Origin: Planctomycetales bacterium 10988
GTDB taxonomy: Bacteria; Planctomycetota; Planctomycetia; Pirellulales; Pb10988
Length of the DNA: 64,000 nucleotides
Assembly (NCBI GenBank): GCA_009664345.1
Contig: CP043547.1
Span: 3,748,709 to 3,812,708 of the forward strand
Direction of reading: 5' to 3'
Shown: one piece after another, positions 1 to 64,000 of the stretch
Layout of the letters: the number at the start of each line of letters is the position of its first letter
Numbering within the stretch: position 1 is the first letter of the stretch
The notes under the pieces: model-generated
What the model saw: only the letters and a program-made list of their open reading frames with translations
Database searches by the model: none
What the model was told of the DNA's origin: nothing
Program-made: the position numbers and the translations under genes

Positions 1-53
1 TCGTTTCTTGTTCGTAACTCGAAAACCAAACGTATCTTTGGGGGGGACCTATC

Positions 54-266
54 ATGTTATCCAACATCAAAACCTACGCTTCGGAAGCCGCTCGCACTTT
101 CATCCAAGAAGAAGACGGAATGAACACCATGGAAATCGTCATGATCCTCGCGATCACCGCCATGGTCCTCGTCGGAGTCTTCACCATCGGCGAAAGTCTC
201 TTTGAGTTTACTTCCGGTGGCATCAGCGACTACCAAGGCAACACCGAATTCGATGTCGATCTCTAA
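54..266 (+). CDS. Flp-like type IVb prepilin, copy 1
   Basis: A 70-residue protein with a polar 22-residue leader ending in E-E-D-G, then M-N-T-M-E and a hydrophobic helix of about 20 residues. Glu at +5 after the Gly is the class-IV prepilin peptidase signature, so the mature protein would be a ~48-residue pilin anchored in the inner membrane before polymerisation. The leader, helix and tail match the pilin at 419 almost residue for residue, pointing to a recent duplication. A long G-run lies just upstream of the ATG in the ribosome-binding position. It opens a pilus gene cluster that contains a peptidase, ATPase and platform proteins. The name Flp-like is by motif and context; the usual Tyr after the Glu is replaced by Ile. 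Confidence 0.85.
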   Translation: MLSNIKTYASEAARTFIQEEDGMNTMEIVMILAITAMVLVGVFTIGESLFEFTSGGISDYQGNTEFDVDL

Positions 267-292
267 ACCACGACTGTCGTAAGGAAAGCAGA

Positions 293-339
293 GAAAGGAC
301 AAAACTCATTTCACCAACTCAAACGAGTTTTGTCCTTTC
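293..339 (+). terminator. Perfect 15-bp hairpin between pilin genes
   Basis: Positions 293-307 and 325-339 are exact inverted complements separated by a 17-nt loop. The 3' arm is T- and C-rich but is not followed by a T-run, so it may be a weak terminator or, as often after abundant pilin mRNAs, a 3'-end stabilising structure. Confidence 0.6.
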
Positions 340-418
340 CATCCAAACACGACCAAAACTACCAAAAACCAATTTTTACGAATTCCCGATTCGAAATTCT
401 CTGGGGGAGAAAAAGACC

Positions 419-631
419 ATGTTAAGCCAAATCAAAACCTACGCTTCGGAAGCCGCTCGCACCTTCATCCAAGAAGAAGACGGAATGAACACCATGGAAA
501 TCGTCATGATCCTCGCGATCACCGCCATGGTCCTCGTCGGAGTCTTCGCCATCGGCGAAAGCTTGTTCGGGTTCACTTCCGATGGCGTCAGCTCCTACGA
601 AAGCAACACCGAATTCAACATCGACCTTTAA
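419..631 (+). CDS. Flp-like type IVb prepilin, copy 2
   Basis: A 70-residue near twin of the pilin at 54: same polar leader ending in Gly, same M-N-T-M-E cleavage context and same hydrophobic helix. Differences are concentrated in the last 25 residues. The DNA of the first ~120 coding bases is also nearly identical to copy 1, so the duplication or conversion is recent. A G-run (GGGGGAG) sits upstream of the ATG. Expected to be processed by the peptidase at 1931 and exported by the CpaF/TadBC machinery further along. Whether one copy is the major pilin and the other a minor one cannot be read from the sequence. Confidence 0.85.
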   Translation: MLSQIKTYASEAARTFIQEEDGMNTMEIVMILAITAMVLVGVFAIGESLFGFTSDGVSSYESNTEFNIDL

Positions 632-685
632 TGCGAAACAAAGAGACGCCCAAAGAATCGTCTCTGAACAATGCAAGGGAGAGGT

Positions 686-735
686 AGGCCGGGAGGAGTG
701 GAGGACCAATCAGTTTTCACTTTCCCGGCCTTTCT
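686..735 (+). terminator. Probable intrinsic terminator after pilin 2
   Basis: Arms at 686-694 and 723-731 form a 9-bp GC-rich stem, and the 3' side runs into TTTCTTC. It would end the two-pilin transcript before the third pilin gene. Confidence 0.55.
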
Positions 736-965
736 TCTGTGAATCACAACTAAAAAGGATGAATGATTCGTGAAGGGAAAGAATTTGCTTGCGAAGAGGA
801 TAGAAACTTTAGCAGGTATCCCGAAAAACCATTTTACTTTTGGATTGGTTTTCTTTACTCTCAAATCTGGTTGACTCGGTTGAAAAAAAGAGAGATCCTA
901 TATTCTATAGAGGACTCGAATACCTACAAATCAGTTTTTGTTTTAAACATCGAGGGGAATTGGAA
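736..965 (+). other. Leader region before the third pilin
   Basis: Together with the preceding hairpin this makes about 330 bases without a gene after the stop of pilin 2. It is AT-rich and holds several TTGA- and TATA-like hexamers around 870-905, but no pair with convincing promoter spacing. An open frame runs in from 840 but lacks coding character before the ATG at 966. Confidence 0.4.
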
Positions 966-1181
966 ATGTCGATCCGAAAGATTTCATCCGACACGAGGGC
1001 GTGGCTCGATCGCTTCGTCCAAGAAGAAGAAGGGTTGAACACCATGGAAATCGTCATGATCTTAGCGATCACGGCGATGGTCCTGGTGGGAATCTTCACC
1101 ATTGGGGGAAAACTGTTTGAGTTCACCACCGGGCGAATTCAAGAACAGCAAAGCAATACTGAATTTGATGTCGATCTTTAG
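966..1181 (+). CDS. Flp-like type IVb prepilin, copy 3
   Basis: A 71-residue pilin homologue. The start at 966 is chosen over the frame's upstream opening because a GAGGGGAA element precedes it and because it gives a 23-residue leader, the same length as its paralogues. The leader ends in Gly followed by L-N-T-M-E, again placing Glu at +5, then a hydrophobic helix. The C-terminal tail keeps the N-T-E-F-D-V-D-L ending of copy 1. It is more divergent in DNA than copies 1 and 2, so it is an older paralogue and possibly a minor pilin. Confidence 0.82.
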   Translation: MSIRKISSDTRAWLDRFVQEEEGLNTMEIVMILAITAMVLVGIFTIGGKLFEFTTGRIQEQQSNTEFDVDL

Positions 1182-1400
1182 AAGCCATTTCAGCTTCGGT
1201 TGCTTTGATCGAAACATTGGTTGAAATCGATGGCAGCATCAACCAGGAGAGGCCATCGCTCTACTTCTTCTACGGGGCGAGGGCCTCTTTGCGTTTATGC
1301 AAGGTAGTTAGCCGTCCATTGAAAATAAGTATGGAATTCAAGATCAGGCCCGTTTGCTCAAAACGGCTTCTTGCAAGAACGTTGGAAAAGGGGCAAACTC

Positions 1401-1619
1401 GTGGCAAAGCAGCTAGACGCCTGGTCAACACCGAAAAGCGAATCCCCATCGGGCACGTTTGCTTGGCTCGCTTTTCGGCTTGGGGTACGGATTTTACTCT
1501 TTTTCGTCACGATTGCTTTGATGGCAGCCGTGATCATGAAGGCCCATCGGCAATGGCAACTGCCGGCGGAGACGACAATCGAACAAGTTTTGGATCACGA
1601 GTTTGATCCGAAGTTATAA
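1401..1619 (+). CDS. Small membrane protein of the pilus locus
   Basis: A protein of about 72 residues with one membrane segment in the middle (roughly residues 22-46) and a short polar C-terminus. The GTG at 1401 is preferred because AAAAGGGG lies 7 nt upstream; a TTG at 1371 would add ten residues. No prepilin cleavage motif and no family that I recognise. It sits between two prepilin genes on the same strand, with 39 nt to the next start, so it is probably a pilus accessory protein. That role is inferred from location only. Confidence 0.5.
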   Translation: MAKQLDAWSTPKSESPSGTFAWLAFRLGVRILLFFVTIALMAAVIMKAHRQWQLPAETTIEQVLDHEFDPKL

Positions 1620-1658
1620 CAGCGACGTTCCTGTAGGGACAACAATCAGGGGGAAATC

Positions 1659-1856
1659 ATGCAATCCGTTCAAAAATATACCCAGCGAACGCGCCGCTGG
1701 TGGAAGAACTTCCTCGAAGATGAGGCAGGGCTTCAATCGATGGAAGTGGTGATGATCTTGGCCATTGCCGCCATGGTCATCGTAGGGATTTTTAAAATCG
1801 GACAACACGTGATCGACTGGACCTCGGAAAAAGTTGACGAGATGACCAGCGAATAA
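1659..1856 (+). CDS. Flp-like type IVb prepilin, copy 4
   Basis: A 65-residue prepilin with a basic, Trp-containing leader ending at Gly24, followed by L-Q-S-M-E (Glu at +5) and a hydrophobic helix. It is the most divergent of the four: Ser-Met replaces Thr-Met and the tail is unrelated. A GGGGGAAA ribosome-binding element precedes the ATG. It is immediately followed by the gene for the presumed processing peptidase. Confidence 0.82.
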   Translation: MQSVQKYTQRTRRWWKNFLEDEAGLQSMEVVMILAIAAMVIVGIFKIGQHVIDWTSEKVDEMTSE

Positions 1857-1930
1857 CAGCGAGCGACCTGTGCATCAGGGCGACGATACGATATCCGCAA
1901 GTGAGGCGGTTTTCAATCGAGGGGGAAAGA

Positions 1931-2827
1931 ATGACAAACGAGCCACAATCTGCGGATTCAGAAACACAACTCGAGCTTTCAGCCGAACGCGAAACCTCGG
2001 AAACCTTGGAACCGGAACAAGCCTCTAGCGAAGAACGTTCCGCCACCGAAGCCGAAGAGTCGAACTCAGAAGAAACACCGAAGTCCAATCTTCCAGAAGT
2101 TCCACGTAAGCCCGCGTACTATATCTTTTCTTTGGCCCCGCTCGTGTTGGGACCGCTGTGGGTTTACGGCATGGAGACGATTTTTCCAGGGCATCTGCTT
2201 AGCACGCTGGCGGGTTTTGTCTTGCTGGCGATTATCTGCACGGCGACTTATACCGATAGCACCCGGATGAAGATTTATAACTGGATCGTCTTTCCGGGCC
2301 TGTTTTGGGCACTAGGGATCAACTTGGCCGGAACGCTCTTACTGAGTGGGGAAAAGCTCGGCAGTTGGGTCGAGCCGGAACAAATCGGCAAGCCCTTCAC
2401 CAGTTGGCCGGAATCACTAGGAGCCATCGGAATCGGTTGGTCGTTGCTGGGGATGTTGACTTGTTTTGGCGTCATGCTGGCCTTGGCGATTGTAGCAAAA
2501 ACCCGTTTGGGCGATGTCAAGATTGCCATGGCCATCGGAGCGATCTTGGGCGTGGAACGTGGCCTCAGCATGCTGCTGTGGACACATGTCGCCGCCGGGG
2601 TGATGGTCTTTGCCTTTGCCATCTGGCGAGTCGGGCCGGCGTACTTGCTCAAGGCAATCTTTCATCGCTTCGGTTCGCGAGTCGCCCCGGTCTATATCGC
2701 CCCGGCGGATCAAGAACAGACCGCTTTTCTCAAGACGTATTTCCCCATGGCGGCTGCCTTCATGATTGGCTGCCTGCTGACCATCTTTCATGGAAATATT
2801 GTACAAGGGGAATTGCCATGGAACTGA
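1931..2827 (+). CDS. Prepilin peptidase, A24 family (CpaA/TadV-like)
   Basis: A 298-residue polytopic membrane aspartyl protease that would cleave the Gly-|-X4-Glu prepilins encoded around it. The first catalytic Asp lies in T-Y-T-D-S-T-R at the cytoplasmic end of an early helix, and the second in the L-G-D-V-K loop, the family's GxGD-type motif. The family core starts only near residue 60; before it is a Glu/Ser-rich hydrophilic extension unusual for TadV-type enzymes. The ATG at 1931 is chosen because GAGGGGGAAAGA precedes it. Its 3' end overlaps the next gene by 10 nt, implying translational coupling. Confidence 0.85.
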   Translation: MTNEPQSADSETQLELSAERETSETLEPEQASSEERSATEAEESNSEETPKSNLPEVPRKPAYYIFSLAPLVLGPLWVYGMETIFPGHLLSTLAGFVLLAIICTATYTDSTRMKIYNWIVFPGLFWALGINLAGTLLLSGEKLGSWVEPEQIGKPFTSWPESLGAIGIGWSLLGMLTCFGVMLALAIVAKTRLGDVKIAMAIGAILGVERGLSMLLWTHVAAGVMVFAFAIWRVGPAYLLKAIFHRFGSRVAPVYIAPADQEQTAFLKTYFPMAAAFMIGCLLTIFHGNIVQGELPWN

Positions 2828-3015
2828 CCCAACAAAACAAAAAGCGTTTTTTAACTTTTCAAAAACAACAACGCCGAGGGGCTGCGAGTATGGAAGCGGT
2901 CGCCGCCGCTGGAGTGGGGATTCCGCTGGCGATCATTCTGTTCTTTCTCGGAGTGAAGATCTGCCGGATTTACTTTGGGGCACTCTATCCGCTCGTCGGT
3001 TGGCCTTATCTTTAA
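2818..3015 (+). CDS. Small prepilin-like protein
   Basis: A 65-residue protein starting inside the last codons of the peptidase gene, preceded by AAGGGGAA. Its basic leader ends in R-R-G21, followed by A-A-S-M-E (Glu at +5) and a hydrophobic helix, so it should be a substrate of the same peptidase. It is either a minor pilin or a short TadE-type pseudopilin. A copy of the A5-N-Y-R-N-T5 motif lies within its early codons (2839-2852). Confidence 0.75.
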   Translation: MELTQQNKKRFLTFQKQQRRGAASMEAVAAAGVGIPLAIILFFLGVKICRIYFGALYPLVGWPYL

Positions 3016-3074
3016 TTTGCCAAACAGACACAAACGAGCAACAGAGACGGAAATCATCAAAGGGGGTAGGAACG

Positions 3075-3836
3075 ATGATTGAACCTTATGAATACATTCG
3101 CTCCGTGGAAATCATCTGGGTCATTTGGCTCTTGAGCGTCGCCGGGATCGTGGCTTGGACCATTCAAGTCGTACGCCACTTGCGAGGCTGGAGTTGGCGG
3201 CGATTTGTCCGCGACGAAACGGGGGCCGCTTACGGGCTTTCGTATGTGATGACCTTTCCTTTCTATATGGTCTTGATCCTGCTGGTGCTGGAAACGACGC
3301 AACTTCTCTTGGTCAAGATCGGCACAGTCTACGCTGCTTACGGAGCCAGCCGTGCGGCCGTGGTTTGGCAATCGGCTCAACCGGCCGGGCAGATGAATTC
3401 CAAGGCGGAACACGCCGCGGTGATGGCCATGGTTCCCTTTGCGAGTAGCAGTCGTTTGCATCTTACCGGCAGTGGCTCGGTCAGCAGCGACTTCGACAAC
3501 TATTGGGAAGCCTATCAACATCACTCCGGCGGCGAAGGGGAATTTCGCGGTTATGTCGAACGCAAATTCGAATACGCCCATCAAGCCACCAGCGTGAATG
3601 TCGCCCCGGAAAGCAGTGCGCCGGATGCCAATATCACCGTCACGGTCAACTACGAGGCCCCGTTTCATATTCCTTATATTGGGAGATTGATGGGGGGCGA
3701 AGAGTCAAGCCAAGGCGACTACTTGATCTACAATTTGGAAACCAAAGCGACCTTGCAAAGCGAATCTCCACGGAGTGTGCAGTTCGATCCCAACGATCCC
3801 GTGCGGAGCTTGGGAATTGATTATCGCTCTGAGTGA
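3075..3836 (+). CDS. TadE-like pilus assembly protein
   Basis: A 253-residue membrane-anchored protein. It has an N-terminal membrane segment (about residues 12-32), a basic loop, then the D-E-T-G-A-A-Y motif and a second hydrophobic stretch (about 55-80), resembling the TadE-like N-terminus. The remainder is an extracytoplasmic beta-rich domain ending after residue 250. The A-S-R-A-A-V-V-W-Q stretch after the helix is typical of TadE/TadG proteins. The ATG at 3075 follows an AAAGGGGGTAGG element. TadE family proteins act as minor pilins or assembly factors in the inner membrane. Confidence 0.7.
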   Translation: MIEPYEYIRSVEIIWVIWLLSVAGIVAWTIQVVRHLRGWSWRRFVRDETGAAYGLSYVMTFPFYMVLILLVLETTQLLLVKIGTVYAAYGASRAAVVWQSAQPAGQMNSKAEHAAVMAMVPFASSSRLHLTGSGSVSSDFDNYWEAYQHHSGGEGEFRGYVERKFEYAHQATSVNVAPESSAPDANITVTVNYEAPFHIPYIGRLMGGEESSQGDYLIYNLETKATLQSESPRSVQFDPNDPVRSLGIDYRSE

Positions 3837-3865
3837 TCATAGTTCAGAAAATTTGTCAATATTGT

Positions 3866-3879
3866 AAAAAGTAGTTTTT
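3866..3879. promoter_or_regulatory. A5-N-YR-N-T5 motif, core GTAG
   Basis: Exact instance, 30 nt after the TadE-like stop and 71 nt before the TadG-like start. It belongs to a motif family with A-tract, central pyrimidine-purine step and T-tract found throughout the window. Confidence 0.6.
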
Positions 3880-3949
3880 AAGAATTCAACGCGACGACGA
3901 CAAGCGGCATCTTGTTGCTCAGCATTGGTCTCAAAGGGGGGAGACGATC

Positions 3950-6118
3950 ATGCTACAGAAGCTTCAACAAGTGTGGCGAGATTTCCAACAGGAAACGATC
4001 GCCGCACGTATCACATCCAAACGTTTCCATCTCTTACCGCGGAAGCAACCGGTCTATCAACCTTCGAGCCGCTATTCACCGGCTTTGGGCAAGTACGTTT
4101 CGGTCATGCCCGCTCGCGAAGAGGATCGCCTCGTGCGACGCTTCTTTCGTGAAGAAGAAGGCAATTACACGCTGATCACCGGCATCACTTCGATGATGTT
4201 CGTGCTGCTGATCGGGTTGGTCTTCAACTCCGGCAAGATTCTGCAAGAAAAGATGGAAGTGCAGAACGCCGCGGATTCGGTTGCCTATTCGACCGCCCTG
4301 TGGCAAGCCCGCGCGATGAATGCCATCACGGCCACGAATCATCTGATGGGCGAAGCGACCGCGCTTTGCGTCTTGCAAGAAGCCATCGGCGGCTCGGTGC
4401 TGGAAGATGGCGGCGGCGAAGATCAATCGAATAATCAACTCAAATATAATGGAATGATTGAGGCCCTTACGACGGTAGCTTCGGCATTAGGTGCGACGGA
4501 AGCCGAGCAAATCGTTGGTCCCATTGCGGAAGATATTTCCAACGACATCGAGGCTGGCGTCACACTTTTTGATTCTCGGCTTACATTGAAATGGCTGACG
4601 GTGGTGGGCTTGGCCGGTCGGGCCTTGGGACAACTTTTGATTGACACCGGATTCTTGGCGGCGATCGGCGTTCCGCTCAGTGTAGCGGCCGGGGCAATCC
4701 TGGTCAAAGCAAGGGTGGAGTGGCATATCCTCGACGCTTTGCAAATTGTTGCCGAGGTCCTCAACCCCGCCCGAGAGATGATTGAAACGATTCTTTTGCC
4801 CCAGATGGCGAAATATCCCGATTCCTTGGTGGAATCAACCGGAGTCGCAACCGCCGTCGGATTGGCCGCGGATGAAACGCGGCAGTATTTAGAAGAATCG
4901 CACGAACTCGATGCCGCCGCCTTCTATCCGCAACCCCGCGATTTGTCGTTGCCGGTGGTTCAGGAAGAAACGCCATCGAGCGGCGGTCAAGGGGCACATC
5001 AAGTCCCGGTCGACTTGGCCGATTCTTCTTGGCCGGCACCCATTGCGAAAATACGCGAACTGCTGCAAGGTGCCAAAGATGAGATCATGGTCTTTAAAGA
5101 AATCTACGACGATTTGAATGCAGGCGGAATCTTCGGCGATATCGTCAGCGGCATCGGAGACCTTCTTGGTTCCACCGATGCGGTGCCTGACTGGGTCGCG
5201 AAGTTTCCCCAAGTCATCGGGGGGCTGAACGAAATTATCAACAGTGGCGTCTTCAATATTTTGTTCGATCCGCCGCAGGAAGGTTTCTTCATTCAATCTT
5301 CCGCCAACTTGGAAGACCTGCCGAGCGCTAACTGGCAAGAAGAAATTCCCAGCCAATGGACGAGAGCGACCTTCCCATGGGTGATCGCGTTTCGCAAGCC
5401 GATTTGTGGGGCTTTCTCTAGCTTCCTAGTGCTGCAGGGGGCGGACACCGCCAAGTGGTACACCGATTGGACGAACCGTTACACACTTTACAAATGTTTC
5501 CAAATGCGAAGTGGCGAACGCCGTGATGGGGACTCCGCCGACCCGCTCTCGATGTATGTCATGGTTGAGATGGAAGACAACGGCAAAGGGAATGAAGGGT
5601 GGGTCACCGACTCGGATCAGATAGATGAACTCTTCACCGTGGTTGGTTTCTCCGCCAGGGAGATTCAACCGTCCATCGTTCGCAAAGTCTTTGAAGAAAC
5701 CACGCGGCCCCGTTCGGTCGCCGCCTATGCTCAAGCAATGTTTTACAACGCCAATCCGCAAGCTTCGCCGGGAACGTATGGCGGGCACGATCAGGTCGGC
5801 GGCACGCAGCGGCAGATCGGTTGGGACACCCTGAATTGGCAAACCGCCCCGCCGGAATATCCGGACAATGACTATCCTAAATCCGGCTTGGACCCGACGG
5901 CTCTCTTCCGGCTCTTCCAGTTTCAAGGGGGATTCGATGAGTACCGACCTCGTATTCGTTTGAATTGGCAGGCCAAGTTGGTTCCAGTCACGACCGGACG
6001 AATGGACGAAGCGACCGACGACCTCGATGCCCAAACGGCCAACGTCGAAGGCTTTGAAGAAGCGGTCGAACCGTGGCATACCGGTTCCTTCGATCCGGAA
6101 GAGATCAACGCCCATTAA
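3950..6118 (+). CDS. TadG-like pilus assembly protein
   Basis: A 722-residue protein with a ~70-residue cytoplasmic N-terminus, then E-E-E-G-N-Y-T-L-I and a membrane helix, followed by Q-N-A-A-D-S-V-A-Y-S-T-A-L. That last string is the hallmark of the TadG-type N-terminal domain. The rest is a large extracytoplasmic region with many hydrophobic helices between residues 200 and 300 and no VWA MIDAS motif that I can see, unlike some TadG proteins. The ATG at 3950 is preceded by AAAGGGGGGAGACG. It lies between TadE-like genes, consistent with an envelope-spanning pilus assembly factor. Confidence 0.75.
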   Translation: MLQKLQQVWRDFQQETIAARITSKRFHLLPRKQPVYQPSSRYSPALGKYVSVMPAREEDRLVRRFFREEEGNYTLITGITSMMFVLLIGLVFNSGKILQEKMEVQNAADSVAYSTALWQARAMNAITATNHLMGEATALCVLQEAIGGSVLEDGGGEDQSNNQLKYNGMIEALTTVASALGATEAEQIVGPIAEDISNDIEAGVTLFDSRLTLKWLTVVGLAGRALGQLLIDTGFLAAIGVPLSVAAGAILVKARVEWHILDALQIVAEVLNPAREMIETILLPQMAKYPDSLVESTGVATAVGLAADETRQYLEESHELDAAAFYPQPRDLSLPVVQEETPSSGGQGAHQVPVDLADSSWPAPIAKIRELLQGAKDEIMVFKEIYDDLNAGGIFGDIVSGIGDLLGSTDAVPDWVAKFPQVIGGLNEIINSGVFNILFDPPQEGFFIQSSANLEDLPSANWQEEIPSQWTRATFPWVIAFRKPICGAFSSFLVLQGADTAKWYTDWTNRYTLYKCFQMRSGERRDGDSADPLSMYVMVEMEDNGKGNEGWVTDSDQIDELFTVVGFSAREIQPSIVRKVFEETTRPRSVAAYAQAMFYNANPQASPGTYGGHDQVGGTQRQIGWDTLNWQTAPPEYPDNDYPKSGLDPTALFRLFQFQGGFDEYRPRIRLNWQAKLVPVTTGRMDEATDDLDAQTANVEGFEEAVEPWHTGSFDPEEINAH

Positions 6119-6144
6119 AAACAACCTATATAAAGGATAGAACA

Positions 6145-7122
6145 ATGAACGCTCATCGAGCCAGACAACGCCGATGGCGGCGAAGGCAACCCTTGCGAAA
6201 AGGCATGGCTCCGCTGGAAATGGTGATGTCTTTGCCGATCATGGTCGGGCTGTTTGTCCTGCTCTTGGTCGTCTGTGACGCCGCCAAGCAGAAAGCCCTC
6301 GTGATCACCGAATCACGGCAAGCCGCTTGGGTGCAGCGAGATGCCAAGCAAGCCGACCAGGTCTTTTTCTTCGGCTTCCGCAATGGCGGCGATGACATGG
6401 TCGCCGGGGCGGAATCTCGCGAAGTGATGTCTCCGCAGTTTCTCGGGAATTTTGCCGATGCCCGCTCAAGCCATGAGGTGATGGGCGGAGCGTGGGACTT
6501 TGACGAACTGCCGCTCGATAGCCCGGTGCATTTCGAAGAGATGGGCCTGGTCGCAGTCGGGGGCAATGTCAACCAAGCCGGGGCCATCGTTGGCAGTTTG
6601 GAATCCTTGTTCACTTCGCTTGACGTCGGTCAACTCGCCAGCATGGCGGCCAATGCGTTGGGCATAGGCAATCAGTTCGATCAACTCCTTGATGGAATTG
6701 ATAATGCGAATCTTCAGAAGGCTAAAGATGCCATTCAGAAGGAGCTCGACAAGGCAAAGAACCTCGTCAATAAGCTCAAGGAGCAAATTCAAGAGGTGAA
6801 AGGAAAGATCGAAGAAGCCAAGCAGAAGATCACCGAAGCGAAGGAAACCTTCGATAATGCTTTGGAACAGGCACAAGATGCCCTCGATGAAATCCTTGAC
6901 GATCCCGATGCAACGCCGGAGCAAATCGACGAAGCCAAAGAGAAATTCAACGAGATCAAGGAAGAACTCACCGATACTCTGGAAGAAACGCAAGATCAAT
7001 TGGAAGGGGCCATCGAGGCGTTCGAAGAGCAGATTGAAGGACTTGAAAAAGCACTTGAATCCGCCGAAGATGCCGTCGATGCCATCCCGACCAGTATCGA
7101 AGACATTGCCGATATCTTCTAG
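6145..7122 (+). CDS. Prepilin-type protein with long coiled coil
   Basis: A 325-residue protein. A very basic leader ends at G20, followed by M-A-P-L-E (Glu at +5) and a hydrophobic helix to about residue 45, so it is a predicted prepilin peptidase substrate of the TadE type. Residues ~190-310 are almost continuous Lys/Glu/Gln/Ala heptads, a long predicted coiled coil ending near the C-terminus. It begins 26 nt after the TadG-like stop, so the two are likely co-translated. A pseudopilin carrying a rod of this size is unusual; it may bridge the membrane to the outer layers. That function is inferred. Confidence 0.7.
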   Translation: MNAHRARQRRWRRRQPLRKGMAPLEMVMSLPIMVGLFVLLLVVCDAAKQKALVITESRQAAWVQRDAKQADQVFFFGFRNGGDDMVAGAESREVMSPQFLGNFADARSSHEVMGGAWDFDELPLDSPVHFEEMGLVAVGGNVNQAGAIVGSLESLFTSLDVGQLASMAANALGIGNQFDQLLDGIDNANLQKAKDAIQKELDKAKNLVNKLKEQIQEVKGKIEEAKQKITEAKETFDNALEQAQDALDEILDDPDATPEQIDEAKEKFNEIKEELTDTLEETQDQLEGAIEAFEEQIEGLEKALESAEDAVDAIPTSIEDIADIF

Positions 7123-7136
7123 CCTTCGATAAAGTT

Positions 7137-7150
7137 AAAAAACGCTTTTT
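7137..7150. promoter_or_regulatory. A5-N-YR-N-T5 motif, core ACGC
   Basis: Exact instance, 15 nt after the stop of the coiled-coil gene and 42 nt before the next start. Confidence 0.6.
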
Positions 7151-7191
7151 GAAAATTGTCACTAGCTCCGCTCTACGGAATTGAGTCAGAA

Positions 7192-8157
7192 ATGAAATCC
7201 ACCTCGCCTGTCCCTGCGGAATCCGAACAACCTCAACAGGGGGAAACGGATTCTTTGGAAAAGCCGGCAGAAGAAGCGGCCAAGCCAATGACTTGGGGGA
7301 AACGTCTCCAACTCGGGGCCGTTTGGACAGGGCGAGGGTTGCTCTTGGTTTCGCTCTTTGCGTTGATTGGGCTGGCGATGGATGGCTATCAATTCGCCTT
7401 CGAAAAGCCGAAATCCGAAGGAACGCGGCAAGCCCCGATCCCTGCTCCGATTCCCCTGCCGATGACCCAGCTGGCCCTGTTGGAAGCCGGTGGCATTTGG
7501 GAACTCGCCGGAGACCCTTGGCAGATCGAAGCGGGCTATTTAAACGAGCCACAAGTTGAAGGCTATCTCACGGAAGAAGTAAAACCCTTCTCCGGGAGCG
7601 ATGCCTCGAAACAAAGTGAGGCCAAGCTGCTTGAGTTGCTCCCTCAGCTCTCGTTAGAATGCGAACCGTTTGGCGAAGGAAATCGTTGGTCCTATTCACA
7701 CCCACATGTGAAGGTTCGCATCTTCACTCAACCGGTCGATGGGGAGGATCGCCTCGTTGAAGCCCGGTGTGCGATGTTTGTCGATGAGCAGCGATGGACC
7801 TACCTGGAAGCTCGCCCCACGCGGCCCGAGCAGCGCACCCTCGTTCATACCGGACCGAGCTTCTTGCCGCTGCCGGAAGAGACCGAACGAATTTGCGTGC
7901 GGAACGATACGGTCGGGAATGCGGTCTGCGAATGGGTACGCGTTTCCGCGGAGTTGCCGGCGCTAGTTCGCTCCTGGCGAGAGGATGGTTGGACCGTTCG
8001 TTTTCAACGAGCAACGCAAGAGGGCCATCAAGAAATCGTCTGCTTTCGAGGAAATACATGGCTGCAAGTTTGGGCGCAACGCGTTCCCAAGGAAAATCGC
8101 TTGGTCCTCTTTCTCTTGAAAGTGCCGACCGACCCGGCAGAAAATGCAGCGAGCTAA
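7192..8157 (+). CDS. Membrane-anchored protein of the pilus locus, unknown family
   Basis: About 321 residues from the ATG at 7192. There is a ~48-residue Glu/Pro-rich cytoplasmic tail, one membrane helix (about 54-73), then an extracytoplasmic domain of ~240 residues with many Trp and Glu and no catalytic motif that I recognise. No strong ribosome-binding site precedes the ATG; a TTG at 7156 in the same frame is an alternative. It sits between TadE/G-like and ATPase genes on the same strand, so a structural role in the pilus complex is likely but unproven. Confidence 0.65.
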   Translation: MKSTSPVPAESEQPQQGETDSLEKPAEEAAKPMTWGKRLQLGAVWTGRGLLLVSLFALIGLAMDGYQFAFEKPKSEGTRQAPIPAPIPLPMTQLALLEAGGIWELAGDPWQIEAGYLNEPQVEGYLTEEVKPFSGSDASKQSEAKLLELLPQLSLECEPFGEGNRWSYSHPHVKVRIFTQPVDGEDRLVEARCAMFVDEQRWTYLEARPTRPEQRTLVHTGPSFLPLPEETERICVRNDTVGNAVCEWVRVSAELPALVRSWREDGWTVRFQRATQEGHQEIVCFRGNTWLQVWAQRVPKENRLVLFLLKVPTDPAENAAS

Positions 8158-8178
8158 CGGTAAAATAAACTTCAAAAC

Positions 8179-8191
8179 AAAAAGTACTTTT
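8179..8191. promoter_or_regulatory. A5-N-YR-N-T4 motif, core GTAC
   Basis: Near-exact instance (four T), in the gap before the gene at 8239; its inner 12 bases form a perfect palindrome. Confidence 0.5.
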
Positions 8192-8238
8192 GATAACCGC
8201 TCTGAATGTGAAACTTTACAGTAAGGGAAAAGAAATCG

Positions 8239-8925
8239 ATGAATGTTTGGTTGAAGCTGTTTCTCCCGATTGGACTCGGAGCGGTCGCAGGTTATCTCAA
8301 TTACTTGGCTCTCCAAGAAAAGCCGAAGGTCTTTCAATATACCCAGACCAGCAAAGCCCTCAGTCCGGGAAAGGATGAATTCAAAGAATCGAGCCTTGAA
8401 GTCTTGGTCACGACGCAAGAGATTCCGCCGGCGATTCTGTTCACGGATCGGGCGGTTCTCTACGGCAAGCCGGTCCCTCGATCCTTCGAAGAGGGCGATC
8501 TTCTGTTGCTGCGAGACATTGATGCCTCCAATCAAATTAGCCTACAGGCCGATGAAACCGCTATCGAAGTGCCGCTGCAAGGGGTTGATTTCGAACCGAC
8601 GTTGCTCGGGGTCGGCAAACAAATTGGCTTTGTCGTCGAGAAGGCAATCGATCGCGATACCACCAACTATGATGAAGAAAGTAAATATGAAGTGATCGGG
8701 CCGTTCCGCATTGTGAGCGTGGGGAATCGTTTGGCCAAAGGGGATGAAGAGGACCTCCGCCGCCGACCCGATACCATCAGCGTTGCAACCAAACTAAGCA
8801 CGAGTGGGGAACTTTCCGAGAAAGTAGATAGCCTCCTTGTGGCCATTCGCTCCCGACAAATCCTTTCGCTTTCGCACTATCATCCAGACTTCACGAACTA
8901 TGATGAGCTTTCGACAGCCCCTTAA
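8239..8925 (+). CDS. CpaB/RcpC-like pilus protein (tentative)
   Basis: A 228-residue protein with an N-terminal membrane anchor or signal (about residues 4-24) and a single extracytoplasmic domain. Residues ~55-100 read as a SAF-type segment (L-V-T-T-Q-E-I-P-P ... L-L-L-L-R-D-I), the pattern seen in CpaB/RcpC proteins that link the Tad machinery to the periplasm. The rest of the protein does not give a clear CpaB signature, so the assignment is tentative. AAGGGAAAAG lies about 6 nt before the ATG. It lies just upstream of the CpaF ATPase, where cpaB is often found in other Tad loci. Confidence 0.5.
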   Translation: MNVWLKLFLPIGLGAVAGYLNYLALQEKPKVFQYTQTSKALSPGKDEFKESSLEVLVTTQEIPPAILFTDRAVLYGKPVPRSFEEGDLLLLRDIDASNQISLQADETAIEVPLQGVDFEPTLLGVGKQIGFVVEKAIDRDTTNYDEESKYEVIGPFRIVSVGNRLAKGDEEDLRRRPDTISVATKLSTSGELSEKVDSLLVAIRSRQILSLSHYHPDFTNYDELSTAP

Positions 8926-8928
8926 TTT

Positions 8929-8942
8929 AAAAAGTAGTTTTT
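8929..8942. promoter_or_regulatory. A5-N-YR-N-T5 motif, core GTAG
   Basis: Exact instance, 4 nt after the stop at 8925. Confidence 0.6.
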
Positions 8943-9009
8943 ATCTTATCCTTTGATCTTACGATGGTTTCGATCTCTTTCGCGTTGTTTCTGAACTCTC
9001 GGAGAAAGC

Positions 9010-9022
9010 AAAAAACACTTTT
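9010..9022. promoter_or_regulatory. A5-N-YR-N-T4 motif, core ACAC
   Basis: Near-exact instance (four T), 41 nt before the ATPase start and about 80 nt after the copy at 8929. Confidence 0.45.
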
Positions 9023-9063
9023 CGCTTTTGCCGAAAGTTCGCTTCCCTGGAAACGTGCATTCG

Positions 9064-10965
9064 ATGAAAATCTGGTACAACAATATTTTGGATACCGAAG
9101 GCCGGCAAGTCGTGGATGTCGTCGGCAGTCGAGTTCGCATCGGTCGCAGCCCTACGAATGATATTGTTCTCAATAGCCCTTATGTCTCCGGCGATGCGGC
9201 CGTTCTCTACAAGCGGCAAGGGACTTGGGAACTCGTCACGCTGGGCATCGGCGGGGTGAAAGTCGGCGAGCGAGAACTTTCCAGCGGCGAACGAATGGTC
9301 ATTGACCGGGATCGCAATATCCAGATTTGGCCCTTTACCCTGACGCTCGATTTGCCACATCTGCAAGGCGTCAACGAGGCTGCAGCCCGGCAAGCCCTCG
9401 ATCTGGAGATGGCCCAACTTATCAGCGAAGTGCATCGCGACCTCGTCAACCGGATGGACATCACCATCTCACGAAAACAGCAAGCCAACAACGAAGGTTA
9501 TCTGGCGAAGCTCGAATACAACCTGGATGAAATCGCCAAGCTCAAGAAATTGTTTACGCCGCAAAAAACGAATCTGGTCGATCACATTGCCGGCTATTGC
9601 GTGCGGAGCGAAGTCCTGTCCGACGTGATCAGTAAACAAAAAAAGAAGCCCGAACAAGAGAGTGCGCTCCTAGAACAGAATCACTGGAGCCGGATTATCT
9701 CGGTTGTACCCGATCGTGAGCAAGAGCTGTCGGACCTCAGCCGGTTCATGATGCAATCGCTGGGCCTTGAATCGATGCCGGACCTCACGCAACAGATCGA
9801 AGCCGTCGAAACGGAGTTCTGGAAAAAGTGGGAGGAGAGCAGCCCCGAGTTGCACACAGACTTCAAGCGATACCTGGCCTTGCGGTACTTGAAGAAAGAG
9901 ATCAAGGACATCGTCTTCGGCTACGGGCCGCTTGAGGATTTGCTGCGGACGCCAACGATCTCGGAAATCATGGTCGTCGATCGCGATCATATTTATATCG
10001 AGCGAAGTGGCCGCGTGGAGAACTCCGGTCGCCGGTTTGTTTCCGACGAAGTGACCGAGACCATTATTCAACGGATCGTCTCGAAAGTCGGGCGGCGGAT
10101 CGATAAAGCCAGCCCGCTAGTCGATGCTCGCTTGACCGATGGAAGTCGGGTGAATGCCGTGATTCCTCCGATCGCGGTCAGTGGCCCTTGCCTGACAGTG
10201 CGGAAATTTCCCGCTCGGAAGCTGCTGATCGATGACCTCGTGAACTACGGCTCACTAACGCGGACGGTCGCCGAATTCCTGCGGGCGGCGGTGTTGACGC
10301 GAAAGAATATTCTGATTTCTGGAGGGACTGGAACCGGGAAGACGACGCTGCTCAACTGCCTCAGCGACTTCATTCACGATAAAGATCGCATCGTCACCGT
10401 CGAAGATACTGCCGAACTCCAACTGAAAAAAGAACACGTCGTGCGGCTGGAAACAAAGCCGCCGAACTTGGAGGGAGCCGGGGAATATACCATTCGTGAT
10501 TTGGTGAAGAACGCCTTGCGGATGCGGCCGGATCGGATCGTCGTCGGGGAATGCCGGGGGGCCGAAGCCCTCGATATGTTGCAAGCGATGAACACCGGAC
10601 ATGACGGTTCGATGACCACCATTCACGCGAATAACTCCGCGGATGTGATCTTGCGGCTGGAAGTTCTCGTGCAGATGGCCGCGGATTTGCCGATCCTTTC
10701 CATTCACCGTCAGGTCGTTTCGGCCATCGATTTGATCATTCAACTCTCCCGACTTCGCGATGGCCGCCGGTGCGTCACGCAAGTCACCGAGGTCATCGGC
10801 CTCGACGAGTTCGAAGGGGGCATCCGCATGCGAGACCTCTTCCGTTTACCGATGGGGGATTCGCACGAAGCCTTGGGCAGCCTTTCGCCAACAGGGAGTT
10901 TGCCGACCTTTATGGAAGAGTTGATCGGCTCCGGGATGATCGACCTAGAAAGCTTCTACTTATAA
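9064..10965 (+). CDS. cpaF: CpaF/TadA pilus ATPase with N-terminal FHA-like domain
   Basis: A 633-residue cytoplasmic secretion ATPase that would power pilin export. Residues 1-100 form an FHA-like fold ([10 protein letters not shown]). From about 250 on comes the CpaF core, with a Walker [10 protein letters not shown] near 420, the VEDT acidic motif just after, and [12 protein letters not shown] followed by a T-T-I-H-A-N His box near 490-520. The FHA S-x-x-H pair is not complete (S-G-D-A), so phosphothreonine binding is uncertain. The ATG at 9064 is used; a TTG at 9028 in frame is less likely. Followed by tadB and tadC in the standard order. Confidence 0.92.
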
Positions 10966-10977
10966 AAAGCGGTTTTT
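10964..10977. promoter_or_regulatory. A5-N-YR-N-T5 motif, core GCGG
   Basis: Exact instance that starts within the TAA stop codon of the ATPase gene. Confidence 0.55.
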
Positions 10978-10988
10978 AGAAGTAATTC

Positions 10989-11002
10989 AAAAAGTAATTT
11001 TT
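10989..11002. promoter_or_regulatory. A5-N-YR-N-T5 motif, core GTAA
   Basis: Second exact instance in the same gap, 25 nt centre to centre from the first and 25 nt before the tadB start. Confidence 0.55.
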
Positions 11003-11027
11003 ATAGATTCTGTGTGGGAGACCCGGG

Positions 11028-11894
11028 ATGGAGATCCATTTGACAACCAATCAACTTTTGCTCATCGCCTCGTGTGTGTTGGGCTTGGCGGTGGCTTGGT
11101 TTCTCTACACGGTTGGCCCGGCTTGGGATCAATTTGCCAACTGGAAGATCGCTCAACTTCGCCCTCGTTTGCAAGCATTGCGACTGGACGATGAAGAAAA
11201 GTTGCGGCTTTATCTGCGGCTCTGGGGCGGAGCGATGCTGATTACTCTGATTGTCCTCGGCTTTTATTTACAGATGATTCCGATCGCCCTGGCGTGTATG
11301 TATCTACTTTATGTCATGCCGCACATTCTGATTCATTGGGCGATTGAACATCGTCAGACACTCTTGAGAGATCAAATGGTCGGGGCTTCGATCACGATGG
11401 CGAATGCCTGCCGTGCGGGGCTTGCCTTAGCACAAGGCTTGCAGACCGTGGCGGAAGAGGCACCGGAGCCTCTGGCGACCGAGTTTCACCGGATCGTCTA
11501 TCAATACGAAAGTGGGCTGACGCTGAAAGAAACGCTTGTTGAAGCGAAAGAGCGGCTCGATCTGGATAGTTTTACGCTCTTTGTTTCGGCAGTCTTGGTC
11601 TGCTTGGAGCGGGGCGGGCGGATCACGGAGGCCCTCGAACGGATCAGCGAAAGCCTGCAAGAGAATCAACGTCTGGAGAGAAAGCTCGACTCGGCCACCG
11701 CGGCCGGTCGCAAGGTGATGGTCGTATTGGCAGTCTTCCCGGTCGGGTTTTTAGGTCTGTTCTATTTGATCTTTCCAGAAGGAACCGGCATGCTCTTCAC
11801 GACGATTCTTGGACAGGTCGTGCTCACCGCGGTGATCGGCATTGTCTATCTCAGTATTCGCTGGTCACAACGGATCATGGCGATTGAAATTTAA
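11028..11894 (+). CDS. tadB: TadB-like inner-membrane platform protein
   Basis: A 288-residue polytopic protein with the type II secretion F-domain layout. There are membrane helices near residues 7-25 and 70-105, then a cytoplasmic helical domain containing M-A-N-A-C-R-A-G-L-A-L-A-Q-G-L and L-D-S-F-T-L-F-V-S-A-V, and C-terminal helices from about 225 to 275. TadB and TadC form the platform on which the CpaF ATPase acts. The start at 11028 follows GTGGGAGACCCGGG. The length matches the family. Confidence 0.85.
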   Translation: MEIHLTTNQLLLIASCVLGLAVAWFLYTVGPAWDQFANWKIAQLRPRLQALRLDDEEKLRLYLRLWGGAMLITLIVLGFYLQMIPIALACMYLLYVMPHILIHWAIEHRQTLLRDQMVGASITMANACRAGLALAQGLQTVAEEAPEPLATEFHRIVYQYESGLTLKETLVEAKERLDLDSFTLFVSAVLVCLERGGRITEALERISESLQENQRLERKLDSATAAGRKVMVVLAVFPVGFLGLFYLIFPEGTGMLFTTILGQVVLTAVIGIVYLSIRWSQRIMAIEI

Positions 11895-11900
11895 ATTCAT

Positions 11901-11914
11901 AAAAAGTGCTTTTT
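11901..11914. promoter_or_regulatory. A5-N-YR-N-T5 motif, core GTGC
   Basis: Exact instance, 7 nt after the tadB stop. The same core recurs at 38882. Confidence 0.6.
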
Positions 11915-11961
11915 GTATTATATCGACTTCATCGAATGGCGACTGTCAGTAGGGATCAGGA

Positions 11962-12945
11962 ATGGAAATCACCGGACTCGCGAATATGTGGTTACAACTT
12001 TTGCCGGAGGGAATCGCCGAACGGCTCGATGCCCTGTCCCGCGAGGATTGGCGAATCATCTCTAGTGTGATTGTCGCCTTGGCGGTCGTTTGGTTTGTGT
12101 GGAGCATCCTCTCGATCATGCATGCCCCGCGCGTTCGGCGAGGGATGAATCCTTTCGAACGCGATCGCCGCGAACAACTGCAAGAAGCAAGCCCCACCTA
12201 CAAGTGGTTCGAACCGTTGATTGAAACGCTTATTCCTCAGTTTGGGCCGGACACGAAAGAATCGAATGTCGAACTGCAACGCAAGATGAAACTCTTTCCT
12301 AAGCTTCCACCTTGGCGTCCGCAAGAGTATGCCGCGGCGAAAATCGTGGAAGGGATCGGGTTGGGGGTCATCGGGTTTGCCTTCACATTTTCCCTCTTTG
12401 GTTTAGGCCCGGCGGTGATGATCTTTGGGATGATGATCTTTCTCACGCACATGCTAGGCGTGATGCGGGTGAAAGAAGTCGCCGAGGATCGCCAAAGAAA
12501 ATTCAAACAACGCCTGCCCTACGCGGTGGACTTGATGGCCTTGATGATGGAAGCCGGAGCGAGCTTTCAGGAAAGTTTGCAAACGGTCGTCAATGAAAAT
12601 CTGACCCATCCGCTCGGCGAGGAACTTGGCCGAGTCCTCACTCAAATTGAACTCGGCGAATCCCGACGAGACGCCCTCGATCAACTACAAGAACGAATTG
12701 AAGACCCTGACGTGAGCGAGCTGGTCTTTGCCATTATCAAAGGGGAAGAGTTGGGGACGCCGCTGAGTAAAATCCTACGAACGTCCGCTGATCAGATGCG
12801 GCTCAAACGGTCGCAATGGCTGGAGCGGGCCGCCGCGCAGGCCCAAGTTTCGATGATCTATCCGGGGTTGATTATCATGGTCGCCTGCTTGTTGGTGGTC
12901 GCGGCACCGTTTGGACTCTTGATCTATACCGAACTGTTTGGATAA
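11962..12945 (+). CDS. tadC: TadC-like inner-membrane platform protein
   Basis: A 327-residue polytopic protein with an N-terminal helix (~30-50), a helix pair at about 130-165, a cytoplasmic F-domain with the typical A-V-D-L-M-A-L-M-M-E-A-G-A-S-F and G-E-E-L-G-T-P-L motifs, and a final membrane helix at 300-325. The G-x-x-L-G-x-P-L motif is diagnostic of TadC and other GspF-type proteins. It directly follows tadB and is separated from it only by the A-tract/T-tract element. Confidence 0.87.
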   Translation: MEITGLANMWLQLLPEGIAERLDALSREDWRIISSVIVALAVVWFVWSILSIMHAPRVRRGMNPFERDRREQLQEASPTYKWFEPLIETLIPQFGPDTKESNVELQRKMKLFPKLPPWRPQEYAAAKIVEGIGLGVIGFAFTFSLFGLGPAVMIFGMMIFLTHMLGVMRVKEVAEDRQRKFKQRLPYAVDLMALMMEAGASFQESLQTVVNENLTHPLGEELGRVLTQIELGESRRDALDQLQERIEDPDVSELVFAIIKGEELGTPLSKILRTSADQMRLKRSQWLERAAAQAQVSMIYPGLIIMVACLLVVAAPFGLLIYTELFG

Positions 12946-12958
12946 CGCAGCCTGAGCC

Positions 12959-12972
12959 AAAAACCGTTTTTT
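12959..12972. promoter_or_regulatory. A5-N-YR-N-T5 motif, core CCGT
   Basis: Exact instance, 14 nt after the tadC stop. Confidence 0.6.
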
Positions 12973-13123
12973 GAAACATGAACTCGACCACAAATTTTTG
13001 AAAAGAAATAAGAAAGCCGTGAACGGATTGGCGAGTGAACTCGTTCATTCAAAGAGCCAACGATGGGACACTTCCGGACTTTCTTCCATTTTGAATACCT
13101 ATTCGTAAAGAGGAAACGCCGGA

Positions 13124-13957
13124 ATGTATGCAACCATCGCGGTGACCGAGGGCCCCCGCAAAGGAGATTCGTTTCTGATCGATGCGGAGGTGATTCGCGT
13201 TGGGTCTTCGGGGGATTGTGATGTCACCTTGGCCATTCAGGAGATCGCGGCCCATGCCTTGACCTTGAGTGAGGAATCGGGGCAGTTTCGTGTTTACAAT
13301 CGGACGACCGAACCTGTTTATGTGGGAAATGTCAGTGTCGATGTCGGCGACTCGGCCTTGTGGGGGCTGGGGATGGACCTGCAAATCGGCCCATGGGTCA
13401 CATTGCGGTTGCTGCCAGCAGATGCTCCGATCACGCAGCCGGACCTTTACGAGGAAGAAGAATACGACGAGCCGGACCCGGAAAACCTTCCGATGGAGGA
13501 AGTGACCGAGGAGAAAGAATCGACCCTCATGCCGGTGCTCGTGGTCATTTTCTGCTGTCTGATGACCGGCTATCTCTTATTGGGAGATACCGATTCGCTG
13601 GTGCAAGGGCGGGGCGGCCCCCCGGTGACGGTAGGGCAATTGTTTGAAAAGTTGAGTGAAGAACCAAGTCAGAACGATCAGCTCTTGCGGCAATCTCAGC
13701 AAATTCTGATCGATGCCTATCGGGCGGAAAAAGGGAGAGACAGCTCCCGAGCCAAAAAGTATTACGGTTCGCTCATGCGGATGTTGCAAACGGAGCATGT
13801 TCGAGTGAAGAATGTGATTGCCAAAGCCAAGGAATCGCCGGAAGACGTAGAACCGCTCACGGATCGCGATAAGCTCGTCTTTAACCTTTATCGCTATGCA
13901 CAATACAAAACCGGTTCGTCCTCATCGGGGTCGTCTAGCTCCAGCTTTAGCATGTAA
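13124..13957 (+). CDS. FHA-like domain membrane protein
   Basis: A 277-residue protein. Residues 1-105 resemble an FHA domain (I-R-V-G-S-S-G-D-C-D-V ... A-A-H-A-L-T-L), but the conserved Arg of the G-R-S motif is Ser, so it may not bind phosphothreonine. An acidic linker (~105-130) is followed by one membrane helix (about 133-152) and a ~120-residue helical tail ending in a Ser/Gly run. AGAGGAAACGCC precedes the ATG. It closes the pilus block and may dock with the FHA-like domain of the ATPase; that partnership is inference. Confidence 0.7.
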   Translation: MYATIAVTEGPRKGDSFLIDAEVIRVGSSGDCDVTLAIQEIAAHALTLSEESGQFRVYNRTTEPVYVGNVSVDVGDSALWGLGMDLQIGPWVTLRLLPADAPITQPDLYEEEEYDEPDPENLPMEEVTEEKESTLMPVLVVIFCCLMTGYLLLGDTDSLVQGRGGPPVTVGQLFEKLSEEPSQNDQLLRQSQQILIDAYRAEKGRDSSRAKKYYGSLMRMLQTEHVRVKNVIAKAKESPEDVEPLTDRDKLVFNLYRYAQYKTGSSSSGSSSSSFSM

Positions 13958-14504
13958 CCGAAATGTAACAGTTAGGAAGAATTCCAGGGGAAAACCTTGC
14001 GTCCAACTCCAGCAAGTTGGTATGGTTTAAGAAGCGTATGGTTCAACCAAAAAACCTCTTATTTGAGATGAAAGTGAATGAACCAACCTTCCTCCCCCCA
14101 AGACGTTCCTCAAGAGATGCAGGTGCTTGGAACGTCCTGAAGTAAGACTTCCTGTTATCATTTTGATAGCAGTACGGCAATTAATTGAAGACACCGCCAG
14201 ATATTGGTCTTTTAGTAAGCTATTATTATTTATAAGCTTACGGGCGTTTCACGGAATTTAAAAAGACTCGGCATCGGATTTGTATTCTAGGAGTGGGAGC
14301 TTCCACCACGTTCTCTTGGGCGAATCCTACATGAACGGCGACCAGCGTAAGTTGTGGATGGGCGATAAAAGGGTACTTCACACGGGAAAGTCATTGATTG
14401 ACACTTTCCCGACGAGTAAGTGAGTGTTTAAAAGCGATCGCAAAAGTGGGGGGCGATCACGATTCATCGGAGATTGTTTTTAATTTTGGGAAAAGAGGGG
14501 AAAA
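13958..14504. other. 547-bp gene-free region with two hairpins
   Basis: No supported gene. There are inverted repeats at 14102-14109/14129-14136 (8 bp, exact) and 14215-14221/14235-14241 (7 bp, exact). Neither is followed by a T-run. The region separates the pilus block from the exported VWA/protease series and probably holds the latter's promoter, but I cannot place hexamers with confidence. Confidence 0.5.
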
Positions 14505-16697
14505 ATGGAGCGACTCACAGCGATTCCAATCAGACTGGCCCAAGGAGTCGCCCTGGTGGCGCTTGCCTGGGCAATCGGAGGGCTTCCAACGCAAGCCGAA
14601 GCGCAAAATCGGCCGACATTGGGGGAAATCTTGGAAGCAGCCGCCAACAAGAAACCAGACCCAAACGCACGACCGAACAAACCCGGCGTGAAAAAACGCG
14701 GGCTTTTGGCTCGTAGCAATCAATTTTTACATGTGGAACGCATCAAGCAAAATCTGCAAATTGCCTTGGTTCTGGATGGGACCGAAAGCATGGATGTGGA
14801 TATCGATAGCGTTCGCCAATATCTCGGGTCCTTTGTGGATGGATTGAGAAACGCACAACCAGATAGTCCAAACGCCACCTTGGGAATTTCCTTGGTGATC
14901 TATCGCGATTTGGATGCTCCCAGCGGGCCGGTTCAAATGGTTCTGCCACAATTTTCGCAAGACCCTGATCAGGTGAAATCGGCTCTGCAAGGGGTCCAAA
15001 CCGAAACCGGACGGCCTTGGTTCAATGAACGGGTCGATCAAGGGTTGGCCGCCGCGATCGAGCAACTGGATTGGGCTCCGCGGGATGCCGATGCGGTCAG
15101 CACCCGTTGGGTTCTGCTCTGTGGCGATGCCCCTCCGTATCCCGAAGGCGTCGATCAACGGGGTTACGGCAATACGGAATTGGTCCAAAAAGCCAACGCG
15201 AAAGGGATTGAAATTTATAGCGTCCTTTGCAATTCCGGTTTCAATCGGGAAGGCGAAGAGAACGAAAACTTGCGGGAGACCGCCTTGCGATTGCGTCCGA
15301 AGGCTGCCGATTTCTTTGATCAAGTCGCCTCGGGCACCAATGGAAGTTTTCTCGACCTCTGGGACGAAAGTACCGTCGGCGATCTGCTGGACAAGATTCC
15401 CAGCAAGAGTGTCGATTATCTCCGCATGGCGGAAATCACCGACGATGTGATCTCTCAATTTAAACGAGATCAGAAAACATCGACCGCCGATGCCGGGGGC
15501 GATCCGGAACAATACGGCCCGGTCACGATGGCGATCTTGCCGCCGATGCCCCTGCAATCGATGAGCTTCGATCCCAACGTGCAAGCCGTTCAAGTCGCGG
15601 TTGAACTCAAAAGCAAATTCGGCACCCTGCCCGGCATGACGATCATCAGCCCGGCGGAAATCGAATCGAGCTTCGAAGACTTAAAATCGATGCCGGAATT
15701 CGAAGAGCTGAGCCAACAAGGCCCGAATGCCTTCGTCGAATCCCGCTTGATTCAACGGCTCGCCGATAACCTCGGTGCAGGCTATGTCTTGTGGGGGAAG
15801 ATGAATGAGCAAAATGGTCAACTCCGTTTGGCTTCTGAACTTTACAACGCCCTCGATGGGAAGTTGATTGAAGAAGCCAGCGAACAAGTCGCGCAAGAGA
15901 ACGACTTGGCCATGAAGAATTTGGCTCAATTCGTCGCCGAACGCCTTTGCCGCCGCACGGTGCCGAAGCTCAAAGAGATGCAAGTCGATCCTTACACGAT
16001 CGCCACCTTCTCCAGTGCTTACGCCAATCGCGAAGTGGCCGAACAGTTCCGCACCGAATTTTCGGAAGACTTGCGTGCCTTGCGTGGGGTCGCCACGGCC
16101 ATCCATGCCTTGGGGCAAGCGGTGGAACATCTGAAGAAGGACCAATTGGAAAAGGCCCGCCAACCGCTGGCGATCGCCGAAGCCCAATTGAAAGTCGCTT
16201 CCCAGATCGATCCCGATAATCCTTTTGTGCATCTGATGCTGGTCAGCGTTTACTATAATCTCGCGGAAATGAACGACATCGATGATTATGTAACCAAGCA
16301 AAACCAACATCTGCTCAAGGCTTATACTTTGCGAGAAAAATTCGATGCCGACCATCCGGCCCGGCTTGAAATCGAAGCAGATTATGCCTTGTTGGCAAAG
16401 CACGATTATCCCACGGCGGTTGAGCTTTACAGCAAATTGGCCAACGATGATCCGAAGAATGCCAACTATGCTCTGCGAGCCCACTGGATGTTGGCCGGGA
16501 TCTATCTAGGCGACTGGGGCACCAATCAAGAGGCCCCGGAAGTGGTCGATCTCGAATCCGCCCGACATCATATTCTCAGTATTCTGGCCTTCTGGCCGGC
16601 AAGTTCCCAAGCCAAGTTCTATCGTCAAGCGATGGAAAACAGCGGCGAAGGATACACTGAGGTCGAAGTCGGGGGCCTGCAAGCCTCACGGAATTAG
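14505..16697 (+). CDS. Exported VWA-domain protein
   Basis: A 730-residue protein with a signal peptide (hydrophobic core ~12-27, cleavage near A-E-A-Q). The VWA domain begins near residue 83: L-V-L-D-G-T-E-S-M gives the MIDAS D-x-T-x-S, with later I-Y-R-D-L-D and C-G-D-A-P-P resembling the VWA subtype found next to alpha-kinases. The middle part (~360-490) looks like a CsgG/FlgO-type domain (A-G-Y-V-L-W-G-K ... G-K-L-I-E-E-A). The C-terminus is TPR-like helical hairpins. AGAGGGGAAAA precedes the ATG. It heads a same-strand series with a SUMF-fold protein, a trypsin and a DUF4384-like protein. Confidence 0.75.
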   Translation: MERLTAIPIRLAQGVALVALAWAIGGLPTQAEAQNRPTLGEILEAAANKKPDPNARPNKPGVKKRGLLARSNQFLHVERIKQNLQIALVLDGTESMDVDIDSVRQYLGSFVDGLRNAQPDSPNATLGISLVIYRDLDAPSGPVQMVLPQFSQDPDQVKSALQGVQTETGRPWFNERVDQGLAAAIEQLDWAPRDADAVSTRWVLLCGDAPPYPEGVDQRGYGNTELVQKANAKGIEIYSVLCNSGFNREGEENENLRETALRLRPKAADFFDQVASGTNGSFLDLWDESTVGDLLDKIPSKSVDYLRMAEITDDVISQFKRDQKTSTADAGGDPEQYGPVTMAILPPMPLQSMSFDPNVQAVQVAVELKSKFGTLPGMTIISPAEIESSFEDLKSMPEFEELSQQGPNAFVESRLIQRLADNLGAGYVLWGKMNEQNGQLRLASELYNALDGKLIEEASEQVAQENDLAMKNLAQFVAERLCRRTVPKLKEMQVDPYTIATFSSAYANREVAEQFRTEFSEDLRALRGVATAIHALGQAVEHLKKDQLEKARQPLAIAEAQLKVASQIDPDNPFVHLMLVSVYYNLAEMNDIDDYVTKQNQHLLKAYTLREKFDADHPARLEIEADYALLAKHDYPTAVELYSKLANDDPKNANYALRAHWMLAGIYLGDWGTNQEAPEVVDLESARHHILSILAFWPASSQAKFYRQAMENSGEGYTEVEVGGLQASRN

Positions 16698-16709
16698 GAC
16701 AGAATGGAA

Positions 16710-16757
16710 AGAAGCCTTGGCAAGTTACTCCTGGGATAGTACGCCAGGGCTTCTTTT
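16710..16757 (+). terminator. Intrinsic terminator after the VWA gene
   Basis: Arms 16710-16721 and 16743-16754 pair over 12 bp with one G-U, and the 3' side ends in TTTT. This suggests that the VWA gene is at least partly transcribed apart from the next gene. Confidence 0.65.
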
Positions 16758-16861
16758 CTGTTTTTGTCTTTGAGCCATGGCTCGAATGATCTCTCATCCA
16801 AGATTTTATTGAGGAAGCGTGCCCGAAGCCCGCTTTTTTCCTTTGACTCTTTTCCAACTAG

Positions 16862-19171
16862 ATGGAAGTTATGCAAGCTCACTTTCTTGGTCGATGGAAA
16901 CGTGTAACTTGGTGTGGAATGCTGCTCGCTTGTTGCTTGCTTCCATTGACCAGTATGGCGGAAGAGGAAGAAACGCCGCCTTCGCTGACCCCTGAGCAAG
17001 TGGGACAAATGCTAAGAGCAGGAGTTGGAGATGTCGATCTCATCGTCCTTGCCGACAGCCGGGGATTGAATTTTGTCGTCAGTGAAGAAGTCGCCGAGGC
17101 CATGCGGGAACTGAGTGCTTCTCAACGTCTGATCTGTATTTTGAGCCTCTGCTCGAATCAAACTCTGAAAGTCGAAAGCCAAGCGGACGACGCGATCGAA
17201 GCCGGAAACTACAACAAAGCCTTGGCTTTGACCCAAGAAATCGTCAAATACTCCCCCTATCACATTCGTGCCTATCAGAACCTCGCAAAGTATTACAATA
17301 ACTTGGGGGAATTCGATCAAGCGGTCAGCACCTGGACGAAGCTGATCTCTATTTTTCCTTTTAAGGAATGGGATTATCTGATCGAACGGGGAATCGTCCA
17401 TTCCCGCATGGGCAACTATAGCAAGGCAATCGAGGATTTTTCCAACGTAACCGATTCGATGCCGGCCCGGATGACGCCGCCTTTTTCTCTCTTCATTCAA
17501 CGGGGAAATGCCTATCAACAACAGGGTGAGTTCGGTCGGGCCTTTCAAGATTTTTACAATGCCGTCAAGCTCTATCCTCGTGAACCGAATGGCTATGCGA
17601 ACTCCGCGTTCTTGCTCGGTTCTTGCCCGGCTCGCAACTATCGAAATGGCCCACGTGCGGTAAATATGGCCGAAACCGCGATCGATCTGCTGCCGGATGA
17701 TCCACAATTCGCCGGGATTCGGGCCAATGTGCTGGATGCCCTGGGCGTCGCGAAAGCGGAAACGGGCGATTTCTCTGGAGCGATCGATGCCGCCGAGGAG
17801 GCTTCCGACCTGCGAGGCGCCGGTTCCAACCAAGAGATCCTCGAACGGATCGCCCTTTATAAAGATCAAAAACCTTATCGCCTGGAAATCGAACCTTCCG
17901 GCGAAGCCCCAAGCAATGTGACCTATCTTCCCGAGATGTTTTTAGAAGAAATGGTCAGCCTGCCGGGCGGAACCTTCACGATGGGTTCCAGCCGTTTCGA
18001 GGATTCCGAACGTCCTGAACATCAAGTCACGATCAGCCCGTTTCGTATTTTGAAGCGTGAAGTGACTGGCCGCGATTGGGCCTTGGTGATGGGCGAGCCG
18101 TTGCCTTCGAATCCCGACTATCCAAAAGACTGGGTGAGCTGGGATGATTGCCAACGCTTCCTCGATCGTCTGAATCAACAAGTCGGCGACGATGTCCGCG
18201 TCTTCCGCTTGCCGACCGAAGCGGAATGGGAATTCGCCGCCGCTGGTGATCAAGACACCCCTTGGTTCTTCGGAGCCTCCGCCGGACAGTTGGATAATTT
18301 TGCTTGGTACGCAGACAACTCCGGGCGGGTTTCTCACCCGGTCATGCAAAAGGAAGCGAATCCTTACGGCCTATTCGATGTCTATGGGAATGTCGCGGAA
18401 TGGTGCCAAGATGTGTATCGCCCTTATTCGAGTGTGGAAGTGACCGATCCCGGCCAAATCCTGGAAGAAGGGGACTTTCACGTTTTCCGTGGAGGAAGCC
18501 GCTTGAATACCGCCCGGCAGTGCCGCACCGGCTTTCGTGGCTTGGCTTCGCGAAAAGATACCCGCCGGGGTTTAGGCTTTCGGATCGTTGCCGATGAACT
18601 GCCGGAGTTGGAAAGCCAGCTGGCCAGCCAGGCCCCCATCGCCGGATTGGATCGAGCCATCGAAGAGTTGAGCGATGAGTTCGCCGACACCTTCCGCGAT
18701 GATGTTCGGAACAATCTAGGGGCACTTTACTTGATTCGCGGCAGCCGCCGATATCAGTCGAAGGAATATGAACTCGCGATCGAGGACTTCCAAGAAGCGA
18801 TTCAAATCCTGCCGACCAAAAGCAGCGATGCCCTGGTCAGCCGTTGTTATCTTTCTTGGCTCTTTGCGACCTGTACCGATGACGAAATTCGCGACGGGGA
18901 ACGCTCTTATCAATTCGCGAAGCGGGTCAATGTTCTCCTTTATAATACGAAAAGTTCTTGGCTTTCGCTGACGGTCCTCGCTGCCGCCCATGCGGAACTT
19001 GGGGAGTTCGACCGAGCCATCGCCAGGGCACAAGAGGCCGTTTCGCGAGCTCCAGAGCAATTTCTCTCCGACTGTGAAACCCGGCTCTCGCAACTGAAGC
19101 AGAATCAAAAACTACGCACCAATGAACTGCCGCTGCCCGTCAGCGTGCAAGCGGATACCAGCAATCAATAG
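16862..19171 (+). CDS. Exported TPR protein with sulfatase-modifying-factor fold
   Basis: A 769-residue protein with a signal peptide (~18-32, ending S-M-A-E). TPR repeats occupy about 100-320, an FGE/SUMF1-type domain about 363-577 (L-P-G-G-T-F-T-M-G-S, L-P-T-E-A-E-W-E-F, G-N-V-A-E-W, F-R-G-G-S, L-G-F-R-I-V), and further TPRs about 610-740. In true formylglycine-generating enzymes two Cys follow the R-G-G-S motif; here the first position is Asn and only the second Cys remains, so sulfatase activation is unlikely. More probably it is a ligand-binding C-lectin-like fold. A second in-frame ATG lies at 16871. Confidence 0.8.
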   Translation: MEVMQAHFLGRWKRVTWCGMLLACCLLPLTSMAEEEETPPSLTPEQVGQMLRAGVGDVDLIVLADSRGLNFVVSEEVAEAMRELSASQRLICILSLCSNQTLKVESQADDAIEAGNYNKALALTQEIVKYSPYHIRAYQNLAKYYNNLGEFDQAVSTWTKLISIFPFKEWDYLIERGIVHSRMGNYSKAIEDFSNVTDSMPARMTPPFSLFIQRGNAYQQQGEFGRAFQDFYNAVKLYPREPNGYANSAFLLGSCPARNYRNGPRAVNMAETAIDLLPDDPQFAGIRANVLDALGVAKAETGDFSGAIDAAEEASDLRGAGSNQEILERIALYKDQKPYRLEIEPSGEAPSNVTYLPEMFLEEMVSLPGGTFTMGSSRFEDSERPEHQVTISPFRILKREVTGRDWALVMGEPLPSNPDYPKDWVSWDDCQRFLDRLNQQVGDDVRVFRLPTEAEWEFAAAGDQDTPWFFGASAGQLDNFAWYADNSGRVSHPVMQKEANPYGLFDVYGNVAEWCQDVYRPYSSVEVTDPGQILEEGDFHVFRGGSRLNTARQCRTGFRGLASRKDTRRGLGFRIVADELPELESQLASQAPIAGLDRAIEELSDEFADTFRDDVRNNLGALYLIRGSRRYQSKEYELAIEDFQEAIQILPTKSSDALVSRCYLSWLFATCTDDEIRDGERSYQFAKRVNVLLYNTKSSWLSLTVLAAAHAELGEFDRAIARAQEAVSRAPEQFLSDCETRLSQLKQNQKLRTNELPLPVSVQADTSNQ

Positions 19172-19237
19172 GGCGTTTCTTCGAAGAGAAGCACCCCTCA
19201 CGAACATCGAATCAGCTATTCCAAAGCGGAGGAAGTT

Positions 19238-20281
19238 GTGATCACCAAAGACCTCGGAATGTTGACCTTGGCCGTCGCGACGATTGGTTGCGTTCTGCTC
19301 GGAACCCAACCCGCCCAAGCGGTTCACTACGGCGACCCGGTGGCGGCGGATGAATATCCAACTGTCGGCTTGGTTCTCTTGGTCGACGACGATGGGAATC
19401 CTTTGAGTATCGGAACGGGATCGCTCATCGCCCCGAACATCGTTTTGACCGTGGCCCATGTCGTCGAAGGAGCCCGCACGCCGCACCATATTGCCTTTAA
19501 ACTGGACCGGCTGCCGAACGAAGTCTTTCGCGGCACCGCTTATCGAACGCATCGTGGCTATTACAATTTGAATCATTCGTTGCCCAATCATCCCAATCGA
19601 CGTTGGGTGGATGTCGATTCCCGCACGCGAAGTGATGTCGCCTTGATTCGTCTTGATCGGGATGTGCCGGGCACGCGCAACTTCGTCCCGGTCAGCCGGA
19701 CTCCGCCGGAACCGGGAACCTTGGCGACCATCGTTGGGTACGGACGCGACGAAACCCGAACGAAACTCGGAGAGCGAAAGTCGGGCGTTTTGAAAATGTT
19801 CCGCAAGCATAAAGGGTATCTCCTCTTTGTCTCTGGAAATGAAAAGAATCAAGATACCGACGGGGGCGACAGTGGCGGACCGCTCTTTATTCAACGGAAT
19901 GGCCAACTGGAAATCGCCGCCCTCGTGCAAGGGAGCAGTCTGATCGACGAAGTCGGGGGCTTCTCCGCGGATGAATATGGTTACTATGTGCCGGCCAGTG
20001 AACACCTGAGTTGGATCAATACCCATAAGGAAGAACTGGAAGACCTCAACTTCCCGCCGGAGGGACGCGTCTATATTCGCCGGGTTGTCTCAGGGGGGAC
20101 TTCCGATTTGCATCTTGCAGCGAGTTGGAGCCAAGCTCAGGCTTTCGCCGGGATTGTTTCCGGAGAAAAATTGATATCGGTTTTGCAACGTGGAACCAAT
20201 GAACCGATTCCGATCGTCAATTATCAAGCACTGAAAGAAGTGATCGGGGAGAAGCCTTTTTTTATCGTGAACCCAAATTAG
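19238..20281 (+). CDS. Exported trypsin-like serine protease
   Basis: A 347-residue S1-family protease. It starts at GTG 19238, chosen because GCGGAGGAA lies 4-10 nt upstream. The signal peptide ends near A-Q-A (residue ~28). The catalytic triad is visible: His in T-V-A-H-V-V near residue 73, Asp in R-S-D-V-A-L-I near 133, and Ser in G-G-D-S-G-G-P near 211. The ~75-residue C-terminal extension after the protease core has no motif that I recognise. It is flanked by other exported proteins with adaptor folds, so it could be the effector or processing enzyme of that set. Confidence 0.85.
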   Translation: MITKDLGMLTLAVATIGCVLLGTQPAQAVHYGDPVAADEYPTVGLVLLVDDDGNPLSIGTGSLIAPNIVLTVAHVVEGARTPHHIAFKLDRLPNEVFRGTAYRTHRGYYNLNHSLPNHPNRRWVDVDSRTRSDVALIRLDRDVPGTRNFVPVSRTPPEPGTLATIVGYGRDETRTKLGERKSGVLKMFRKHKGYLLFVSGNEKNQDTDGGDSGGPLFIQRNGQLEIAALVQGSSLIDEVGGFSADEYGYYVPASEHLSWINTHKEELEDLNFPPEGRVYIRRVVSGGTSDLHLAASWSQAQAFAGIVSGEKLISVLQRGTNEPIPIVNYQALKEVIGEKPFFIVNPN

Positions 20282-20380
20282 TTTCTCTCCGTTAACATCT
20301 GAAGGAATGGGTGGTCTACCGAATGAACCAAGTCCACCGGAAAATGTCATGTCGTTCAAGTTTTTAGAGAAGGAGATACC

Positions 20381-21829
20381 ATGAATCCTATCGTAGGTCT
20401 CCTCGCAGCAACGCTGCTTGGAACAACTGGACCCGCCGCCCAAGACGCGATCGATCAAATCGTACAAGGGCAATATCAATCGGTGGCTGTCTGTCCCCGC
20501 ATTGTCTGGCGAGCGAAAACGGAAGAAGAACTCAATGGGGCACCCGGCCCGAACGGAATTGTTTGGGTCAATGAAGTCTATGATCATCTTCGCGAAGCCT
20601 CCGCTGGAGATTTCGCGGGTAAGTTCTCGGTCAAAAGCCAGCGGCTGGTCGATGCGGCTTTCCGCGATCGCACGCTGGATGACCTTTACGATCCCCGCTT
20701 CTTGCAGGAATTTGGCAAGAGTTATCAGGTGGATGCCATCGTGATCGTCAACGGGGCGGTCGAGCCAGGCCGTCCTGATTCGTGGCGAGTTTTCACGGAA
20801 GTTTTTGGCACCAAAACCCTCGACTCCGCCCGACCGACCTATCAAACCATCGAAAAAACCTTGAGCCAAGCGGCCTATGCCGGCGAAAGCTTCGAAGTTC
20901 GCCGTTGGGTTCCCGATCCGGCAACCGGTGCCACGAAGATTGTCGCCACCGTGGATTTGGAAGTACCCGAACCGCATGCCTTCGGACAAGGCGAGCAATA
21001 CGAAAAATTGCAGTACAAGAATCTCAATCCCGAAGCCTTGCATCCGCTGAACAATCGGCAATGTCCTTTTGGATTTGAACTCCGTGTCGCTGGCCAAGCC
21101 CGCACGACCGAACCCTTCGAGAAGGACCTCTATGTCGAGTTGAATCCTGGCGAAGAGTATGCCGTTCGCTTCTGGAATAAATCGGATCGTCCGGTCTTCT
21201 TCGCCATTTATATTGATGGGATGAATTCGATCGGCAAAGAACATGAGCAGCCCTTCGAGACGCCAACCGCTCGCACTTGGTATGTGCCACCGGATGGGGA
21301 CCTTCGCGAAATCAACGGCTGGTACACCATCAATCGATCTGGTCAAAAGTACTTTTCGGAACGCTTCACGATTACCCCGGCCAGTGAATCGGTTGCCGGG
21401 GGCGGCGGCTTCAGCGACAACTTAGGAATGGTCACCGTCATTGCTTATACCTATGACATGGATGACATTCCGAAAGCTCCCGATCTGGAAAAAGTCGCCC
21501 GCCGGGGAATCTCTCCGACCTTCGGAACCGGAGCCGGAAGCCGCGAAGATCGTGAATTGACCTTCGATCCGAATGCGAAAAAGAAAGGGATCATGTTGGC
21601 CTCGATGACCGTCCATTACCGCACCCGTCAACAACTTGATGAGATGCGATATGGCACTGAAGCCGCCGCGGAAGAGACCGAAGAAGAGCAACCTTTCGTG
21701 GCTAAGCCAGAGAAGAAACCCGAGGAAGCCAAACAACCGAGCGAAGGGACTGCTTTCCCCTCTGAGTCGGACTCCACCTCCGGAGAGAAACCCAACGAAG
21801 GGGAATCCGTCGGCTTCCCTGGTGGCTGA
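20381..21829 (+). CDS. Exported DUF4384-like protein (tentative)
   Basis: A 482-residue protein with a strong AGAAGGAGATACC site before the ATG and a short signal peptide (residues ~3-22). Residues ~25-150 resemble CsgG/TolB-type lipoprotein domains (Y-Q-V-D-A-I-V-I-V-N-G). Residues ~240-340 have the L-N-P-G-E-E-Y-A-V-R-F-W-N-K-S pattern and aromatic strands of DUF4384-type domains. The last 60 residues are Glu/Pro/Ser-rich and low in complexity. It is 99 nt downstream of the trypsin gene. DUF4384 is frequent next to proteases and kinases in bacterial signalling loci; its molecular role is not known. Confidence 0.55.
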   Translation: MNPIVGLLAATLLGTTGPAAQDAIDQIVQGQYQSVAVCPRIVWRAKTEEELNGAPGPNGIVWVNEVYDHLREASAGDFAGKFSVKSQRLVDAAFRDRTLDDLYDPRFLQEFGKSYQVDAIVIVNGAVEPGRPDSWRVFTEVFGTKTLDSARPTYQTIEKTLSQAAYAGESFEVRRWVPDPATGATKIVATVDLEVPEPHAFGQGEQYEKLQYKNLNPEALHPLNNRQCPFGFELRVAGQARTTEPFEKDLYVELNPGEEYAVRFWNKSDRPVFFAIYIDGMNSIGKEHEQPFETPTARTWYVPPDGDLREINGWYTINRSGQKYFSERFTITPASESVAGGGGFSDNLGMVTVIAYTYDMDDIPKAPDLEKVARRGISPTFGTGAGSREDRELTFDPNAKKKGIMLASMTVHYRTRQQLDEMRYGTEAAAEETEEEQPFVAKPEKKPEEAKQPSEGTAFPSESDSTSGEKPNEGESVGFPGG

Positions 21830-21881
21830 TCCTCGGCAAAAGGTATCTCAACGAACTTCGACTCTTGAACGACATTTTCCT

Positions 21882-21923
21882 AAAACCAACCTCCGAGAAG
21901 TTTTTCTTGGGGGTTGTTTTTTT
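21882..21923 (+). terminator. Intrinsic terminator after the exported-protein series
   Basis: AAAACCAACC...GGGGGTTGTTTT stem with a one-base bulge, followed by a run of T. It lies 53 nt after the DUF4384-like stop. Confidence 0.65.
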
Positions 21924-22007
21924 GTTTCAGGGAAACCCGCTTTGACGGGCTTCATGAACTCCAGGGTAACGAAGCGGTTTCAGGTTTCGAAAATTTTAAG
22001 CTTAGGC

Positions 22008-22045
22008 AAAAAGCGTTTTTTGAAAGAAACCTAAAAACTACTTTT
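22008..22045. promoter_or_regulatory. Two A5-N-YR-N-T(4-5) motifs, cores GCGT and CTAC
   Basis: 22008-22021 is exact; 22033-22045 has four T. They sit 25 nt apart in the convergent gap between the DUF4384-like gene and the minus-strand xylR-type gene, the same spacing as the pair at 10964/10989. Confidence 0.55.
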
Positions 22046-22109
22046 CACTTTCATCGGCAGGCAGATTCCAGGAACGGCACACCCCACTCTCGCCCCTCGT
22101 CCTTCGCCC

Positions 22110-23279
22110 CTAACCCCTATTCATCCCCGCCTGCTTGCGATAATTGCCCGGGGTTTGGCCAAGTTCCCGCTTGAAGACCACGCACATATGTTCCACATGG
22201 CGGAAGCCGGCAAGCTCGCTGATTTTGATGAGTGGAAGTTCCGTTTCGCGGAGAAGTTCTTGCACGCGTTTGAGTTGCACTTCGCGAAGAATCGCCTGAG
22301 GAGATCGTCGAAGGTGTTTGCGAAACCTTCGTTCCAAAATGCTGCGAGAGATGGGGACGACTTTCAGAATGCTCGCCACCGTCGCCCCTTGGCAGGCGTT
22401 TTCTCGAATATACTTCAAAGCCGCGGCGACCTCGGGATCGTCGATAGCGAGAATATCGGTCGATTGCCGCGTGGCGATGCCCAATGGAGGAACAAGATGC
22501 CGGGCTTGTTCAATCGTTTCTCCTTGCATCAATCGATCAAGCAGTTCGCAGGCCAAATAGCCAACGCCTTCCGCATTGGGAATGACGCTCGACATCGGCG
22601 GGTCACCGAGTTCGCAGAGGATCTCATCATTATCCACCCCGATCACCGCGACTTCTTCAGGAACCATAAACCCGCTCTTGGTACACCCATCGAGGACTTC
22701 CTTTCCTCGCAGATCATTGCAAGCCATGATGCCGACCGGCAGCGGCAAGGTCTGAAGCCAAGCGATCAAGTCGGAAAGCTCTTCTTCCCACGTCGCCTTC
22801 GTCGTGCCAAACCAGGGAGATTCATAGACGGCACACGTTCCCCCAAGCTGCTCGATAGCCTGACAAAAGGAATCCCGCCGCGACTGGGACCAGTATTCCC
22901 CGGTATACCCGCAAAAGGCAAAGTGCTGAAAGCCACGCTCCGCTAAATGGTTGGCGGCTAACTGGCTGATCTTTTGGTCATCCGACCAGACATAAGGACC
23001 CGGCGGAACCCCAAATCGATCCGTCAAGTCAATCATCGGCAAGCCGGATGCCAGAACCTTTTCAAAGAGCGCCTGATCCGAACAACGCGACAACAAGCCT
23101 TCCCCTTCCCAGTTCGCCAGCCAAGCCGGGGATTGCGACGAAAGCTCCCGCTGCTCCAAATAAACCGTCCACGCCTGATGCGATCGCATATAGGAACGGA
23201 CCCCACGGAGGATATTTCGACCATAGTTGCTAGCCGTCTCAATCAAGAGGGTGATACGTTGCCGAGAGATAAAATTCAT
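22110..23279 (-). CDS. XylR-type transcriptional regulator (AraC HTH plus sugar-binding domain)
   Basis: A 389-residue cytoplasmic regulator. Residues 1-280 are a LacI/periplasmic-binding-protein-type sensor (I-T-L-L-I-E-T-A-S-N-Y-G-R, V-I-G-V-D-N-D). Residues ~285-385 are two AraC-type helix-turn-helices with the P-G-N-Y-R-K ending. This arrangement matches the XylR family, abundant in planctomycetes, where it controls sugar and polysaccharide catabolism. No sugar catabolic gene lies next to it here, so its target is elsewhere or is itself. Confidence 0.85.
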   Translation of the reverse strand: MNFISRQRITLLIETASNYGRNILRGVRSYMRSHQAWTVYLEQRELSSQSPAWLANWEGEGLLSRCSDQALFEKVLASGLPMIDLTDRFGVPPGPYVWSDDQKISQLAANHLAERGFQHFAFCGYTGEYWSQSRRDSFCQAIEQLGGTCAVYESPWFGTTKATWEEELSDLIAWLQTLPLPVGIMACNDLRGKEVLDGCTKSGFMVPEEVAVIGVDNDEILCELGDPPMSSVIPNAEGVGYLACELLDRLMQGETIEQARHLVPPLGIATRQSTDILAIDDPEVAAALKYIRENACQGATVASILKVVPISRSILERRFRKHLRRSPQAILREVQLKRVQELLRETELPLIKISELAGFRHVEHMCVVFKRELGQTPGNYRKQAGMNRG

Positions 23280-23860
23280 CCGATTAGGCGGTTTCTTGAC
23301 TCGTTAAGAAAATTAATCGTGCAGAAGGGAAAAGATTCATTCTAATCAAAAGAGAGTCGCTAGAGTACGTGATTCTAGGATATTCTCCCACTATTGCGTT
23401 CAGGTGTCTCTTTTTACATCGCGAAACAGAAATTAATTGATCAAAGGAAGAGAACTACTTTGCATTTAATAGAGTAAGAAGTGAATACGTTTCGGGGGGA
23501 AGCCAAACACTTGCAAGAGGAAATCTAGCAGGATTTAAGATAATCGGGCAAAATGAGAGTAACCAAACTCCTTATCTGTACAAGTATTCTAGGTTAAGAG
23601 CGAAGAACCCTTTCTTGTCTATCGCTTTCTTCCGTTCAATCAAAATTTAACTAAGTATAAAAAATCAAAAGAGATAGACGAATTTCATTCCCTCCAGTAA
23701 AATAAATGCTTTCACTTCCGTGGTGATGAAAGTGATCTTTCCGTTATGAATAGCTATTGGGGGATTCCTTAGGATTTCCTCAGCATGCTTTATTTGAGCA
23801 ACTTTTCAAAAATAACGATTTCTATTTGAATATCTCTTCTAAAAATCCGATCTTTGTGCT
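23280..23860. other. 581-bp divergent regulatory region
   Basis: No gene seen. AT-rich sequence between the divergently transcribed xylR-type and tetR-type genes. It must contain both promoters; I see several TATAAT-like hexamers but no operator-grade palindrome. Confidence 0.4.
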
Positions 23861-24448
23861 ATGACTCGAGGAAGACCCAAACAATTTGACGAACGTGAAG
23901 CCTTGCAAGCCGCGATGGAAGTCTTTTGGAAAAAAGGCTACGAAGCGGCGTCTTGCGAGGAATTGCTAGCTGCCATGAAAATCAATTGTGGCAGTATGTA
24001 TGCGACCTTCGGCGATAAGAAAGCCCTCTTTGAGAAGGCTTTTGAATTGTATGTCGAAACGGTCCATAGCAAGGTGACGGATATCCTCAACGGTCCGGGG
24101 ACGCCTTTGGAAAATATCAGGGCTTTGATTGAAGGCTGGGGCGAATTTGCCGCCCATCCGGAATGTCGAGGGTGTTTTGTCACGAACTCGATTGTCGAAT
24201 TAGGGCTTTCTTCGCAGCATTCGGTAGTGCAACGTTCTCACCAGTTAATCGAAGCGATGCGAGGTGCTTTCGAGAAAACGTTGCAAGACGCCCGCGATCG
24301 CGGTGAGCTGACCAACCCCTGCTCCCCCAAGGATTTGGCGGCCACACTAATGAATACGGCAATCGGCCTCACCGTGATGTCGCGGGCGGGTACCGACTTG
24401 GAAACGCTCCGAGGAATCGTCAAGACAACGCTCACTCTCTTACATTAA
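23861..24448 (+). CDS. TetR/AcrR-family regulator
   Basis: A 195-residue protein. The N-terminal helix-turn-helix is clear: G-R-P-K-Q-F-D, then M-E-V-F-W-K-K-G-Y-E-A-A-S, then C-G-S-M-Y-A-T-F-G-D-K-K-A-L-F. The C-terminal domain (~75-195) binds an unknown ligand. It is followed by its own terminator and not coupled to a transporter or enzyme gene, so the regulated gene cannot be deduced. No convincing ribosome-binding site precedes the ATG. Confidence 0.85.
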   Translation: MTRGRPKQFDEREALQAAMEVFWKKGYEAASCEELLAAMKINCGSMYATFGDKKALFEKAFELYVETVHSKVTDILNGPGTPLENIRALIEGWGEFAAHPECRGCFVTNSIVELGLSSQHSVVQRSHQLIEAMRGAFEKTLQDARDRGELTNPCSPKDLAATLMNTAIGLTVMSRAGTDLETLRGIVKTTLTLLH

Positions 24449-24481
24449 GCACCGTGAGCGGTCATTAGATATAGATAGAAG

Positions 24482-24508
24482 GAGAAGCATTTCCGGCTTC
24501 TCTTTTTT
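24482..24508 (+). terminator. Intrinsic terminator after tetR-type gene
   Basis: GAGAAGC and GCTTCTC arms (7 bp, exact, 7-nt loop) followed by six T. Confidence 0.8.
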
Positions 24509-25049
24509 CTGGCTCATTTATTGAATAGTAATTCTAAAATGAAAGGGTTCGGGTTCTTAGGAGTCCTACACAAGGTGGGAAAAAAGCGAGGATTCTGGGG
24601 CGACAGTAACCCAACTGTTCCCCAAACTCGACCAGGACGGACAGAATTCCTGCCGAAAAAAAGCGAGAATTCCAACGATTATCCAAGTTTGCGTGAACAA
24701 TGGTCGATTTTAGGTAAGTATCGAGACACTCAGGAAGTAGTTGTCAGGGATATGTTGGGTAATTTGGAGAAGACTTATCGACTCTATCGGAAGTTTTCCT
24801 CTCCTTATTCACGCTTCTGCAGGATGCCGGAAGGGTGAAGGGAGCCAAGTGCTCACTCCGAGGCGATTTCGATTAACAACTGACATTCCCAAAGAATCTT
24901 GCGAATGTTAGGAAATTCCTTGGTGACGCCTACGGTTCGTCAGGAAGACGAGCGGTTCGCCCGTTTCTTACCCATGCGTAGGAAAGATAAAGAAGAGTGA
25001 ACGTGTAACTTTTCCAATCCGCAACTTCTTGTTGAATCGTGAGTACGTG
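24509..25049. other. Gene-free leader of the DUF1207 gene
   Basis: About 540 bases with no supported gene. An open frame of ~105 codons at 24521-24838 lacks a ribosome-binding site and reads as low-order sequence rich in Lys, Ser and Gly. The region probably holds the promoter of the outer-membrane gene. Confidence 0.4.
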
Positions 25050-26060
25050 ATGAGGATGGATGTGAATAGAAACTGGATCACCCGAGGAGCCTCGCTGCTG
25101 GTACTCGGCCTTGTTTTCGGAGTTTCCTCTGCGGGGAACGCCGAAGAGATCGCCGGCGAGTCTTCCGAACAATATATGATGATTGACGAGAATGTTGAAC
25201 CGACTTCCTTTTGGGAATCGGCTGGGCTGCCTGCTTTGGGATGCTGTGGGAAGTCGCACTGCGATTCCTGCACAAGCTGCAATCCCTGCAACAGTTGCTG
25301 CGAACCGTGGACCTTCCATGTGATGCCCCAAGGTTTTGTCTATCACACCTACTGGGCCAGTCATGCCGAACCGCGTTTAGCCACGCATCTGATTGATGAG
25401 GCAGGGCAAGATAGCCTTCTCGATTCCACCATCGGCGGACGAGTCGGGTTATTCCGCTACGGCCCGAAAAACTCGCCGGAAGGTTGGCAGTTGGATGTTC
25501 TCGGTGGAGCGAAATTACGCCAAGACCCCAATGAAGGTCTCGACGTTCTGGCGACGGACTACCGCTATGACATTCTGCTGACTCACGGAGATGGACCCCA
25601 CCGTTATAAATATGGGTTCTATCATGTTAGCTCGCATGCCGGGGATGAGTTCCTGCTCAAGAATCCTGGCTTTGACCGAATTAACTTCTTCCGCGATGTG
25701 TTTGTAGCAGGCTATTCGTACTACGCCACGCCAGAACTTCGTCTCTACGGCGAAGTCGGTTACGGCTTTAACGTGGAAATTTCGGAGCCTTGGGAAGTGC
25801 AGTTCGGTCTCGATTATGGACCAGCTTCCGCCACGGGCATCAGTGGTGCCCCGTTCTTTGCCATCAATGCTCACTTGCGAGAAGAACTTGATTTCGGCGG
25901 AAACCTTGCCCTGCAAACGGGTTGGGCCTGGCGAGGGGAAGCCCCTGGCAGCGGCGTTCTGCGAACTGGCCTCTTCTACTACAACGGTGGCAGCCCCCAG
26001 TTTTCTTTCTACTATGAAAACGAACAACAACTCGGTTGGGGACTCTGGTACGATTTCTAG
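25050..26060 (+). CDS. DUF1207 outer-membrane protein
   Basis: About 336 residues from the ATG at 25050 (a second ATG is at 25056). It has a signal peptide with a hydrophobic core at ~11-27 and cleavage near G-N-A-E. A Cys cluster (~68-86, about ten Cys in pairs) precedes the DUF1207 body, which starts with F-H-V-M-P-Q-G-F-V-Y-H-T-Y-W-A-S and continues as alternating beta-strand sequence ending in an aromatic residue, as expected for an outer-membrane barrel. DUF1207 is common in planctomycetes and of unknown function. The Cys cluster could bind metal or form disulfides. Confidence 0.8.
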   Translation: MRMDVNRNWITRGASLLVLGLVFGVSSAGNAEEIAGESSEQYMMIDENVEPTSFWESAGLPALGCCGKSHCDSCTSCNPCNSCCEPWTFHVMPQGFVYHTYWASHAEPRLATHLIDEAGQDSLLDSTIGGRVGLFRYGPKNSPEGWQLDVLGGAKLRQDPNEGLDVLATDYRYDILLTHGDGPHRYKYGFYHVSSHAGDEFLLKNPGFDRINFFRDVFVAGYSYYATPELRLYGEVGYGFNVEISEPWEVQFGLDYGPASATGISGAPFFAINAHLREELDFGGNLALQTGWAWRGEAPGSGVLRTGLFYYNGGSPQFSFYYENEQQLGWGLWYDF

Positions 26061-26103
26061 ATCGACGCCCCGACGTTGCTAATCAAGAAGATTGAGTGAA
26101 CAA

Positions 26104-26161
26104 GGTTCCATCTGAGCATTTCTCCTGCTAACTTGCGGGGAGTGCTTGATGGAACTTTTTT
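26104..26161 (+). terminator. Intrinsic terminator after DUF1207 gene
   Basis: GTTCCATC (26105-26112) pairs with GATGGAAC (26148-26155), extended inside by shorter GAGCA/TGCTT-type pairing, followed by six T. Confidence 0.75.
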
Positions 26162-26368
26162 GTTTTTAAGGCACTTGTTTACCGTGTGGCCGGTGTTGCC
26201 CTCAGCGGCACGGAACTCGATTCTACCATGAGCCTATCATAAAAGTCTTCGCACGAACGAAGCTTGGTTGCCCGCCGGCGTACGAATCGAGTACATTGAC
26301 GATTAGTGAAACGTTCCGATGTTTGTCGAGAAACACCCCAAACGATCAACGTAGTAACGGAGCCGACG
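26162..26368. other. Intergenic region before the PQQ-propeller gene
   Basis: With the preceding terminator this makes 308 bases between genes. Nothing further recognised. Confidence 0.3.
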
Positions 26369-27643
26369 ATGAGTTTTTCCCTATCTCGCCGCGAGTTGCT
26401 GGCCGCTTCCGCCGCGGCACTCGCAACCGGGGGCCTGTGTCAGCGGGCCCTTGCCACGACCCGTCGCGTTCAAGAATGGCGGACCTGGCGTGGGCCGACG
26501 AGAAATAATCATGCCCCTGCCGGCAACCAACTCCCCACCGAGCTGACCCCGGACACGATTCAATGGCGTCTCGCCCTTCCTGGTCGAGGTCACAGTTCGC
26601 CGATTATCGTTGGGGATTCGCTCTTTCTCAGCACTGCCGATGAATTGCAACGCACGCAATCCGTCCTCGGCATCGATTTGAATACACGAAAAATTAGCTG
26701 GACGGAGACCATTCACCAAGGCGGTTTACCACGGGAAAATCATCCCAAGAACACTGAAGCCAGCGCCACCTTGGCCAGCGATGGCGAACACCTCTTCGCC
26801 TGCTTTTACAATTCCAGCCGCATTTTCCTGACTGCACTGGACCTCAATGGCAAGAAGATCTGGCAAGAGGACCTCGGCCCGTTCGATCCGCAACGTTATA
26901 AATTCGGCTACGGCCCCTCTCCGGCATTGTATGGCAAGACCGTGATCGTCGCCGCCGAGCATGACGGTCCTTCTTTCATTACCGCCCGCGATTGCGAAAC
27001 CGGCCAAGTCGTTTGGCAAATCGACCGCCCCAATAATATCACCTTCTCTTCGCCGATTGTGGCCAACGTCGCCGGCCGCGAACAATTGTTGATCAGCGGT
27101 TCGAACGCGATTACTTCTTATGATCCCAGTAACGGCAAAATGCTTTGGACCTCCCGAGGAATGACCGCAGCGACCTGTGGAACGATGGTCTGGGATGACG
27201 AACGGGTCTTCGCCAGTGGCGGCTATCCCGATCAAGTCACCGAGTGCATCTTGGCCGATGGTTCCGGCAAGAAAGTCTGGAGCAATTCGCAAAAGAGCTA
27301 CGAGCAATCGATGCTCGTCGTCGGCGACTATCTGTATACCGCAACGGATTCCGGCATCGCCTACTGCTGGCGAGCCTCTGATGGCCGCACCATGTGGCGT
27401 GCCCGTCTCGGCGGCGATTTCAGCTCTTCGCCCGTTTTGGTGAACGATGTGATTTATGTCTTCAATGAAGAAGGCACTTGCTTTGTTTTCAAGGCAAATC
27501 CCCAGAAATTCGACTCGCTCGGCGAGTACAAGCTCGGCGACGAAGCCTTCGCCACCCCGGCGGTCATCAACAACAAGATGTACATGCGAGTCGCCGATTT
27601 TCAAGGCCGACAACGGGCGGAATCCCTGCTCTGCATTGCCTAA
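26369..27643 (+). CDS. Tat-exported PQQ-like beta-propeller protein
   Basis: About 424 residues. The ATG at 26369 is chosen because it gives a clean Tat signal (S-R-R-E-L-L-A-A-S-A-A) and follows an ACGGAG element. The body contains repeated W-x-x-x-L-x-G-type blades with the PQQ-enzyme repeat look (G-K-I-W-Q-E-D-L, G-Q-V-V-W-Q-I, G-K-M-L-W-T-S, G-R-T-M-W-R-A). Proteins of this kind are BamB-like scaffolds or orphan dehydrogenase-like propellers; I see no alcohol dehydrogenase catalytic motif. Ends just before a strong terminator. Confidence 0.8.
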   Translation: MSFSLSRRELLAASAAALATGGLCQRALATTRRVQEWRTWRGPTRNNHAPAGNQLPTELTPDTIQWRLALPGRGHSSPIIVGDSLFLSTADELQRTQSVLGIDLNTRKISWTETIHQGGLPRENHPKNTEASATLASDGEHLFACFYNSSRIFLTALDLNGKKIWQEDLGPFDPQRYKFGYGPSPALYGKTVIVAAEHDGPSFITARDCETGQVVWQIDRPNNITFSSPIVANVAGREQLLISGSNAITSYDPSNGKMLWTSRGMTAATCGTMVWDDERVFASGGYPDQVTECILADGSGKKVWSNSQKSYEQSMLVVGDYLYTATDSGIAYCWRASDGRTMWRARLGGDFSSSPVLVNDVIYVFNEEGTCFVFKANPQKFDSLGEYKLGDEAFATPAVINNKMYMRVADFQGRQRAESLLCIA

Positions 27644-27672
27644 CGGATATTCCAACCTTAACAAACTCCCAC

Positions 27673-27716
27673 ACGCGGCCAGGTGCTCCCAACATAGCAC
27701 TTGGCCGCGTTTTTTT
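27673..27716 (+). terminator. Strong intrinsic terminator
   Basis: Fifteen-bp stem (27673-27687 with 27696-27710, one G-U pair) followed by a run of seven T. Confidence 0.9.
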
Positions 27717-27856
27717 GGGGAACAAGTAGACAGACGCCTCCTGCAATCAATAAATTAAAAGCCAGCAGTCCTCCCCGAGAGCATCGGCGAAAGACGCACG
27801 CGAAGATTGTTTCGGTCCCCTCTTTTTTCACAACGAGCGATAGAATAAGTGAAGCC

Positions 27857-28411
27857 ATGAGCAATTCTGCCCCCCATAATATGCCGATCCGCATCGGAGC
27901 CGTCACCATCTCCGACCGAGCCAGCCGCGGAGAATACGAAGATCGTGGCGGCCCAGCGATCTTGGAATGCTTAAAGGAAATGGTCACCAGCGAATATGAA
28001 GTGATCAGCAAGGTGATCCCCGATGACGTCGAAACCATCGAAGACACACTTGTTGAACTGGCCGACCAGCAGCGATGTTGCTTGATCTTGACCACCGGAG
28101 GAACCGGCCCTGCCCCTCGCGATCGCACCCCGGAAGCAACCCAAGCCATTTGCGAGAAGATGATGCCCGGCTTCGGCGAACAAATGCGAGCCGTTTCTTT
28201 ACAAGTCGTCCCGACTGCCATTCTCTCCCGACAAACCGCCGGCATCCGAGGCCGCACTTTAATTATCAATCTCCCAGGTAAGCCAAGCGCGATACGCGAC
28301 TGTCTCCTCGCCGTCTTCCCTGCGATTCCCTATTGTATCGATCTCATTAACGGCCCCTACCTAACTACCAATGAAGAAGTCATCAAAGCCTTCCGCCCCA
28401 AGAAAAAATAA
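27857..28411 (+). CDS. mog: Molybdopterin adenylyltransferase (MogA)
   Basis: A 184-residue protein of the MogA/MoaB fold that adenylates molybdopterin before molybdenum insertion. The L-T-T-G-G-T-G-P-A-P-R-D-R-T-P-E-A-T motif near residues 75-95 and the L-P-G-K-P-S-A motif near 142 are the nucleotide and pterin-binding signatures. The start at 27857 fits the family's N-terminus (I-G-A-V-T-I-S-D-R-A). No other moa or moe gene is in the window. The 3' end overlaps a degenerate copy of the A-tract/T-tract motif (28407-28420). Confidence 0.9.
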   Translation: MSNSAPHNMPIRIGAVTISDRASRGEYEDRGGPAILECLKEMVTSEYEVISKVIPDDVETIEDTLVELADQQRCCLILTTGGTGPAPRDRTPEATQAICEKMMPGFGEQMRAVSLQVVPTAILSRQTAGIRGRTLIINLPGKPSAIRDCLLAVFPAIPYCIDLINGPYLTTNEEVIKAFRPKKK

Positions 28412-28495
28412 ACACTTTTTAGTATAGATAGAAGTATGACTGCCATAGTGTCAGAAATTACAACAGGGCAATTCAAATCCGGTATAGAGTGAGCA

Positions 28496-28864
28496 ATGTC
28501 TTTTCAATTATATGATGAACAAAATTTTTATACCCACTTTGGATGTATGCCCCCTACAGGATTATTTAGCCTACTCAATGATTTAAAGCTGCGTAGATCA
28601 TTGCCGGTAAAATTTCTATTTGAGAACTTCCTGTTTTGTGTTGAGATTCAGGAACTCCTTGACATCTATGATCCGGCGAACTTTCGTCCTCAACATAACT
28701 GTTTAGCCTTTGCAACGACTTTGGATGGGGCAGATTTGCTTGTCGATTTATCAGGTCTATCGCCAGAGATACTTCAGGAGGAAAATCTTGGATACTTAGA
28801 TATTGATAGTATTGAAGTTACACTCCAAGACCTACTGAATGCAAAACAGGAAATAATTGGTTAA
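28496..28864 (+). CDS. Small AT-rich gene, possible immunity protein
   Basis: A 122-residue acidic, soluble protein with no signal peptide or membrane segment and no catalytic motif. I do not recognise the family. Codon use is markedly AT-rich compared with mog and ygiQ on either side. It is the first of four consecutive small genes of this kind on the plus strand with short gaps, an arrangement seen for orphan immunity genes of polymorphic toxin systems. Function is inferred from context. Confidence 0.55.
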   Translation: MSFQLYDEQNFYTHFGCMPPTGLFSLLNDLKLRRSLPVKFLFENFLFCVEIQELLDIYDPANFRPQHNCLAFATTLDGADLLVDLSGLSPEILQEENLGYLDIDSIEVTLQDLLNAKQEIIG

Positions 28865-28974
28865 CAAGTCCAGAACCCCCTCTTGTGAGGCACTTGCTTA
28901 CATGCGAGAACACCATTGGAGCAAACATCCCACACTCCTAAAAATATATAACCTTTATTAATTTGGGAGTATTT

Positions 28975-29268
28975 ATGATTGAACTCATGGATAAAGATAA
29001 TGTAATAGACATCGTCAACAAAGCTTTGGCTGGTGTAACAGCACAGCTGTCAGGAAATCGAGACGAAAACCTTTCGCCATATTTCGATATTCAGCTACAG
29101 CAATTTAATATCACTCTGCAAGCGATGAAGAACATCCTTGAAGGAAATAGCTCGAACATAGAAATAGAGAAACATATGTGCGCAGTCATCACAGATAGCT
29201 GGCCCTATCATTCAAAACTCGGAATCCTCATCTGCAAAGCAGAATATTTATATCATAAATCCATTTAA
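28975..29268 (+). CDS. Small AT-rich gene, possible immunity protein
   Basis: About 97 residues from the ATG at 28975, preceded by TTGGGAG; a TTG four codons upstream is an alternative. Soluble and mostly helical, with no recognised family. It shares the low GC of its neighbours. The size and setting fit an immunity protein, without direct evidence. Confidence 0.45.
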   Translation: MIELMDKDNVIDIVNKALAGVTAQLSGNRDENLSPYFDIQLQQFNITLQAMKNILEGNSSNIEIEKHMCAVITDSWPYHSKLGILICKAEYLYHKSI

Positions 29269-29423
29269 ATGTTATCCATAGATCCCGCAGAAGCAAACAA
29301 TGGGCTTATAATAGGAGATTACGATGATTATCTGCATTTTAGTTGATCGCAGTTCCCTTTACACACTTTCTATCAAGAATACATATCGCTGAAAATTTCA
29401 GACTCTTAATCTGAGACACCAAT

Positions 29424-29768
29424 ATGACAGAGAAGCGTGGAATATTGTCACTCTGGGTTTTCCAAGAAAAGCAAGAAAACTTTGATGAATCAACTTTGGA
29501 AGAAAAATTCGGAGTTGATGATTACAATGAAGACTTGCTTGAAGTCGGAGGTTCAAACGCCTGGAAAGAAACTCCAATTGAAAAAGTTTTGAAAGATATG
29601 TCACTCTCAAGCAGCTGGGCAGATCAAGCGATAAAAGAGGCGAAAGCCCTCGGCATAACAAGATGCCGAAGGGCGTTTATAATTCTAAATTTCAAATATA
29701 ACCCATCGATTACTATCAGCCTTCCCAACGACCCGGTATTCATCGGGGTATTTAAGTTTACATACTAA
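29424..29768 (+). CDS. Imm22-like immunity protein (tentative)
   Basis: A 114-residue soluble protein. The opening (L-S-L-W-V-F then a run of acidic residues), the central F-G-V-D-D-Y-N-E-D and E-V-G-G segment, the S-x-S-S-S-W stretch and the C-terminal F-I-I-L-N-F-K-Y strand recall the Imm22 family of toxin-immunity proteins. The match is by eye and moderate. It ends 2 nt before the next start, so the two are likely cotranscribed. Confidence 0.5.
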   Translation: MTEKRGILSLWVFQEKQENFDESTLEEKFGVDDYNEDLLEVGGSNAWKETPIEKVLKDMSLSSSWADQAIKEAKALGITRCRRAFIILNFKYNPSITISLPNDPVFIGVFKFTY

Positions 29769-29770
29769 AA

Positions 29771-30142
29771 ATGTTCAATGTGAAGATGTATATTCGAACT
29801 GAAGAGAATGCACCGAAAAATAGTGTGCTTAATATTCCGATTGCGGACATTGCCCCGCCGTATGATTTATTCGGTGAATTCTTAACCATCGAGTTAGGCA
29901 AGTCGAATCAATTTCTATTTAAAGACCTACCCAAGATTCAGAAAGATATTGAGTTGGGGACGTTCGACGAATACGACGGTGGTGGGGAAGGATACTATTT
30001 ACTCATCAATTTGGATAGGGTTCAAATTGAAACGATTTATGGTGACCCACAAAGAATGTGTAATCTTGATCCAAAGGATTTTTGGTGTGTCGTAAATGAC
30101 TGGAGAAAATTTGTCAGGAAGTATGAAGAATCCAAAAGCTAA
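29771..30142 (+). CDS. Small AT-rich gene, possible immunity protein
   Basis: A 123-residue soluble acidic protein beginning 3 nt after the preceding stop. It contains E-Y-D-G-G-G-E-G-Y-Y-L-L-I and a C-terminal W-R-K-F-V-R-K helix. Family not recognised. The tight spacing with the Imm22-like gene suggests a joint transcript. It ends 69 nt from the convergent ygiQ gene. Confidence 0.5.
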   Translation: MFNVKMYIRTEENAPKNSVLNIPIADIAPPYDLFGEFLTIELGKSNQFLFKDLPKIQKDIELGTFDEYDGGGEGYYLLINLDRVQIETIYGDPQRMCNLDPKDFWCVVNDWRKFVRKYEESKS

Positions 30143-30211
30143 TCGAGGCCATCCTCAAGTTATTCATCATCTTTTTACACCTTGTATAAAAATGCAAATT
30201 TATTAAACACT

Positions 30212-32320
30212 TTAAGAAGAAGGGTTGCCTTTGCCCTTGGAGGTTGATTTGCGGTTGGGGCGGTAGCCTTGGGTGGAGCGGTTGCGTGAACGCCGCTTTT
30301 TGGAATAGCCGCCGTTTGTTGATTCGTGGCTTTCATTGGAAACGTTGTTGTTTTGGGCTGCAGACGAACCGTTGCCGCGTTGCCGTTTTGATTTAGGACG
30401 GTTGAAGGATTGATTTGCTTTTTTGCGGCGTTTATCAATAGCAGACTTAGGCGGACGGCTAGGAATTAAACAATCACAACCATCGCCGATTAAATCTTCT
30501 CGCTCGGCCTGAACCAAAGCTTGCCGGACTTCAAAATAATTTTCCGGTTTAAAGAATTGTAAAAGTGCCCGTTGAAGTTTTCGATCGCGTAAATGTTTGG
30601 CGACTTCAACCGGCCGCATGGTCATCGGATCAAGCCCTGTATAAAACATACAAGTCGCGATATCAAACGGGCCGGGGATAAAGTCTTGCACTTGATCGGG
30701 TCGATAGCCATTTCGTTTTAAATAAAGAGCAAGATCAATCATCGCCCTTAAATCACTACCGGGATGGCTGGCAATGAAGTAAGGAATTAAATATTGTTCC
30801 TTGCCCGCTTCTTCAGAAGCTTTATGAAAGGCTTTACTAAATTCCGTAAAGTCTTCACTGCTTGTTTTCTTCATCAATTTTAAAACTTGCGGGTCGGTAT
30901 GTTCGGGAGCAACTTTTAAATATCCACCGACATGATGTTCGACCAACTCCCGCATGTACTCCGGATCGCGGCGCGCCAAGTCCATACGAATGCCGGAGGC
31001 GACGTTCACTTTCTTCACGCCTTCAACGGCCCGCGTTTTTCGCATCAATTGAATGAGCGGACCGTGATCGGTGCCAAGAAGTTTACACACTCGCGGATGA
31101 ACACAACTCAGGCGGCGGCACTTCGCTTCAATATCTGGCCGCGAACATCGCATCTGATACATATTCGCGGTCGGCCCGCCGATGTCGCTGATGGTTCCTT
31201 TAAAATCTTCTTCTTGGGCGATTTGTTCGACTTCACCGAGGACCGATGCTTCCGACCGACTTTGAATGATGCGACCTTCATGAGCGGTGATCGAACAGAA
31301 GGTGCAACCGCCGAAACATCCTCGCATGATTTGCACGGAGTGTTTTACCACTTCAAAGGCAGGAATCCGCTGATTGCCATAAGCAGGATGCGGACGCCGG
31401 GTGAAGGGCAAGCCATAAACATAGTCCATCTCGGCTTGATGAAGTGGCAGAGCCGGCGGATTGACGACGATCTTTTCCGGCCCGTGGTATTGAACAAGGG
31501 TCTTTGCGTGATGCGGATTCGTTTCGCGATGGGCAAGCCGCGTCATATCGGCGAAGGCTTCTTTGCTCGCTTTAATTTCATCAAAGGAAGGAAGTTGAAC
31601 GACGTTTTCAGTTGGCGGCTCTTCTTTCGCTCCGATGCGATAAGCGACCCCGCGGAGATCGCGAAGGTCTTCCACCGACTTTCCTTCATCGAGTCGTTTG
31701 GCAATATCGACAATCACCCTTTCGCCCATGCCGAAGACGACCAAATCCGCCTTACTATCGAGCAGAATGGAGCGGCGAATTTTGTCCGACCAATAATCAT
31801 AATGGGCGATCCGCCGCAGACTGGCTTCGACTCCGCCAGCGATGACGGGCACGCCTTTGTAGGCTTCGCGGGAACGTTGGCAGTAGGCGAGCGTCGCCCG
31901 ATCCGGTCGGCGACCGATTTCCGCATTGGGACTATAAGCATCATCATTCCGCACTTTCCGATTTGCAGTATAATGATTGATCATGGAATCCATATTGCCG
32001 GCACTGATGCCAAAAAAGAGCCGGGGACGGCCGAAGGTTTTCCAGGCATCGCACGAATGCCAGTCAGGTTGCGAAAGAATCGCCACGCGAAAACCGGCGT
32101 CTTCCAGCACCCGACCGAGTAAAGCCATCGCAAAACTAGGATGGTCGACATACGCATCTCCGGTGACGAAGACAATATCGACCTCGTCCCAACCCCGCTT
32201 TTGCATCTCTTCCGCTGACATCGGCAGGGGATCGAAGGACATAGGGCGAGCCTTCACAGGCGACACGGTGGACGGCTGTGATAGAATCGGCAAGGTGGCA
32301 ATGCGTGGAGTATCCGGCAT
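30212..32320 (-). CDS. ygiQ: YgiQ-family radical SAM protein (UPF0313)
   Basis: A 702-residue protein. The N-terminal part (~30-290) matches the YgiQ cobalamin-fold region with [12 protein letters not shown]. The radical SAM cluster motif [11 protein letters not shown] lies near residue 335 and provides the CxxxCxxC ligands for the 4Fe-4S cluster. The last ~75 residues are Lys/Arg/Ser/Asn-rich and disordered. The ~25 residues before S-F-D-P-L-P-M-S extend beyond the usual family start, so translation could begin at the internal Met 27. The substrate of YgiQ is not known. Confidence 0.92.
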
Positions 32321-32539
32321 GGAAAATCCTGTGCGTTTACTATCTGGCGGAATGTTTGATTCTTATTCCGCTTGATAAAGTGGCTCGTGACAACGAGTTC
32401 GGGCAGGAGACTCTGAGAGGAGTCTTCGCAATGGTAGAAGTCGTAAGTCTTTTATTGTAACGGATCAACGGCGATCGTCGCCCCCTGAAATCAAAAATCT
32501 CTCGCTTTTTCTCCCTTTGTTTCCAGGGGAACTTCGACC

Positions 32540-33004
32540 ATGAGTACGGATCACGAGGCTGAGGAACTTGCCAAGGAGATCGCGAGCAACTGTCTGGCGG
32601 TCCGCCTCCGGGCGATTACTCGGATGATCACGAATCTCTTTGCTAGGGAATTTCGAGGGCAAGAGATGACGATCAGCCAATTTCATTTGATCATTGCCAT
32701 TCAGCGAAATGGTTCCGTACGGCCAGGAGAGCTTGCCGAAAAGCTCAAATATGACCCATCGACGTTAAGCCGGAATTTGGAGCGAATGAAAGCCAAGGGC
32801 TGGATCGAAACCATTGCCGAGCCGGATGCTAGGGCTGCCCCAGTGCAATTAACTGCCACCGGAAAAGCCGAACTCAAAAAATCTTATGCTGCCTGGAAGC
32901 GGGCCCAATCCCAAACCGAGGAACTTCTTGGTCCTCTCGGAAGTGCTGCTATTAAAGAGACTTACAGCAAAGTTATCAGTCTCTCCATTCCCGATGCAGA
33001 CTAA
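32540..33004 (+). CDS. MarR-family regulator
   Basis: A 154-residue winged-helix repressor. The DNA-binding part is clear: M-T-I-S-Q-F-H-L-I-I-A-I, G-E-L-A-E-K-L-K-Y-D-P-S-T-L-S-R-N-L-E-R-M, then the wing and L-T-A-T-G-K-A. No Cys pair suggests oxidant sensing, so a small-molecule ligand is likely. It is followed at 33157 by a cupin gene whose leader holds a near-perfect MarR-type operator, so autoregulation or direct control of the cupin is likely. Confidence 0.87.
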   Translation: MSTDHEAEELAKEIASNCLAVRLRAITRMITNLFAREFRGQEMTISQFHLIIAIQRNGSVRPGELAEKLKYDPSTLSRNLERMKAKGWIETIAEPDARAAPVQLTATGKAELKKSYAAWKRAQSQTEELLGPLGSAAIKETYSKVISLSIPDAD

Positions 33005-33101
33005 TCTTATTGCGACTTTCTAGGAAAGACGGTTCGCAAAAAATTTCAAAACCCCTGAGATCGGAGTGGAAAAGCATCTTCTTATTGTATATACATCTTT
33101 T

Positions 33102-33123
33102 AATAGTTGTACTTACAACTATT
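33102..33123. promoter_or_regulatory. Probable MarR operator
   Basis: Two exact 10-bp arms (AATAGTTGTA and TACAACTATT) separated by CT. Size and symmetry fit MarR dimer sites. A shorter palindrome, TGTATATACA, lies at 33086-33095. Both lie between the marR-type and cupin genes. Confidence 0.7.
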
Positions 33124-33156
33124 GGTATTTTCTTGTTCTCAAATCAGGAGATGAAG

Positions 33157-33627
33157 ATGAGTCCAACCAGTTCGACTTTGGAAAGCAGGCGTTTTGCTGA
33201 GGGAATTCATGTAGAAACGGGAAGTTTTGAGCAATGGGCGGAGCATTCTTTTGAACATCCGTTGCTCAAAACGCCTGCTCACGGGAAGCTATTTTTAAAA
33301 GATTTGCTCGCGGTAGATGGGGCGGAAATTTCTATCAACCAATTTCCACCGGGCTGGGCGATGCCTTTTTTGCATGCTCACAAGCGGAATGATGAAATTT
33401 ACGTCATTCTACAAGGCGAAGGAGAATTTTATCTGGATGGGAAAATTTTCCCGGTGAAACAAGGTTCCGTGGTGTTGGCACGTCCCAACGCTTCGCGCAG
33501 TCTGCGGAATCGCGGGGACGAATGGCTGACGTATCTCTGTCTCCAAGTCGCCTCCGATTCAAAGATCGGCGGGACCACCTCCGATGGAAAAGCCGTTGCT
33601 GGCAGTCCTGGTTGGCAAGAGAAATAG
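33157..33627 (+). CDS. Cupin-domain protein
   Basis: About 156 residues. The ATG at 33157 is chosen over the ATG at 33151 because AGGAG at 33146-33150 would touch the latter but is 6 nt from the former. Single cupin fold: P-F-L-H-A-H-K-R-N-D-E-I-Y-V-I-L-Q-G-E-G-E-F gives the H-x-H and Glu metal ligands, and V-L-A-R-P-N-A-S-R-S-L-R-N the second motif, with Ser in place of the usual His. It could be an enzyme (dioxygenase or isomerase) or a binding protein; substrate unknown. Probably the target of the upstream MarR. Confidence 0.8.
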   Translation: MSPTSSTLESRRFAEGIHVETGSFEQWAEHSFEHPLLKTPAHGKLFLKDLLAVDGAEISINQFPPGWAMPFLHAHKRNDEIYVILQGEGEFYLDGKIFPVKQGSVVLARPNASRSLRNRGDEWLTYLCLQVASDSKIGGTTSDGKAVAGSPGWQEK

Positions 33628-33647
33628 CAAGCCTTTTCGCTTCTCAG

Positions 33648-34070
33648 CTATTTCGCACCGACCGGACAATTCCGTCTCCAAAGTCGTTGCAAGCGCTGCG
33701 AAACAAGATAAAGAAGGGAAGAGGTCGGCTGGTTTTCCCCTTTGGAACCGGTCGATCCTTTCTCTTTTTCTTGAGAACTCGACGAGCTAGATTTCCGCAA
33801 TCCTTTGTCATAGACAACTTTACGTTCGGATCGCATCAAGACAACCTTGGCTCGGGCGATTTCATTGAGCAACTGTTGTGAAGCATCGCTCCGCTGGCCG
33901 ATTTGAAAATTACGGATCAGAGCCATCCGCTCGTCGGCGGCTTCTTCAATGATTTCTTGATCCGATTCGAAGAGTTTCAGGCCCAGAAGTTGGTAGGCGG
34001 TTGGCTGTTCGCCATCGGCGATCGTTAAATGGAGCCAGTCTCGATAGGGATTGAATGTTGCTTGTGACAT
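33648..34070 (-). CDS. Planctomycete J-like domain protein
   Basis: About 140 residues from the ATG at 34070, chosen because GGCGGGGAG lies upstream at good spacing. Residues ~5-95 match the DnaJ-like module common in planctomycete signalling proteins (N-P-Y-R-D-W-L, Y-Q-L-L-G-L, F-E-S-D, L-L-N-E-I-A-R-A-K, V-V-Y-D). The HPD motif of true J domains is absent. The tail is Ser/Lys-rich and then basic. Normally this module sits on protein kinases or membrane proteins; here it is free-standing. Function unknown. Confidence 0.7.
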   Translation of the reverse strand: MSQATFNPYRDWLHLTIADGEQPTAYQLLGLKLFESDQEIIEEAADERMALIRNFQIGQRSDASQQLLNEIARAKVVLMRSERKVVYDKGLRKSSSSSSQEKEKGSTGSKGENQPTSSLLYLVSQRLQRLWRRNCPVGAK

Positions 34071-34390
34071 GGAATCACTCCCCGCCATGAGAGGTAACGA
34101 TTAGCCTAAGTTGTTAATTGTTAAGTATTTGTGATCATTAACTGCTGTCGAGAATAAACAAGTGTGCCAAAGGGTGTCCTTCATTTTTTGATTCGCGAAC
34201 TATTCACATGGAAAAGGCCTCTATAGATAGAGTCCACAAACCCCTCAAAAGTTCCGGTTCTTTTTGTCGATTTTGCAGAAAATTCCCATAAAGCGGCCCG
34301 CCGTTCTCGTCTCATGAGTGAAACGTGGTAGATTAGGAAACAAACGAAGGAGCAATTTCGAACCATCATCTCCCTAAAGCGAGTCGTGGA
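34071..34390. other. Divergent intergenic region
   Basis: About 320 bases between the minus-strand J-like gene and the plus-strand AAA gene. AT-rich near 34110-34160. No gene and no convincing promoter pair picked out. Confidence 0.35.
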
Positions 34391-35332
34391 ATGCGTGAAG
34401 AAGTGGAAATCGGCGGCGTTCATCTCTCCTTGAGCGAGCCACTCCAGACCTCCAGTGAATGGATAGGTCAGCAAGAAATTTTGCAACAGATGCTGGCCTG
34501 CTGGCTGGTGGTGGACAAGACGGACCTTCCGCTTACCCCGCGGATTGTCGGAGCCCCCGGTCTTGGCAAGACAACCCTCGCCATGGCGGGAGCCAAAGCC
34601 CGCAAGCAAGAACTTTATATTTTCCAGTGTACCGCGGATACCCGACCGGAAGATTTGCTGGTCACGCCGGTCTTGGCGGAAAGCGGGAAGATTGCTTATC
34701 ACGCCTCGCCGCTGGTGACCGCCATGATCCGCGGCGGCATCTGTGTGCTGGATGAAGGCAATCGGATGAACGAAAAATCCTGGGCAAGTTTGGCCTCGCT
34801 GCTGGATCATCGCCGTTATGTCGAATCGATCATCGCGGGGATTTCGATTCCGGCCCACCCCGACTTTCGGGCGGCAGTCACGATGAATGAAGACGATTCC
34901 ACCTTCGAGATTCCTGACTATATTTTGAGCCGGTTGCAACCGACGCTGTCGCTGGGCTATCCGAATCGAAGGGATGAAATCGCCATTTTGAAATATCACC
35001 TTCCCTTTGCCGAAGAGGAATTGCTGGCGATCACGGTCGATTTCTTGCAGCAATCGCATCGGCTGCGGCTCGATTTTTCTTCGCGGGATGGTTTGAATCT
35101 GCTCCGTTATGTTCTCAAGCGGATGGCCCAAAATACGGATCACCCCATCGCGAAGGACCGGCTTTGGCAGGAGGCCTTGATTGCCTGTTTGGGCGAAGAG
35201 GCTCTGGACTTGGAAGCCCTCGCCGAACGCAATCGTCATTCTCTCCGCGGCGAAGCCACCTCGCTCGGCCTCGGGGATTTCTTTTACGATCCCGACGATC
35301 CCCTGCATCCTGACCAAGACGACGAGGATTGA
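34391..35332 (+). CDS. MoxR-like AAA ATPase
   Basis: A 313-residue AAA protein of the MoxR/CbbQ/AAA_5 type. Walker A is G-A-P-G-L-G-K-T-T near residues 56-64, Walker [11 protein letters not shown] near 116-125, and the sensor region is A-A-V-T-M-N-E-D-D. Such ATPases remodel a partner protein, usually one with a VWA domain encoded nearby. None is adjacent; the next gene, 47 nt on, has no VWA motif. The Asp/Glu-rich tail is short. Confidence 0.85.
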
Positions 35333-35379
35333 TTTCTCTTCGTGACGTTCCTTCCAAATTAATTTCAAAAGAGAAAGCC

Positions 35380-36396
35380 GTGGAATCGTTTGAGCATTTA
35401 TTGGCGATTTGTCGCAAGATGGAGGGAATTCAGAACGCGCAGAAGCCTTCCCCGGAGTTGATCGCCGCCAGCGAAGGTTTTATGCGGGCCTTTCACGCGA
35501 CACGGGAACTCCCGGAGCGGGCCTTTCGGGCGATCGCGTTGTTGCCGCCGACGGGAGCTGCTTGGATCGCGGTCCTGTTCGGGTCTTGTGTGGAAAGAGG
35601 ACTCGATCCGACGATGACCGGGCCAGGATTGTGGAACTTATTGCTATCGTGGCTCGAACTCTTTCCTCCTTCGCCGGAGTCCGAGGAAGAAGACGAAGAT
35701 GAGGAAGCACCGCCGGAACTAAACGAGGTCCAGGCGAAACACGCCGAGGCGTTGCCGATGTTATGCCAAGCGGTCGTCTCCCACGTTGCTCGGATGCCTG
35801 AGTTTTGGGAGCAACGTCGACGCGATTGGCCGCTCCATCGACGGTTGGGCTTCCTCAAGTCTTATGTGCCGGAATTGGAGTGGATTCTCACTTTATTGAA
35901 CAAGCGGGATGGGCGGCTGATGGTTGTTCATGGCGAAAGCGGGAGGGTGCTGGAGGCCCATTATCAAAATGTCGCCAACTGTTTTCATCTATTTTCGCTG
36001 TTGCAAATCGCCATCGGCAAGCAATTACCAGGCGGCCGCGAGCCTGATCCGCAGGTGGTCGCGACGGTGACCAACATGGAGGGCCATCAGAGCGGGGACT
36101 CCGCTTGGTGGCATTATGGCAGCCCTTTTTCGAAGGAAGCCAATATCGCCGCGTCGATCTGGGGCGAAGGCCATGTCGATGAAATTCCTGAGATCGATGG
36201 CTATCAAGTGATGATCCTCTGGCCGATGATTGTCGGGCATCGCAGTTGGGACGCCGGTTTCTTCGGTCCAGCGATCGAATCCGCGATGCCGAAGCTTACA
36301 ATCCTCCGTGAACTTCCCCGCTCCGAAGCCCAATCCTGGTGCCAACGCCTATCTCTCCAACCTAAACCCAAAAAACGCTTTTGGCCTTTCGGATAA
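35380..36396 (+). CDS. Unknown partner of the MoxR-like ATPase
   Basis: About 338 residues from GTG 35380, preceded by AAAGAGAAAG; no ATG fits near the frame's opening. Soluble, with an acidic run near residues 105-118 (E-S-E-E-E-D-E-D-E-E) and many Trp in the C-terminal half. No MIDAS motif or catalytic signature is seen. It follows the ATPase by 47 nt on the same strand, so it is a candidate substrate or adaptor. The last codons contain a near copy of the A-tract/T-tract motif (36370-36382). Confidence 0.6.
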   Translation: MESFEHLLAICRKMEGIQNAQKPSPELIAASEGFMRAFHATRELPERAFRAIALLPPTGAAWIAVLFGSCVERGLDPTMTGPGLWNLLLSWLELFPPSPESEEEDEDEEAPPELNEVQAKHAEALPMLCQAVVSHVARMPEFWEQRRRDWPLHRRLGFLKSYVPELEWILTLLNKRDGRLMVVHGESGRVLEAHYQNVANCFHLFSLLQIAIGKQLPGGREPDPQVVATVTNMEGHQSGDSAWWHYGSPFSKEANIAASIWGEGHVDEIPEIDGYQVMILWPMIVGHRSWDAGFFGPAIESAMPKLTILRELPRSEAQSWCQRLSLQPKPKKRFWPFG

Positions 36397-36424
36397 GGTT
36401 TGAAAGCAGATAGAGAGCCCATCA

Positions 36425-37336
36425 ATGAACGAAGAAGCGTCGGACACATTTGATCAACAGCTTGATGAGGCAATCGCAGACTATACAGAGCTTTTAAAAA
36501 AAGCACCTAACATTGATCAAATAGATGCTCATCTAGCAAAATATGAAATCTGCAAAGTTCAAACTCTTCTTGAGCCCGCTAGGGATGGAAATCCGAAGGC
36601 CCAAACCCTGTTAGGGATTTGCCACCTGGTCGGTTATGACACGGACTTGTGGTATCTTCAGTCTTCTTATTGGCTTAAGAAAGCCGCAGAACAGGGAGTC
36701 CCCTTAGCTCAGTGGTACACCGGCTATTCTTATTACCATGGGTTAGGTTATCAGGAAGATTATGAAGAAACGAGAAGGTGGTATGAGGCTGCGACTCAGC
36801 AAAAGTTTTATCCGGCTTATGTCGGCTTAGGGCTCCTCTATCATTTTGGTTTGGGGGTTGAGGAAGACCATGACAAAGCTTTTAGCCTGTATCTTTCCGC
36901 CGCTGAAGCCGGCTATGCTGCCGGACAATATCATGTTGGCAAGGCATATATCGAGGAAAGAGGGGTTGAAAAAAATTATCAAAAGGCTTTCGAATGGTTA
37001 AGCTTGGCTGCCAAGGCAGGATATCCTAAGGCGCAGCACGCCTTAAGCGATTTGTATCTAGATGGACGGGGAGTCAAGCAAGACCACAAAGAGGCTTTCA
37101 AATGGGTCAAGAAGTCCGCCAGTGAACATTACCCAGGGGGATTATCCGCGCTCGGATGTTTTTATGTAAATGGTTGGGGAGTAGAAAAAGACTATCAAAA
37201 GGCAAGAGACCTGTTTGATGAGGCTACCGATCTGGGGGATAGGGACGCTTATGCTTTTATTGCTTTTTTATATCGAGAGGGTTTAGGTGTAGAAAAAGAC
37301 CTTGAAAAGGCAGAGTACTATTACGACCTTTCATAA
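36425..37336 (+). CDS. Sel1-repeat protein
   Basis: A 303-residue soluble protein made of about six Sel1-type repeats from residue ~75 to the end, each with the pattern A-x-x-G-x-x-x-A-Q-x-x-L-G-x-x-Y-x-x-G-x-G-V-x-x-D-x-x-x-A. No signal peptide, so a cytoplasmic scaffold. Its base composition is more AT-rich than the genes on either side, which may indicate a different history. It starts 28 nt after the MoxR partner gene. Confidence 0.85.
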   Translation: MNEEASDTFDQQLDEAIADYTELLKKAPNIDQIDAHLAKYEICKVQTLLEPARDGNPKAQTLLGICHLVGYDTDLWYLQSSYWLKKAAEQGVPLAQWYTGYSYYHGLGYQEDYEETRRWYEAATQQKFYPAYVGLGLLYHFGLGVEEDHDKAFSLYLSAAEAGYAAGQYHVGKAYIEERGVEKNYQKAFEWLSLAAKAGYPKAQHALSDLYLDGRGVKQDHKEAFKWVKKSASEHYPGGLSALGCFYVNGWGVEKDYQKARDLFDEATDLGDRDAYAFIAFLYREGLGVEKDLEKAEYYYDLS

Positions 37337-37416
37337 TGAAGCATTTGAGAGAATTTTTCTATTATAGTAGGCAGAGGCTCGTGAATACATTTCTTCGTGG
37401 TTGGTAAAGGATGGGG

Positions 37417-38808
37417 ATGATGAAGCGGACGGCGGAACAACTTCGCGAAGATTGTATCGCGATTTGGCAAGCGGGCGTGGATGCGGTTCGTCCGGAAGTC
37501 TTGCTGCCTCGGGTGGTGCGGGTCGATGGCGAGCAGCTTTCCATTGCGAATAAGACCTTCGACTTGGGAAAAGTGCGGCGGATCGTAGTCGTCGGAGCCG
37601 GTAAGGCAGGGGCGGCGATGGCCGAGGCGTTGGAGGAATGTCTAGGGCTGCCGCTGATGAAGGCGAAGGATGTCATCGGCTGGGTGAATGTGCCGGAAGA
37701 TTGCGTGAAGGAGCTGAGTTGTGTTCATCTGAACGGTGCCCGACCGGCGGGAGTGAACGAGCCAACCGAGGCCGGCGTGGAAGGGACCGAGAAAATTCTC
37801 GAACTCGTCCGTTCCTTACAAGGAGAGGATCTAGGAATCGTGTTGATTTCCGGAGGCGGTTCGGCCTTGCTGCCTGCTCCGATCGAGGGGATTTCTTTAG
37901 AACAAAAGCAAGCCATCACGCGGTGGCTCAGTTCGCGTGGGGCGACGATTCAAGAGATGAACGCGGTGAGGAAACAGCTCAGCCTCATCAAAGGGGGCGG
38001 GTTAGCGGAGGCCTGCCGACAGGGGGAGTTGATTTCGTTGATCTTGTCCGATGTCACCGGCGATCCGCTCGAGGTCATTGCCTCAGGCCCCACGGTGCCC
38101 GACACCTCCACGCCGCAGCAAGCTTTGGCCATTCTGCAAACCTATCAAGCCAGCGAGGCCGATTGGTTCCCGCAAGTTCAAGCAGTCTTGCAGCAGAAAC
38201 AAACGGAATCTGGGGAAAGTACGAAACCGACGCTTTACCCCCAGGTGACGAATTGCCTGATCGGCAGCAACGCCACGGCCGTCGAAGCAGCCGGAGAAGA
38301 AGCGAAGCGACGAGGTTATCACCCCCTTTGCCGTTCGGCCCAAGAACCGGAAGGGGAAGCGGAAGAAGTTGGTCGACAACTCGCCAGGGCTGCTCATCAA
38401 TTACAAGTGCAGCAAGATATGGAATTCCCCGGTTTGGAATCCGGTTACGACTGTTTGATTTCTGGCGGAGAGCCGATCGTGAAGCTGGCACCAGCGGGCG
38501 AACGCGGCAAAGGAGGCCGCAATCAACAGTTGGTCTTGGCCGCCCTCGAAGAGTTGCTTCCCGATCAAGTGCAAGAGATGGCGTTTCTCTCCGGGGGAAC
38601 TGACGGAGAAGATGGTCCGACGAATGCCGCCGGGGCAATCTTTGATCATGAGCTAGCGACCGCCGTTCGCACAAAGGGCCTCGATCCGCAAGATTTTCTG
38701 AAACGCAATGATGCCTATCACTTCTTCGAACCGCTCGGCGGACTACTGATTACCGGGCCGACCAATACGAACGTGATGGATATTAGGGTGATTGTTTCGC
38801 AGGGGTAG
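37417..38808 (+). CDS. Glycerate 2-kinase (MOFRL/GckA family)
   Basis: About 463 residues. Phosphorylates D-glycerate to 2-phosphoglycerate using ATP. Family signatures are V-V-G-A-G-K-A-G-A-A-M near residue 55-65, L-I-S-G-G-G-S-A-L-L-P-A-P near 147, I-L-S-D-V-T-G-D-P-L near 210 and the MOFRL-domain L-S-G-G-T-D-G-E-D-G-P-T-N-A-A-G near 392. Three in-frame ATGs lie at 37411, 37417 and 37420; AAAGG fits the second best. No other glycolate or serine-cycle gene is adjacent. Confidence 0.9.
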   Translation: MMKRTAEQLREDCIAIWQAGVDAVRPEVLLPRVVRVDGEQLSIANKTFDLGKVRRIVVVGAGKAGAAMAEALEECLGLPLMKAKDVIGWVNVPEDCVKELSCVHLNGARPAGVNEPTEAGVEGTEKILELVRSLQGEDLGIVLISGGGSALLPAPIEGISLEQKQAITRWLSSRGATIQEMNAVRKQLSLIKGGGLAEACRQGELISLILSDVTGDPLEVIASGPTVPDTSTPQQALAILQTYQASEADWFPQVQAVLQQKQTESGESTKPTLYPQVTNCLIGSNATAVEAAGEEAKRRGYHPLCRSAQEPEGEAEEVGRQLARAAHQLQVQQDMEFPGLESGYDCLISGGEPIVKLAPAGERGKGGRNQQLVLAALEELLPDQVQEMAFLSGGTDGEDGPTNAAGAIFDHELATAVRTKGLDPQDFLKRNDAYHFFEPLGGLLITGPTNTNVMDIRVIVSQG

Positions 38809-38881
38809 CGGACTTCGGCGAGATTGAACAAGCACCAGGGAAGCGGATCGTGTCCGGGGTTCGGCAATGTTTACATTATTT

Positions 38882-38895
38882 AAAAAGTGCTTTTT
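38882..38895. promoter_or_regulatory. A5-N-YR-N-T5 motif, core GTGC
   Basis: Exact instance, 74 nt after the glycerate kinase stop, with the same core and following G as the copy at 11901. Confidence 0.6.
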
Positions 38896-39031
38896 GCATA
38901 TTTTCTGAAGCAATAGGTTTTCATCGATCGATAGGTATTCCCGCTTCGTCCCGAAACCTGAATCCTGAACCCCGAAACCGATCCGTTACCCTGGTTTTCG
39001 TGAAGCTCCGCCGAGACAGGTTTCCCTGCCC

Positions 39032-39790
39032 TCAATCCATTCCCCCGCCGGAATCAAAACCGCCGCCGGAGTCGCTTCCTCCCCAATCGCTGCCCCCGCC
39101 ACTGTCACTGGTCCAGTCGCTTCCACTATTGAAGAAACCGCCCCAACCTTCGCTACGGTGGTGATCCTCATGGCGAACAGGGGATTCGTTATTTAAGAAA
39201 TGCAACGGATGCCCCGGCGAGGCGAACGGCGAGTTCGAGTCGGATTCCTCGTAGGTTTCATGATAGGTGTTGGTGGTCGAACGATTGTCAAAAGCATGCG
39301 TTCGCTGCATGCGATAACGGCGGTAAGCGGATTGATAATCATTGGCCTTCACAAAAACATAAATGCTATTGAAGAGACCAAGCCCAATAAAGACGAGGCC
39401 GAAGAGGGCGAATTGTTCGTTGATTTGCGAAACGAAGGCCATCCAAAACACTCCGAAAGCGACGACCCCCACCCCCATGAGAATCGCCATCGTTTTGGAA
39501 GGGGCCATTTTTTGCCCGTGTTTGCCACGCAACATCAGGTCATCGCGGCGAGCCGTCCATTGGCGGTCGATCGTCTCGATGGTCTCCTTGAACTTCAGTT
39601 CGGCAACTTCTTCCTCAAGTTCATCCACCCGCTTGCGGCGTTGCGTTGCGGATTCAGCATAGACCTGATCACGATCTCGCTTAATCCGAAGGGAACTGTC
39701 GCAATGAGCGCAGGTGATCACCTCAAGTTCGGCGGGAACTTTGAGCGGAGCACCACACTGGCTGCAACTGACGGATTCGGTCCCTGCCAT
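39032..39790 (-). CDS. Zinc-ribbon membrane protein with Gly/Ser-rich tail
   Basis: About 252 residues from the ATG at 39790, chosen because TTGAGGACGC precedes it; the frame stays open upstream but is not coding-like. Residues ~7-30 hold two C-x-x-C pairs (C-S-Q-C-G-A-P, C-A-H-C-D) of a zinc ribbon. Next come a short coiled coil (~45-65), two membrane helices (~100-140), an arginine-rich segment, and a ~40-residue tail of repeated Gly/Ser/Asp with S-D-W-G-G and G-G-G-F-D. Role unknown; the tail resembles those of planctomycete TPM-domain proteins. Confidence 0.65.
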   Translation of the reverse strand: MAGTESVSCSQCGAPLKVPAELEVITCAHCDSSLRIKRDRDQVYAESATQRRKRVDELEEEVAELKFKETIETIDRQWTARRDDLMLRGKHGQKMAPSKTMAILMGVGVVAFGVFWMAFVSQINEQFALFGLVFIGLGLFNSIYVFVKANDYQSAYRRYRMQRTHAFDNRSTTNTYHETYEESDSNSPFASPGHPLHFLNNESPVRHEDHHRSEGWGGFFNSGSDWTSDSGGGSDWGGSDSGGGFDSGGGMD

Positions 39791-39984
39791 CGCTGCGTCC
39801 TCAACCAAATTTCGGGGAAGTTCATCTCGTGGACAAAATGTCCTCTTCGGCACAAGAGGCCAAAACCATACCTTCTTTCTATCAAAGAACGTATCGAATT
39901 GCGAAATAGATCCCTGAAAAGTCGAGAAATCTTCCCGAGAAGGTAACTTCCCCATCAATAACAGTCTGGTTGAAGCTGAGTAAA

Positions 39985-41079
39985 TTACCCTGCGTAACCG
40001 GTGCCGGAGGAGACGACTTTTTGCTTCCCAGCTTGGCAGTCTTCGACGGTAGCCGCGAGGTTTTCGCAGGCCCGCTCGACCGCTTCACGATCGACATCCA
40101 GATGAGTACACATGCGAATGCGTGAGGTTCCCATCGAGAGCGATGCGGTTCCTTTTTCGCGAAGTCTCGACACAAAGCCTTTGGCAGTATCGAGTTTTGA
40201 ATCGACATCGAAGAAGACAAGATTGGTATCGACGGGATCATTGACCAAGGTGAGGCCAGGGAGTTCGCGGATGGTTTCCGCTAAGAGTTGGGCGTGTTGA
40301 TGGTCTTCAGCCAGGCGTTCGAAGTGATTTTCAATCGCATAATGGGCAGCAGCCGCCAGAATCCCGGCTTGCCGCATTCCTCCACCAAGCATCTTGCGAA
40401 TGCGACGGGCTTGGCGAATCAAGTCGCGAGGTCCAGCCAAGGCCGACCCGACCGGGGCACCTAAACCTTTGCTAAAACAGACGTTAACCGTATCGAAGTG
40501 CTGCGACCAGTCTTTGAGAGCAATGCCGCTGGCAACGCAAGCATTCCACAAGCGGGCTCCGTCGAGATGGGTACTCAGGCCGTTTTCATGAGCCCAATGG
40601 CAAATCGCTTCCACTTCGTCATAAGGTTGAATTCGTCCCCCGGCCCGATTGTGGGTATTTTCCAAAGCCACCAGCCGCGTTCGAACACAATGGTCATCGG
40701 CAGGAAGAAGGTGATCTTGAACATCGGCCAGGGTCAAAATGCCCCGTTCTTTTCCATAAAGACACCTCGTCGTGACTCCACTAAGCTGGGCGGCGGCCCC
40801 TTGTTCATAGTTATAAATGTGGCAATCTTGTTCGCAGAGAAGTTCGTCGCCGGGTTGGGTGTGAACTTTAATTCCTAGTTGATTACTCATCGTTCCCGAA
40901 GGGACAAAGAGGGCCGCTTCTTTTCCCAACCGATTCGCAACAAGTTCTTCCAAGGCAAGAATGCTCGGATCATCGCCCATGACATCATCGCCGACCTCCG
41001 CGGAAGCCATGACTTGCCGCATCCTGGCAGTCGGTCGGGTGACGGTATCGCTACGAAAGTCATCAAAGGCGACGGTCAT
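39985..41079 (-). CDS. ltaE: Low-specificity L-threonine aldolase
   Basis: A 364-residue PLP enzyme that splits threonine or allo-threonine into glycine and acetaldehyde. The N-terminus D-F-R-S-D-T-V-T-R-P-T, the F-V-P-S-G-T-M-S-N-Q segment and the H-L-D-G-A-R-L-W-N motif are diagnostic. The PLP lysine lies in C-F-S-K-G-L-G-A-P-V-G. The ATG at 41079 follows AAGGGAAAAG. Length and motifs are complete. Confidence 0.93.
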   Translation of the reverse strand: MTVAFDDFRSDTVTRPTARMRQVMASAEVGDDVMGDDPSILALEELVANRLGKEAALFVPSGTMSNQLGIKVHTQPGDELLCEQDCHIYNYEQGAAAQLSGVTTRCLYGKERGILTLADVQDHLLPADDHCVRTRLVALENTHNRAGGRIQPYDEVEAICHWAHENGLSTHLDGARLWNACVASGIALKDWSQHFDTVNVCFSKGLGAPVGSALAGPRDLIRQARRIRKMLGGGMRQAGILAAAAHYAIENHFERLAEDHQHAQLLAETIRELPGLTLVNDPVDTNLVFFDVDSKLDTAKGFVSRLREKGTASLSMGTSRIRMCTHLDVDREAVERACENLAATVEDCQAGKQKVVSSGTGYAG

Positions 41080-41440
41080 TTTCTTTTCCCTTAAAAAACG
41101 AAAAAAATCCTTAGTACGAATCTCAAAAGTTAGGAACAAAGGTGAAAACCAACACTCTATTCTACTCATGCGTACACGAAAAACGAAGGGTTCACGCTCT
41201 TTTTCATTCCCATCTTCTTTAGACAACGATTGTCCATGCCCGGTTCTAAGATGGAAAAAAATCGAGATTGCTTAAAAGTCCGCCTTCGGTTACTGTTTCC
41301 TTGGTTAGCTTAGGTCATTGCTTGTAAGTAAATGTTAAAAAACGACTTGCGAACCGTAAGTTTCTCAGGAATCCGAGTCCGTCCAGCAGGCTGGTTTGGC
41401 GAAGGAAACCTCCCTCTCTATACTTCAGTACAGATTTTGC
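41080..41440. other. Divergent intergenic region
   Basis: About 360 bases between ltaE (minus) and the next plus-strand gene. No gene seen; promoters for both must lie here. Confidence 0.35.
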
Positions 41441-42055
41441 ATGAAGATTTCTTCATCAAATCCCACAAGGGGAAAGATTTTCAACGTCTGGAGAGGACTG
41501 TGGCCAGGGGTTTGGTCGCTTTGGCGGCAAGGTTCGTGGCTGGGTTTGGTTTCCGCGGTGCTTTTTGCTTGGTCACTCTGCGGACTTTTGCTGCTGACTT
41601 GGCATTGGAGCGAGTGGTTTTCGCCCCTTTTTCGAGAAGTGGGGTGGGCAGGTTTAGGGACTTGGGTAGGATTTTCTTGTTGGAAGGCCGGTTCCCAAGC
41701 GCCACAAGATGCGAAGTGTCCCGACCCGCTTATTCATTTTTATGAGCTTTATTTACAAAACGAATGGCAAACGCTGCTGACGGAACTCCCCCAATATTTA
41801 GTACGGTCTCCGCAAGACCTTCCGGTGCGGTTGCTTTATGCGACGCTCCTGCGAAAGCAAAAGGATTATCGTGCGGCCCGTTCTCAGCTCTCCCAATTGA
41901 TCAATCTCCCCGACTCGGACCGTTGGCAAACGGAGATTGAACGCGAACAACGGCTTTTGATGAGAGATGCCTCTTCGCAAGTGGAAGAAGCGGAAAAGGA
42001 TACGGAGCAAGCGAACCGCGAGGACTTGGAAGACGTATCAGTAGTATCCTCCTAG
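41441..42055 (+). CDS. Membrane protein with short TPR-like tail
   Basis: About 204 residues from the ATG at 41441. Two adjacent membrane helices (about residues 32-55 and 65-85) are followed by a cytosolic domain with TPR-like helices (Y-E-L-Y-L-Q-N-E-W ... L-L-Y-A-T-L-L-R-K-Q-K-D-Y-R-A-A-R) and an acidic tail. Family not recognised. It precedes clpC by 616 nt on the same strand and is probably transcribed separately. Confidence 0.6.
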   Translation: MKISSSNPTRGKIFNVWRGLWPGVWSLWRQGSWLGLVSAVLFAWSLCGLLLLTWHWSEWFSPLFREVGWAGLGTWVGFSCWKAGSQAPQDAKCPDPLIHFYELYLQNEWQTLLTELPQYLVRSPQDLPVRLLYATLLRKQKDYRAARSQLSQLINLPDSDRWQTEIEREQRLLMRDASSQVEEAEKDTEQANREDLEDVSVVSS

Positions 42056-42671
42056 GCTTCGGGGCTTTCTTCTCTACACGAATGCAAGATCGATGGAAGT
42101 TTCGGCTTACCTTTCTTGCTCGATCGTGGAATTTTTCTGTGGAATGAAATCCAGTTCGGCGAAATACAAACTTGTCGAGATTACGAATCAATCCGCAAAA
42201 TCCCCCCCTGTTTTTCAGGGGCGAAATCCGTTTCTCCTCTTCTAGGTCCGGACTATGGTATAGAAACCCCTAACGAGGGGCTCTCCAGGAGCGTGAATGT
42301 GAAGATTCCTCAAAGTTCTTGAACTCTAGCAACTTCTGCAAGGCCAAGGGGTTGAGACAGGATTTCCCGCAAAACCGTCAGATCATGACATCGGGATCTA
42401 CAATCCTCCGCCGGAATTGCATAAGATAAGAGTGTGGATCGCTACAAGTAATTTTTCTAACTTATACAAACTTATAAAACTCGATGGTTCGTCTTTGGAT
42501 ATCCTCGGTGGATCAAACAAGCGAAAGACGAGACTAACTGACAGATTGAGTAGTACGTGAGGCGAAAACTTCAGAAAGGCCGTTTTTCTGAAGCCTGGAA
42601 TTGGACCGTTAGACAGACCTTTCAATTCTTCTTTCTCCCCCCTGCTACGAGGAAATGGATGGAGTGACGCG
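42056..42671. other. 616-bp clpC upstream region
   Basis: No gene seen. Two GC-rich hairpins: CCCCTG/CAGGGG at 42205-42221, and CCCCT/AGGGG around 42267-42280. They may terminate the upstream gene weakly or act in the clpC leader. A GGAG element lies about 8 nt before the clpC start. Confidence 0.45.
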
Positions 42672-45224
42672 ATGTACGAACGCTTCACCGATCGTGCTCG
42701 CAAGGTGATGCAGTTGGCCAATCAAGAAGGGCAACGATTCAACCATGAGTACATCGGCACAGAGCATGTTTTGCTCGGTTTAATTAAAGAAGGCAGTGGA
42801 GTCGCTGCCAACGTTCTCAAAAATCTCGATGTCGATCTGCGTAAGATTCGCCAAGAAGTCGAAAAGCTCGTCCAACGTGGTCCGGGCACCCCGACGCCGG
42901 GCAAACTTCCGCAGACGCCGCGTGTCAAAAAAGTGATCGAATATTCGATCGAAGAAGCCCAAAACCTGAACCACAATTATGTAGGTACCGAACATCTACT
43001 CCTGGGGCTTTTGCGTGAAAAAGAAGGAGTAGCCGCTCAGGTCTTGATCAATCTGGGCCTCAAATTGGAAGAGGTCCGCCAAGAGGTGCTCAACCTTTTG
43101 GGCCATGTTTCCGATGCCGATGAAGGCAGTGAACAACTATCCGCCACAGAGGAGGGAGAAATGGCTAGCGAGTCTCCCAAGAGCGGGAAGTCCAAGACTC
43201 CGGCCTTGGACAGCTTTGGTCGAGACCTCACTGAGCTGGCCCGGCAAGGGAAGCTTGATCCGGTCATTGGCCGCGAAAAGGAAATCGAACGGGTGACGCA
43301 AGTCCTCAGCCGGCGGACGAAAAACAATCCGGTCCTGCTGGGAGAAGCAGGTGTCGGAAAGACGGCCATCGTCGAAGGCTTCGCTCAGCGGGTCATCGAC
43401 GGCGATGTTCCCGAATCTCTTTCGGATCGCCGCATTGTCGTGCTCGACCTCGCCATGATGGTCGCAGGGACGAAGTATCGTGGGCAATTCGAAGAGCGGA
43501 TCAAAGCCGTGATGAACGAAGTTCGCCGCGTGCAAAATACGATTCTCTTCATTGATGAAATGCACACGCTCGTCGGTGCCGGGGGTGCCGAAGGGGCCAT
43601 CGATGCGGCCAACGTCCTCAAGCCATCTTTGGCCCGGGGCGAAATCCAATGTATCGGGGCCACGACGCTCGATGAATATCGGAAGCATATCGAAAAGGAT
43701 ACCGCCCTCGCTCGCCGCTTCCAGGAAGTGATCGTCAATCCGCCTTCGCAAGAAGAAGCGGTCGAGATCCTCCGCGGTTTGCGAGATCGTTACGAAGAAC
43801 ATCACCGCGTTCGCATTACCGACGATGCTTTGGAATCCTCGGTGGAGCTGGCGGCCCGTTATATTACTGGCCGTTGCTTGCCGGATAAAGCAATCGATGT
43901 CATTGACGAAGCCGGTGCCCGTGTCCGCCTCAAAGCGATGACCCGGCCGCCGGACCTTAAAGAGATCGATGAAAAGATCGAACGCTTGAATAAAGAAAAG
44001 GAAGAAGCGGTCGCCAATCAAGATTTCGAGAAAGCGGCCTCCTTCCGCGATCAAGCCGAGAAGCTGAAAAATCGCAAGAAAGAGATCGTCCAAGACTGGC
44101 GAGAACAGGCCAATCAAACCGGCGGCATCGTCGATGAAGAAGTGGTCTCCGAGGTCGTTTCCAAAATGACCGGGATTCCGCTGACCCGCATGACGACCGA
44201 AGAAACCCAACGCTTAATGGCGATGGAAGATGAACTTCACCGTCGTGTGATCGGTCAAGACGAAGCCGTCAAGTCGATCTCCAAAGCCGTTCGCCGCAGT
44301 CGCAGTGGCCTCAAAGACCCCAAACGTCCGACCGGATGCTTCATCTTTGCCGGACCGACGGGTGTCGGGAAGACCTTGCTGGCCAAGGCCCTGGCCGAAT
44401 TTATGTTCGGCGATGAGGACGCCCTCATTCAAGTTGACATGAGCGAATATATGGAGAAGCACAACGTCAGCCGTTTGGTTGGTGCCCCTCCAGGCTATGT
44501 CGGTTATGAAGAAGGCGGTCAGCTCACCGAAAAGATTCGCCGCCGTCCTTACGCGGTGGTCTTGCTCGATGAGATTGAAAAAGCCCACGGCGATGTCTTC
44601 AACATGCTGTTGCAAGTGATGGAAGAAGGCCGACTTACCGATAGCTTCGGGCGTCAGGTCGATTTCCGCAACACGATCTTGATCATGACGACGAACGCCG
44701 GAGCGGAAGTGATTACCCGAGGAGAAAGCTTCGGCTTCCAACGCTTTGATGAAGATTCGACCTATCAAGGCATGAAAGACCGCGTGAAGGATCAGATCGG
44801 GAAATATTTCCGACCGGAATTCCTCAACCGGGTCGATGACACGATCGTCTTCCGTCAGCTTCAAAACGCCGATTTGCAAGAGATCGTCGATATCGAGCTT
44901 TCCAAAGTTCGCGAACGTCTCAAAGATCGCGGCCTGGAATTGGTCCTCACCGACGAAGCGAAAGAGTTGCTGGTCAGCCGTGGTTCGAATGTCGAATACG
45001 GGGCCCGTCCGCTCCGCCGCGCGATCGAACATTCGGTGGAAGACCCACTCTCCGAAGAACTCCTCAAAGGCGAGTTCGACGAGAACGACACCATCACCGT
45101 GAAGGTTCGCGAAGTCGGCGAAGAGAAGCAACTTTATTTCGAAGGCAGTTCATCTCCGAAAGAACCCAAAGAAGAAGTCGCCCACGCGAGCACTTCCTCG
45201 GAAGGAACCCCCTCGGAAGAGTAA
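42672..45224 (+). CDS. clpC: ClpC ATPase, Clp protease unfoldase subunit
   Basis: An 850-residue Hsp100 protein that unfolds substrates for ClpP. Two Clp N repeats lie at about 1-75 and 80-150. AAA domain 1 has Walker A G-E-A-G-V-G-K-T near 223; a UVR-type motif (F-E-K-A-A-S-F-R-D) at about 455 marks the M-domain of the ClpC class. AAA domain 2 has Walker A G-P-T-G-V-G-K-T near 560 and ends in the P-L-R-R-A-I-E motif. The tail after ~830 is a Glu/Ser-rich extension. No clpP or mcs genes adjoin it. Confidence 0.96.
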
Positions 45225-45247
45225 TCGCTCTCGATCGATAAAAAACT

Positions 45248-45261
45248 AAAAAGCACTTTTT
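45248..45261. promoter_or_regulatory. A5-N-YR-N-T5 motif, core GCAC
   Basis: Exact instance, 24 nt after the clpC stop and immediately before its terminator. Confidence 0.6.
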
Positions 45262-45263
45262 AT

Positions 45264-45306
45264 AAGCGGCGTGAAAGCACCTTGGTTTTCACGCCGCTTT
45301 TTTTTT
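45264..45306 (+). terminator. clpC intrinsic terminator
   Basis: Perfect 13-bp stem (45264-45276 with 45287-45299), 10-nt loop, then a run of nine T. Confidence 0.93.
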
Positions 45307-45481
45307 GCGCCAGTCGATAAGCAGCATATCTTAGCTGGCAAAGACAAGCTTTTCATTGTAAAAACAAATATTTTAAATTCCATGAATTTTATAATAAGCA
45401 ATAGATTTAATAGCATTTACCTTTTATACTTTCGTTACACTTACAACTAAATCTCTATTTCAATCATTACAGAGGCGTTCC

Positions 45482-48400
45482 ATGTTCTGGCCCCCATTTC
45501 GCCGCTTTCCTCTCCAAGCCCGGAAGTCGACAAACTTCGATGCTCCTCTTCAACTTGAAAAGCTTGAGGAGCGACAGCTACTTTCCGCGGCCCCTTCTCC
45601 GATTGATATCAATCAATTCGGCTTATCTTCCTTCCCATGGGAGCTGACCGATGTGAATGATACGCTCTACTTTGGAGCGAGGGATGGAATTACAGGCTTT
45701 GAGCTATGGAAGACCGATGGAACCTCCGCCGGAACGGAACTCGTCAAGAATCTCGATGACGCCGAAACAGATACCTTTCCTAACTCTCTGGTGAACTTCA
45801 ACGGCACACTCTACTTCTCTGCCCGAACCCCAGAGGTGGGAACCGCCCTCTGGAAAAGTGATGGGACTTCCGCCGGGACCGTTTTAGTGAAAGACCTTTA
45901 TCCCATCATGGGCGTGGATGGTACTTTGGCGGAGCTGACGAATTTCAACGGAACACTGTTTTTCAGTGCTTCCGATGGCTCCTTGGGGATAGAACTTTGG
46001 AAGAGCGATGGAACCTCCGCCGGAACCCAGTTGGTAAAAGATATCATTGAAGGCCCCGGTTCCAGTACTCCCGGTAGCTTTGCGGAGCTTGATGGAAGTC
46101 TCTACTTTGTTGCCGAAGACGAAACGATCGGGAGAGCGTTGTGGGTTACCGATGGAACTTCGATCGGGACCCAAGTCGTCGCGGATATTGAATCCGAAGG
46201 CGTTGTAAGCCAGTTAACCGGATTGACGAATATCAACGGGACGCTCTTCTTTAGCGCGAATACGACCAGCTATGGAACCGAGTTGTGGATGAGCAACGGG
46301 ACTTCCCTGGGTACCCAACTCCTCAAGGATGTTAACCCTGGACCCGATAGCGGGTTCGCTTGGGAAATCACCAATGTGAACGGCACGATTTTCTTTCGGG
46401 CAAATGATGGAAGCTCAGGACTTGAACTTTGGAAGAGCAATGGGACTTCGGCAGGGACGGAGCTTGTAAAAGATATCCAGGTTGGCTCAGGAGGTTCATT
46501 GCCACAATATCTTGAAAACCTCAATGGAACCCTCTTCTTCCAAGCAAATGACGGAAGCAATGGGATTGAACTCTGGATGAGTGATGGCACTTCGGCCGGA
46601 ACGCAGCTCGTCAAGGATATCCTTGCAGGAAGTCAATCAAGCGATCCCGAGTGGATGGTTAATTTTCAAGGGAGCCTCTTTTTCAGCGCGAACGGCGGTC
46701 CTAACGGGGAAGAATTATGGAAAAGCGATGGAACCTCGGCGGGAACCGTTTTCGTCAAAGATATCAATGTGTCGGGGACGTTACCCTCAAACCCCGTGCA
46801 TATCACGAATATCGATGGCATCCTTTATTTTTCCGCCAATGATGGAACCCACGGATTTGAATTGTGGAAGAGTGATGGAACCACCGAAGGAACCGAACTC
46901 GTCAAAGACCTCCGCCCTGGCACAGACTCGACCACGATCAATGAAATCGTTGAATTGAATGGGACGGCGTTCTTCACCGCGGATGATGGTTCTCTCGGTG
47001 CCGAGCTGTGGATGAGCGACGGAACTTCTGCGGGAACGCAACTCGTCAAGGATATCTTTGCCGGGCAATTTGGGTCTTCGATCCGGTCGATAGTCAACTT
47101 CAATGGAACCTTGTTCTTCGGGGCGAACGATGGTTCCTCCGGTGGTGAGCTTTGGATGAGCGACGGAACCTCAGCCGGAACGCAACTCGTCAAGGATATT
47201 AACGAAGGCGGTTCAAGTTCCACTCCAGACGATTTGGTTGTCGTGAATAACACGCTCTTCTTTGTTGCCTCAGATGGAAGCGTCGGTCGCGAGGTTTGGA
47301 TGAGCGATGGAACGTCCCAAGGCACGGCGCTCCTCAAAGACCTTTATCAAGGGAGTTCCGGCTCTTTTCCCATTGATCTCACGAACGTCAATGGCACGCT
47401 CTACTTTGCAGCAGAAGATGAAACCTATGGGTACGAATTGTGGATCAGCAATGGAACTTCTGCCGGAACCTACCTACTCAAAGACATTTACCTCGGCTCG
47501 GATGATGCGGACCCAAACAACTTAACGAACGTCAACGGGACCCTCTTCTTCCTTGCGGACGATGGCTCGACAGGCTACGAACTCTGGAAGAGCAACGGGA
47601 CTCCCGAAGGGACAGTCCTGGTGAAGGAGTTAGTGGCAGGAAGCTCCGGCCCGTCGATCTCGAGCCTCGTGAATGTCTCGGGCACCTTATTTTTCAATGC
47701 GGATGCCGATGAGGGAAACGCCGGCAATGAGCTATGGACGAGTGATGGGACTTCGGAAGGAACCACCCTCTTCGCTGATATTTGGCCAGGTGAATCAAGC
47801 TCCCGCCCCCGCTACCTGACGAACTTCAATGGAACTCTCTTCTTTCAAGCAGATAACGGGCTCTTGGGGACAGAGTTGTGGGGCGTGGCGGTCGAAGTGG
47901 GAACCCCGCTGATCGTGACGGGAACCGATGCGGGGGAAGCCGGGACGGTGCGGGTTTTCGATGAGACGGGTTCGCAACAGTACGAGTTCTTCCCCTTCAC
48001 CGAGGCTTTCACCGGAGGCGTTCGCGTCGGGACGGGAGATATCAACGGTGATGGCGTTCTCGATATCGTCACCGCGGCCGGACCAGGGGGCGGGCCGAGG
48101 GTCAGCGTTTATGACAGTGAAACGGGGCTCTTGATCACTGGCGGAGTCAGCGACTTTTATGCTTACGATCCAACGTTCACCGGTGGGGTCTTCGTGGCGG
48201 TCGGCGATGTGAATGACGATGGCTTCGACGACATTATCACCGGGGCGGGAACCGGGGGAGGACCGCATGTCAAGGTCTTCAGTGGCGAAGACGGTTCGAT
48301 GATCACCGAGTTTTATGCTTATAACCTCGGTTTCAGCGGAGGTGTGAACGTCGCTGCCGGAGATATCGATGGCGACATGATGGCCGACATCATCACCGGA

Positions 48401-49030
48401 GCCGGAGCGGGAGGGGGACCGCACGTGCGGGTCTTTAGCGGAACAACCGGGATGCAACTCGAAGGGGCCGCAACGAATTTTTATGCTTATGATCCCTCGT
48501 TCACCGGCGGGGTCTTCGTCGCTTCCGGCGATGTTGATAACGATGGCCTTGATGACATCATCACCGGAGCCGGAGCCGGCGGCGGCCCGCATGTTAAAGT
48601 CTTTAGCTCCGACAATGCAAGCTTGTTGCAGAACTTCTATGCGTATGATCCTTCGTTCACCGGCGGGGTTCGCGTTGCCTCCGTAGATATCAATGGCGAT
48701 GACTTCGCGGATATCCTCACCGTACCTGGTTCACCGGGCGGTCCGCATACACGGGCTTTCAGCGGAGTGGATGCGTCCGATCTCTCCAATTTCTACTCCG
48801 GTATGCCGATGAACTTCGACGGGCTATTCATCGCGGGGGGAATCAACACGATCTCCGCCGAGGCGAACTCTGCCCCGCTCTCAAGCTTCTTCGTGAGCGA
48901 AGATTCCGACCCGCCGGAAGACCTCAACCTCGAAGCTCCCTCCACCAAACAATCTTGGTTCGACGACACCGAAGAATTTTTCCAATCCGCCGAGGAAATC
49001 GACAAACTCTTCAGTGGATTGGGTATTTGA
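45482..49030 (+). CDS. ELWxxDGT/FG-GAP surface protein, copy 1
   Basis: A 1182-residue protein. The first ~40 residues are basic and end in the planctomycete export-associated motif L-E-K-L-E-E-R-Q-L-L-S-A. From ~45 to ~800 there are about sixteen repeats of ~47 residues with the E-L-W-x-S-D-G-T-S-A-G-T core. From ~820 to ~1120 come FG-GAP/VCBS-like repeats (D-I-N-G-D-G-x-x-D-I-V-T-A-A-G-P-G-G-G-P), which usually bind calcium. The tail S-W-F-D-D-T-E-E-F-F ... L-F-S-G-L-G-I is shared with the next two genes. Likely a large cell-surface or secreted adhesin-like protein; the ligand is unknown. Confidence 0.88.
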   Translation: MFWPPFRRFPLQARKSTNFDAPLQLEKLEERQLLSAAPSPIDINQFGLSSFPWELTDVNDTLYFGARDGITGFELWKTDGTSAGTELVKNLDDAETDTFPNSLVNFNGTLYFSARTPEVGTALWKSDGTSAGTVLVKDLYPIMGVDGTLAELTNFNGTLFFSASDGSLGIELWKSDGTSAGTQLVKDIIEGPGSSTPGSFAELDGSLYFVAEDETIGRALWVTDGTSIGTQVVADIESEGVVSQLTGLTNINGTLFFSANTTSYGTELWMSNGTSLGTQLLKDVNPGPDSGFAWEITNVNGTIFFRANDGSSGLELWKSNGTSAGTELVKDIQVGSGGSLPQYLENLNGTLFFQANDGSNGIELWMSDGTSAGTQLVKDILAGSQSSDPEWMVNFQGSLFFSANGGPNGEELWKSDGTSAGTVFVKDINVSGTLPSNPVHITNIDGILYFSANDGTHGFELWKSDGTTEGTELVKDLRPGTDSTTINEIVELNGTAFFTADDGSLGAELWMSDGTSAGTQLVKDIFAGQFGSSIRSIVNFNGTLFFGANDGSSGGELWMSDGTSAGTQLVKDINEGGSSSTPDDLVVVNNTLFFVASDGSVGREVWMSDGTSQGTALLKDLYQGSSGSFPIDLTNVNGTLYFAAEDETYGYELWISNGTSAGTYLLKDIYLGSDDADPNNLTNVNGTLFFLADDGSTGYELWKSNGTPEGTVLVKELVAGSSGPSISSLVNVSGTLFFNADADEGNAGNELWTSDGTSEGTTLFADIWPGESSSRPRYLTNFNGTLFFQADNGLLGTELWGVAVEVGTPLIVTGTDAGEAGTVRVFDETGSQQYEFFPFTEAFTGGVRVGTGDINGDGVLDIVTAAGPGGGPRVSVYDSETGLLITGGVSDFYAYDPTFTGGVFVAVGDVNDDGFDDIITGAGTGGGPHVKVFSGEDGSMITEFYAYNLGFSGGVNVAAGDIDGDMMADIITGAGAGGGPHVRVFSGTTGMQLEGAATNFYAYDPSFTGGVFVASGDVDNDGLDDIITGAGAGGGPHVKVFSSDNASLLQNFYAYDPSFTGGVRVASVDINGDDFADILTVPGSPGGPHTRAFSGVDASDLSNFYSGMPMNFDGLFIAGGINTISAEANSAPLSSFFVSEDSDPPEDLNLEAPSTKQSWFDDTEEFFQSAEEIDKLFSGLGI
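48681..48825 (+). repeat. 145-nt segment nearly identical to 51673-51817
   Basis: Within the FG-GAP coding part of copies 1 and 2, 144 of 145 positions agree, including synonymous sites. Another identical block covers about 65 nt of the 3' tail. The third paralogue is clearly diverged at the same place. Confidence 0.9.
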
Positions 49031-49334
49031 TGAAGGAATAGTTAATTAAACAAGTGTTAAAAACCTATTCCTTTTAATTGGTTGCTATAGCTTGTTTGTT
49101 TTTCCAAAAGTGAATAAAACGCTGTTTTTCAAGGGTTTTTTCATATATTTTACGTTTATCTATCTACAAAACCAATATATAATCCAATTAAAAAGATTAC
49201 TCAATTTTACCTATCTTTGAAAAAACGATTTAATTATTTCTTTTTACCCCTAACTCTAGGGGGGCCGGAAATAGGATGCCTTGGGCTGCAAAGTTCTGCA
49301 ACTTTATCTATCTTCCCCAAAGGAGTCCCCTTTT
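49031..49334. other. AT-rich spacer between surface-protein genes
   Basis: About 300 bases without a gene. Contains CCCCTA/TAGGGG (49247-49262), a 6-bp hairpin with a 4-nt loop. AAAGGAGT at 49319-49325 is the ribosome-binding site of the next gene. No strong terminator for copy 1 was seen. Confidence 0.45.
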
Positions 49335-52037
49335 ATGGTCAAGCTGCCCCTTTTCCCTCTCCATCATGAACGACGGCAACAGTCCCAACTTCACCAGCTA
49401 AAAGACACACCTCTTCTCTTAGAACAACTCGAAGGGCGACAACTCCTCGCAGCCGATCCGATGATGATTGAAATCGTCCCCGGCCCTGGAGTCTCCAACC
49501 CCAACTATTTCGCGGAGCTTGACGGGACTGCATACTTTCAAGCCAATGGAGGAAGTGCCGGCATTGAACTCTGGATGAGCAACGGAACTTCCGCGGGAAC
49601 AATGTTGGTGAAGGATATTAATCCTTCCGGCAACTCCTCTCCGAGTTTTCTAGTCAATATGGATGGCACCCTCTTTTTCCAAGCCAACGATGGGTCCTCC
49701 GGGGCGGAATTGTGGATGAGTGACGGAACATCGGGGGGAACCGTCTTGCTGAAAGATATCAATCCGAGTGGAAGCTCCAACCCAAGCAATCTCACCGAAG
49801 TCGATGGAACCCTCTTCTTTACCGCTGAGAATGGCTCGACAGGGGCGGAACTCTGGATGAGTGACGGGACCGCCGGCGGAACAATGCTCGTCAAGAACAT
49901 CAACGGATTGGCGGTGGGTTCGAATGTCGATTTCCTCACAAATGTGAACGGAACGCTCTTTTTTCAAGCGAATGATGGGTCCGTCGGTTCGGAGCTGTGG
50001 ATGAGCGATGGAACGAGCGGGGGAACCTCCTTGGTGAAAGATATCCGGGCCGGTACCAGTTCCGGTGGAGCGCAGTACCTGGAAAACCTCGATGGCACCT
50101 TATTCTTTCATGCCAATGATGGTAGTGTCGGGCGGGAATTGTGGATGAGCGATGGGACCTCCGCCGGAACTTCGTTGGTGAAAGATATTCGTCCCGGCAG
50201 TTCCAGCTCGTTCCCGGCATTTTTAGAAAATGTCGATGGCACCCTTTATTTCAGTGCCAACGGGGGAACGTACAGCACGGAGCTTTGGAAGAGTGATGGA
50301 ACGTCCGCCGGCACTACCTTAGTGAAAGACATCAATCCTGGAACGAGCTTCAGCGCTCCTGCGTATCTGACCAATGTGGCCGGAACCCTCTTCTTCCGTG
50401 CCAATGACGGTAGTGTCGGAGGAGAGCTTTGGACGAGCGATGGAACCTCTGCGGGCACGATGCTCGTGAAAGATATTCGTCCTGGGAGCCTTTCCTCTTT
50501 TACCCGTTATCTAGCTGACATCAACGGTACTCTCTTCTTCAACGCCACCGATGGCAGTGCCGGGTTTGAACTCTGGTTGCTCAACACCGAAGCCCCAACC
50601 TTAGAAATAACGCCCGACGGGATCGTTACGAACGATGATCCTATCCTCTTTACCTTCCAGTTTTCCGAAGAAGTCGTAGGCTTTGACGCCAGCGACATCA
50701 TGGTGGACAACGGCTCCGCGGGCACCTTCATGATGATCGATGGAGATACCTACACCCTAGAGGTCAGCCCTCTCGAAGATGGAGAAGTCACGGTGACGGT
50801 GATGGATGCCGTGGCCCAGGATGTCACTGGAAATGACAATGTCGGCGATGAAGCAACGGTCATCTATGACGAAGATTTACTGGAAGAAATGCCGCTGATC
50901 GTCACCGGGACCGACGCCGGCAGCGCGGCAACCGTACGGATCTTCGATGGAAACGGCAACGAGCTCGATAGCTTCTTCCCCTATACGGAAGCGTTCACCG
51001 GAGGCGTTCGGGTCGCGACCGGAGATATCAACAATGATGGTATCCTGGATATCGTCACCGCGGCCGGGCCGGGTGGCGGACCGCATATTCAGGTCTTCGA
51101 CAGCCAAACCGGAGAACTGATTACGGGGGGAACGAATAACTTCTATGCTTACGATCCCTTGTTCAGTGGCGGTGTCTTTATCGCTGTCGGTGATGTCAAC
51201 AACGATGGTTTCGACGACATCATCACCGGAGCAGATGCCGGGGGCGGACCGCACGTCAAAGTCTTTGATGGGGAAAGCGGAGCTGTCATTAGCGAGTTTT
51301 ACGCTTACGACATCGACTTCAACGGGGGAGTACGTGTCGCGGCCGGAGACATTGATGGCAATGATACAGCAGAAGTCATTACCGCCCCCGGCGTCGGCGG
51401 CGGGCCGCGTGTTCGTGTCTTCGATGGCACTAATTCCACAGGGGTTCCGCTTGAGGGACCGGCAACCGATTTCCTGGCTTACGACATGAATTTCACCGGG
51501 GGGATTTATGTCGCTGCTGGCGATGTTGATAACGATGGCCTTGATGACATCATCACCGGAGCGGGGCAAACCGGCGGACCGCATGTGAAAGTTTTCAATT
51601 CGCTGGATGCCTCGTTGTTGCAGAACTTCTATGCGTATGACCCTAGCTTCACCGGCGGAGTCCGCGTTGGCTCCGTAGATATCAATGGCGATGACTTCGC
51701 GGATATCCTCACCGTACCTGGTTCGCCGGGCGGTCCGCATACACGGGCTTTCAGCGGAGTGGATGCGTCCGATCTCTCCAATTTCTACTCCGGTATGCCG
51801 ATGAACTTCGACGGGCTGTATGTCGCAGGAGGAATCACCTTGGCACCGATTGAAGGAACATCTGGACCAAGCTCGGCTCCTCTGTCCAGCCAGTTCGCAA
51901 CAACGTCCGAGGATTCCTCCGAAGATGCGAACCTAGAACTGAATACGAGCAAACAATCCTGGTTCGACGACACCGAAGAATTTTTCCAATCCGCCGAGGA
52001 AATCGACAAACTCTTCAGTGGATTAGGCATTCGATAA
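49335..52037 (+). CDS. ELWxxDGT/FG-GAP surface protein, copy 2
   Basis: About 900 residues; the ATG at 49335 follows AAAGGAGT. The N-terminal motif is L-E-Q-L-E-G-R-Q-L-L-A-A near residues 30-41. About ten ELWxxDGT repeats (to ~410) are followed by a ~100-residue Ig-like domain with I-T-P-D-G-I-V-T-N-D-D-P-I-L-F-T-F, absent from the paralogues, then FG-GAP repeats (~520-840) and the conserved tail. Parts of the FG-GAP region and the tail are almost identical in DNA to copy 1. Confidence 0.88.
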   Translation: MVKLPLFPLHHERRQQSQLHQLKDTPLLLEQLEGRQLLAADPMMIEIVPGPGVSNPNYFAELDGTAYFQANGGSAGIELWMSNGTSAGTMLVKDINPSGNSSPSFLVNMDGTLFFQANDGSSGAELWMSDGTSGGTVLLKDINPSGSSNPSNLTEVDGTLFFTAENGSTGAELWMSDGTAGGTMLVKNINGLAVGSNVDFLTNVNGTLFFQANDGSVGSELWMSDGTSGGTSLVKDIRAGTSSGGAQYLENLDGTLFFHANDGSVGRELWMSDGTSAGTSLVKDIRPGSSSSFPAFLENVDGTLYFSANGGTYSTELWKSDGTSAGTTLVKDINPGTSFSAPAYLTNVAGTLFFRANDGSVGGELWTSDGTSAGTMLVKDIRPGSLSSFTRYLADINGTLFFNATDGSAGFELWLLNTEAPTLEITPDGIVTNDDPILFTFQFSEEVVGFDASDIMVDNGSAGTFMMIDGDTYTLEVSPLEDGEVTVTVMDAVAQDVTGNDNVGDEATVIYDEDLLEEMPLIVTGTDAGSAATVRIFDGNGNELDSFFPYTEAFTGGVRVATGDINNDGILDIVTAAGPGGGPHIQVFDSQTGELITGGTNNFYAYDPLFSGGVFIAVGDVNNDGFDDIITGADAGGGPHVKVFDGESGAVISEFYAYDIDFNGGVRVAAGDIDGNDTAEVITAPGVGGGPRVRVFDGTNSTGVPLEGPATDFLAYDMNFTGGIYVAAGDVDNDGLDDIITGAGQTGGPHVKVFNSLDASLLQNFYAYDPSFTGGVRVGSVDINGDDFADILTVPGSPGGPHTRAFSGVDASDLSNFYSGMPMNFDGLYVAGGITLAPIEGTSGPSSAPLSSQFATTSEDSSEDANLELNTSKQSWFDDTEEFFQSAEEIDKLFSGLGIR
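51673..51817 (+). repeat. 145-nt segment nearly identical to 48681-48825
   Basis: Partner of the block in copy 1; see that entry for the comparison. Confidence 0.9.
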
Positions 52038-52071
52038 CCGCTTACTCGAAAGTACCATTCGTTCTCAGTTA

Positions 52072-52103
52072 AGGCCGTGTCTAAGGATGCGGCCTCTTTT
52101 TTT
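52072..52103 (+). terminator. Intrinsic terminator after surface-protein copy 2
   Basis: AGGCCG (52072-52077) pairs with CGGCCT (52090-52095), followed by C and seven T. Confidence 0.8.
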
Positions 52104-52399
52104 GGCAAAAAGAAAATAAATCAGTATTTTTATTTTTCTTGTGAAAGATAGAAACAATAAAGGGATTGTGTTTCAACTCATCAATCGGGGCAACGGATGG
52201 CTTGCAGGACTACCTGGAAGCTTCTATGGTTTTAGATCGTATCTAAACTTTTGAACTCCACGTTTGGGCGAAGGGCTGCTCGCTTGAAGGTGAAGGCTGT
52301 CGAAATGCGAATGAACTCGCGCTTTCTTTTCAGGGAATGATTCTTTTCCAATTCCTCATTGATGTCGCATTCTCGAATTTTCTCGCAGAGGCCAAAACT
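52104..52399. other. Leader of surface-protein copy 3
   Basis: About 300 bases with no separate gene. The frame of copy 3 is open from 52337, but that stretch is not needed by comparison with the paralogues. Confidence 0.35.
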
Positions 52400-54940
52400 A
52401 TGATGTGGTTTTCGACCATTTCGCAACGACTCGACCGACGGAACCAAACGAAGAACGAAGCAGCACGGGATACGCCCTTGCAACTTGAAGTGCTGGAAGG
52501 GCGGCAGCTCCTGGATGCCTCGCCGACCTTCATCGACATCCGGGTGGGGGCCGAGAGTTCTTATCCAGGCATGTTTACCGAAGTAAGTGGCAGCCTCTTC
52601 TTCCGTGCGAATGACGGGACTTCCGGACCGGAACTTTTTGTTAGTGATGGAACTTCCGCCGGGACTCACTTAGTCAAAGATATCAATCCCTCGGGTAGTT
52701 CCAATATCAGCCAGCTCACGAACATGAATGGCACCCTCTTTTTCACGGCCACCGATGGGGTCAATGGCTCTGAGCTTTGGATGAGCAATGGAACTTCCGC
52801 CGGCACGATGATGGTGAAGGACATCGAACCGGGGGCAGGCAGCGGACGACCGGAAGACCTGATCAACATCAACGGCACCCTGTTTTTTGAACGCAACCAA
52901 GCCGGTTACGGCGATCATCTTTGGAAGAGTGACGGCACTTCCGCCGGCACCGTCTTGGTCAAAGACCTCGATCCCGCCCCGGCTTCCTATGTCCTAAGTC
53001 AATTCACCAACTTCAATGGCACGCTCTTCTTTAGTGAAAGTGCGGGAAGCCAAGGCGTGATTCTTTGGAAGAGTGATGGCACTTCCGCCGGGACGGAAGC
53101 AGTCAAAACGTTCGATTTCTTCGGGATTCAAGAAATTTTGCCGATCGGAGATACCCTCTATTTAACTGCTGGGCAAACAGGCGTCGGTTTTGAACTTTGG
53201 AAGTCTGACGGCACCTCCGCCGGAACCGTCTTAGTGAAAGATATCGAAGGAACCGCGGGGAACTCCTATCCTGGTGGTTTAACCAACGTGAATGGGATGC
53301 TCTTCTTTCAGGCAACCGATGGCAACTTAGGGCATGAACTTTGGAAAACCGATGGCACCTCGGCAGGGACCGAGTTAGTGAAAGACATCAACACCGGAGC
53401 GGATTCGTCTTACGCATCGCGTTTCGTGAATGTTAGCGGCACCCTGTTCTTTACTGCGAATAATGGAACGAATGGTTCGGAGCTTTGGAAATCCGATGGC
53501 ACTTCGGCGGGAACGCAGCTAGTTAAAGATATCGTCATTGGCCCGACAGGCTCTTCGATCTATGAGATGGTGAATGTCAACGGCTTGCTCTTCTTCGTTC
53601 CTTTGGTTTCGAGCTTCGGAGGCGATGGTGAAGTCTGGGTCTCTGATGGAACTTCCGCCGGGACGGTCCTGGTGAAGGACCTTTATCCAGGGGTCTACGA
53701 TGCCGATGTCGATGACTTGACCAATGTCAACGGCACCCTCTTCTTTGAAGCGAATGACAGCGTCACCGGCAAAGAACTATGGGTGCTTGACCTCATCGTG
53801 GAAACGCCTCGCATCGTCACCGGGACGGATCAAGGAACGCCGGGAACCGTGCGAGTCTTTGATACGGGCGGCAATGAACTGCTGAACTTTAACCCGTACA
53901 CGGCTGCCTTCGAAGGAGGCATTCGCGTCGCCACCGGGGATATCAACGGCGATGGCATTCTTGATATCGTGACCGCGGCCGGACCGACCGGCGGCCCGCA
54001 TATTCAGGTCTTCGACAGTACCAACGGGCAACTGATTAACGGAGGCGTGAACAACTTTTATGCCTATAACCCGGCGTTCACTGGCGGGGTCTACGTGGCC
54101 GTGGGGGATGTCAATGACGATGGCTTCGACGACATCATCACCGGAGCCGATGCCGGAGGCGGACCCCATATCAAAGTCTTCAGCGGGCAAGATGGTTCGG
54201 TCATTACCGAGTTTTTTGCTTATGATCCAAGCTTTATCGGTGGAGTCCGTGTCGCGGCAGGCGATATCAATGGCGATGCTAAGGCCGACATCATCACCGC
54301 GCCGGGAGCCAGCGGCGGCCCACATATTCGGGTCTTTAGCGGAGTGACCGGTCAGCAACTCGCTGGGCCGACAACGAACTTTTTTGCCTACGATCCGAAT
54401 TTCTTCGGCGGGGTCTTTGTGGCAGCGGGCGATGTGAATAACGATGGCAAAGACGACATCATCACCGCGCCGGGTTCGACGGGCGGTCCGCATATTAAAG
54501 TCTTCAGCTCGGCGGATGCTTCGCTATTGCAGAACTTTTATGCTTATCACCCACTCTTTAACGGTGGGGTCCGCGTCGGTTCGGCGGATGTGAATCAAGA
54601 CGGCTTTGCCGATATCATCACCGTGCCGGGAGCGACCGGCGGCCCACACACGCGGGTCTTCAGCGGGGTGGACTTGGCGGACTTATCGAACTTCTACTCG
54701 GGTGCCCCGGACAATACCAGCGGGCTTTATGTAGCTGGAGGCGTCAGCCGCTTCCAAGACGACGTCGCCCCTTCAATTCCAGCCGCTCCGTTTTCAAGTT
54801 TCTATGTTGAAAACGATCCGCCCGAAGATGTTCAACCCGAGAGTCCGACGACCAAAAAATCTTGGGTCGACGACACCGAAGAATTTTATCAATCCGCCGA
54901 AGAAATTGATAAACTCTTTAGTGGCTTAGGGATTGAATAG
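52400..54940 (+). CDS. ELWxxDGT/FG-GAP surface protein, copy 3
   Basis: About 846 residues from the ATG at 52400, chosen by comparison with the N-terminal length of copies 1 and 2; an ATG at 52337 would add 21 residues. It has a basic leader, L-E-V-L-E-G-R-Q-L-L-D-A, about nine ELWxxDGT repeats, FG-GAP repeats from ~480 to ~790 and the tail K-K-S-W-V-D-D-T-E-E-F-Y-Q-S-A-E-E. It is more diverged in DNA from the other two than they are from each other. Ends before its own strong terminator. Confidence 0.87.
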   Translation: MMWFSTISQRLDRRNQTKNEAARDTPLQLEVLEGRQLLDASPTFIDIRVGAESSYPGMFTEVSGSLFFRANDGTSGPELFVSDGTSAGTHLVKDINPSGSSNISQLTNMNGTLFFTATDGVNGSELWMSNGTSAGTMMVKDIEPGAGSGRPEDLININGTLFFERNQAGYGDHLWKSDGTSAGTVLVKDLDPAPASYVLSQFTNFNGTLFFSESAGSQGVILWKSDGTSAGTEAVKTFDFFGIQEILPIGDTLYLTAGQTGVGFELWKSDGTSAGTVLVKDIEGTAGNSYPGGLTNVNGMLFFQATDGNLGHELWKTDGTSAGTELVKDINTGADSSYASRFVNVSGTLFFTANNGTNGSELWKSDGTSAGTQLVKDIVIGPTGSSIYEMVNVNGLLFFVPLVSSFGGDGEVWVSDGTSAGTVLVKDLYPGVYDADVDDLTNVNGTLFFEANDSVTGKELWVLDLIVETPRIVTGTDQGTPGTVRVFDTGGNELLNFNPYTAAFEGGIRVATGDINGDGILDIVTAAGPTGGPHIQVFDSTNGQLINGGVNNFYAYNPAFTGGVYVAVGDVNDDGFDDIITGADAGGGPHIKVFSGQDGSVITEFFAYDPSFIGGVRVAAGDINGDAKADIITAPGASGGPHIRVFSGVTGQQLAGPTTNFFAYDPNFFGGVFVAAGDVNNDGKDDIITAPGSTGGPHIKVFSSADASLLQNFYAYHPLFNGGVRVGSADVNQDGFADIITVPGATGGPHTRVFSGVDLADLSNFYSGAPDNTSGLYVAGGVSRFQDDVAPSIPAAPFSSFYVENDPPEDVQPESPTTKKSWVDDTEEFYQSAEEIDKLFSGLGIE

Positions 54941-54988
54941 AATTTTATTTTTTCTACAAAGATCCATCTATATAAAATTTTTAAACAT

Positions 54989-55019
54989 AAAGGCCGTGTA
55001 GGACGCACGGCCTTTTTTT
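54989..55019 (+). terminator. Intrinsic terminator after surface-protein copy 3
   Basis: Exact 10-bp stem (54989-54998 with 55006-55015), 7-nt loop, T-run to 55019. Confidence 0.92.
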
Positions 55020-55168
55020 CTGACACTCTACGGAATCTATAGTTCAATACTTCCCACTGGATGAAGATCAAATCTTTGCAGAACTTCTTCGGATTCTACA
55101 AAAGCTAAAATCCTCTCTTTTTCTATAAAGATATTAAAATAGTCACTTTGTCATTCTAGCGAAGGTAA

Positions 55169-55360
55169 ATCGTCGAACATAGGAAAGACTACTACCAGGT
55201 TTTGGCAGGCTGTGAATGGCGAGGGTCGGAGGATGAACTTGCAGAAGATTTATTTGATCTTTTATTAGAAGCAACTCGAATAGCGACCTGCTCAGATCGA
55301 GATTTCCGAAAACTAGAGGCTTTGTTTCTGGAGTTGCAGTCTACGATTTTATTTACCTAG
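55169..55360 (+). pseudogene. Possible gene remnant upstream of MFS copy 1
   Basis: An open frame of about 63 codons ending in TAG at 55360 without a proper start. It reads as plausible protein (Y-Y-Q-V-L-A-G-C-E-W, then an Asp/Glu/Leu-rich helix and R-K-L-E-A-L-F-L-E-L-Q). It may be the 3' end of a decayed gene or a very small gene. The rest of 55020-55466 shows nothing else. Confidence 0.3.
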
Positions 55361-55466
55361 ACTCACTCGACCAAAAAGCATTACAATACGATTTGCGTTT
55401 TCGCACAGATGCTTTTATCCATAGCTTTTCTAACCTCTCCACTTCCGATGTGAAACTGAGCCTGTT

Positions 55467-56831
55467 ATGCCAGCTGTTCCTTCCGAGCAATCTGAAGAAG
55501 CTCTTGCTTCAATATCCTCCCCCTTCGACGAAGACCCTCCCCTGCGCTCGAAAACTCCCCCGCTTTCCCCGGAAATTTTACAGCACCAAAAACAAAACTT
55601 CATCATCCTCTCACTCTACCAGATTTTCCTTCGCATTGGTCGAGTGTTTAAGACCGACTCAGTGATCATGCCGGCGTTTCTGGATTTCGTGATGCCGGCC
55701 GGTTGGCTGCGTGGCTGTTTGCCGATGCTCAACCGTTTCGGGCAAAGCGTGCCGCCGCTGTTGTTCTCCGGCTATCTCAAGCGACTACCGCGAAAACGAA
55801 ACGCCCTGATGTTCACCACGCTGGGCATGGCAATTCCCTTTTATCTCTTGGGGATACTCGTTCTTATCTATTCGAAGACTTCCCCCGGCTGGATGTCGTT
55901 GGTGTTTTTGATCTTATATACCGTGTTCTTTTCCCTCACGGGGCTTTCGCAACTTTGCTATGGAACGGTTCAAGGAAAGCTCGTGCAGACAACGCGGTAC
56001 GGGCGATTGGTTACCTTTTCCACACTCGGCGGAGCGATCCCGGCGGTCTTGGCGGCCTGGTGGCTGATGCCGGGTTGGCTCACGACGCATCCCGGCCTCG
56101 CTTTTGAAAATCTCTTTTTTTGGACAGCGACCCTTTTCCTCGTTTCAGGCTTGTTGGCCTTGTTCCTTTTCGAACCCGCTCAAGAGGTCAATGAGGAGGA
56201 AGAGGAAGAGATCGAAAAGCCCTGGAGCGAAGTCTGGCGGCTAGCCCGGTTTGATAAGAGCTTTCGTAAATTCATTCCACTGGCGATGATCTACAGCTCG
56301 ATTATTATTCTGTTTCCGCACTATCAAGCCCTCGGGCATGAACGGTTCACTTGGGATGATGCCTTCTTTTCAGAACAATTAATGATCTGGGTCGTCGTGC
56401 AAAACCTGAGTGCAGGGCTAGTCAGCGTGTTTATTGGGCCACTGGGCGATCGTCGTGGGAATCGACTCGCGCTCCGTATGATTTTCTTCCTGGCTATGCT
56501 CGGCCCGCTTTTAGCCTTATATTGGGTACAGCATCCTCAAACCGGGGAAGGACTTTATTGGACTGTTTTTGCAATCCTGGGGCTGACTCCCGTCGGCGTT
56601 CGACTCCTGTATAATTACACGTTGGAGATCGGCCCGGCCGAGGAACATCCCCACTATTTAAGTGCAACAGGACTCTGCCTGGCTGTCCCCTTGGGTTTTT
56701 CGCCGATTGTGGGTCTGTTGATCGATGCGTTAGGTTTTGAAATCATTTTTCTATGCGGTTCCGCCCTCATCGGCGGTGGCGGATTTTTAACCTTCCGTCT
56801 GGATGATCCACGCAGAGAGTCGCCAGGTTAA
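55467..56831 (+). CDS. MFS transporter, tandem copy 1
   Basis: A 454-residue polytopic membrane protein with a ~45-residue Pro/Ser/Glu-rich cytoplasmic N-terminus and about eleven or twelve hydrophobic helices. An acidic cytoplasmic loop (E-E-E-E-E-E-I-E-K-P) at about 240-255 divides the two halves, as in MFS proteins. G-P-L-G-D-R-R-G-N-R-L near 325-335 is the MFS loop motif. The substrate cannot be told. The paralogue at 57118 is about the same length and very similar in protein sequence. Confidence 0.8.
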   Translation: MPAVPSEQSEEALASISSPFDEDPPLRSKTPPLSPEILQHQKQNFIILSLYQIFLRIGRVFKTDSVIMPAFLDFVMPAGWLRGCLPMLNRFGQSVPPLLFSGYLKRLPRKRNALMFTTLGMAIPFYLLGILVLIYSKTSPGWMSLVFLILYTVFFSLTGLSQLCYGTVQGKLVQTTRYGRLVTFSTLGGAIPAVLAAWWLMPGWLTTHPGLAFENLFFWTATLFLVSGLLALFLFEPAQEVNEEEEEEIEKPWSEVWRLARFDKSFRKFIPLAMIYSSIIILFPHYQALGHERFTWDDAFFSEQLMIWVVVQNLSAGLVSVFIGPLGDRRGNRLALRMIFFLAMLGPLLALYWVQHPQTGEGLYWTVFAILGLTPVGVRLLYNYTLEIGPAEEHPHYLSATGLCLAVPLGFSPIVGLLIDALGFEIIFLCGSALIGGGGFLTFRLDDPRRESPG

Positions 56832-57117
56832 GAGCCCGTGATCAGAACCCTTCGAAATCAGGTAAATACCGGGAAGAGATGACACCCAATTTACTTTTGA
56901 CCACAAACTCTAAGAGAGGTTCAACTTACTTGATTGATCGCCTTGAGATGATCCCCTCTTCTTCAAAGCAGAATACGATGCGAAATGGGCCTTTGGTAGC
57001 TCGATGAATGTCCCTGCGGACTTCAATCCTAACGAGGTCGAACAAATTGAAACACGTGGATCAAAGAGGTTGAACGCTTTTCCTCCCTATCTCTTCTGAT
57101 GTGAAACTGAGCCTGTT

Positions 57118-58479
57118 ATGCCTGCGGTTCCTTCCGAGGAATCTGAAGAAGCTCTCGCTTCGATTTCCTCCCCTTTCGGCGAAGACCCCCCGCTGAGTTC
57201 GAAAACTCCCCCGCTTTCCCCGGAAATTTTACAACACGAAAAACAGAATCTTCTCGTTCTCTCGTTGTATCAAGTCTTTTTACGCATCGGCTGGGTGTTT
57301 AAAACCGAATCGGTGATCATGCCGGCGTTTCTGGATTTCGTCATGCCGGCCGGTTGGCTGCGAGGCTGCTTGCCGATGCTCAATCGGTTTGGGCAAAGCG
57401 TGCCGCCGCTGTTGTATTCCGGGTATTTAAAGCGACTACCTCGCAAACGAAACGCCTTACTTTTCACCACGCTGGGGATGGCGGTTCCTTTTTATATCCT
57501 GGCCGTGCTGGTGATAATTTATCCCAAGGCTTCGCCCGGTTGGATGCCGGTGGTGTTTTTGCTTTTATATACCGCTTTCTTTTCCTTGACCGGGCTTTCG
57601 CAACTTTGCTATGGAACCGTGCAAGGCAAGCTCGTGCAAGCCACTCGCTATGGACGGCTGTTGACCTTTTCCACCGTCGGCGGAGCGATTCCCGCGGTGC
57701 TGGCGGCCTGGTGGCTGATGCCGGGTTGGCTCACTTCGCGGCACGGCCTCGCTTTTGGCAATCTTTTCCTGTGGACAGCGACCTTCTTTCTTTTCTCGGG
57801 ATTGCTGGCTTTGCTCCTCTTCGAGCCTGCTCAAGAAGCCGATCTCGACGAGGAAGAAGAGATGGAAAAGCCGTGGATTGAAGTTTGGCGGCTGGCTCGC
57901 TTTGATAAGAGCTTTCGCAAGTTCATCCCCGTGGCGATGCTTTATAGTTCGATTATTATGCTCTTTCCGCACTATCAGGCCCTCGCCCGCGAGCGGTTTA
58001 CTTGGGATGCGAGCTTCTTTTCGCAACAGTTGATGATCTGGGTCGTTGTGCAAAATATCAGTGCGGGGCTGGTCAGTTTGGTCCTCGGACCGCTGGGCGA
58101 TCATCGAGGAAATCGTCTGGTACTGCGAACGATTTTCTTTCTGGCGATGCTCGGTCCGCTTTTGGCCTTGTTTTGGGTAGAATATCCTCAGCTTGGCGAA
58201 GGCCTCTATTGGACAGTTTTTTCGATCTTGGGGCTGACTCCCGTAGGGATCAAAATGCTGTATAATTACACCTTGGAGATCGGCCCGGCCGAGGAACATC
58301 CGCATTATTTAAGTGCGACCGGCCTCTGCTTGGCGGCTCCATTCTGTTTCTCGCCGGTGGTTGGTTTGCTGATCGATTCGCTCGGTTTTGAAATCATTTT
58401 CCTGTGCGGCTCCGCCCTCATCGCCGCCGGGGGCATCTTGACCTTTCGTTTGGATGAACCACGCAAACAAAAAGCTTGA
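57118..58479 (+). CDS. MFS transporter, tandem copy 2
   Basis: A 453-residue paralogue of the protein at 55467, with the same N-terminal tail, acidic central loop and G-P-L-G-D-H-R-G-N-R-L motif. The similarity extends about 30 nt upstream of the start codon, so the duplicated unit included the translation signals. Synonymous positions differ freely, so the duplication is not recent. Between the copies (56832-57117) lies an open frame of ~50 codons ending at 57099 with no known family. Confidence 0.8.
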   Translation: MPAVPSEESEEALASISSPFGEDPPLSSKTPPLSPEILQHEKQNLLVLSLYQVFLRIGWVFKTESVIMPAFLDFVMPAGWLRGCLPMLNRFGQSVPPLLYSGYLKRLPRKRNALLFTTLGMAVPFYILAVLVIIYPKASPGWMPVVFLLLYTAFFSLTGLSQLCYGTVQGKLVQATRYGRLLTFSTVGGAIPAVLAAWWLMPGWLTSRHGLAFGNLFLWTATFFLFSGLLALLLFEPAQEADLDEEEEMEKPWIEVWRLARFDKSFRKFIPVAMLYSSIIMLFPHYQALARERFTWDASFFSQQLMIWVVVQNISAGLVSLVLGPLGDHRGNRLVLRTIFFLAMLGPLLALFWVEYPQLGEGLYWTVFSILGLTPVGIKMLYNYTLEIGPAEEHPHYLSATGLCLAAPFCFSPVVGLLIDSLGFEIIFLCGSALIAAGGILTFRLDEPRKQKA

Positions 58480-58591
58480 TTGAAAAACCTCTCGTATGAC
58501 GCAGATAATTTCACCCTGAATGATAGAATGAAGTGGAGTGGGGTGTGGGGAGAGGTTGGTTTAGAGTACTTGTCCGCCGTGGAAGAATGAT

Positions 58592-58605
58592 AAAAAGCGT
58601 TTTTT
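58592..58605. promoter_or_regulatory. A5-N-YR-N-T5 motif, core GCGT
   Basis: Exact instance 28 nt before the hemD-hemE start; here it lies 5' of a gene rather than just after one. Confidence 0.55.
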
Positions 58606-58632
58606 GGTTCTAACGAAGATGATAGGTGAGTC

Positions 58633-60603
58633 ATGTCGACGACGATCCCGCCGGAAGAAAAATCGGTCTCCCAAACGGCTTTGCAAGGGATTCGCGTGTT
58701 GGGATTCGAAAGCCGCCGCTGCGAAGATATGACGCGAATGCTCCAGCGGGCCGGGGCGGAAACCTTTGTGAGTCCGTCGATGCAAGAAGTCGCCCTCGAC
58801 GAAGACCAAGAGGCAGTCAACTTCGCCGAACAGGTGATCGCCGGGAAGTTTGATGTGGTGGTCTTTCTAACAGGCGTCGGCATTCGCCACTGGATGCAGG
58901 CGACCGCGGAAACGATTGAACAGGCTGAGCTTCTCGAAGCCCTTCAGAAAACAACGATCGTCGCCCGCGGACCGAAGCCGGTTTCGGCCTTGCGAGAGTT
59001 GAAGATTCGCCCCGATTACCGCATTCCCGAACCGAATACCTGGCGGGAGATTGTCGATACCCTTTCGAAGGAAATTCCGCTCGCCAACAAGCGTGTCGCG
59101 GTGCAGGAATACGGGCGTTCGAATCCTAATCTCTTGGCCGGGCTGGAAGCGTTGGGGGCTTCGGTGCAAAGTTTCCGCGTCTATCGCTGGGAACTTCCCG
59201 ATGATTTGGGACCGCTCGAAGCGAATCTTCAACGGATCGCCCGGCAAGAAGCGGACGTTCTGCTCTTTACCTCCAGCCCGCAAGTCGTTCATTTCTTGCA
59301 AGTCGCACAGCGGATGGGGATCGAAAGCGAAGTCCGTCAAGGTCTGGAAAACGCCGTGGTCTTGTCGATCGGGCCGACGACGACCGAGCGTCTACACGAA
59401 TTGAAATTGCCGATGGACGGCGAACCGGAACACCCGAAGATGGGCTACTTGGTGAATCTTGCGATCGAGGCAGGGCCGGACATGGTACAGCGAAAGCGAG
59501 CCGGACAGCCAACGATTATTGCTAAGTCATCGCCGGTGGAAGTGCCGTCTGGCGAACCTTCGGATGCACTGCAAGATAGCCTTTTTATGAAAGCCTGTCG
59601 CTTGGAGCCAACGCCACGTCCGCCGATTTGGCTGATGCGGCAGGCCGGTCGCTACATGAAAGAATACCGAGCAGTGAGAGAGGGGCTGACCTTCTTGGAA
59701 CTCTGTAAAAACCCTGATCTTTGCACCGAAGTGATGCTGACCGCGGTGGACCGGCTGGGCGTCGATGCGGCGATTCTCTTTGCCGATCTCTTGCCGATTC
59801 TCGAAGCGATGGGCTTCGATCTTGAATACGTCAAAGGGGACGGTCCGGTCATTCATAATCCTTTGCGGAAAGTGGAAGATTTGAGCCGCGTGCAAGAATT
59901 AGAAGACGCCGACTCGCAAGACTTCGTGCTAGAAACCGTTCGCAAAACCAGAGCGGGTCTGCCGTCAGACATCCCTTTGATTGGGTTTGCCGGGGCTCCA
60001 TTTACTTTGGCCAGCTATGCCATCGAAGGAGGCGGCAGCCGGAATTACCTCAATACCAAGCGTTTCATGTTTCAAAACGAATCGGCTTGGCATGACTTGC
60101 TCGGTCGGCTGGCTCGCAGTGTGGCGATTTACCTCAATGCTCAAATCGAGGCTGGGGCTCAGGCCGTTCAGCTGTTCGATAGTTGGGTAGGATGTCTCAA
60201 CATTGACGATTATCGAAGGTACGTCTTGCCGCATACCCGCAGTGTCATTCAAGCGATTACGCCGGGCACGCCGGTGATTCACTTCGGGGCCGGCAATCCC
60301 ACCTTGTTGCCTGCCTTGCGAGAAGCCGGTGGTGATGTGTTGGGCATTGATTGGCGGACGCGATTGGAGGAAGCTTGGAAGCTCGTCGGTTACGATCGTG
60401 CCGTGCAAGGAAATCTCGATCCGCTTTCGCTGCTGGCTCCGATGGAGGTGATCTTGCAACGAACGGATGACCTTCTCAAGCAAGCCGCTGGGAGACCGGG
60501 GCATATTTTCAACTTGGGACACGGGATCGTTCCACAAACCCCGGTCGAGCATGTGATCGAACTGGTATCGTATATTAAAGGCATTTCCACAGAATCTTCA
60601 TAA
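58633..60603 (+). CDS. hemDE: Fused uroporphyrinogen-III synthase / uroporphyrinogen decarboxylase
   Basis: A 656-residue fusion carrying two consecutive heme-pathway steps. Residues ~15-280 are HemD-like (I-R-V-L-G-F-E-S-R-R, F-L-T-G-V-G-I-R, L-L-F-T-S-S-P-Q-V-V-H-F-L), closing hydroxymethylbilane to uroporphyrinogen III. A short linker to ~314 leads to HemE (~317-652): W-L-M-R-Q-A-G-R-Y-M-K-E-Y-R, the I-L-F-A-D-L-L motif with its catalytic Asp, G-F-A-G-A-P-F-T-L-A-S-Y, and N-L-G-H-G-I near the end. AGGTGAG precedes the ATG. No stop or frameshift lies between the halves. Confidence 0.93.
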   Translation: MSTTIPPEEKSVSQTALQGIRVLGFESRRCEDMTRMLQRAGAETFVSPSMQEVALDEDQEAVNFAEQVIAGKFDVVVFLTGVGIRHWMQATAETIEQAELLEALQKTTIVARGPKPVSALRELKIRPDYRIPEPNTWREIVDTLSKEIPLANKRVAVQEYGRSNPNLLAGLEALGASVQSFRVYRWELPDDLGPLEANLQRIARQEADVLLFTSSPQVVHFLQVAQRMGIESEVRQGLENAVVLSIGPTTTERLHELKLPMDGEPEHPKMGYLVNLAIEAGPDMVQRKRAGQPTIIAKSSPVEVPSGEPSDALQDSLFMKACRLEPTPRPPIWLMRQAGRYMKEYRAVREGLTFLELCKNPDLCTEVMLTAVDRLGVDAAILFADLLPILEAMGFDLEYVKGDGPVIHNPLRKVEDLSRVQELEDADSQDFVLETVRKTRAGLPSDIPLIGFAGAPFTLASYAIEGGGSRNYLNTKRFMFQNESAWHDLLGRLARSVAIYLNAQIEAGAQAVQLFDSWVGCLNIDDYRRYVLPHTRSVIQAITPGTPVIHFGAGNPTLLPALREAGGDVLGIDWRTRLEEAWKLVGYDRAVQGNLDPLSLLAPMEVILQRTDDLLKQAAGRPGHIFNLGHGIVPQTPVEHVIELVSYIKGISTESS

Positions 60604-60623
60604 CCTCGTGTTTGCCCGCGCAA

Positions 60624-60670
60624 GAAAAAACTGAACGCATGACAAAAACCAGGTAATGCCATGCGTTCAG
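60624..60670 (-). terminator. Intrinsic terminator on the minus strand
   Basis: Perfect 11-bp arms (60631-60641 with 60660-60670), followed on the minus strand by TTTTTTCTTG. It ends transcription coming from the Cys-rich gene, just beyond the hemD-hemE stop. Confidence 0.85.
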
Positions 60671-60688
60671 AGGTTCGGACTTTTCGAA

Positions 60689-60773
60689 GCTCGGACAAGT
60701 CCTTCTGAATCGAAGCCAAACACTTCACTGGAGAGTGATGGCATTTCTCGAATCAGTTCAGTTTTGTCAGAGC
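60689..60773 (-). repeat. Structured ~85-nt repeat, copy B
   Basis: Bounded by GCTCGGACAAG and TTTGTCAGAGC, imperfect inverted ends. Similar over its whole length to 61367-61449. It lies between the stop of the Cys-rich gene and the terminator at 60624-60670. Confidence 0.75.
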
Positions 60774-60838
60774 TTTTTAGGTTACTATTGGATGATTGAA
60801 AGGAAATCGCCCATCAAAGAAAGTAGCGGGGATTTAGC

Positions 60839-61342
60839 TTACCGAGCAACGGGGGGGAAAGGAATTGCACGACGAGCCGAAACCGGGTGGACCGGAGTAG
60901 GAGGCATCGGAGGAACCGAGTTCATCTCAGCTTCCGTCGCTGGATTCACGGGTTGCTCCGCATATCCCTCACCACATCCGTAGTTGCAAGGACCGACACC
61001 GCAGGTCCCACAGCTTTCCACGACTTCCCATTTACATTCGCACTTGGTTCCGCATTCGTATTCCTTCTTTTCGAAGGTTTTGACGGTTTTCACGGTGCCA
61101 CAACCAACTTCGCAGCACTTCATCCACGGAAAGCGAATGGCTGGGATGCAAATATCCTTGCATTTCACTTCGTAGCAATGCTTTTCGATGGGCACACGTT
61201 CCATGGTGACCTTACAGGTCTTTTTGACGCAGGTATCGCAATCATCTTTGCAGCAACCATAGTTCGGAGAATGAACTTCAGCGATGGCCATCGATCCAAT
61301 CGAAAGCAACGCCACTGCGAAGAAGAAAAGTTTGGACTTCAT
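60839..61342 (-). CDS. Secreted Cys-rich protein
   Basis: About 167 residues from the ATG at 61342, chosen because AAGGAAAC precedes it and a signal peptide begins there (hydrophobic core ~4-18, cleavage near S-M-A-I-A-E). The mature part has about twenty Cys in C-C, C-x-x-C and C-x-C arrangements between residues ~28 and ~125, including K-K-T-C-K-V and C-K-D-I-C-I-P. The last 40 residues are Pro-rich. Similar proteins occur in planctomycete envelopes, where disulfide-linked Cys-rich proteins have been reported; no enzymatic function is suggested. Flanked by two copies of a structured repeat. Confidence 0.75.
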   Translation of the reverse strand: MKSKLFFFAVALLSIGSMAIAEVHSPNYGCCKDDCDTCVKKTCKVTMERVPIEKHCYEVKCKDICIPAIRFPWMKCCEVGCGTVKTVKTFEKKEYECGTKCECKWEVVESCGTCGVGPCNYGCGEGYAEQPVNPATEAEMNSVPPMPPTPVHPVSARRAIPFPPVAR

Positions 61343-61366
61343 TTTCTTAGTTTCCTTAACTTTGTG

Positions 61367-61449
61367 GCTCGGACAAATCTTCATTCATTGAAGCCAATGC
61401 ACTCGCATTCGAGTGGATAAGTCGTTCTCAATTCAGTTTTTGTCAGAGC
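61367..61449 (-). repeat. Structured ~83-nt repeat, copy A
   Basis: Inverted ends GCTCGGACAAA/TTTGTCAGAGC (10 of 11 match) and an internal CACTCG-CATT-CGAGTG hairpin. It lies in the leader of the Cys-rich gene, 25 nt upstream of its start codon. Confidence 0.75.
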
Positions 61450-61484
61450 TTCTTAAAAATTGATGTTTTTGTCGAAGGCTAGCA

Positions 61485-61510
61485 CGTCCTCAGAATCCTT
61501 GATGAGGACG
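61485..61510 (-). terminator. Hairpin after the porin gene
   Basis: Exact 8-bp arms CGTCCTCA/TGAGGACG with a 10-nt loop, 23 nt beyond the porin stop. No T-run, so a weak terminator or mRNA end structure. Confidence 0.45.
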
Positions 61511-61532
61511 CCTCCTTTAGTACATCGGCGGA

Positions 61533-63035
61533 TCACCAATCGCACATAAATCGGGCACCGACAATATCATATTCGCCAGAGTCCCCGGTTTCGGCCGTCG
61601 CGAAGCGAGATTCCTCAATCCGACCGTGAATATAGTTCAACTGAAGTCGGGAATAAGGAGTCCACCACCAGTTGAGACCGAAGGTGACGCTATCGCCGGT
61701 TCCACCAAGGATGGGATTGATATCGCCATCGGAGAGGTCAGCATACGAGTAGCGAGCGGCAACTTGCCACGCACCCATCCCCGATCCGACTCCACCGCAG
61801 CAACGGTCGACCAAGAAGAAGTTTTCAAAAGGTTTGACACGACCCAAGGTACCCGATTCACGGTCCCAAGGAGTGTGTTCGCCAGTCAGGAAGTAAGAAA
61901 CGTAGACATAGCCACCGTGGAAGTTGATGTTATCAAGACCTTCCGAGCGTTGGAGCCAGACGTTTTGGTATTCACCGACAATTTGCAGGGCACCGACGTT
62001 GACAACGGCTTCAAGCCCCATCAATTCGTAGGTCTCAGCAAAGTCAATCACGCCGGTGTTGAGCCATCGTTGGTTCGAACGGGCTTCCGGACGAGTACGA
62101 AACTCAGCGGTAGACTCATGTTGTCCCGTTCCCGTTCGTCCGGTTCCTTCCATCGAGGCAGGATCCGCGAACGCACCGGAAATCGCCCAGTGAGCATATC
62201 CTCGGCCATCGGAGCATTCATCGTACCAGATGGTATGCGCGAAACGACCGCAGATTTCTCCTTGCCAAGGGTCACCGATGGGACCAGCGTCCGATTGAGC
62301 GATTTCACCCATGTAGGCACCGTATCGCCAGTTGAATTCTTGGTTATCCGAGACCCCGTAGGAACAAACCCCAATCCGTCGAGCATCTTGATTGAAGGCT
62401 TCAATAATATAAGGACGTTCCATGAAGACGTTGTAACGACTTGAATTCAAGTGATCTAAGCCATAAGTACGCTTTTGGTTCCCGATCAATACGGTTTGCA
62501 GGACGGGAAGTTCCTCCCAGCCAAAAAAGCAGTCACGATATTGGCTATCGTTCCCGCCGGCCAGTTCCATTTCGAATTTATAGAGCATGTTTGCCGGCAG
62601 ATCGCCTTTGACCCCGACACGCATCCGGCGGAAAGCGACCCGATCTTCAGGGCTTTCATCAATGCTTCCGCGTTCGATCTGATTGACAAGCGGCGAATCC
62701 CCAGGGAATCCCCAGACATCAAGGTGAATTCGACCGAAGAAGGAAATCGTTGGCTTGCCCGCTGCCTTTTTCTTTTCTTCTTCCTTGGCTTCTTTCGCTT
62801 CCTTGAAAGCCGTTTCTAATTCTTCGACGCGTTTGGAGAGCGAATCATCCTCAGACGTAGAAGCTGCGGCGGCTTCCGCAAAACTCGTTTGGTAGGGCTG
62901 AGGAGGGGCCGGAGGAAAATATTGCGATTCCACGTGCTGCGCGGAAGCAAGGTTCGTGGCTCCTAAGAGGACAACACCCCAAATGCCCCATTTGAGGCGG
63001 GGTATCATCCTCGTTGTAAATCCATTTACTTTCAT
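61533..63035 (-). CDS. OprP/OprO-like outer-membrane porin
   Basis: About 500 residues from the ATG at 63035, chosen because GGAGT lies 8 nt upstream. A signal peptide ends near S-A-Q (residue ~33). A coiled coil (~60-90, S-L-S-K-R-V-E-E-L-E) would serve as a periplasmic or peptidoglycan-side stalk, and a beta-barrel follows with G-R-I-H-L-D-V-W, R-R-M-R-V-G-V-K-G and an aromatic C-terminus (F-M-C-D-W). This matches the phosphate-selective porin O/P family as found in planctomycetes. Whether it is phosphate-specific is not decidable; no pst genes are nearby. Confidence 0.85.
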   Translation of the reverse strand: MKVNGFTTRMIPRLKWGIWGVVLLGATNLASAQHVESQYFPPAPPQPYQTSFAEAAAASTSEDDSLSKRVEELETAFKEAKEAKEEEKKKAAGKPTISFFGRIHLDVWGFPGDSPLVNQIERGSIDESPEDRVAFRRMRVGVKGDLPANMLYKFEMELAGGNDSQYRDCFFGWEELPVLQTVLIGNQKRTYGLDHLNSSRYNVFMERPYIIEAFNQDARRIGVCSYGVSDNQEFNWRYGAYMGEIAQSDAGPIGDPWQGEICGRFAHTIWYDECSDGRGYAHWAISGAFADPASMEGTGRTGTGQHESTAEFRTRPEARSNQRWLNTGVIDFAETYELMGLEAVVNVGALQIVGEYQNVWLQRSEGLDNINFHGGYVYVSYFLTGEHTPWDRESGTLGRVKPFENFFLVDRCCGGVGSGMGAWQVAARYSYADLSDGDINPILGGTGDSVTFGLNWWWTPYSRLQLNYIHGRIEESRFATAETGDSGEYDIVGARFMCDW

Positions 63036-63660
63036 CAGATAGACTCCATTGGGTAAGGTTACGTTGACGTGTAGTATCGCTTTGATAGAAAACATCCAAT
63101 GCTTTCACCTGATTACCTTTTCGACCCAGGAAGTCCAAAGAAATTATGAAGATTGTTTGTATCTGTAGTGCTTAGAACAACAGAATCTTACAGAATCGTC
63201 AAAACCCCTCTCATTCACCCATTCACTTCATTTCCCTATCTAAAAAACTACCCAAAAAGCTTTGATTCCCTATTGAAGAAAGCCGATAACCTCTTCATAT
63301 TTATCGAGTTTTCATTGATATTTCATCTTACTTCCAAGTGATGAAGCCCATCGCACCGACAGTGGCATCCAAGGCGCCTGCCTCAGGTAAAATGTTCAAG
63401 TTACACAACTTATGCGGGGTCAATCTTGAGAGGAAACAGCAGCCAAGCCTCACGAATACGACAGAAAATGAGAAAATGATCCGAGCGTTCAAGCATTGAG
63501 GCACCAGGATTGGTATCAAGCAAGGACACCTTCCTCGGCCATCGTGGACCATGTTGACAGTCTCAGAGGCAACGCGTAGGCTATATCGTGGAAATGGCAC
63601 TCCCGGCAAGGGACAATCTTTCCTACATAACAACGATTAGCGATGCGGTTTTTGATTGTG
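63036..63660. other. Region without recognised genes
   Basis: Leader of the porin gene on the minus side, then AT-rich sequence to about 63330 and more GC-rich sequence to 63660. Open frames of 60-100 codons on either strand have no recognisable motif or ribosome-binding site. Confidence 0.35.
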
Positions 63661-63662
63661 TT

Positions 63663-64000
63663 TCATACTCGATAATCTTCCCATCCATAACTTACTATAT
63701 GAGTATTCCCGGAAGCATCCCTCGTTGCGACTTCTCCCACCTTCAGACCCTCTTGCTGCGCGCACTTACGCCAGTACTCGTCATCGCTATTTCTCTGGTT
63801 TCTCCCAACCCCATGCTCTTCGGTCTCATGGAAATCGAGGCCCCCTTCCAAGAGTGTGAGTTTGCCGGGGAACGCACGGTCAACGTTTCTTCGCGTGGAA
63901 AAAGAGAGAAAGCTCGTCCGAATTTTTCATCTCGAATGACGATGCAGCAACCGTTTCTGAGCTTCAGCAATCGGGTTCGCTTCACCTACGCTGAACATCG
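63663..64000 (-). pseudogene. Possible broken or split gene at the window edge
   Basis: One minus-strand frame is open from the window edge to 63663 except for a single TGA at 63927-63929. The part before it reads M-F-S-V-G-E-A-N-P-I-A-E-A-Q-K-R-L-L; the part after ends with Y-W-R-K-C-A-Q-Q-E-G-L-K-V-G-E-V-A and Y-G-W-E-D-Y-R-V. Both look protein-like. It could be a gene end followed by a small gene, or one gene with a premature stop. No family recognised. Confidence 0.3.

What the first reader, a model, noticed from the sequence alone, without database searches (positions are those of the whole stretch)
33086..33157. 22-bp operator-like palindrome between a MarR gene and a cupin gene
AATAGTTGTA-CT-TACAACTATT is an exact 10-bp inverted repeat in the cupin leader, with a second palindrome TGTATATACA 6 nt upstream of it. 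A MarR gene directly precedes it. This gives a testable regulator-operator-target unit, possibly responding to an aromatic or other small compound handled by the cupin.
Basis: partly seen in the sequence, partly recalled or inferred. Interest (0 to 1): 0.55.

Follow-up and report, generated by a model that had tools for sequence, protein, structure and literature searches.

The report
Paired MarR operators before cupin gene
Two neighbouring DNA palindromes in front of a small cupin gene are very probably docking sites for the MarR-type repressor encoded next door; related repressors in many other bacteria keep the same kind of site although the gene beside it changes.

Summary
In detail: AATAGTTGTA-CT-TACAACTATT (33102-33123) and TGTATATACA (33086-33095) lie between a MarR gene (32540-33004) and a cupin gene (33157-33627). 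They are two copies of one box, GTTGYATATRCAAC, in abutting 22-bp units (22 bp centre to centre). A matrix built from 145 boxes beside related marR genes (own locus excluded) ranks them first and second in the 64-kb window. Of 100 other distinct marR loci, 88 carry a box within about 150 bp of marR (shuffles: at most 4 per side); among the 55 fetched after the consensus was fixed, 53 do. So they are very probably operators of the adjacent MarR. The own genome shows no comparable second site among those examined and no box before marR, so this looks like a one-target switch. Partner genes vary: a 4Fe-4S/SCP2 protein in 54 of 101 loci, cupin in two. The regulator's only cysteine is invariant (99 of 99 rows) and aligns with Cys10 of the oxidation sensor MosR. 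A thiol or electrophile signal is therefore my first guess for the trigger, but that is inferred. Ordinary in kind; the conserved box with changing partners is the interesting part.

The parts
32540..33004 (+). MarR-family regulator, 154 aa, single cysteine (C18); proposed repressor
   Evidence: ORF; MarR_2 2.8e-12; AlphaFold2 model, mean pLDDT 94.3, winged-helix MarR fold; C18 invariant in 99 of 99 covering rows
33080..33101 (.). operator box 1, TCTTATTGTATATACATCTTTT (palindromic core TGTATATACA, 33086-33095)
   Evidence: matrix score 20.1, rank 1 in the window; only mismatch-free TTGYATATRCAW in the genome
33102..33123 (.). operator box 2, AATAGTTGTACTTACAACTATT (exact 10-bp inverted repeat)
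   Evidence: matrix score 18.4, rank 2 in the window; 12/12 to the box consensus; unique in the genome
33146..33150 (+). AGGAG, likely ribosome-binding site of the cupin
   Evidence: read; not tested
33157..33627 (+). small cupin protein, 156 aa; proposed target
   Evidence: Cupin_2 1.9e-12; HxH and E of cupin motif 1 present, R at the place of the usual motif-2 His; closest solved sequence 3cew, 7.9e-20

Best explanation
The two palindromes are tandem operators of the MarR encoded directly upstream. A MarR dimer binds each 22-bp unit; because the units abut (22 bp centre to centre, about two helical turns) two dimers would sit on one face of the DNA. In that state they keep the cupin promoter or leader closed. 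When the regulator is inactivated the cupin is made. The most likely trigger is a change at the single conserved cysteine (C18, N-terminal end of the dimer-forming helix), as in the oxidation sensor MosR, so oxidants or electrophiles rather than a classical aromatic ligand. Shown here: the palindromes, their identity with a box conserved beside related marR genes, their rarity in the genome, and the conserved cysteine. Inferred: binding, repression (not activation), cooperativity, the signal, and what the cupin does.
For: Box near marR in 88 of 100 other loci (78 upstream, 68 downstream, 58 both; shuffle means about 1.5, maximum 4 per side, 100 shuffles; 1 of 100 inside the marR coding stretch). 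In the 55 loci fetched after the consensus was set: 50 upstream, 42 downstream, 53 either (recounted from the listing). Matrix from 145 sites of other loci ranks the two own boxes 1 and 2 in 64 kb (20.1 and 18.4; next 10.7); best other place in the fetched own-genome loci 14.0. Recognition-helix residues S74, S77, R78 are the same in 101 of 101 rows (partly by construction for the 55 loci found with the pattern TLSRN[LV][EDG]RM). One MarR of this group in the own genome at E<=1e-8 (9 of 18 candidates scored). Cupin relatives of the phylum that lack this MarR next to them lack the box: at least 10/12 in 1 of 19 loci. Cysteine: 99 of 99 covering rows, paired with MosR Cys10 by profile alignment and by the start of two structure alignments (offset 8). 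Redox or detoxification partners: NmrA, HlyD+MFS, RND, SDR, tautomerase; FeS/SCP2.
Against: No binding or expression data. The own boxes score at the low end of the family: 10 of 145 training sites score below box 2 and 20 of 145 below box 1. 12 of 100 other loci have no box by this criterion, among them L038, the only other MarR-cupin neighbourhood found; its two weaker candidates (10/12 and 11/12) lie 158 and 201 nt after marR, outside the counted stretch. One cupin relative without this MarR (L068) scores 11/12. The own marR has no box upstream (best 8/12 in 300 bp), unlike 78 of 100 relatives. No sigma-70-like promoter or terminator was found at 32900-33700. The own protein lacks MosR's second cysteine (A20) and the other cysteine present in 70 of 101 rows (own A66).
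Confidence: 0.8

Rival explanations
1. Same operator, but the MarR is a classical ligand-released repressor (aromatic acid, phenol or similar); C18 is structural.
For: High-ranking fold matches include ligand-responsive MarR proteins such as BpsR, CouR, HpaR, PcaV and HosA. Saro_0803 and HpaR models match weakly, below their cut-offs.
Against: C18 is invariant in 99 of 99 covering rows while overall identity to the own protein is about 30-40%, and it aligns with a redox cysteine of MosR. Shared fold says nothing on the signal.
Confidence: 0.4
2. The box is bound by a regulator other than the adjacent MarR.
For: TTGTATATACAA is also given as a TreR (trehalose operon) box in Bacillus licheniformis (PMC11356801, passage seen), so the sequence alone does not identify a protein family. 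Cupin relatives sit beside TetR or HxlR genes in other genomes.
Against: The box follows this marR group across partner genes and phyla, and cupin relatives beside other regulators lack it in 18 of 19 loci.
Confidence: 0.07
3. The 22-bp inverted repeat acts as an RNA hairpin in the cupin leader (attenuation or mRNA stability).
For: If transcribed, 33096-33160 folds with the repeat as an 11-pair stem: -16.2 kcal/mol, z -2.70, 1 of 200 shuffles as stable.
Against: Any perfect DNA palindrome folds as RNA. In relatives the box also stands upstream of marR (78 of 100) and its usual centre TATATA leaves no loop of its own; box 1 has only a 10-bp self-complementary core.
Confidence: 0.06
4. The MarR activates, rather than represses, the cupin from these sites.
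For: Boxes lie between the genes and no promoter was recognised, so the geometry does not decide.
Against: Most characterised MarR proteins are repressors (established knowledge); downstream boxes in relatives lie close to the partner's start (median centre 29 nt after the marR stop, 68 loci), a position that suits blocking.
Confidence: 0.1

Closest known systems
MosR (Rv1049) of Mycobacterium tuberculosis, PDB 4fx0/4fx4
   Same: Best sequence match among solved structures (profile E 2.3e-23); MarR fold; cysteine at the place of C18 (MosR Cys10); described as an oxidation sensor that regulates an oxidoreductase (PMC5823404, abstract and passages seen).
   Different: MosR forms a Cys10-Cys12 disulphide; the own protein has one cysteine and A20 in place of Cys12. 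MosR's operator was not compared; no paper giving its letters was found.
OhrR-type thiol MarR repressors (Xanthomonas OhrR, B. subtilis OhrR, SarZ)
   Same: Fold (2pex Z 14.8, 1z9c Z 14.6, 3hsr Z 14.4); a cysteine near the start of the first long helix (OhrR Cys22).
   Different: Sequence similarity is weak (2pfb E 0.00019); register of the cysteine relative to the B. subtilis and SarZ alignments is off by two residues if no gap is assumed.
Saro_0803 of Novosphingobium (resveratrol-released MarR)
   Same: MarR regulator with a 22-bp operator at an inverted repeat near the -10 box (PMC10046596, passages seen).
   Different: Repeat GCAATA------TATTGC; model match far below its cut-off (27.3 against 200 bits).
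3cew, uncharacterised cupin (Protein Data Bank)
   Same: Closest solved relative of the cupin (7.9e-20), with the HxH...E of motif 1.
   Different: No function is recorded for it; gene context not examined.

Membership tests
MarR family regulator (protein) | MarR winged-helix domain above curated cut-off | tested here: met
   MarR_2 47 bits (cut-off 27), MarR 40.7 (24.6)
MarR family regulator (protein) | MarR fold | tested here: met
   model pLDDT 94.3; E. coli MarR 5h3r TM 0.74/0.81; Z 15.0 to 5h3r and 4fx4
MarR operator | palindrome near regulator or target gene, conserved at related loci | tested here: met
   88 of 100 other loci
MarR operator | bound by the MarR protein | not testable with these tools
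   needs a binding assay
MarR operator | autoregulatory site upstream of marR (usual, not obligatory) | tested here: not met
   best 8/12 in 300 bp upstream
MosR-like oxidation sensor | cysteine at MosR Cys10 | tested here: met
   profile alignment; structure alignments start at offset 8, so C18 meets residue 10 if no gap intervenes
MosR-like oxidation sensor | second cysteine at MosR Cys12 | tested here: not met
   A20 in own protein; no cysteine among the listed residues of that column (A 83, G 11, V 4, S 1, gap 2 of 101)
MosR-like oxidation sensor | oxidation releases DNA | not testable with these tools
   needs protein
named NCBIfam MarR equivalogs (MarR, BilQ, OhrR of Vibrio, HpaR, FabT and others) | score above curated cut-off | tested here: not met
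   none of the 13 listed families reached its cut-off
cupin superfamily | Cupin_2 domain above cut-off | tested here: met
   47.1 bits (27.2)
cupin superfamily | classical four metal ligands (HxH, E, motif-2 H) | tested here: not met
   HxH and E present, R where the motif-2 His stands in L077; motif recalled

The most novel reading that the evidence does not exclude
This MarR belongs to an undescribed group of single- or two-cysteine MosR-like thiol sensors found in planctomycetes and, more thinly, other phyla, whose operator GTTGYATATRCAAC is kept while the adjacent target gene is exchanged (4Fe-4S/SCP2 protein, NmrA, desaturase, efflux pump, tautomerase, cupin). In this genome the sensor lost its usual 4Fe-4S partner and its autoregulatory box, gained a tandem double operator, and became a dedicated redox/electrophile switch for a cupin; the cupin was recruited separately in a second lineage.
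Probability: 0.4. Interest if true: 0.5.

Novelty: new member of a known kind. Interest (0 to 1): 0.35.

Why it matters
It turns one palindrome into a testable rule: a regulator group with a recognisable operator, so targets can be read from sequence in poorly studied planctomycetes. If the cysteine is the sensor, the partner genes (several of unknown role, such as the 4Fe-4S/SCP2 protein and this cupin) become candidates for an oxidant or electrophile response. It is also a neat case in which a regulator and its operator stay while the neighbouring gene changes.

Tried and rejected
Genome-wide regulon: TTGTANNTACAA with up to 1 mismatch is not enriched (106 forward, control 114); RTTGYANNTRCAAY with up to 1 mismatch gives 127 against 94, a slight excess, with 5 mismatch-free places of which one is box 2. 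Own-genome loci fetched were scored with the matrix (61 loci, some overlapping, three holding the known site): best other place 14.0. Most of the 127 places were not fetched, so a weak second target is not excluded.

Weak boxes in the window at 45351 (10.7) and 45430 (7.7) lie in an AT-rich gap between a clpC-like gene and an ELWxxDGT-repeat gene (names from reading the ORFs); judged chance.

The cupin as query in genome contigs found nothing. The exact own 20-mer in 57 relatives is found in the own genome only. No genome of the own family was among those searched as relatives, so closely related orthologous loci could not be compared. The 4Fe-4S/SCP2 protein has no full match in the own genome, only a 64-residue piece at 5.4e-6.

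RNA hairpin, foreign regulator and activator readings were considered and ranked low (rivals). Structure search rows: ligand-type and thiol-type MarR proteins score alike, so fold does not decide the signal.

Literature, all in the held library: the box letters in several spellings gave 3 papers, one with TreR, the other two by listing only; planctomycete MarR operators, MarR with epoxyqueuosine reductase and SCP2 (none), MosR with planctomycetes (none), MarR with cupin, Rv0880 and others, PDB codes, MosR. I first took 4fx0 for Rv0880 from memory; and the titles corrected this to MosR (Rv1049).

Full report
WHAT IS THERE. Between the stop of a MarR gene (32540-33004) and the start of a cupin gene (ATG 33157) lie TGTATATACA (33086-33095) and AATAGTTGTACTTACAACTATT (33102-33123). 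Aligned, both are TTGTA-NN-TACA boxes; taken as 22-bp units they abut exactly (33080-33101, 33102-33123). Local shuffles give two boxes of at least 10/12 in 0 of 2000. The 22-bp palindrome occurs once in the genome, and so does a mismatch-free TTGYATATRCAW, which is box 1.

RELATED LOCI. The MarR protein was searched in 392 genomes of the phylum (47 with a match at E<=1e-8, own included) and 396 of the order (18 at E<=1e-12, own included); the best matches gave 46 loci. An alignment of 12 proteins fetched 80 more from named GTDB genomes. Of 126 loci 101 are distinct. The box consensus GTTGYANNTRCAAC was drawn from the first set. In that set 28 of 45 other loci have at least 10/12 within 130 bp upstream and 26 of 45 within about 150 bp downstream, 35 either. 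In the 55 distinct loci fetched afterwards: 50 upstream, 42 downstream, 53 either (listing). Together, of 100: 78, 68, 58 both, 88 either; shuffle means 1.47 and 1.45, maximum 4 in 100 shuffles; inside the marR coding stretch 1. These loci are related to each other, so the counts are not independent trials. Two of the twelve loci without a box, L148 and L159, have CTGTATATACAG, one base off in each arm.

THE OWN BOXES. A matrix from 145 sites of other loci puts the own boxes first (20.1) and second (18.4) in 64 kb, the next at 10.7. Among the fetched own-genome loci the best other place scores 14.0. They are nonetheless weak members: 10 and 20 of 145 training sites score lower. Of 101 loci only the own and L161 (15 bp apart) have two boxes of at least 9 bits within 70 bp on one side of marR. 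The own marR has no upstream box, whereas most relatives do.

PARTNER GENES. By blastp against four queries within the fetched loci: a protein like P0001 (weak Fer4 plus SCP2 domain) in 54 of 101; a fatty acid desaturase, divergent, in 9; cupin in 2 (own and L038); AlkZ-like in 1; 35 unassigned. Of the unassigned, nine genes from seven loci examined by Pfam are NmrA (L096, L154, L160), HlyD plus MFS (L138), tautomerase (L163), short-chain dehydrogenase (L161), RND transporter (L108) and metallo-beta-lactamase fold (L165) - eight loci counting all named here; L130 had no match. The Gimesia-like pair L013 and L096 have close MarR proteins and boxes on both sides but different neighbours (4Fe-4S/SCP2 and NmrA); the L096 contig ends 882 bp after marR, so the usual partner could lie beyond. 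In L038 (genome G210) MarR is followed by an alpha/beta hydrolase, an overlapping cupin 39% identical to the own, and a convergent pirin. In a tree of 98 rows the cupin label needs two changes, but both rows are long branches, and the own row joins another long branch, so its place is unsure.

THE REGULATOR. One cysteine, C18, in the own protein; that column is C in 99 of 99 covering rows of 101. The best solved relative is 4fx0/4fx4, which is MosR (titles). The profile alignment pairs C18 with the first cysteine of ECACYTT, Cys10 by the spacing to Cys12 and Thr14 quoted in PMC5823404 (passages). MosR senses oxidation through a Cys10-Cys12 disulphide; the own protein lacks the second. A further cysteine column (own A66) is C in 70 of 101 rows. 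MarR proteins that sense through a single cysteine are on record, for example ForJ (PMC12421854, passages), though there the residue is elsewhere. The model is confident (pLDDT 94.3) but fold neighbours include both ligand- and thiol-type regulators.

THE CUPIN. 156 aa, closest solved relative 3cew. HxH and E of motif 1 are present; at the usual motif-2 His the own protein has R, as have most relatives shown. In the phylum it was found in 20 of 392 genomes at E<=1e-10, own included. Relatives stand beside TetR (L063 tested) or HxlR (L074) genes elsewhere. They lack the box: at least 10/12 in 1 of 19.

MECHANISM. The simplest reading is a one-target switch: MarR dimers on two abutting operators keep the cupin off, and a signal releases them. 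Binding and direction are inferred. The trigger is my inference from the cysteine and the partner genes; I hold it at about even odds against a ligand. No promoter was recognised, so which step is blocked is open.

VERDICT. What was added is that the two palindromes are one box, that the box is a family trait, that its partner changes, and that the likely signal is thiol chemistry rather than an aromatic compound.

Noticed in passing
L015:77-1411 (minus strand) and 53 further loci: A 445-aa protein with QueG-like/4Fe-4S similarity in the middle and an SCP2 domain at the end is the usual neighbour of this MarR group (54 of 101 loci). It reached no NCBIfam cut-off; I found no description of it with MarR.
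   Followed up: partly
L016, L021, L023-L026, L031-L033: In one family (f44) the same MarR group stands divergent to a fatty acid desaturase; five of these nine loci lack the box, so the operator may have drifted there.
   Followed up: partly
window 45351-45451: Two weak box-like sites 79 bp apart in the AT-rich gap before a 1182-aa ELWxxDGT-repeat gene; matrix scores 10.7 and 7.7.
   Followed up: partly
window 33157-33627 and relatives: The cupin and most relatives shown have R in place of the motif-2 His, leaving HxH and E as likely metal ligands.
   Followed up: partly
window 54989: The only other exact 10-bp inverted repeat with a short spacer in the window, AAAGGCCGTG...CACGGCCTTT, GC-rich and terminator-like in form.
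   Followed up: no
window 30212-32320 (minus strand): A 702-aa radical SAM protein (Radical_SAM_N, DUF3362), divergent from marR; no box stands in the 300 bp before marR.
   Followed up: no

What the first reader, a model, noticed from the sequence alone, without database searches (positions are those of the whole stretch)
60689..61449. Structured ~85-nt repeat flanking a secreted Cys-rich protein gene
Two copies (61367-61449 and 60689-60773) in the same orientation lie just before and just after the gene. Each has 11-nt inverted ends (GCTCgGACAAA / TTTGTCaGAGC) and an internal hairpin; the internal sequence varies more than the ends. The second copy is followed by a perfect terminator on the same strand, so it could be a small RNA or a 3' UTR element related to the gene's own leader. 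A mobile miniature element is the alternative.
Basis: seen in the sequence. Interest (0 to 1): 0.65.

Follow-up and report, generated by a model that had tools for sequence, protein, structure and literature searches.

The report
Dispersed miniature transposon (IS5-type MITE)
The two hairpin-like repeats beside the cysteine-rich protein gene are two of about 80 decayed copies of a small non-coding mobile element scattered between genes of this bacterium, so they are ordinary genomic passengers and not an RNA that belongs to the gene.

Summary
In detail: two ~82-85-nt imperfect palindromes in one orientation flank the Cys-rich gene. The genome holds about 80 copies of this repeat (family A), mostly intergenic, placed by gene orientation as neutral insertion would place them, from near-intact to truncated. 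The two copies here are no more alike (67%) than random pairs (mean 65%). The inner helix shows no compensatory change; only the inverted ends are well kept. Homologues of the gene occur in genomes where no family-A copy was found. The ends, read as GAAGCTCTGACAAAACTGAT / GTGGCTCGGACAAAACC next to TWA, resemble those of an ~890-bp IS5-type insertion sequence in the same genome (GARCCTGTGGTCAAAACTGAT). A second repeat family (B, at least 150 copies) has similar ends, clear 3-bp TWA target duplications, and abuts A copies sharing one TWA. In another genome of the order, A-type ends bound a 458-bp remnant of an IS5-type transposase gene. Best reading: an old, probably inactive IS5/IS1031-type MITE family. 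New member of a known kind; low interest.

The parts
61364..61452 (-). Family-A miniature element, copy 1 (core 61367-61449 plus GAA / CAC at the ends), in the 5' region of the Cys-rich gene
   Evidence: 91.5 bits, full-length match to model R1; 76% mean identity of copies to consensus
61453..61455 (-). TAA flanking copy 1 (presumed target-site half; other side AAA at 61361-61363)
   Evidence: read; family-wide flank statistics (weak)
60686..60776 (-). Family-A miniature element, copy 2 (core 60689-60773), between the stop codon of the gene and its terminator-like hairpin
   Evidence: 70.8 bits, full-length match to model R1
60777..60779 (-). TAA flanking copy 2 (other side GAA at 60683-60685)
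   Evidence: read
60839..61342 (-). Gene of a 167-aa secreted Cys-rich protein that happens to lie between the two copies
   Evidence: ORF; no Pfam or NCBIfam match; homologues in 7 other genomes of the order
60631..60670 (-). Terminator-like hairpin with T-run after copy 2; not part of the repeat family
   Evidence: inverted repeat I1, 14 nt, 93%, T-run read
56832..56910 (+). Copy of the sister family B with TAA on both sides
   Evidence: (as G000:C1:3805535-3805625)

Best explanation
Both repeats are copies of one non-coding miniature inverted-repeat transposable element (family A, about 82 nt plus 3 nt at each end). Shown: it is dispersed in about 80 copies, has conserved terminal inverted repeats of about 16 nt next to TWA, codes for nothing, and its interior decays without compensation. 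Inferred: copies were moved in trans by an IS5-family (IS1031-like) transposase that recognised the ends, cut into YTWAG-like sites and duplicated TWA; the palindrome comes from the element, not from selection for an RNA. The family now looks inactive in this genome: no copy pair is near identical and no complete IS with the A-type ends was found. The position around the Cys-rich gene is coincidence: two independent insertions in neighbouring intergenic gaps.
For: 18 exact-end copies with 0 in the reversed-pattern control; about 80 copies by covariance model, including truncated ones and one with an inner insert. Gene context of intergenic copies: divergent 24, convergent 7, tandem 33 against 40 / 9.5 / 50.5% of intergenic space. 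No excess of compensatory pairs in the mid and inner helix. The two window copies are 67% identical, against 65% for all pairs. End similarity of A-left to the resident IS5-type element: 17 of 21 aligned columns, score reached by none of 2000 shuffles; that IS has DUF4096 and DDE_Tnp_1 reading frames and TWA flanks. Family B has the same architecture, 26 of 49 copies with identical 3-bp flanks against 12.3 expected. B and A abut with a single shared TWA. In genome G189, A-type ends enclose a 458-bp remnant matching IS5 transposase NF033580 (E 3e-4) and DDE_Tnp_1 (E 0.009), beside tens of short elements with the same ends. A-flank W/W agreement p 3e-4 for the best 45 copies.
Against: Exact 3-bp duplications in A itself are only slightly more frequent than by chance (12 of 45, 8.0 expected, p 0.055; 14 of 81, 11.5 expected), and 19 of 72 copies have G where T is expected on the right side. 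No complete autonomous element with A-type ends was found in this genome (25 one-mismatch places were not listed). No empty site could be shown: no near relative is held.
Confidence: 0.92

Rival explanations
1. A structured RNA (leader of the gene plus a related sRNA or 3' UTR element) with a function tied to the Cys-rich gene.
For: Same orientation as the gene; one copy close upstream of the start codon, one before a terminator-like hairpin; both fold better than shuffles.
Against: About 80 copies beside unrelated genes; no covariation; no Rfam family; homologues of the gene occur in genomes without the repeat. Folding well is expected of any palindromic element.
Confidence: 0.03
2. A REP-type repeat moved by a REP-associated tyrosine transposase (RAYT) or an IS200/IS605 element.
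For: Many intergenic palindromic copies.
Against: No Y1_Tnp (PF01797) in the genome, while the control genomes ring; duplicated TWA in the sister family points to a DDE transposase.
Confidence: 0.02
3. A functional protein-binding site family (nucleoid or recombination sites) whose ends are under selection today.
For: Ends are better kept than the interior (87% versus 69%).
Against: Many copies have damaged or missing ends; ends are also what the search model weighs most and what transposition preserves; the same ends flank a transposase remnant in G189.
Confidence: 0.03

Closest known systems
MITEs derived from IS5-family insertion sequences, IS1031-like subgroup
   Same: Terminal inverted repeats beginning with G, 3-bp TNA-type target, no coding capacity, ends like those of a resident IS; ISLrh of the IS1031 subgroup has ends GAACCTGTCTAGTATCT, two overlapping ORFs and a TNA target with 3-bp repeat (PMC12016507)
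   Different: No described MITE with these ends was found; no complete partner IS with the A-type ends in this genome
Repeat family B of the same genome (this work)
   Same: About 80-nt palindrome, TWA flanks, same end architecture, often abutting A
   Different: Different end sequence (GAGCCAGTGGTCAAAAC), more copies (at least 150), clear TWA duplications
Other prokaryotic MITE-like repeats such as ERIC, RUP, BOX, Correia (general knowledge; MITE review PMC10969869)
   Same: Short intergenic palindromes in tens to hundreds of copies whose transcripts fold
   Different: Unrelated ends and hosts; comparison by sequence not made here
REP / RAYT system
   Same: High-copy intergenic palindromes
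   Different: No Y1 transposase in the genome

Membership tests
MITE | Short, non-coding, dispersed in many copies | tested here: met
   About 80 copies of ~82-88 nt
MITE | Terminal inverted repeats | tested here: met
   About 16 nt, best conserved part
MITE | Target-site duplication | tested here: inconclusive
   Family A: single-position agreement p 3e-4, 3-bp identity p 0.055 to 0.22. Family B: met, 26 of 49 versus 12.3 expected
MITE | Ends shared with an autonomous element | tested here: met
   Similar, not identical, to the resident IS5-type IS; A-type ends on a decayed IS5 transposase remnant in G189
IS5 family / IS1031 subgroup derived | DDE transposase of the IS5 type in the parent element | tested here: met
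   Resident IS: DUF4096 and DDE_Tnp_1, NF033580 below its cut-off because the two frames were scanned apart; G189 remnant NF033580 E 3e-4
IS5 family / IS1031 subgroup derived | 3-bp TNA target and duplication | tested here: met
   Family B 15 TAA/TAA, 8 TTA/TTA against 2 mixed; resident IS 8 of 14 identical; family A weak
Structured RNA family | Helices kept by compensatory change | tested here: not met
   RNAalifold covariation term -0.04 and 0 compensatory pairs
Structured RNA family | Match to a known RNA family | tested here: not met
   No Rfam match in the window
REP / RAYT | Y1_Tnp transposase in the genome | tested here: not met

The most novel reading that the evidence does not exclude
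Single copies have been co-opted: the copy in the Cys-rich gene's leader, or the one before its terminator, now influences translation or mRNA stability of that gene.
Probability: 0.05. Interest if true: 0.4.

Novelty: new member of a known kind. Interest (0 to 1): 0.2.

Why it matters
It removes a candidate RNA element from consideration and explains the repeat. It also shows a bacterial chromosome carrying at least two MITE families (about 80 and at least 150 copies) whose ends can be traced to IS5-type elements with TWA targets, which is useful for annotation and for telling MITE palindromes from real RNAs in this order of bacteria.

Tried and rejected
RNA leader or sRNA: rejected by copy number, lack of covariation and presence of the gene without the repeat elsewhere. 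RAYT/IS200 origin: no Y1 transposase. Gene-specific placement or promoter role: orientation relative to genes fits neutral intergenic placement; tandem copies 22 same versus 11 opposite, p 0.08. Mobile cassette made of the two copies around the gene: the copies are not especially similar, and about 0.7 such close pairs are expected by chance; outer flanks TAA / GAA do not match. Autonomous IS with A-type ends in this genome: none near the DDE_Tnp_1 genes examined. Scan of public genomes for the exact ends: nothing (own or near-identical genomes may be left out there). One paper search on MITEs in Planctomycetes gave nothing on this element.

Full report
Observation. The end pattern occurs twice in the window and in none of 100 shuffles. 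Both copies fold better than shuffles. A hairpin with a T-run follows copy 2.

Copy number. The whole genome (6.65 Mb, one contig) has 18 places with both exact ends and none for the reversed control pattern. A covariance model built from these 18 finds about 80 distinct places; only 150 candidates were scored, so this is a lower bound. Copies range from full length to short deletion forms (L104, L107, the second copy in L049) and one with an inner insert (L101). Mean identity to consensus is 76% and mean pairwise identity 65%.

Structure. RNAalifold keeps only the terminal stem, with a covariation term of -0.04 and no compensatory pair. On 74 near-full-length copies I counted pairs of the consensus hairpin against shuffles of the 3' letters: in the mid and inner helix paired cells, changed-but-paired cells and double changes are at the level expected for independent columns; the outer stem shows a small excess of double changes (9 against 4.2) carried by the most decayed copies. 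So the inner hairpin is a leftover of the founder's palindrome, not a maintained RNA structure.

Context. Of 64 intergenic copies with genes on both sides, 24 lie between divergent, 7 between convergent and 33 between tandem genes. Intergenic space sampled from 464 kb of the same genome is 40% divergent, 9.5% convergent and 50.5% tandem. This is what neutral insertion with loss from coding sequence predicts. My ORF calling is crude (ORFs of 90 aa or more, longest first), so 16 copies that overlap an ORF may partly be miscalls. The two window copies are 67% identical, which 40% of all pairs reach, and about 0.7 pairs this close are expected by chance.

Phylogenetic spread. The exact end pattern is absent from 57 other genomes of the order and from the public genome collection. 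The model finds relatives in only one of 296 other genomes of the order, G189. The Cys-rich protein has homologues in 7 of 57 relatives, in which no family-A element was found, so the repeat is not part of that gene's conserved design.

What it is. Aligning flanks shows that the conserved block extends to YTWAGAA|GCTC on the left and GAGC|CACTWAR on the right. Reading TWA as target, the ends are GAAGCTCTGACAAAACTGAT and GTGGCTCGGACAAAACC. The middle base of the two TWA agrees within copies (23 A/A, 7 T/T, 7 discordant, p 3e-4 in the best 45 copies), but full 3-bp identity is only slightly above chance, as expected of old copies or of a partly wrong boundary; I count this as weak.

A second repeat family explains it better. 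Flank comparison revealed family B, about 80 nt, ends GAGCCAGTGGTCAAAAC / GAGTTTGTGGTCAAAAG, at least 150 copies. Of 49 readable copies, 26 have identical 3-bp flanks against 12.3 expected; TAA/TAA 15, TTA/TTA 8, mixed 2 (p 4e-5). Several B copies abut A copies with one shared TWA, for example CACAAACTC-TGA-GAAGCTC and GAACTC-TTA-GTGGCTC, which places the A boundary independently.

Resident insertion sequences supply the source. DDE_Tnp_1 hits number 86. One group of about 890 bp has ends GARCCTGTGGTCAAAACTG, TWA flanks, identical in 8 of 14 copies, and two frames with DUF4096 and DDE_Tnp_1, best NCBI model IS5 family. Its right end aligns with A-left in 17 of 21 columns; no shuffle out of 2000 reached that score. 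A published IS1031-subgroup element has ends GAACCTGT..., two ORFs with frameshift and a 3-bp TNA target (PMC12016507).

Direct link. G189 carries tens of short elements with ends GAAGCTCTAACAAAACG / GAGGCTCTAACAAAACG, TWA flanks and a different interior. In the same genome, contig 121 (L269:3029-3486, minus strand) has these ends around a 458-bp segment with a frameshifted IS5 transposase remnant (E 3e-4 and 0.009, so the match is modest). A-type ends therefore belong to IS5-type elements.

Verdict. Family A is an old IS5/IS1031-type MITE family; the arrangement around the Cys-rich gene is accidental. Shown: dispersion, ends, decay, context, relation of ends to IS5-type elements. Inferred: movement in trans by a now missing transposase. 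Not shown: empty sites, present activity, any effect on the gene.

Noticed in passing
window 56832-56910; L066, L055, L052, L051, L107 and others: Second MITE-like repeat family B, at least 150 copies in the genome, with 3-bp TWA duplications, often abutting family A.
   Followed up: yes
L101:1997-2160: A family-A copy carries an inner insert of about 60 nt with ends GGTGGTCAAAA / TTGACCACC that looks like a B-related element nested in it.
   Followed up: partly
L159:2966-3040: Half of a family-A end followed directly by a short B element, apparently another nested insertion.
   Followed up: no
L158:2950-3030: Half of a family-A copy lies directly before an ORF whose start resembles a ClpV/TssH-type protein (judged by eye).
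   Followed up: no
window 58633-60603: One ORF joins uroporphyrinogen-III synthase (HEM4) and uroporphyrinogen decarboxylase (URO-D).
   Followed up: no
L162-L165 and other DDE_Tnp_1 loci: IS-rich genome: 86 DDE_Tnp_1 matches; one group has some 24 matches with the same score, suggesting recent spread.
   Followed up: no
L248-L251, L260-L279 (G189): Another genome of the order has tens of MITEs with A-type ends but a different interior.
   Followed up: partly
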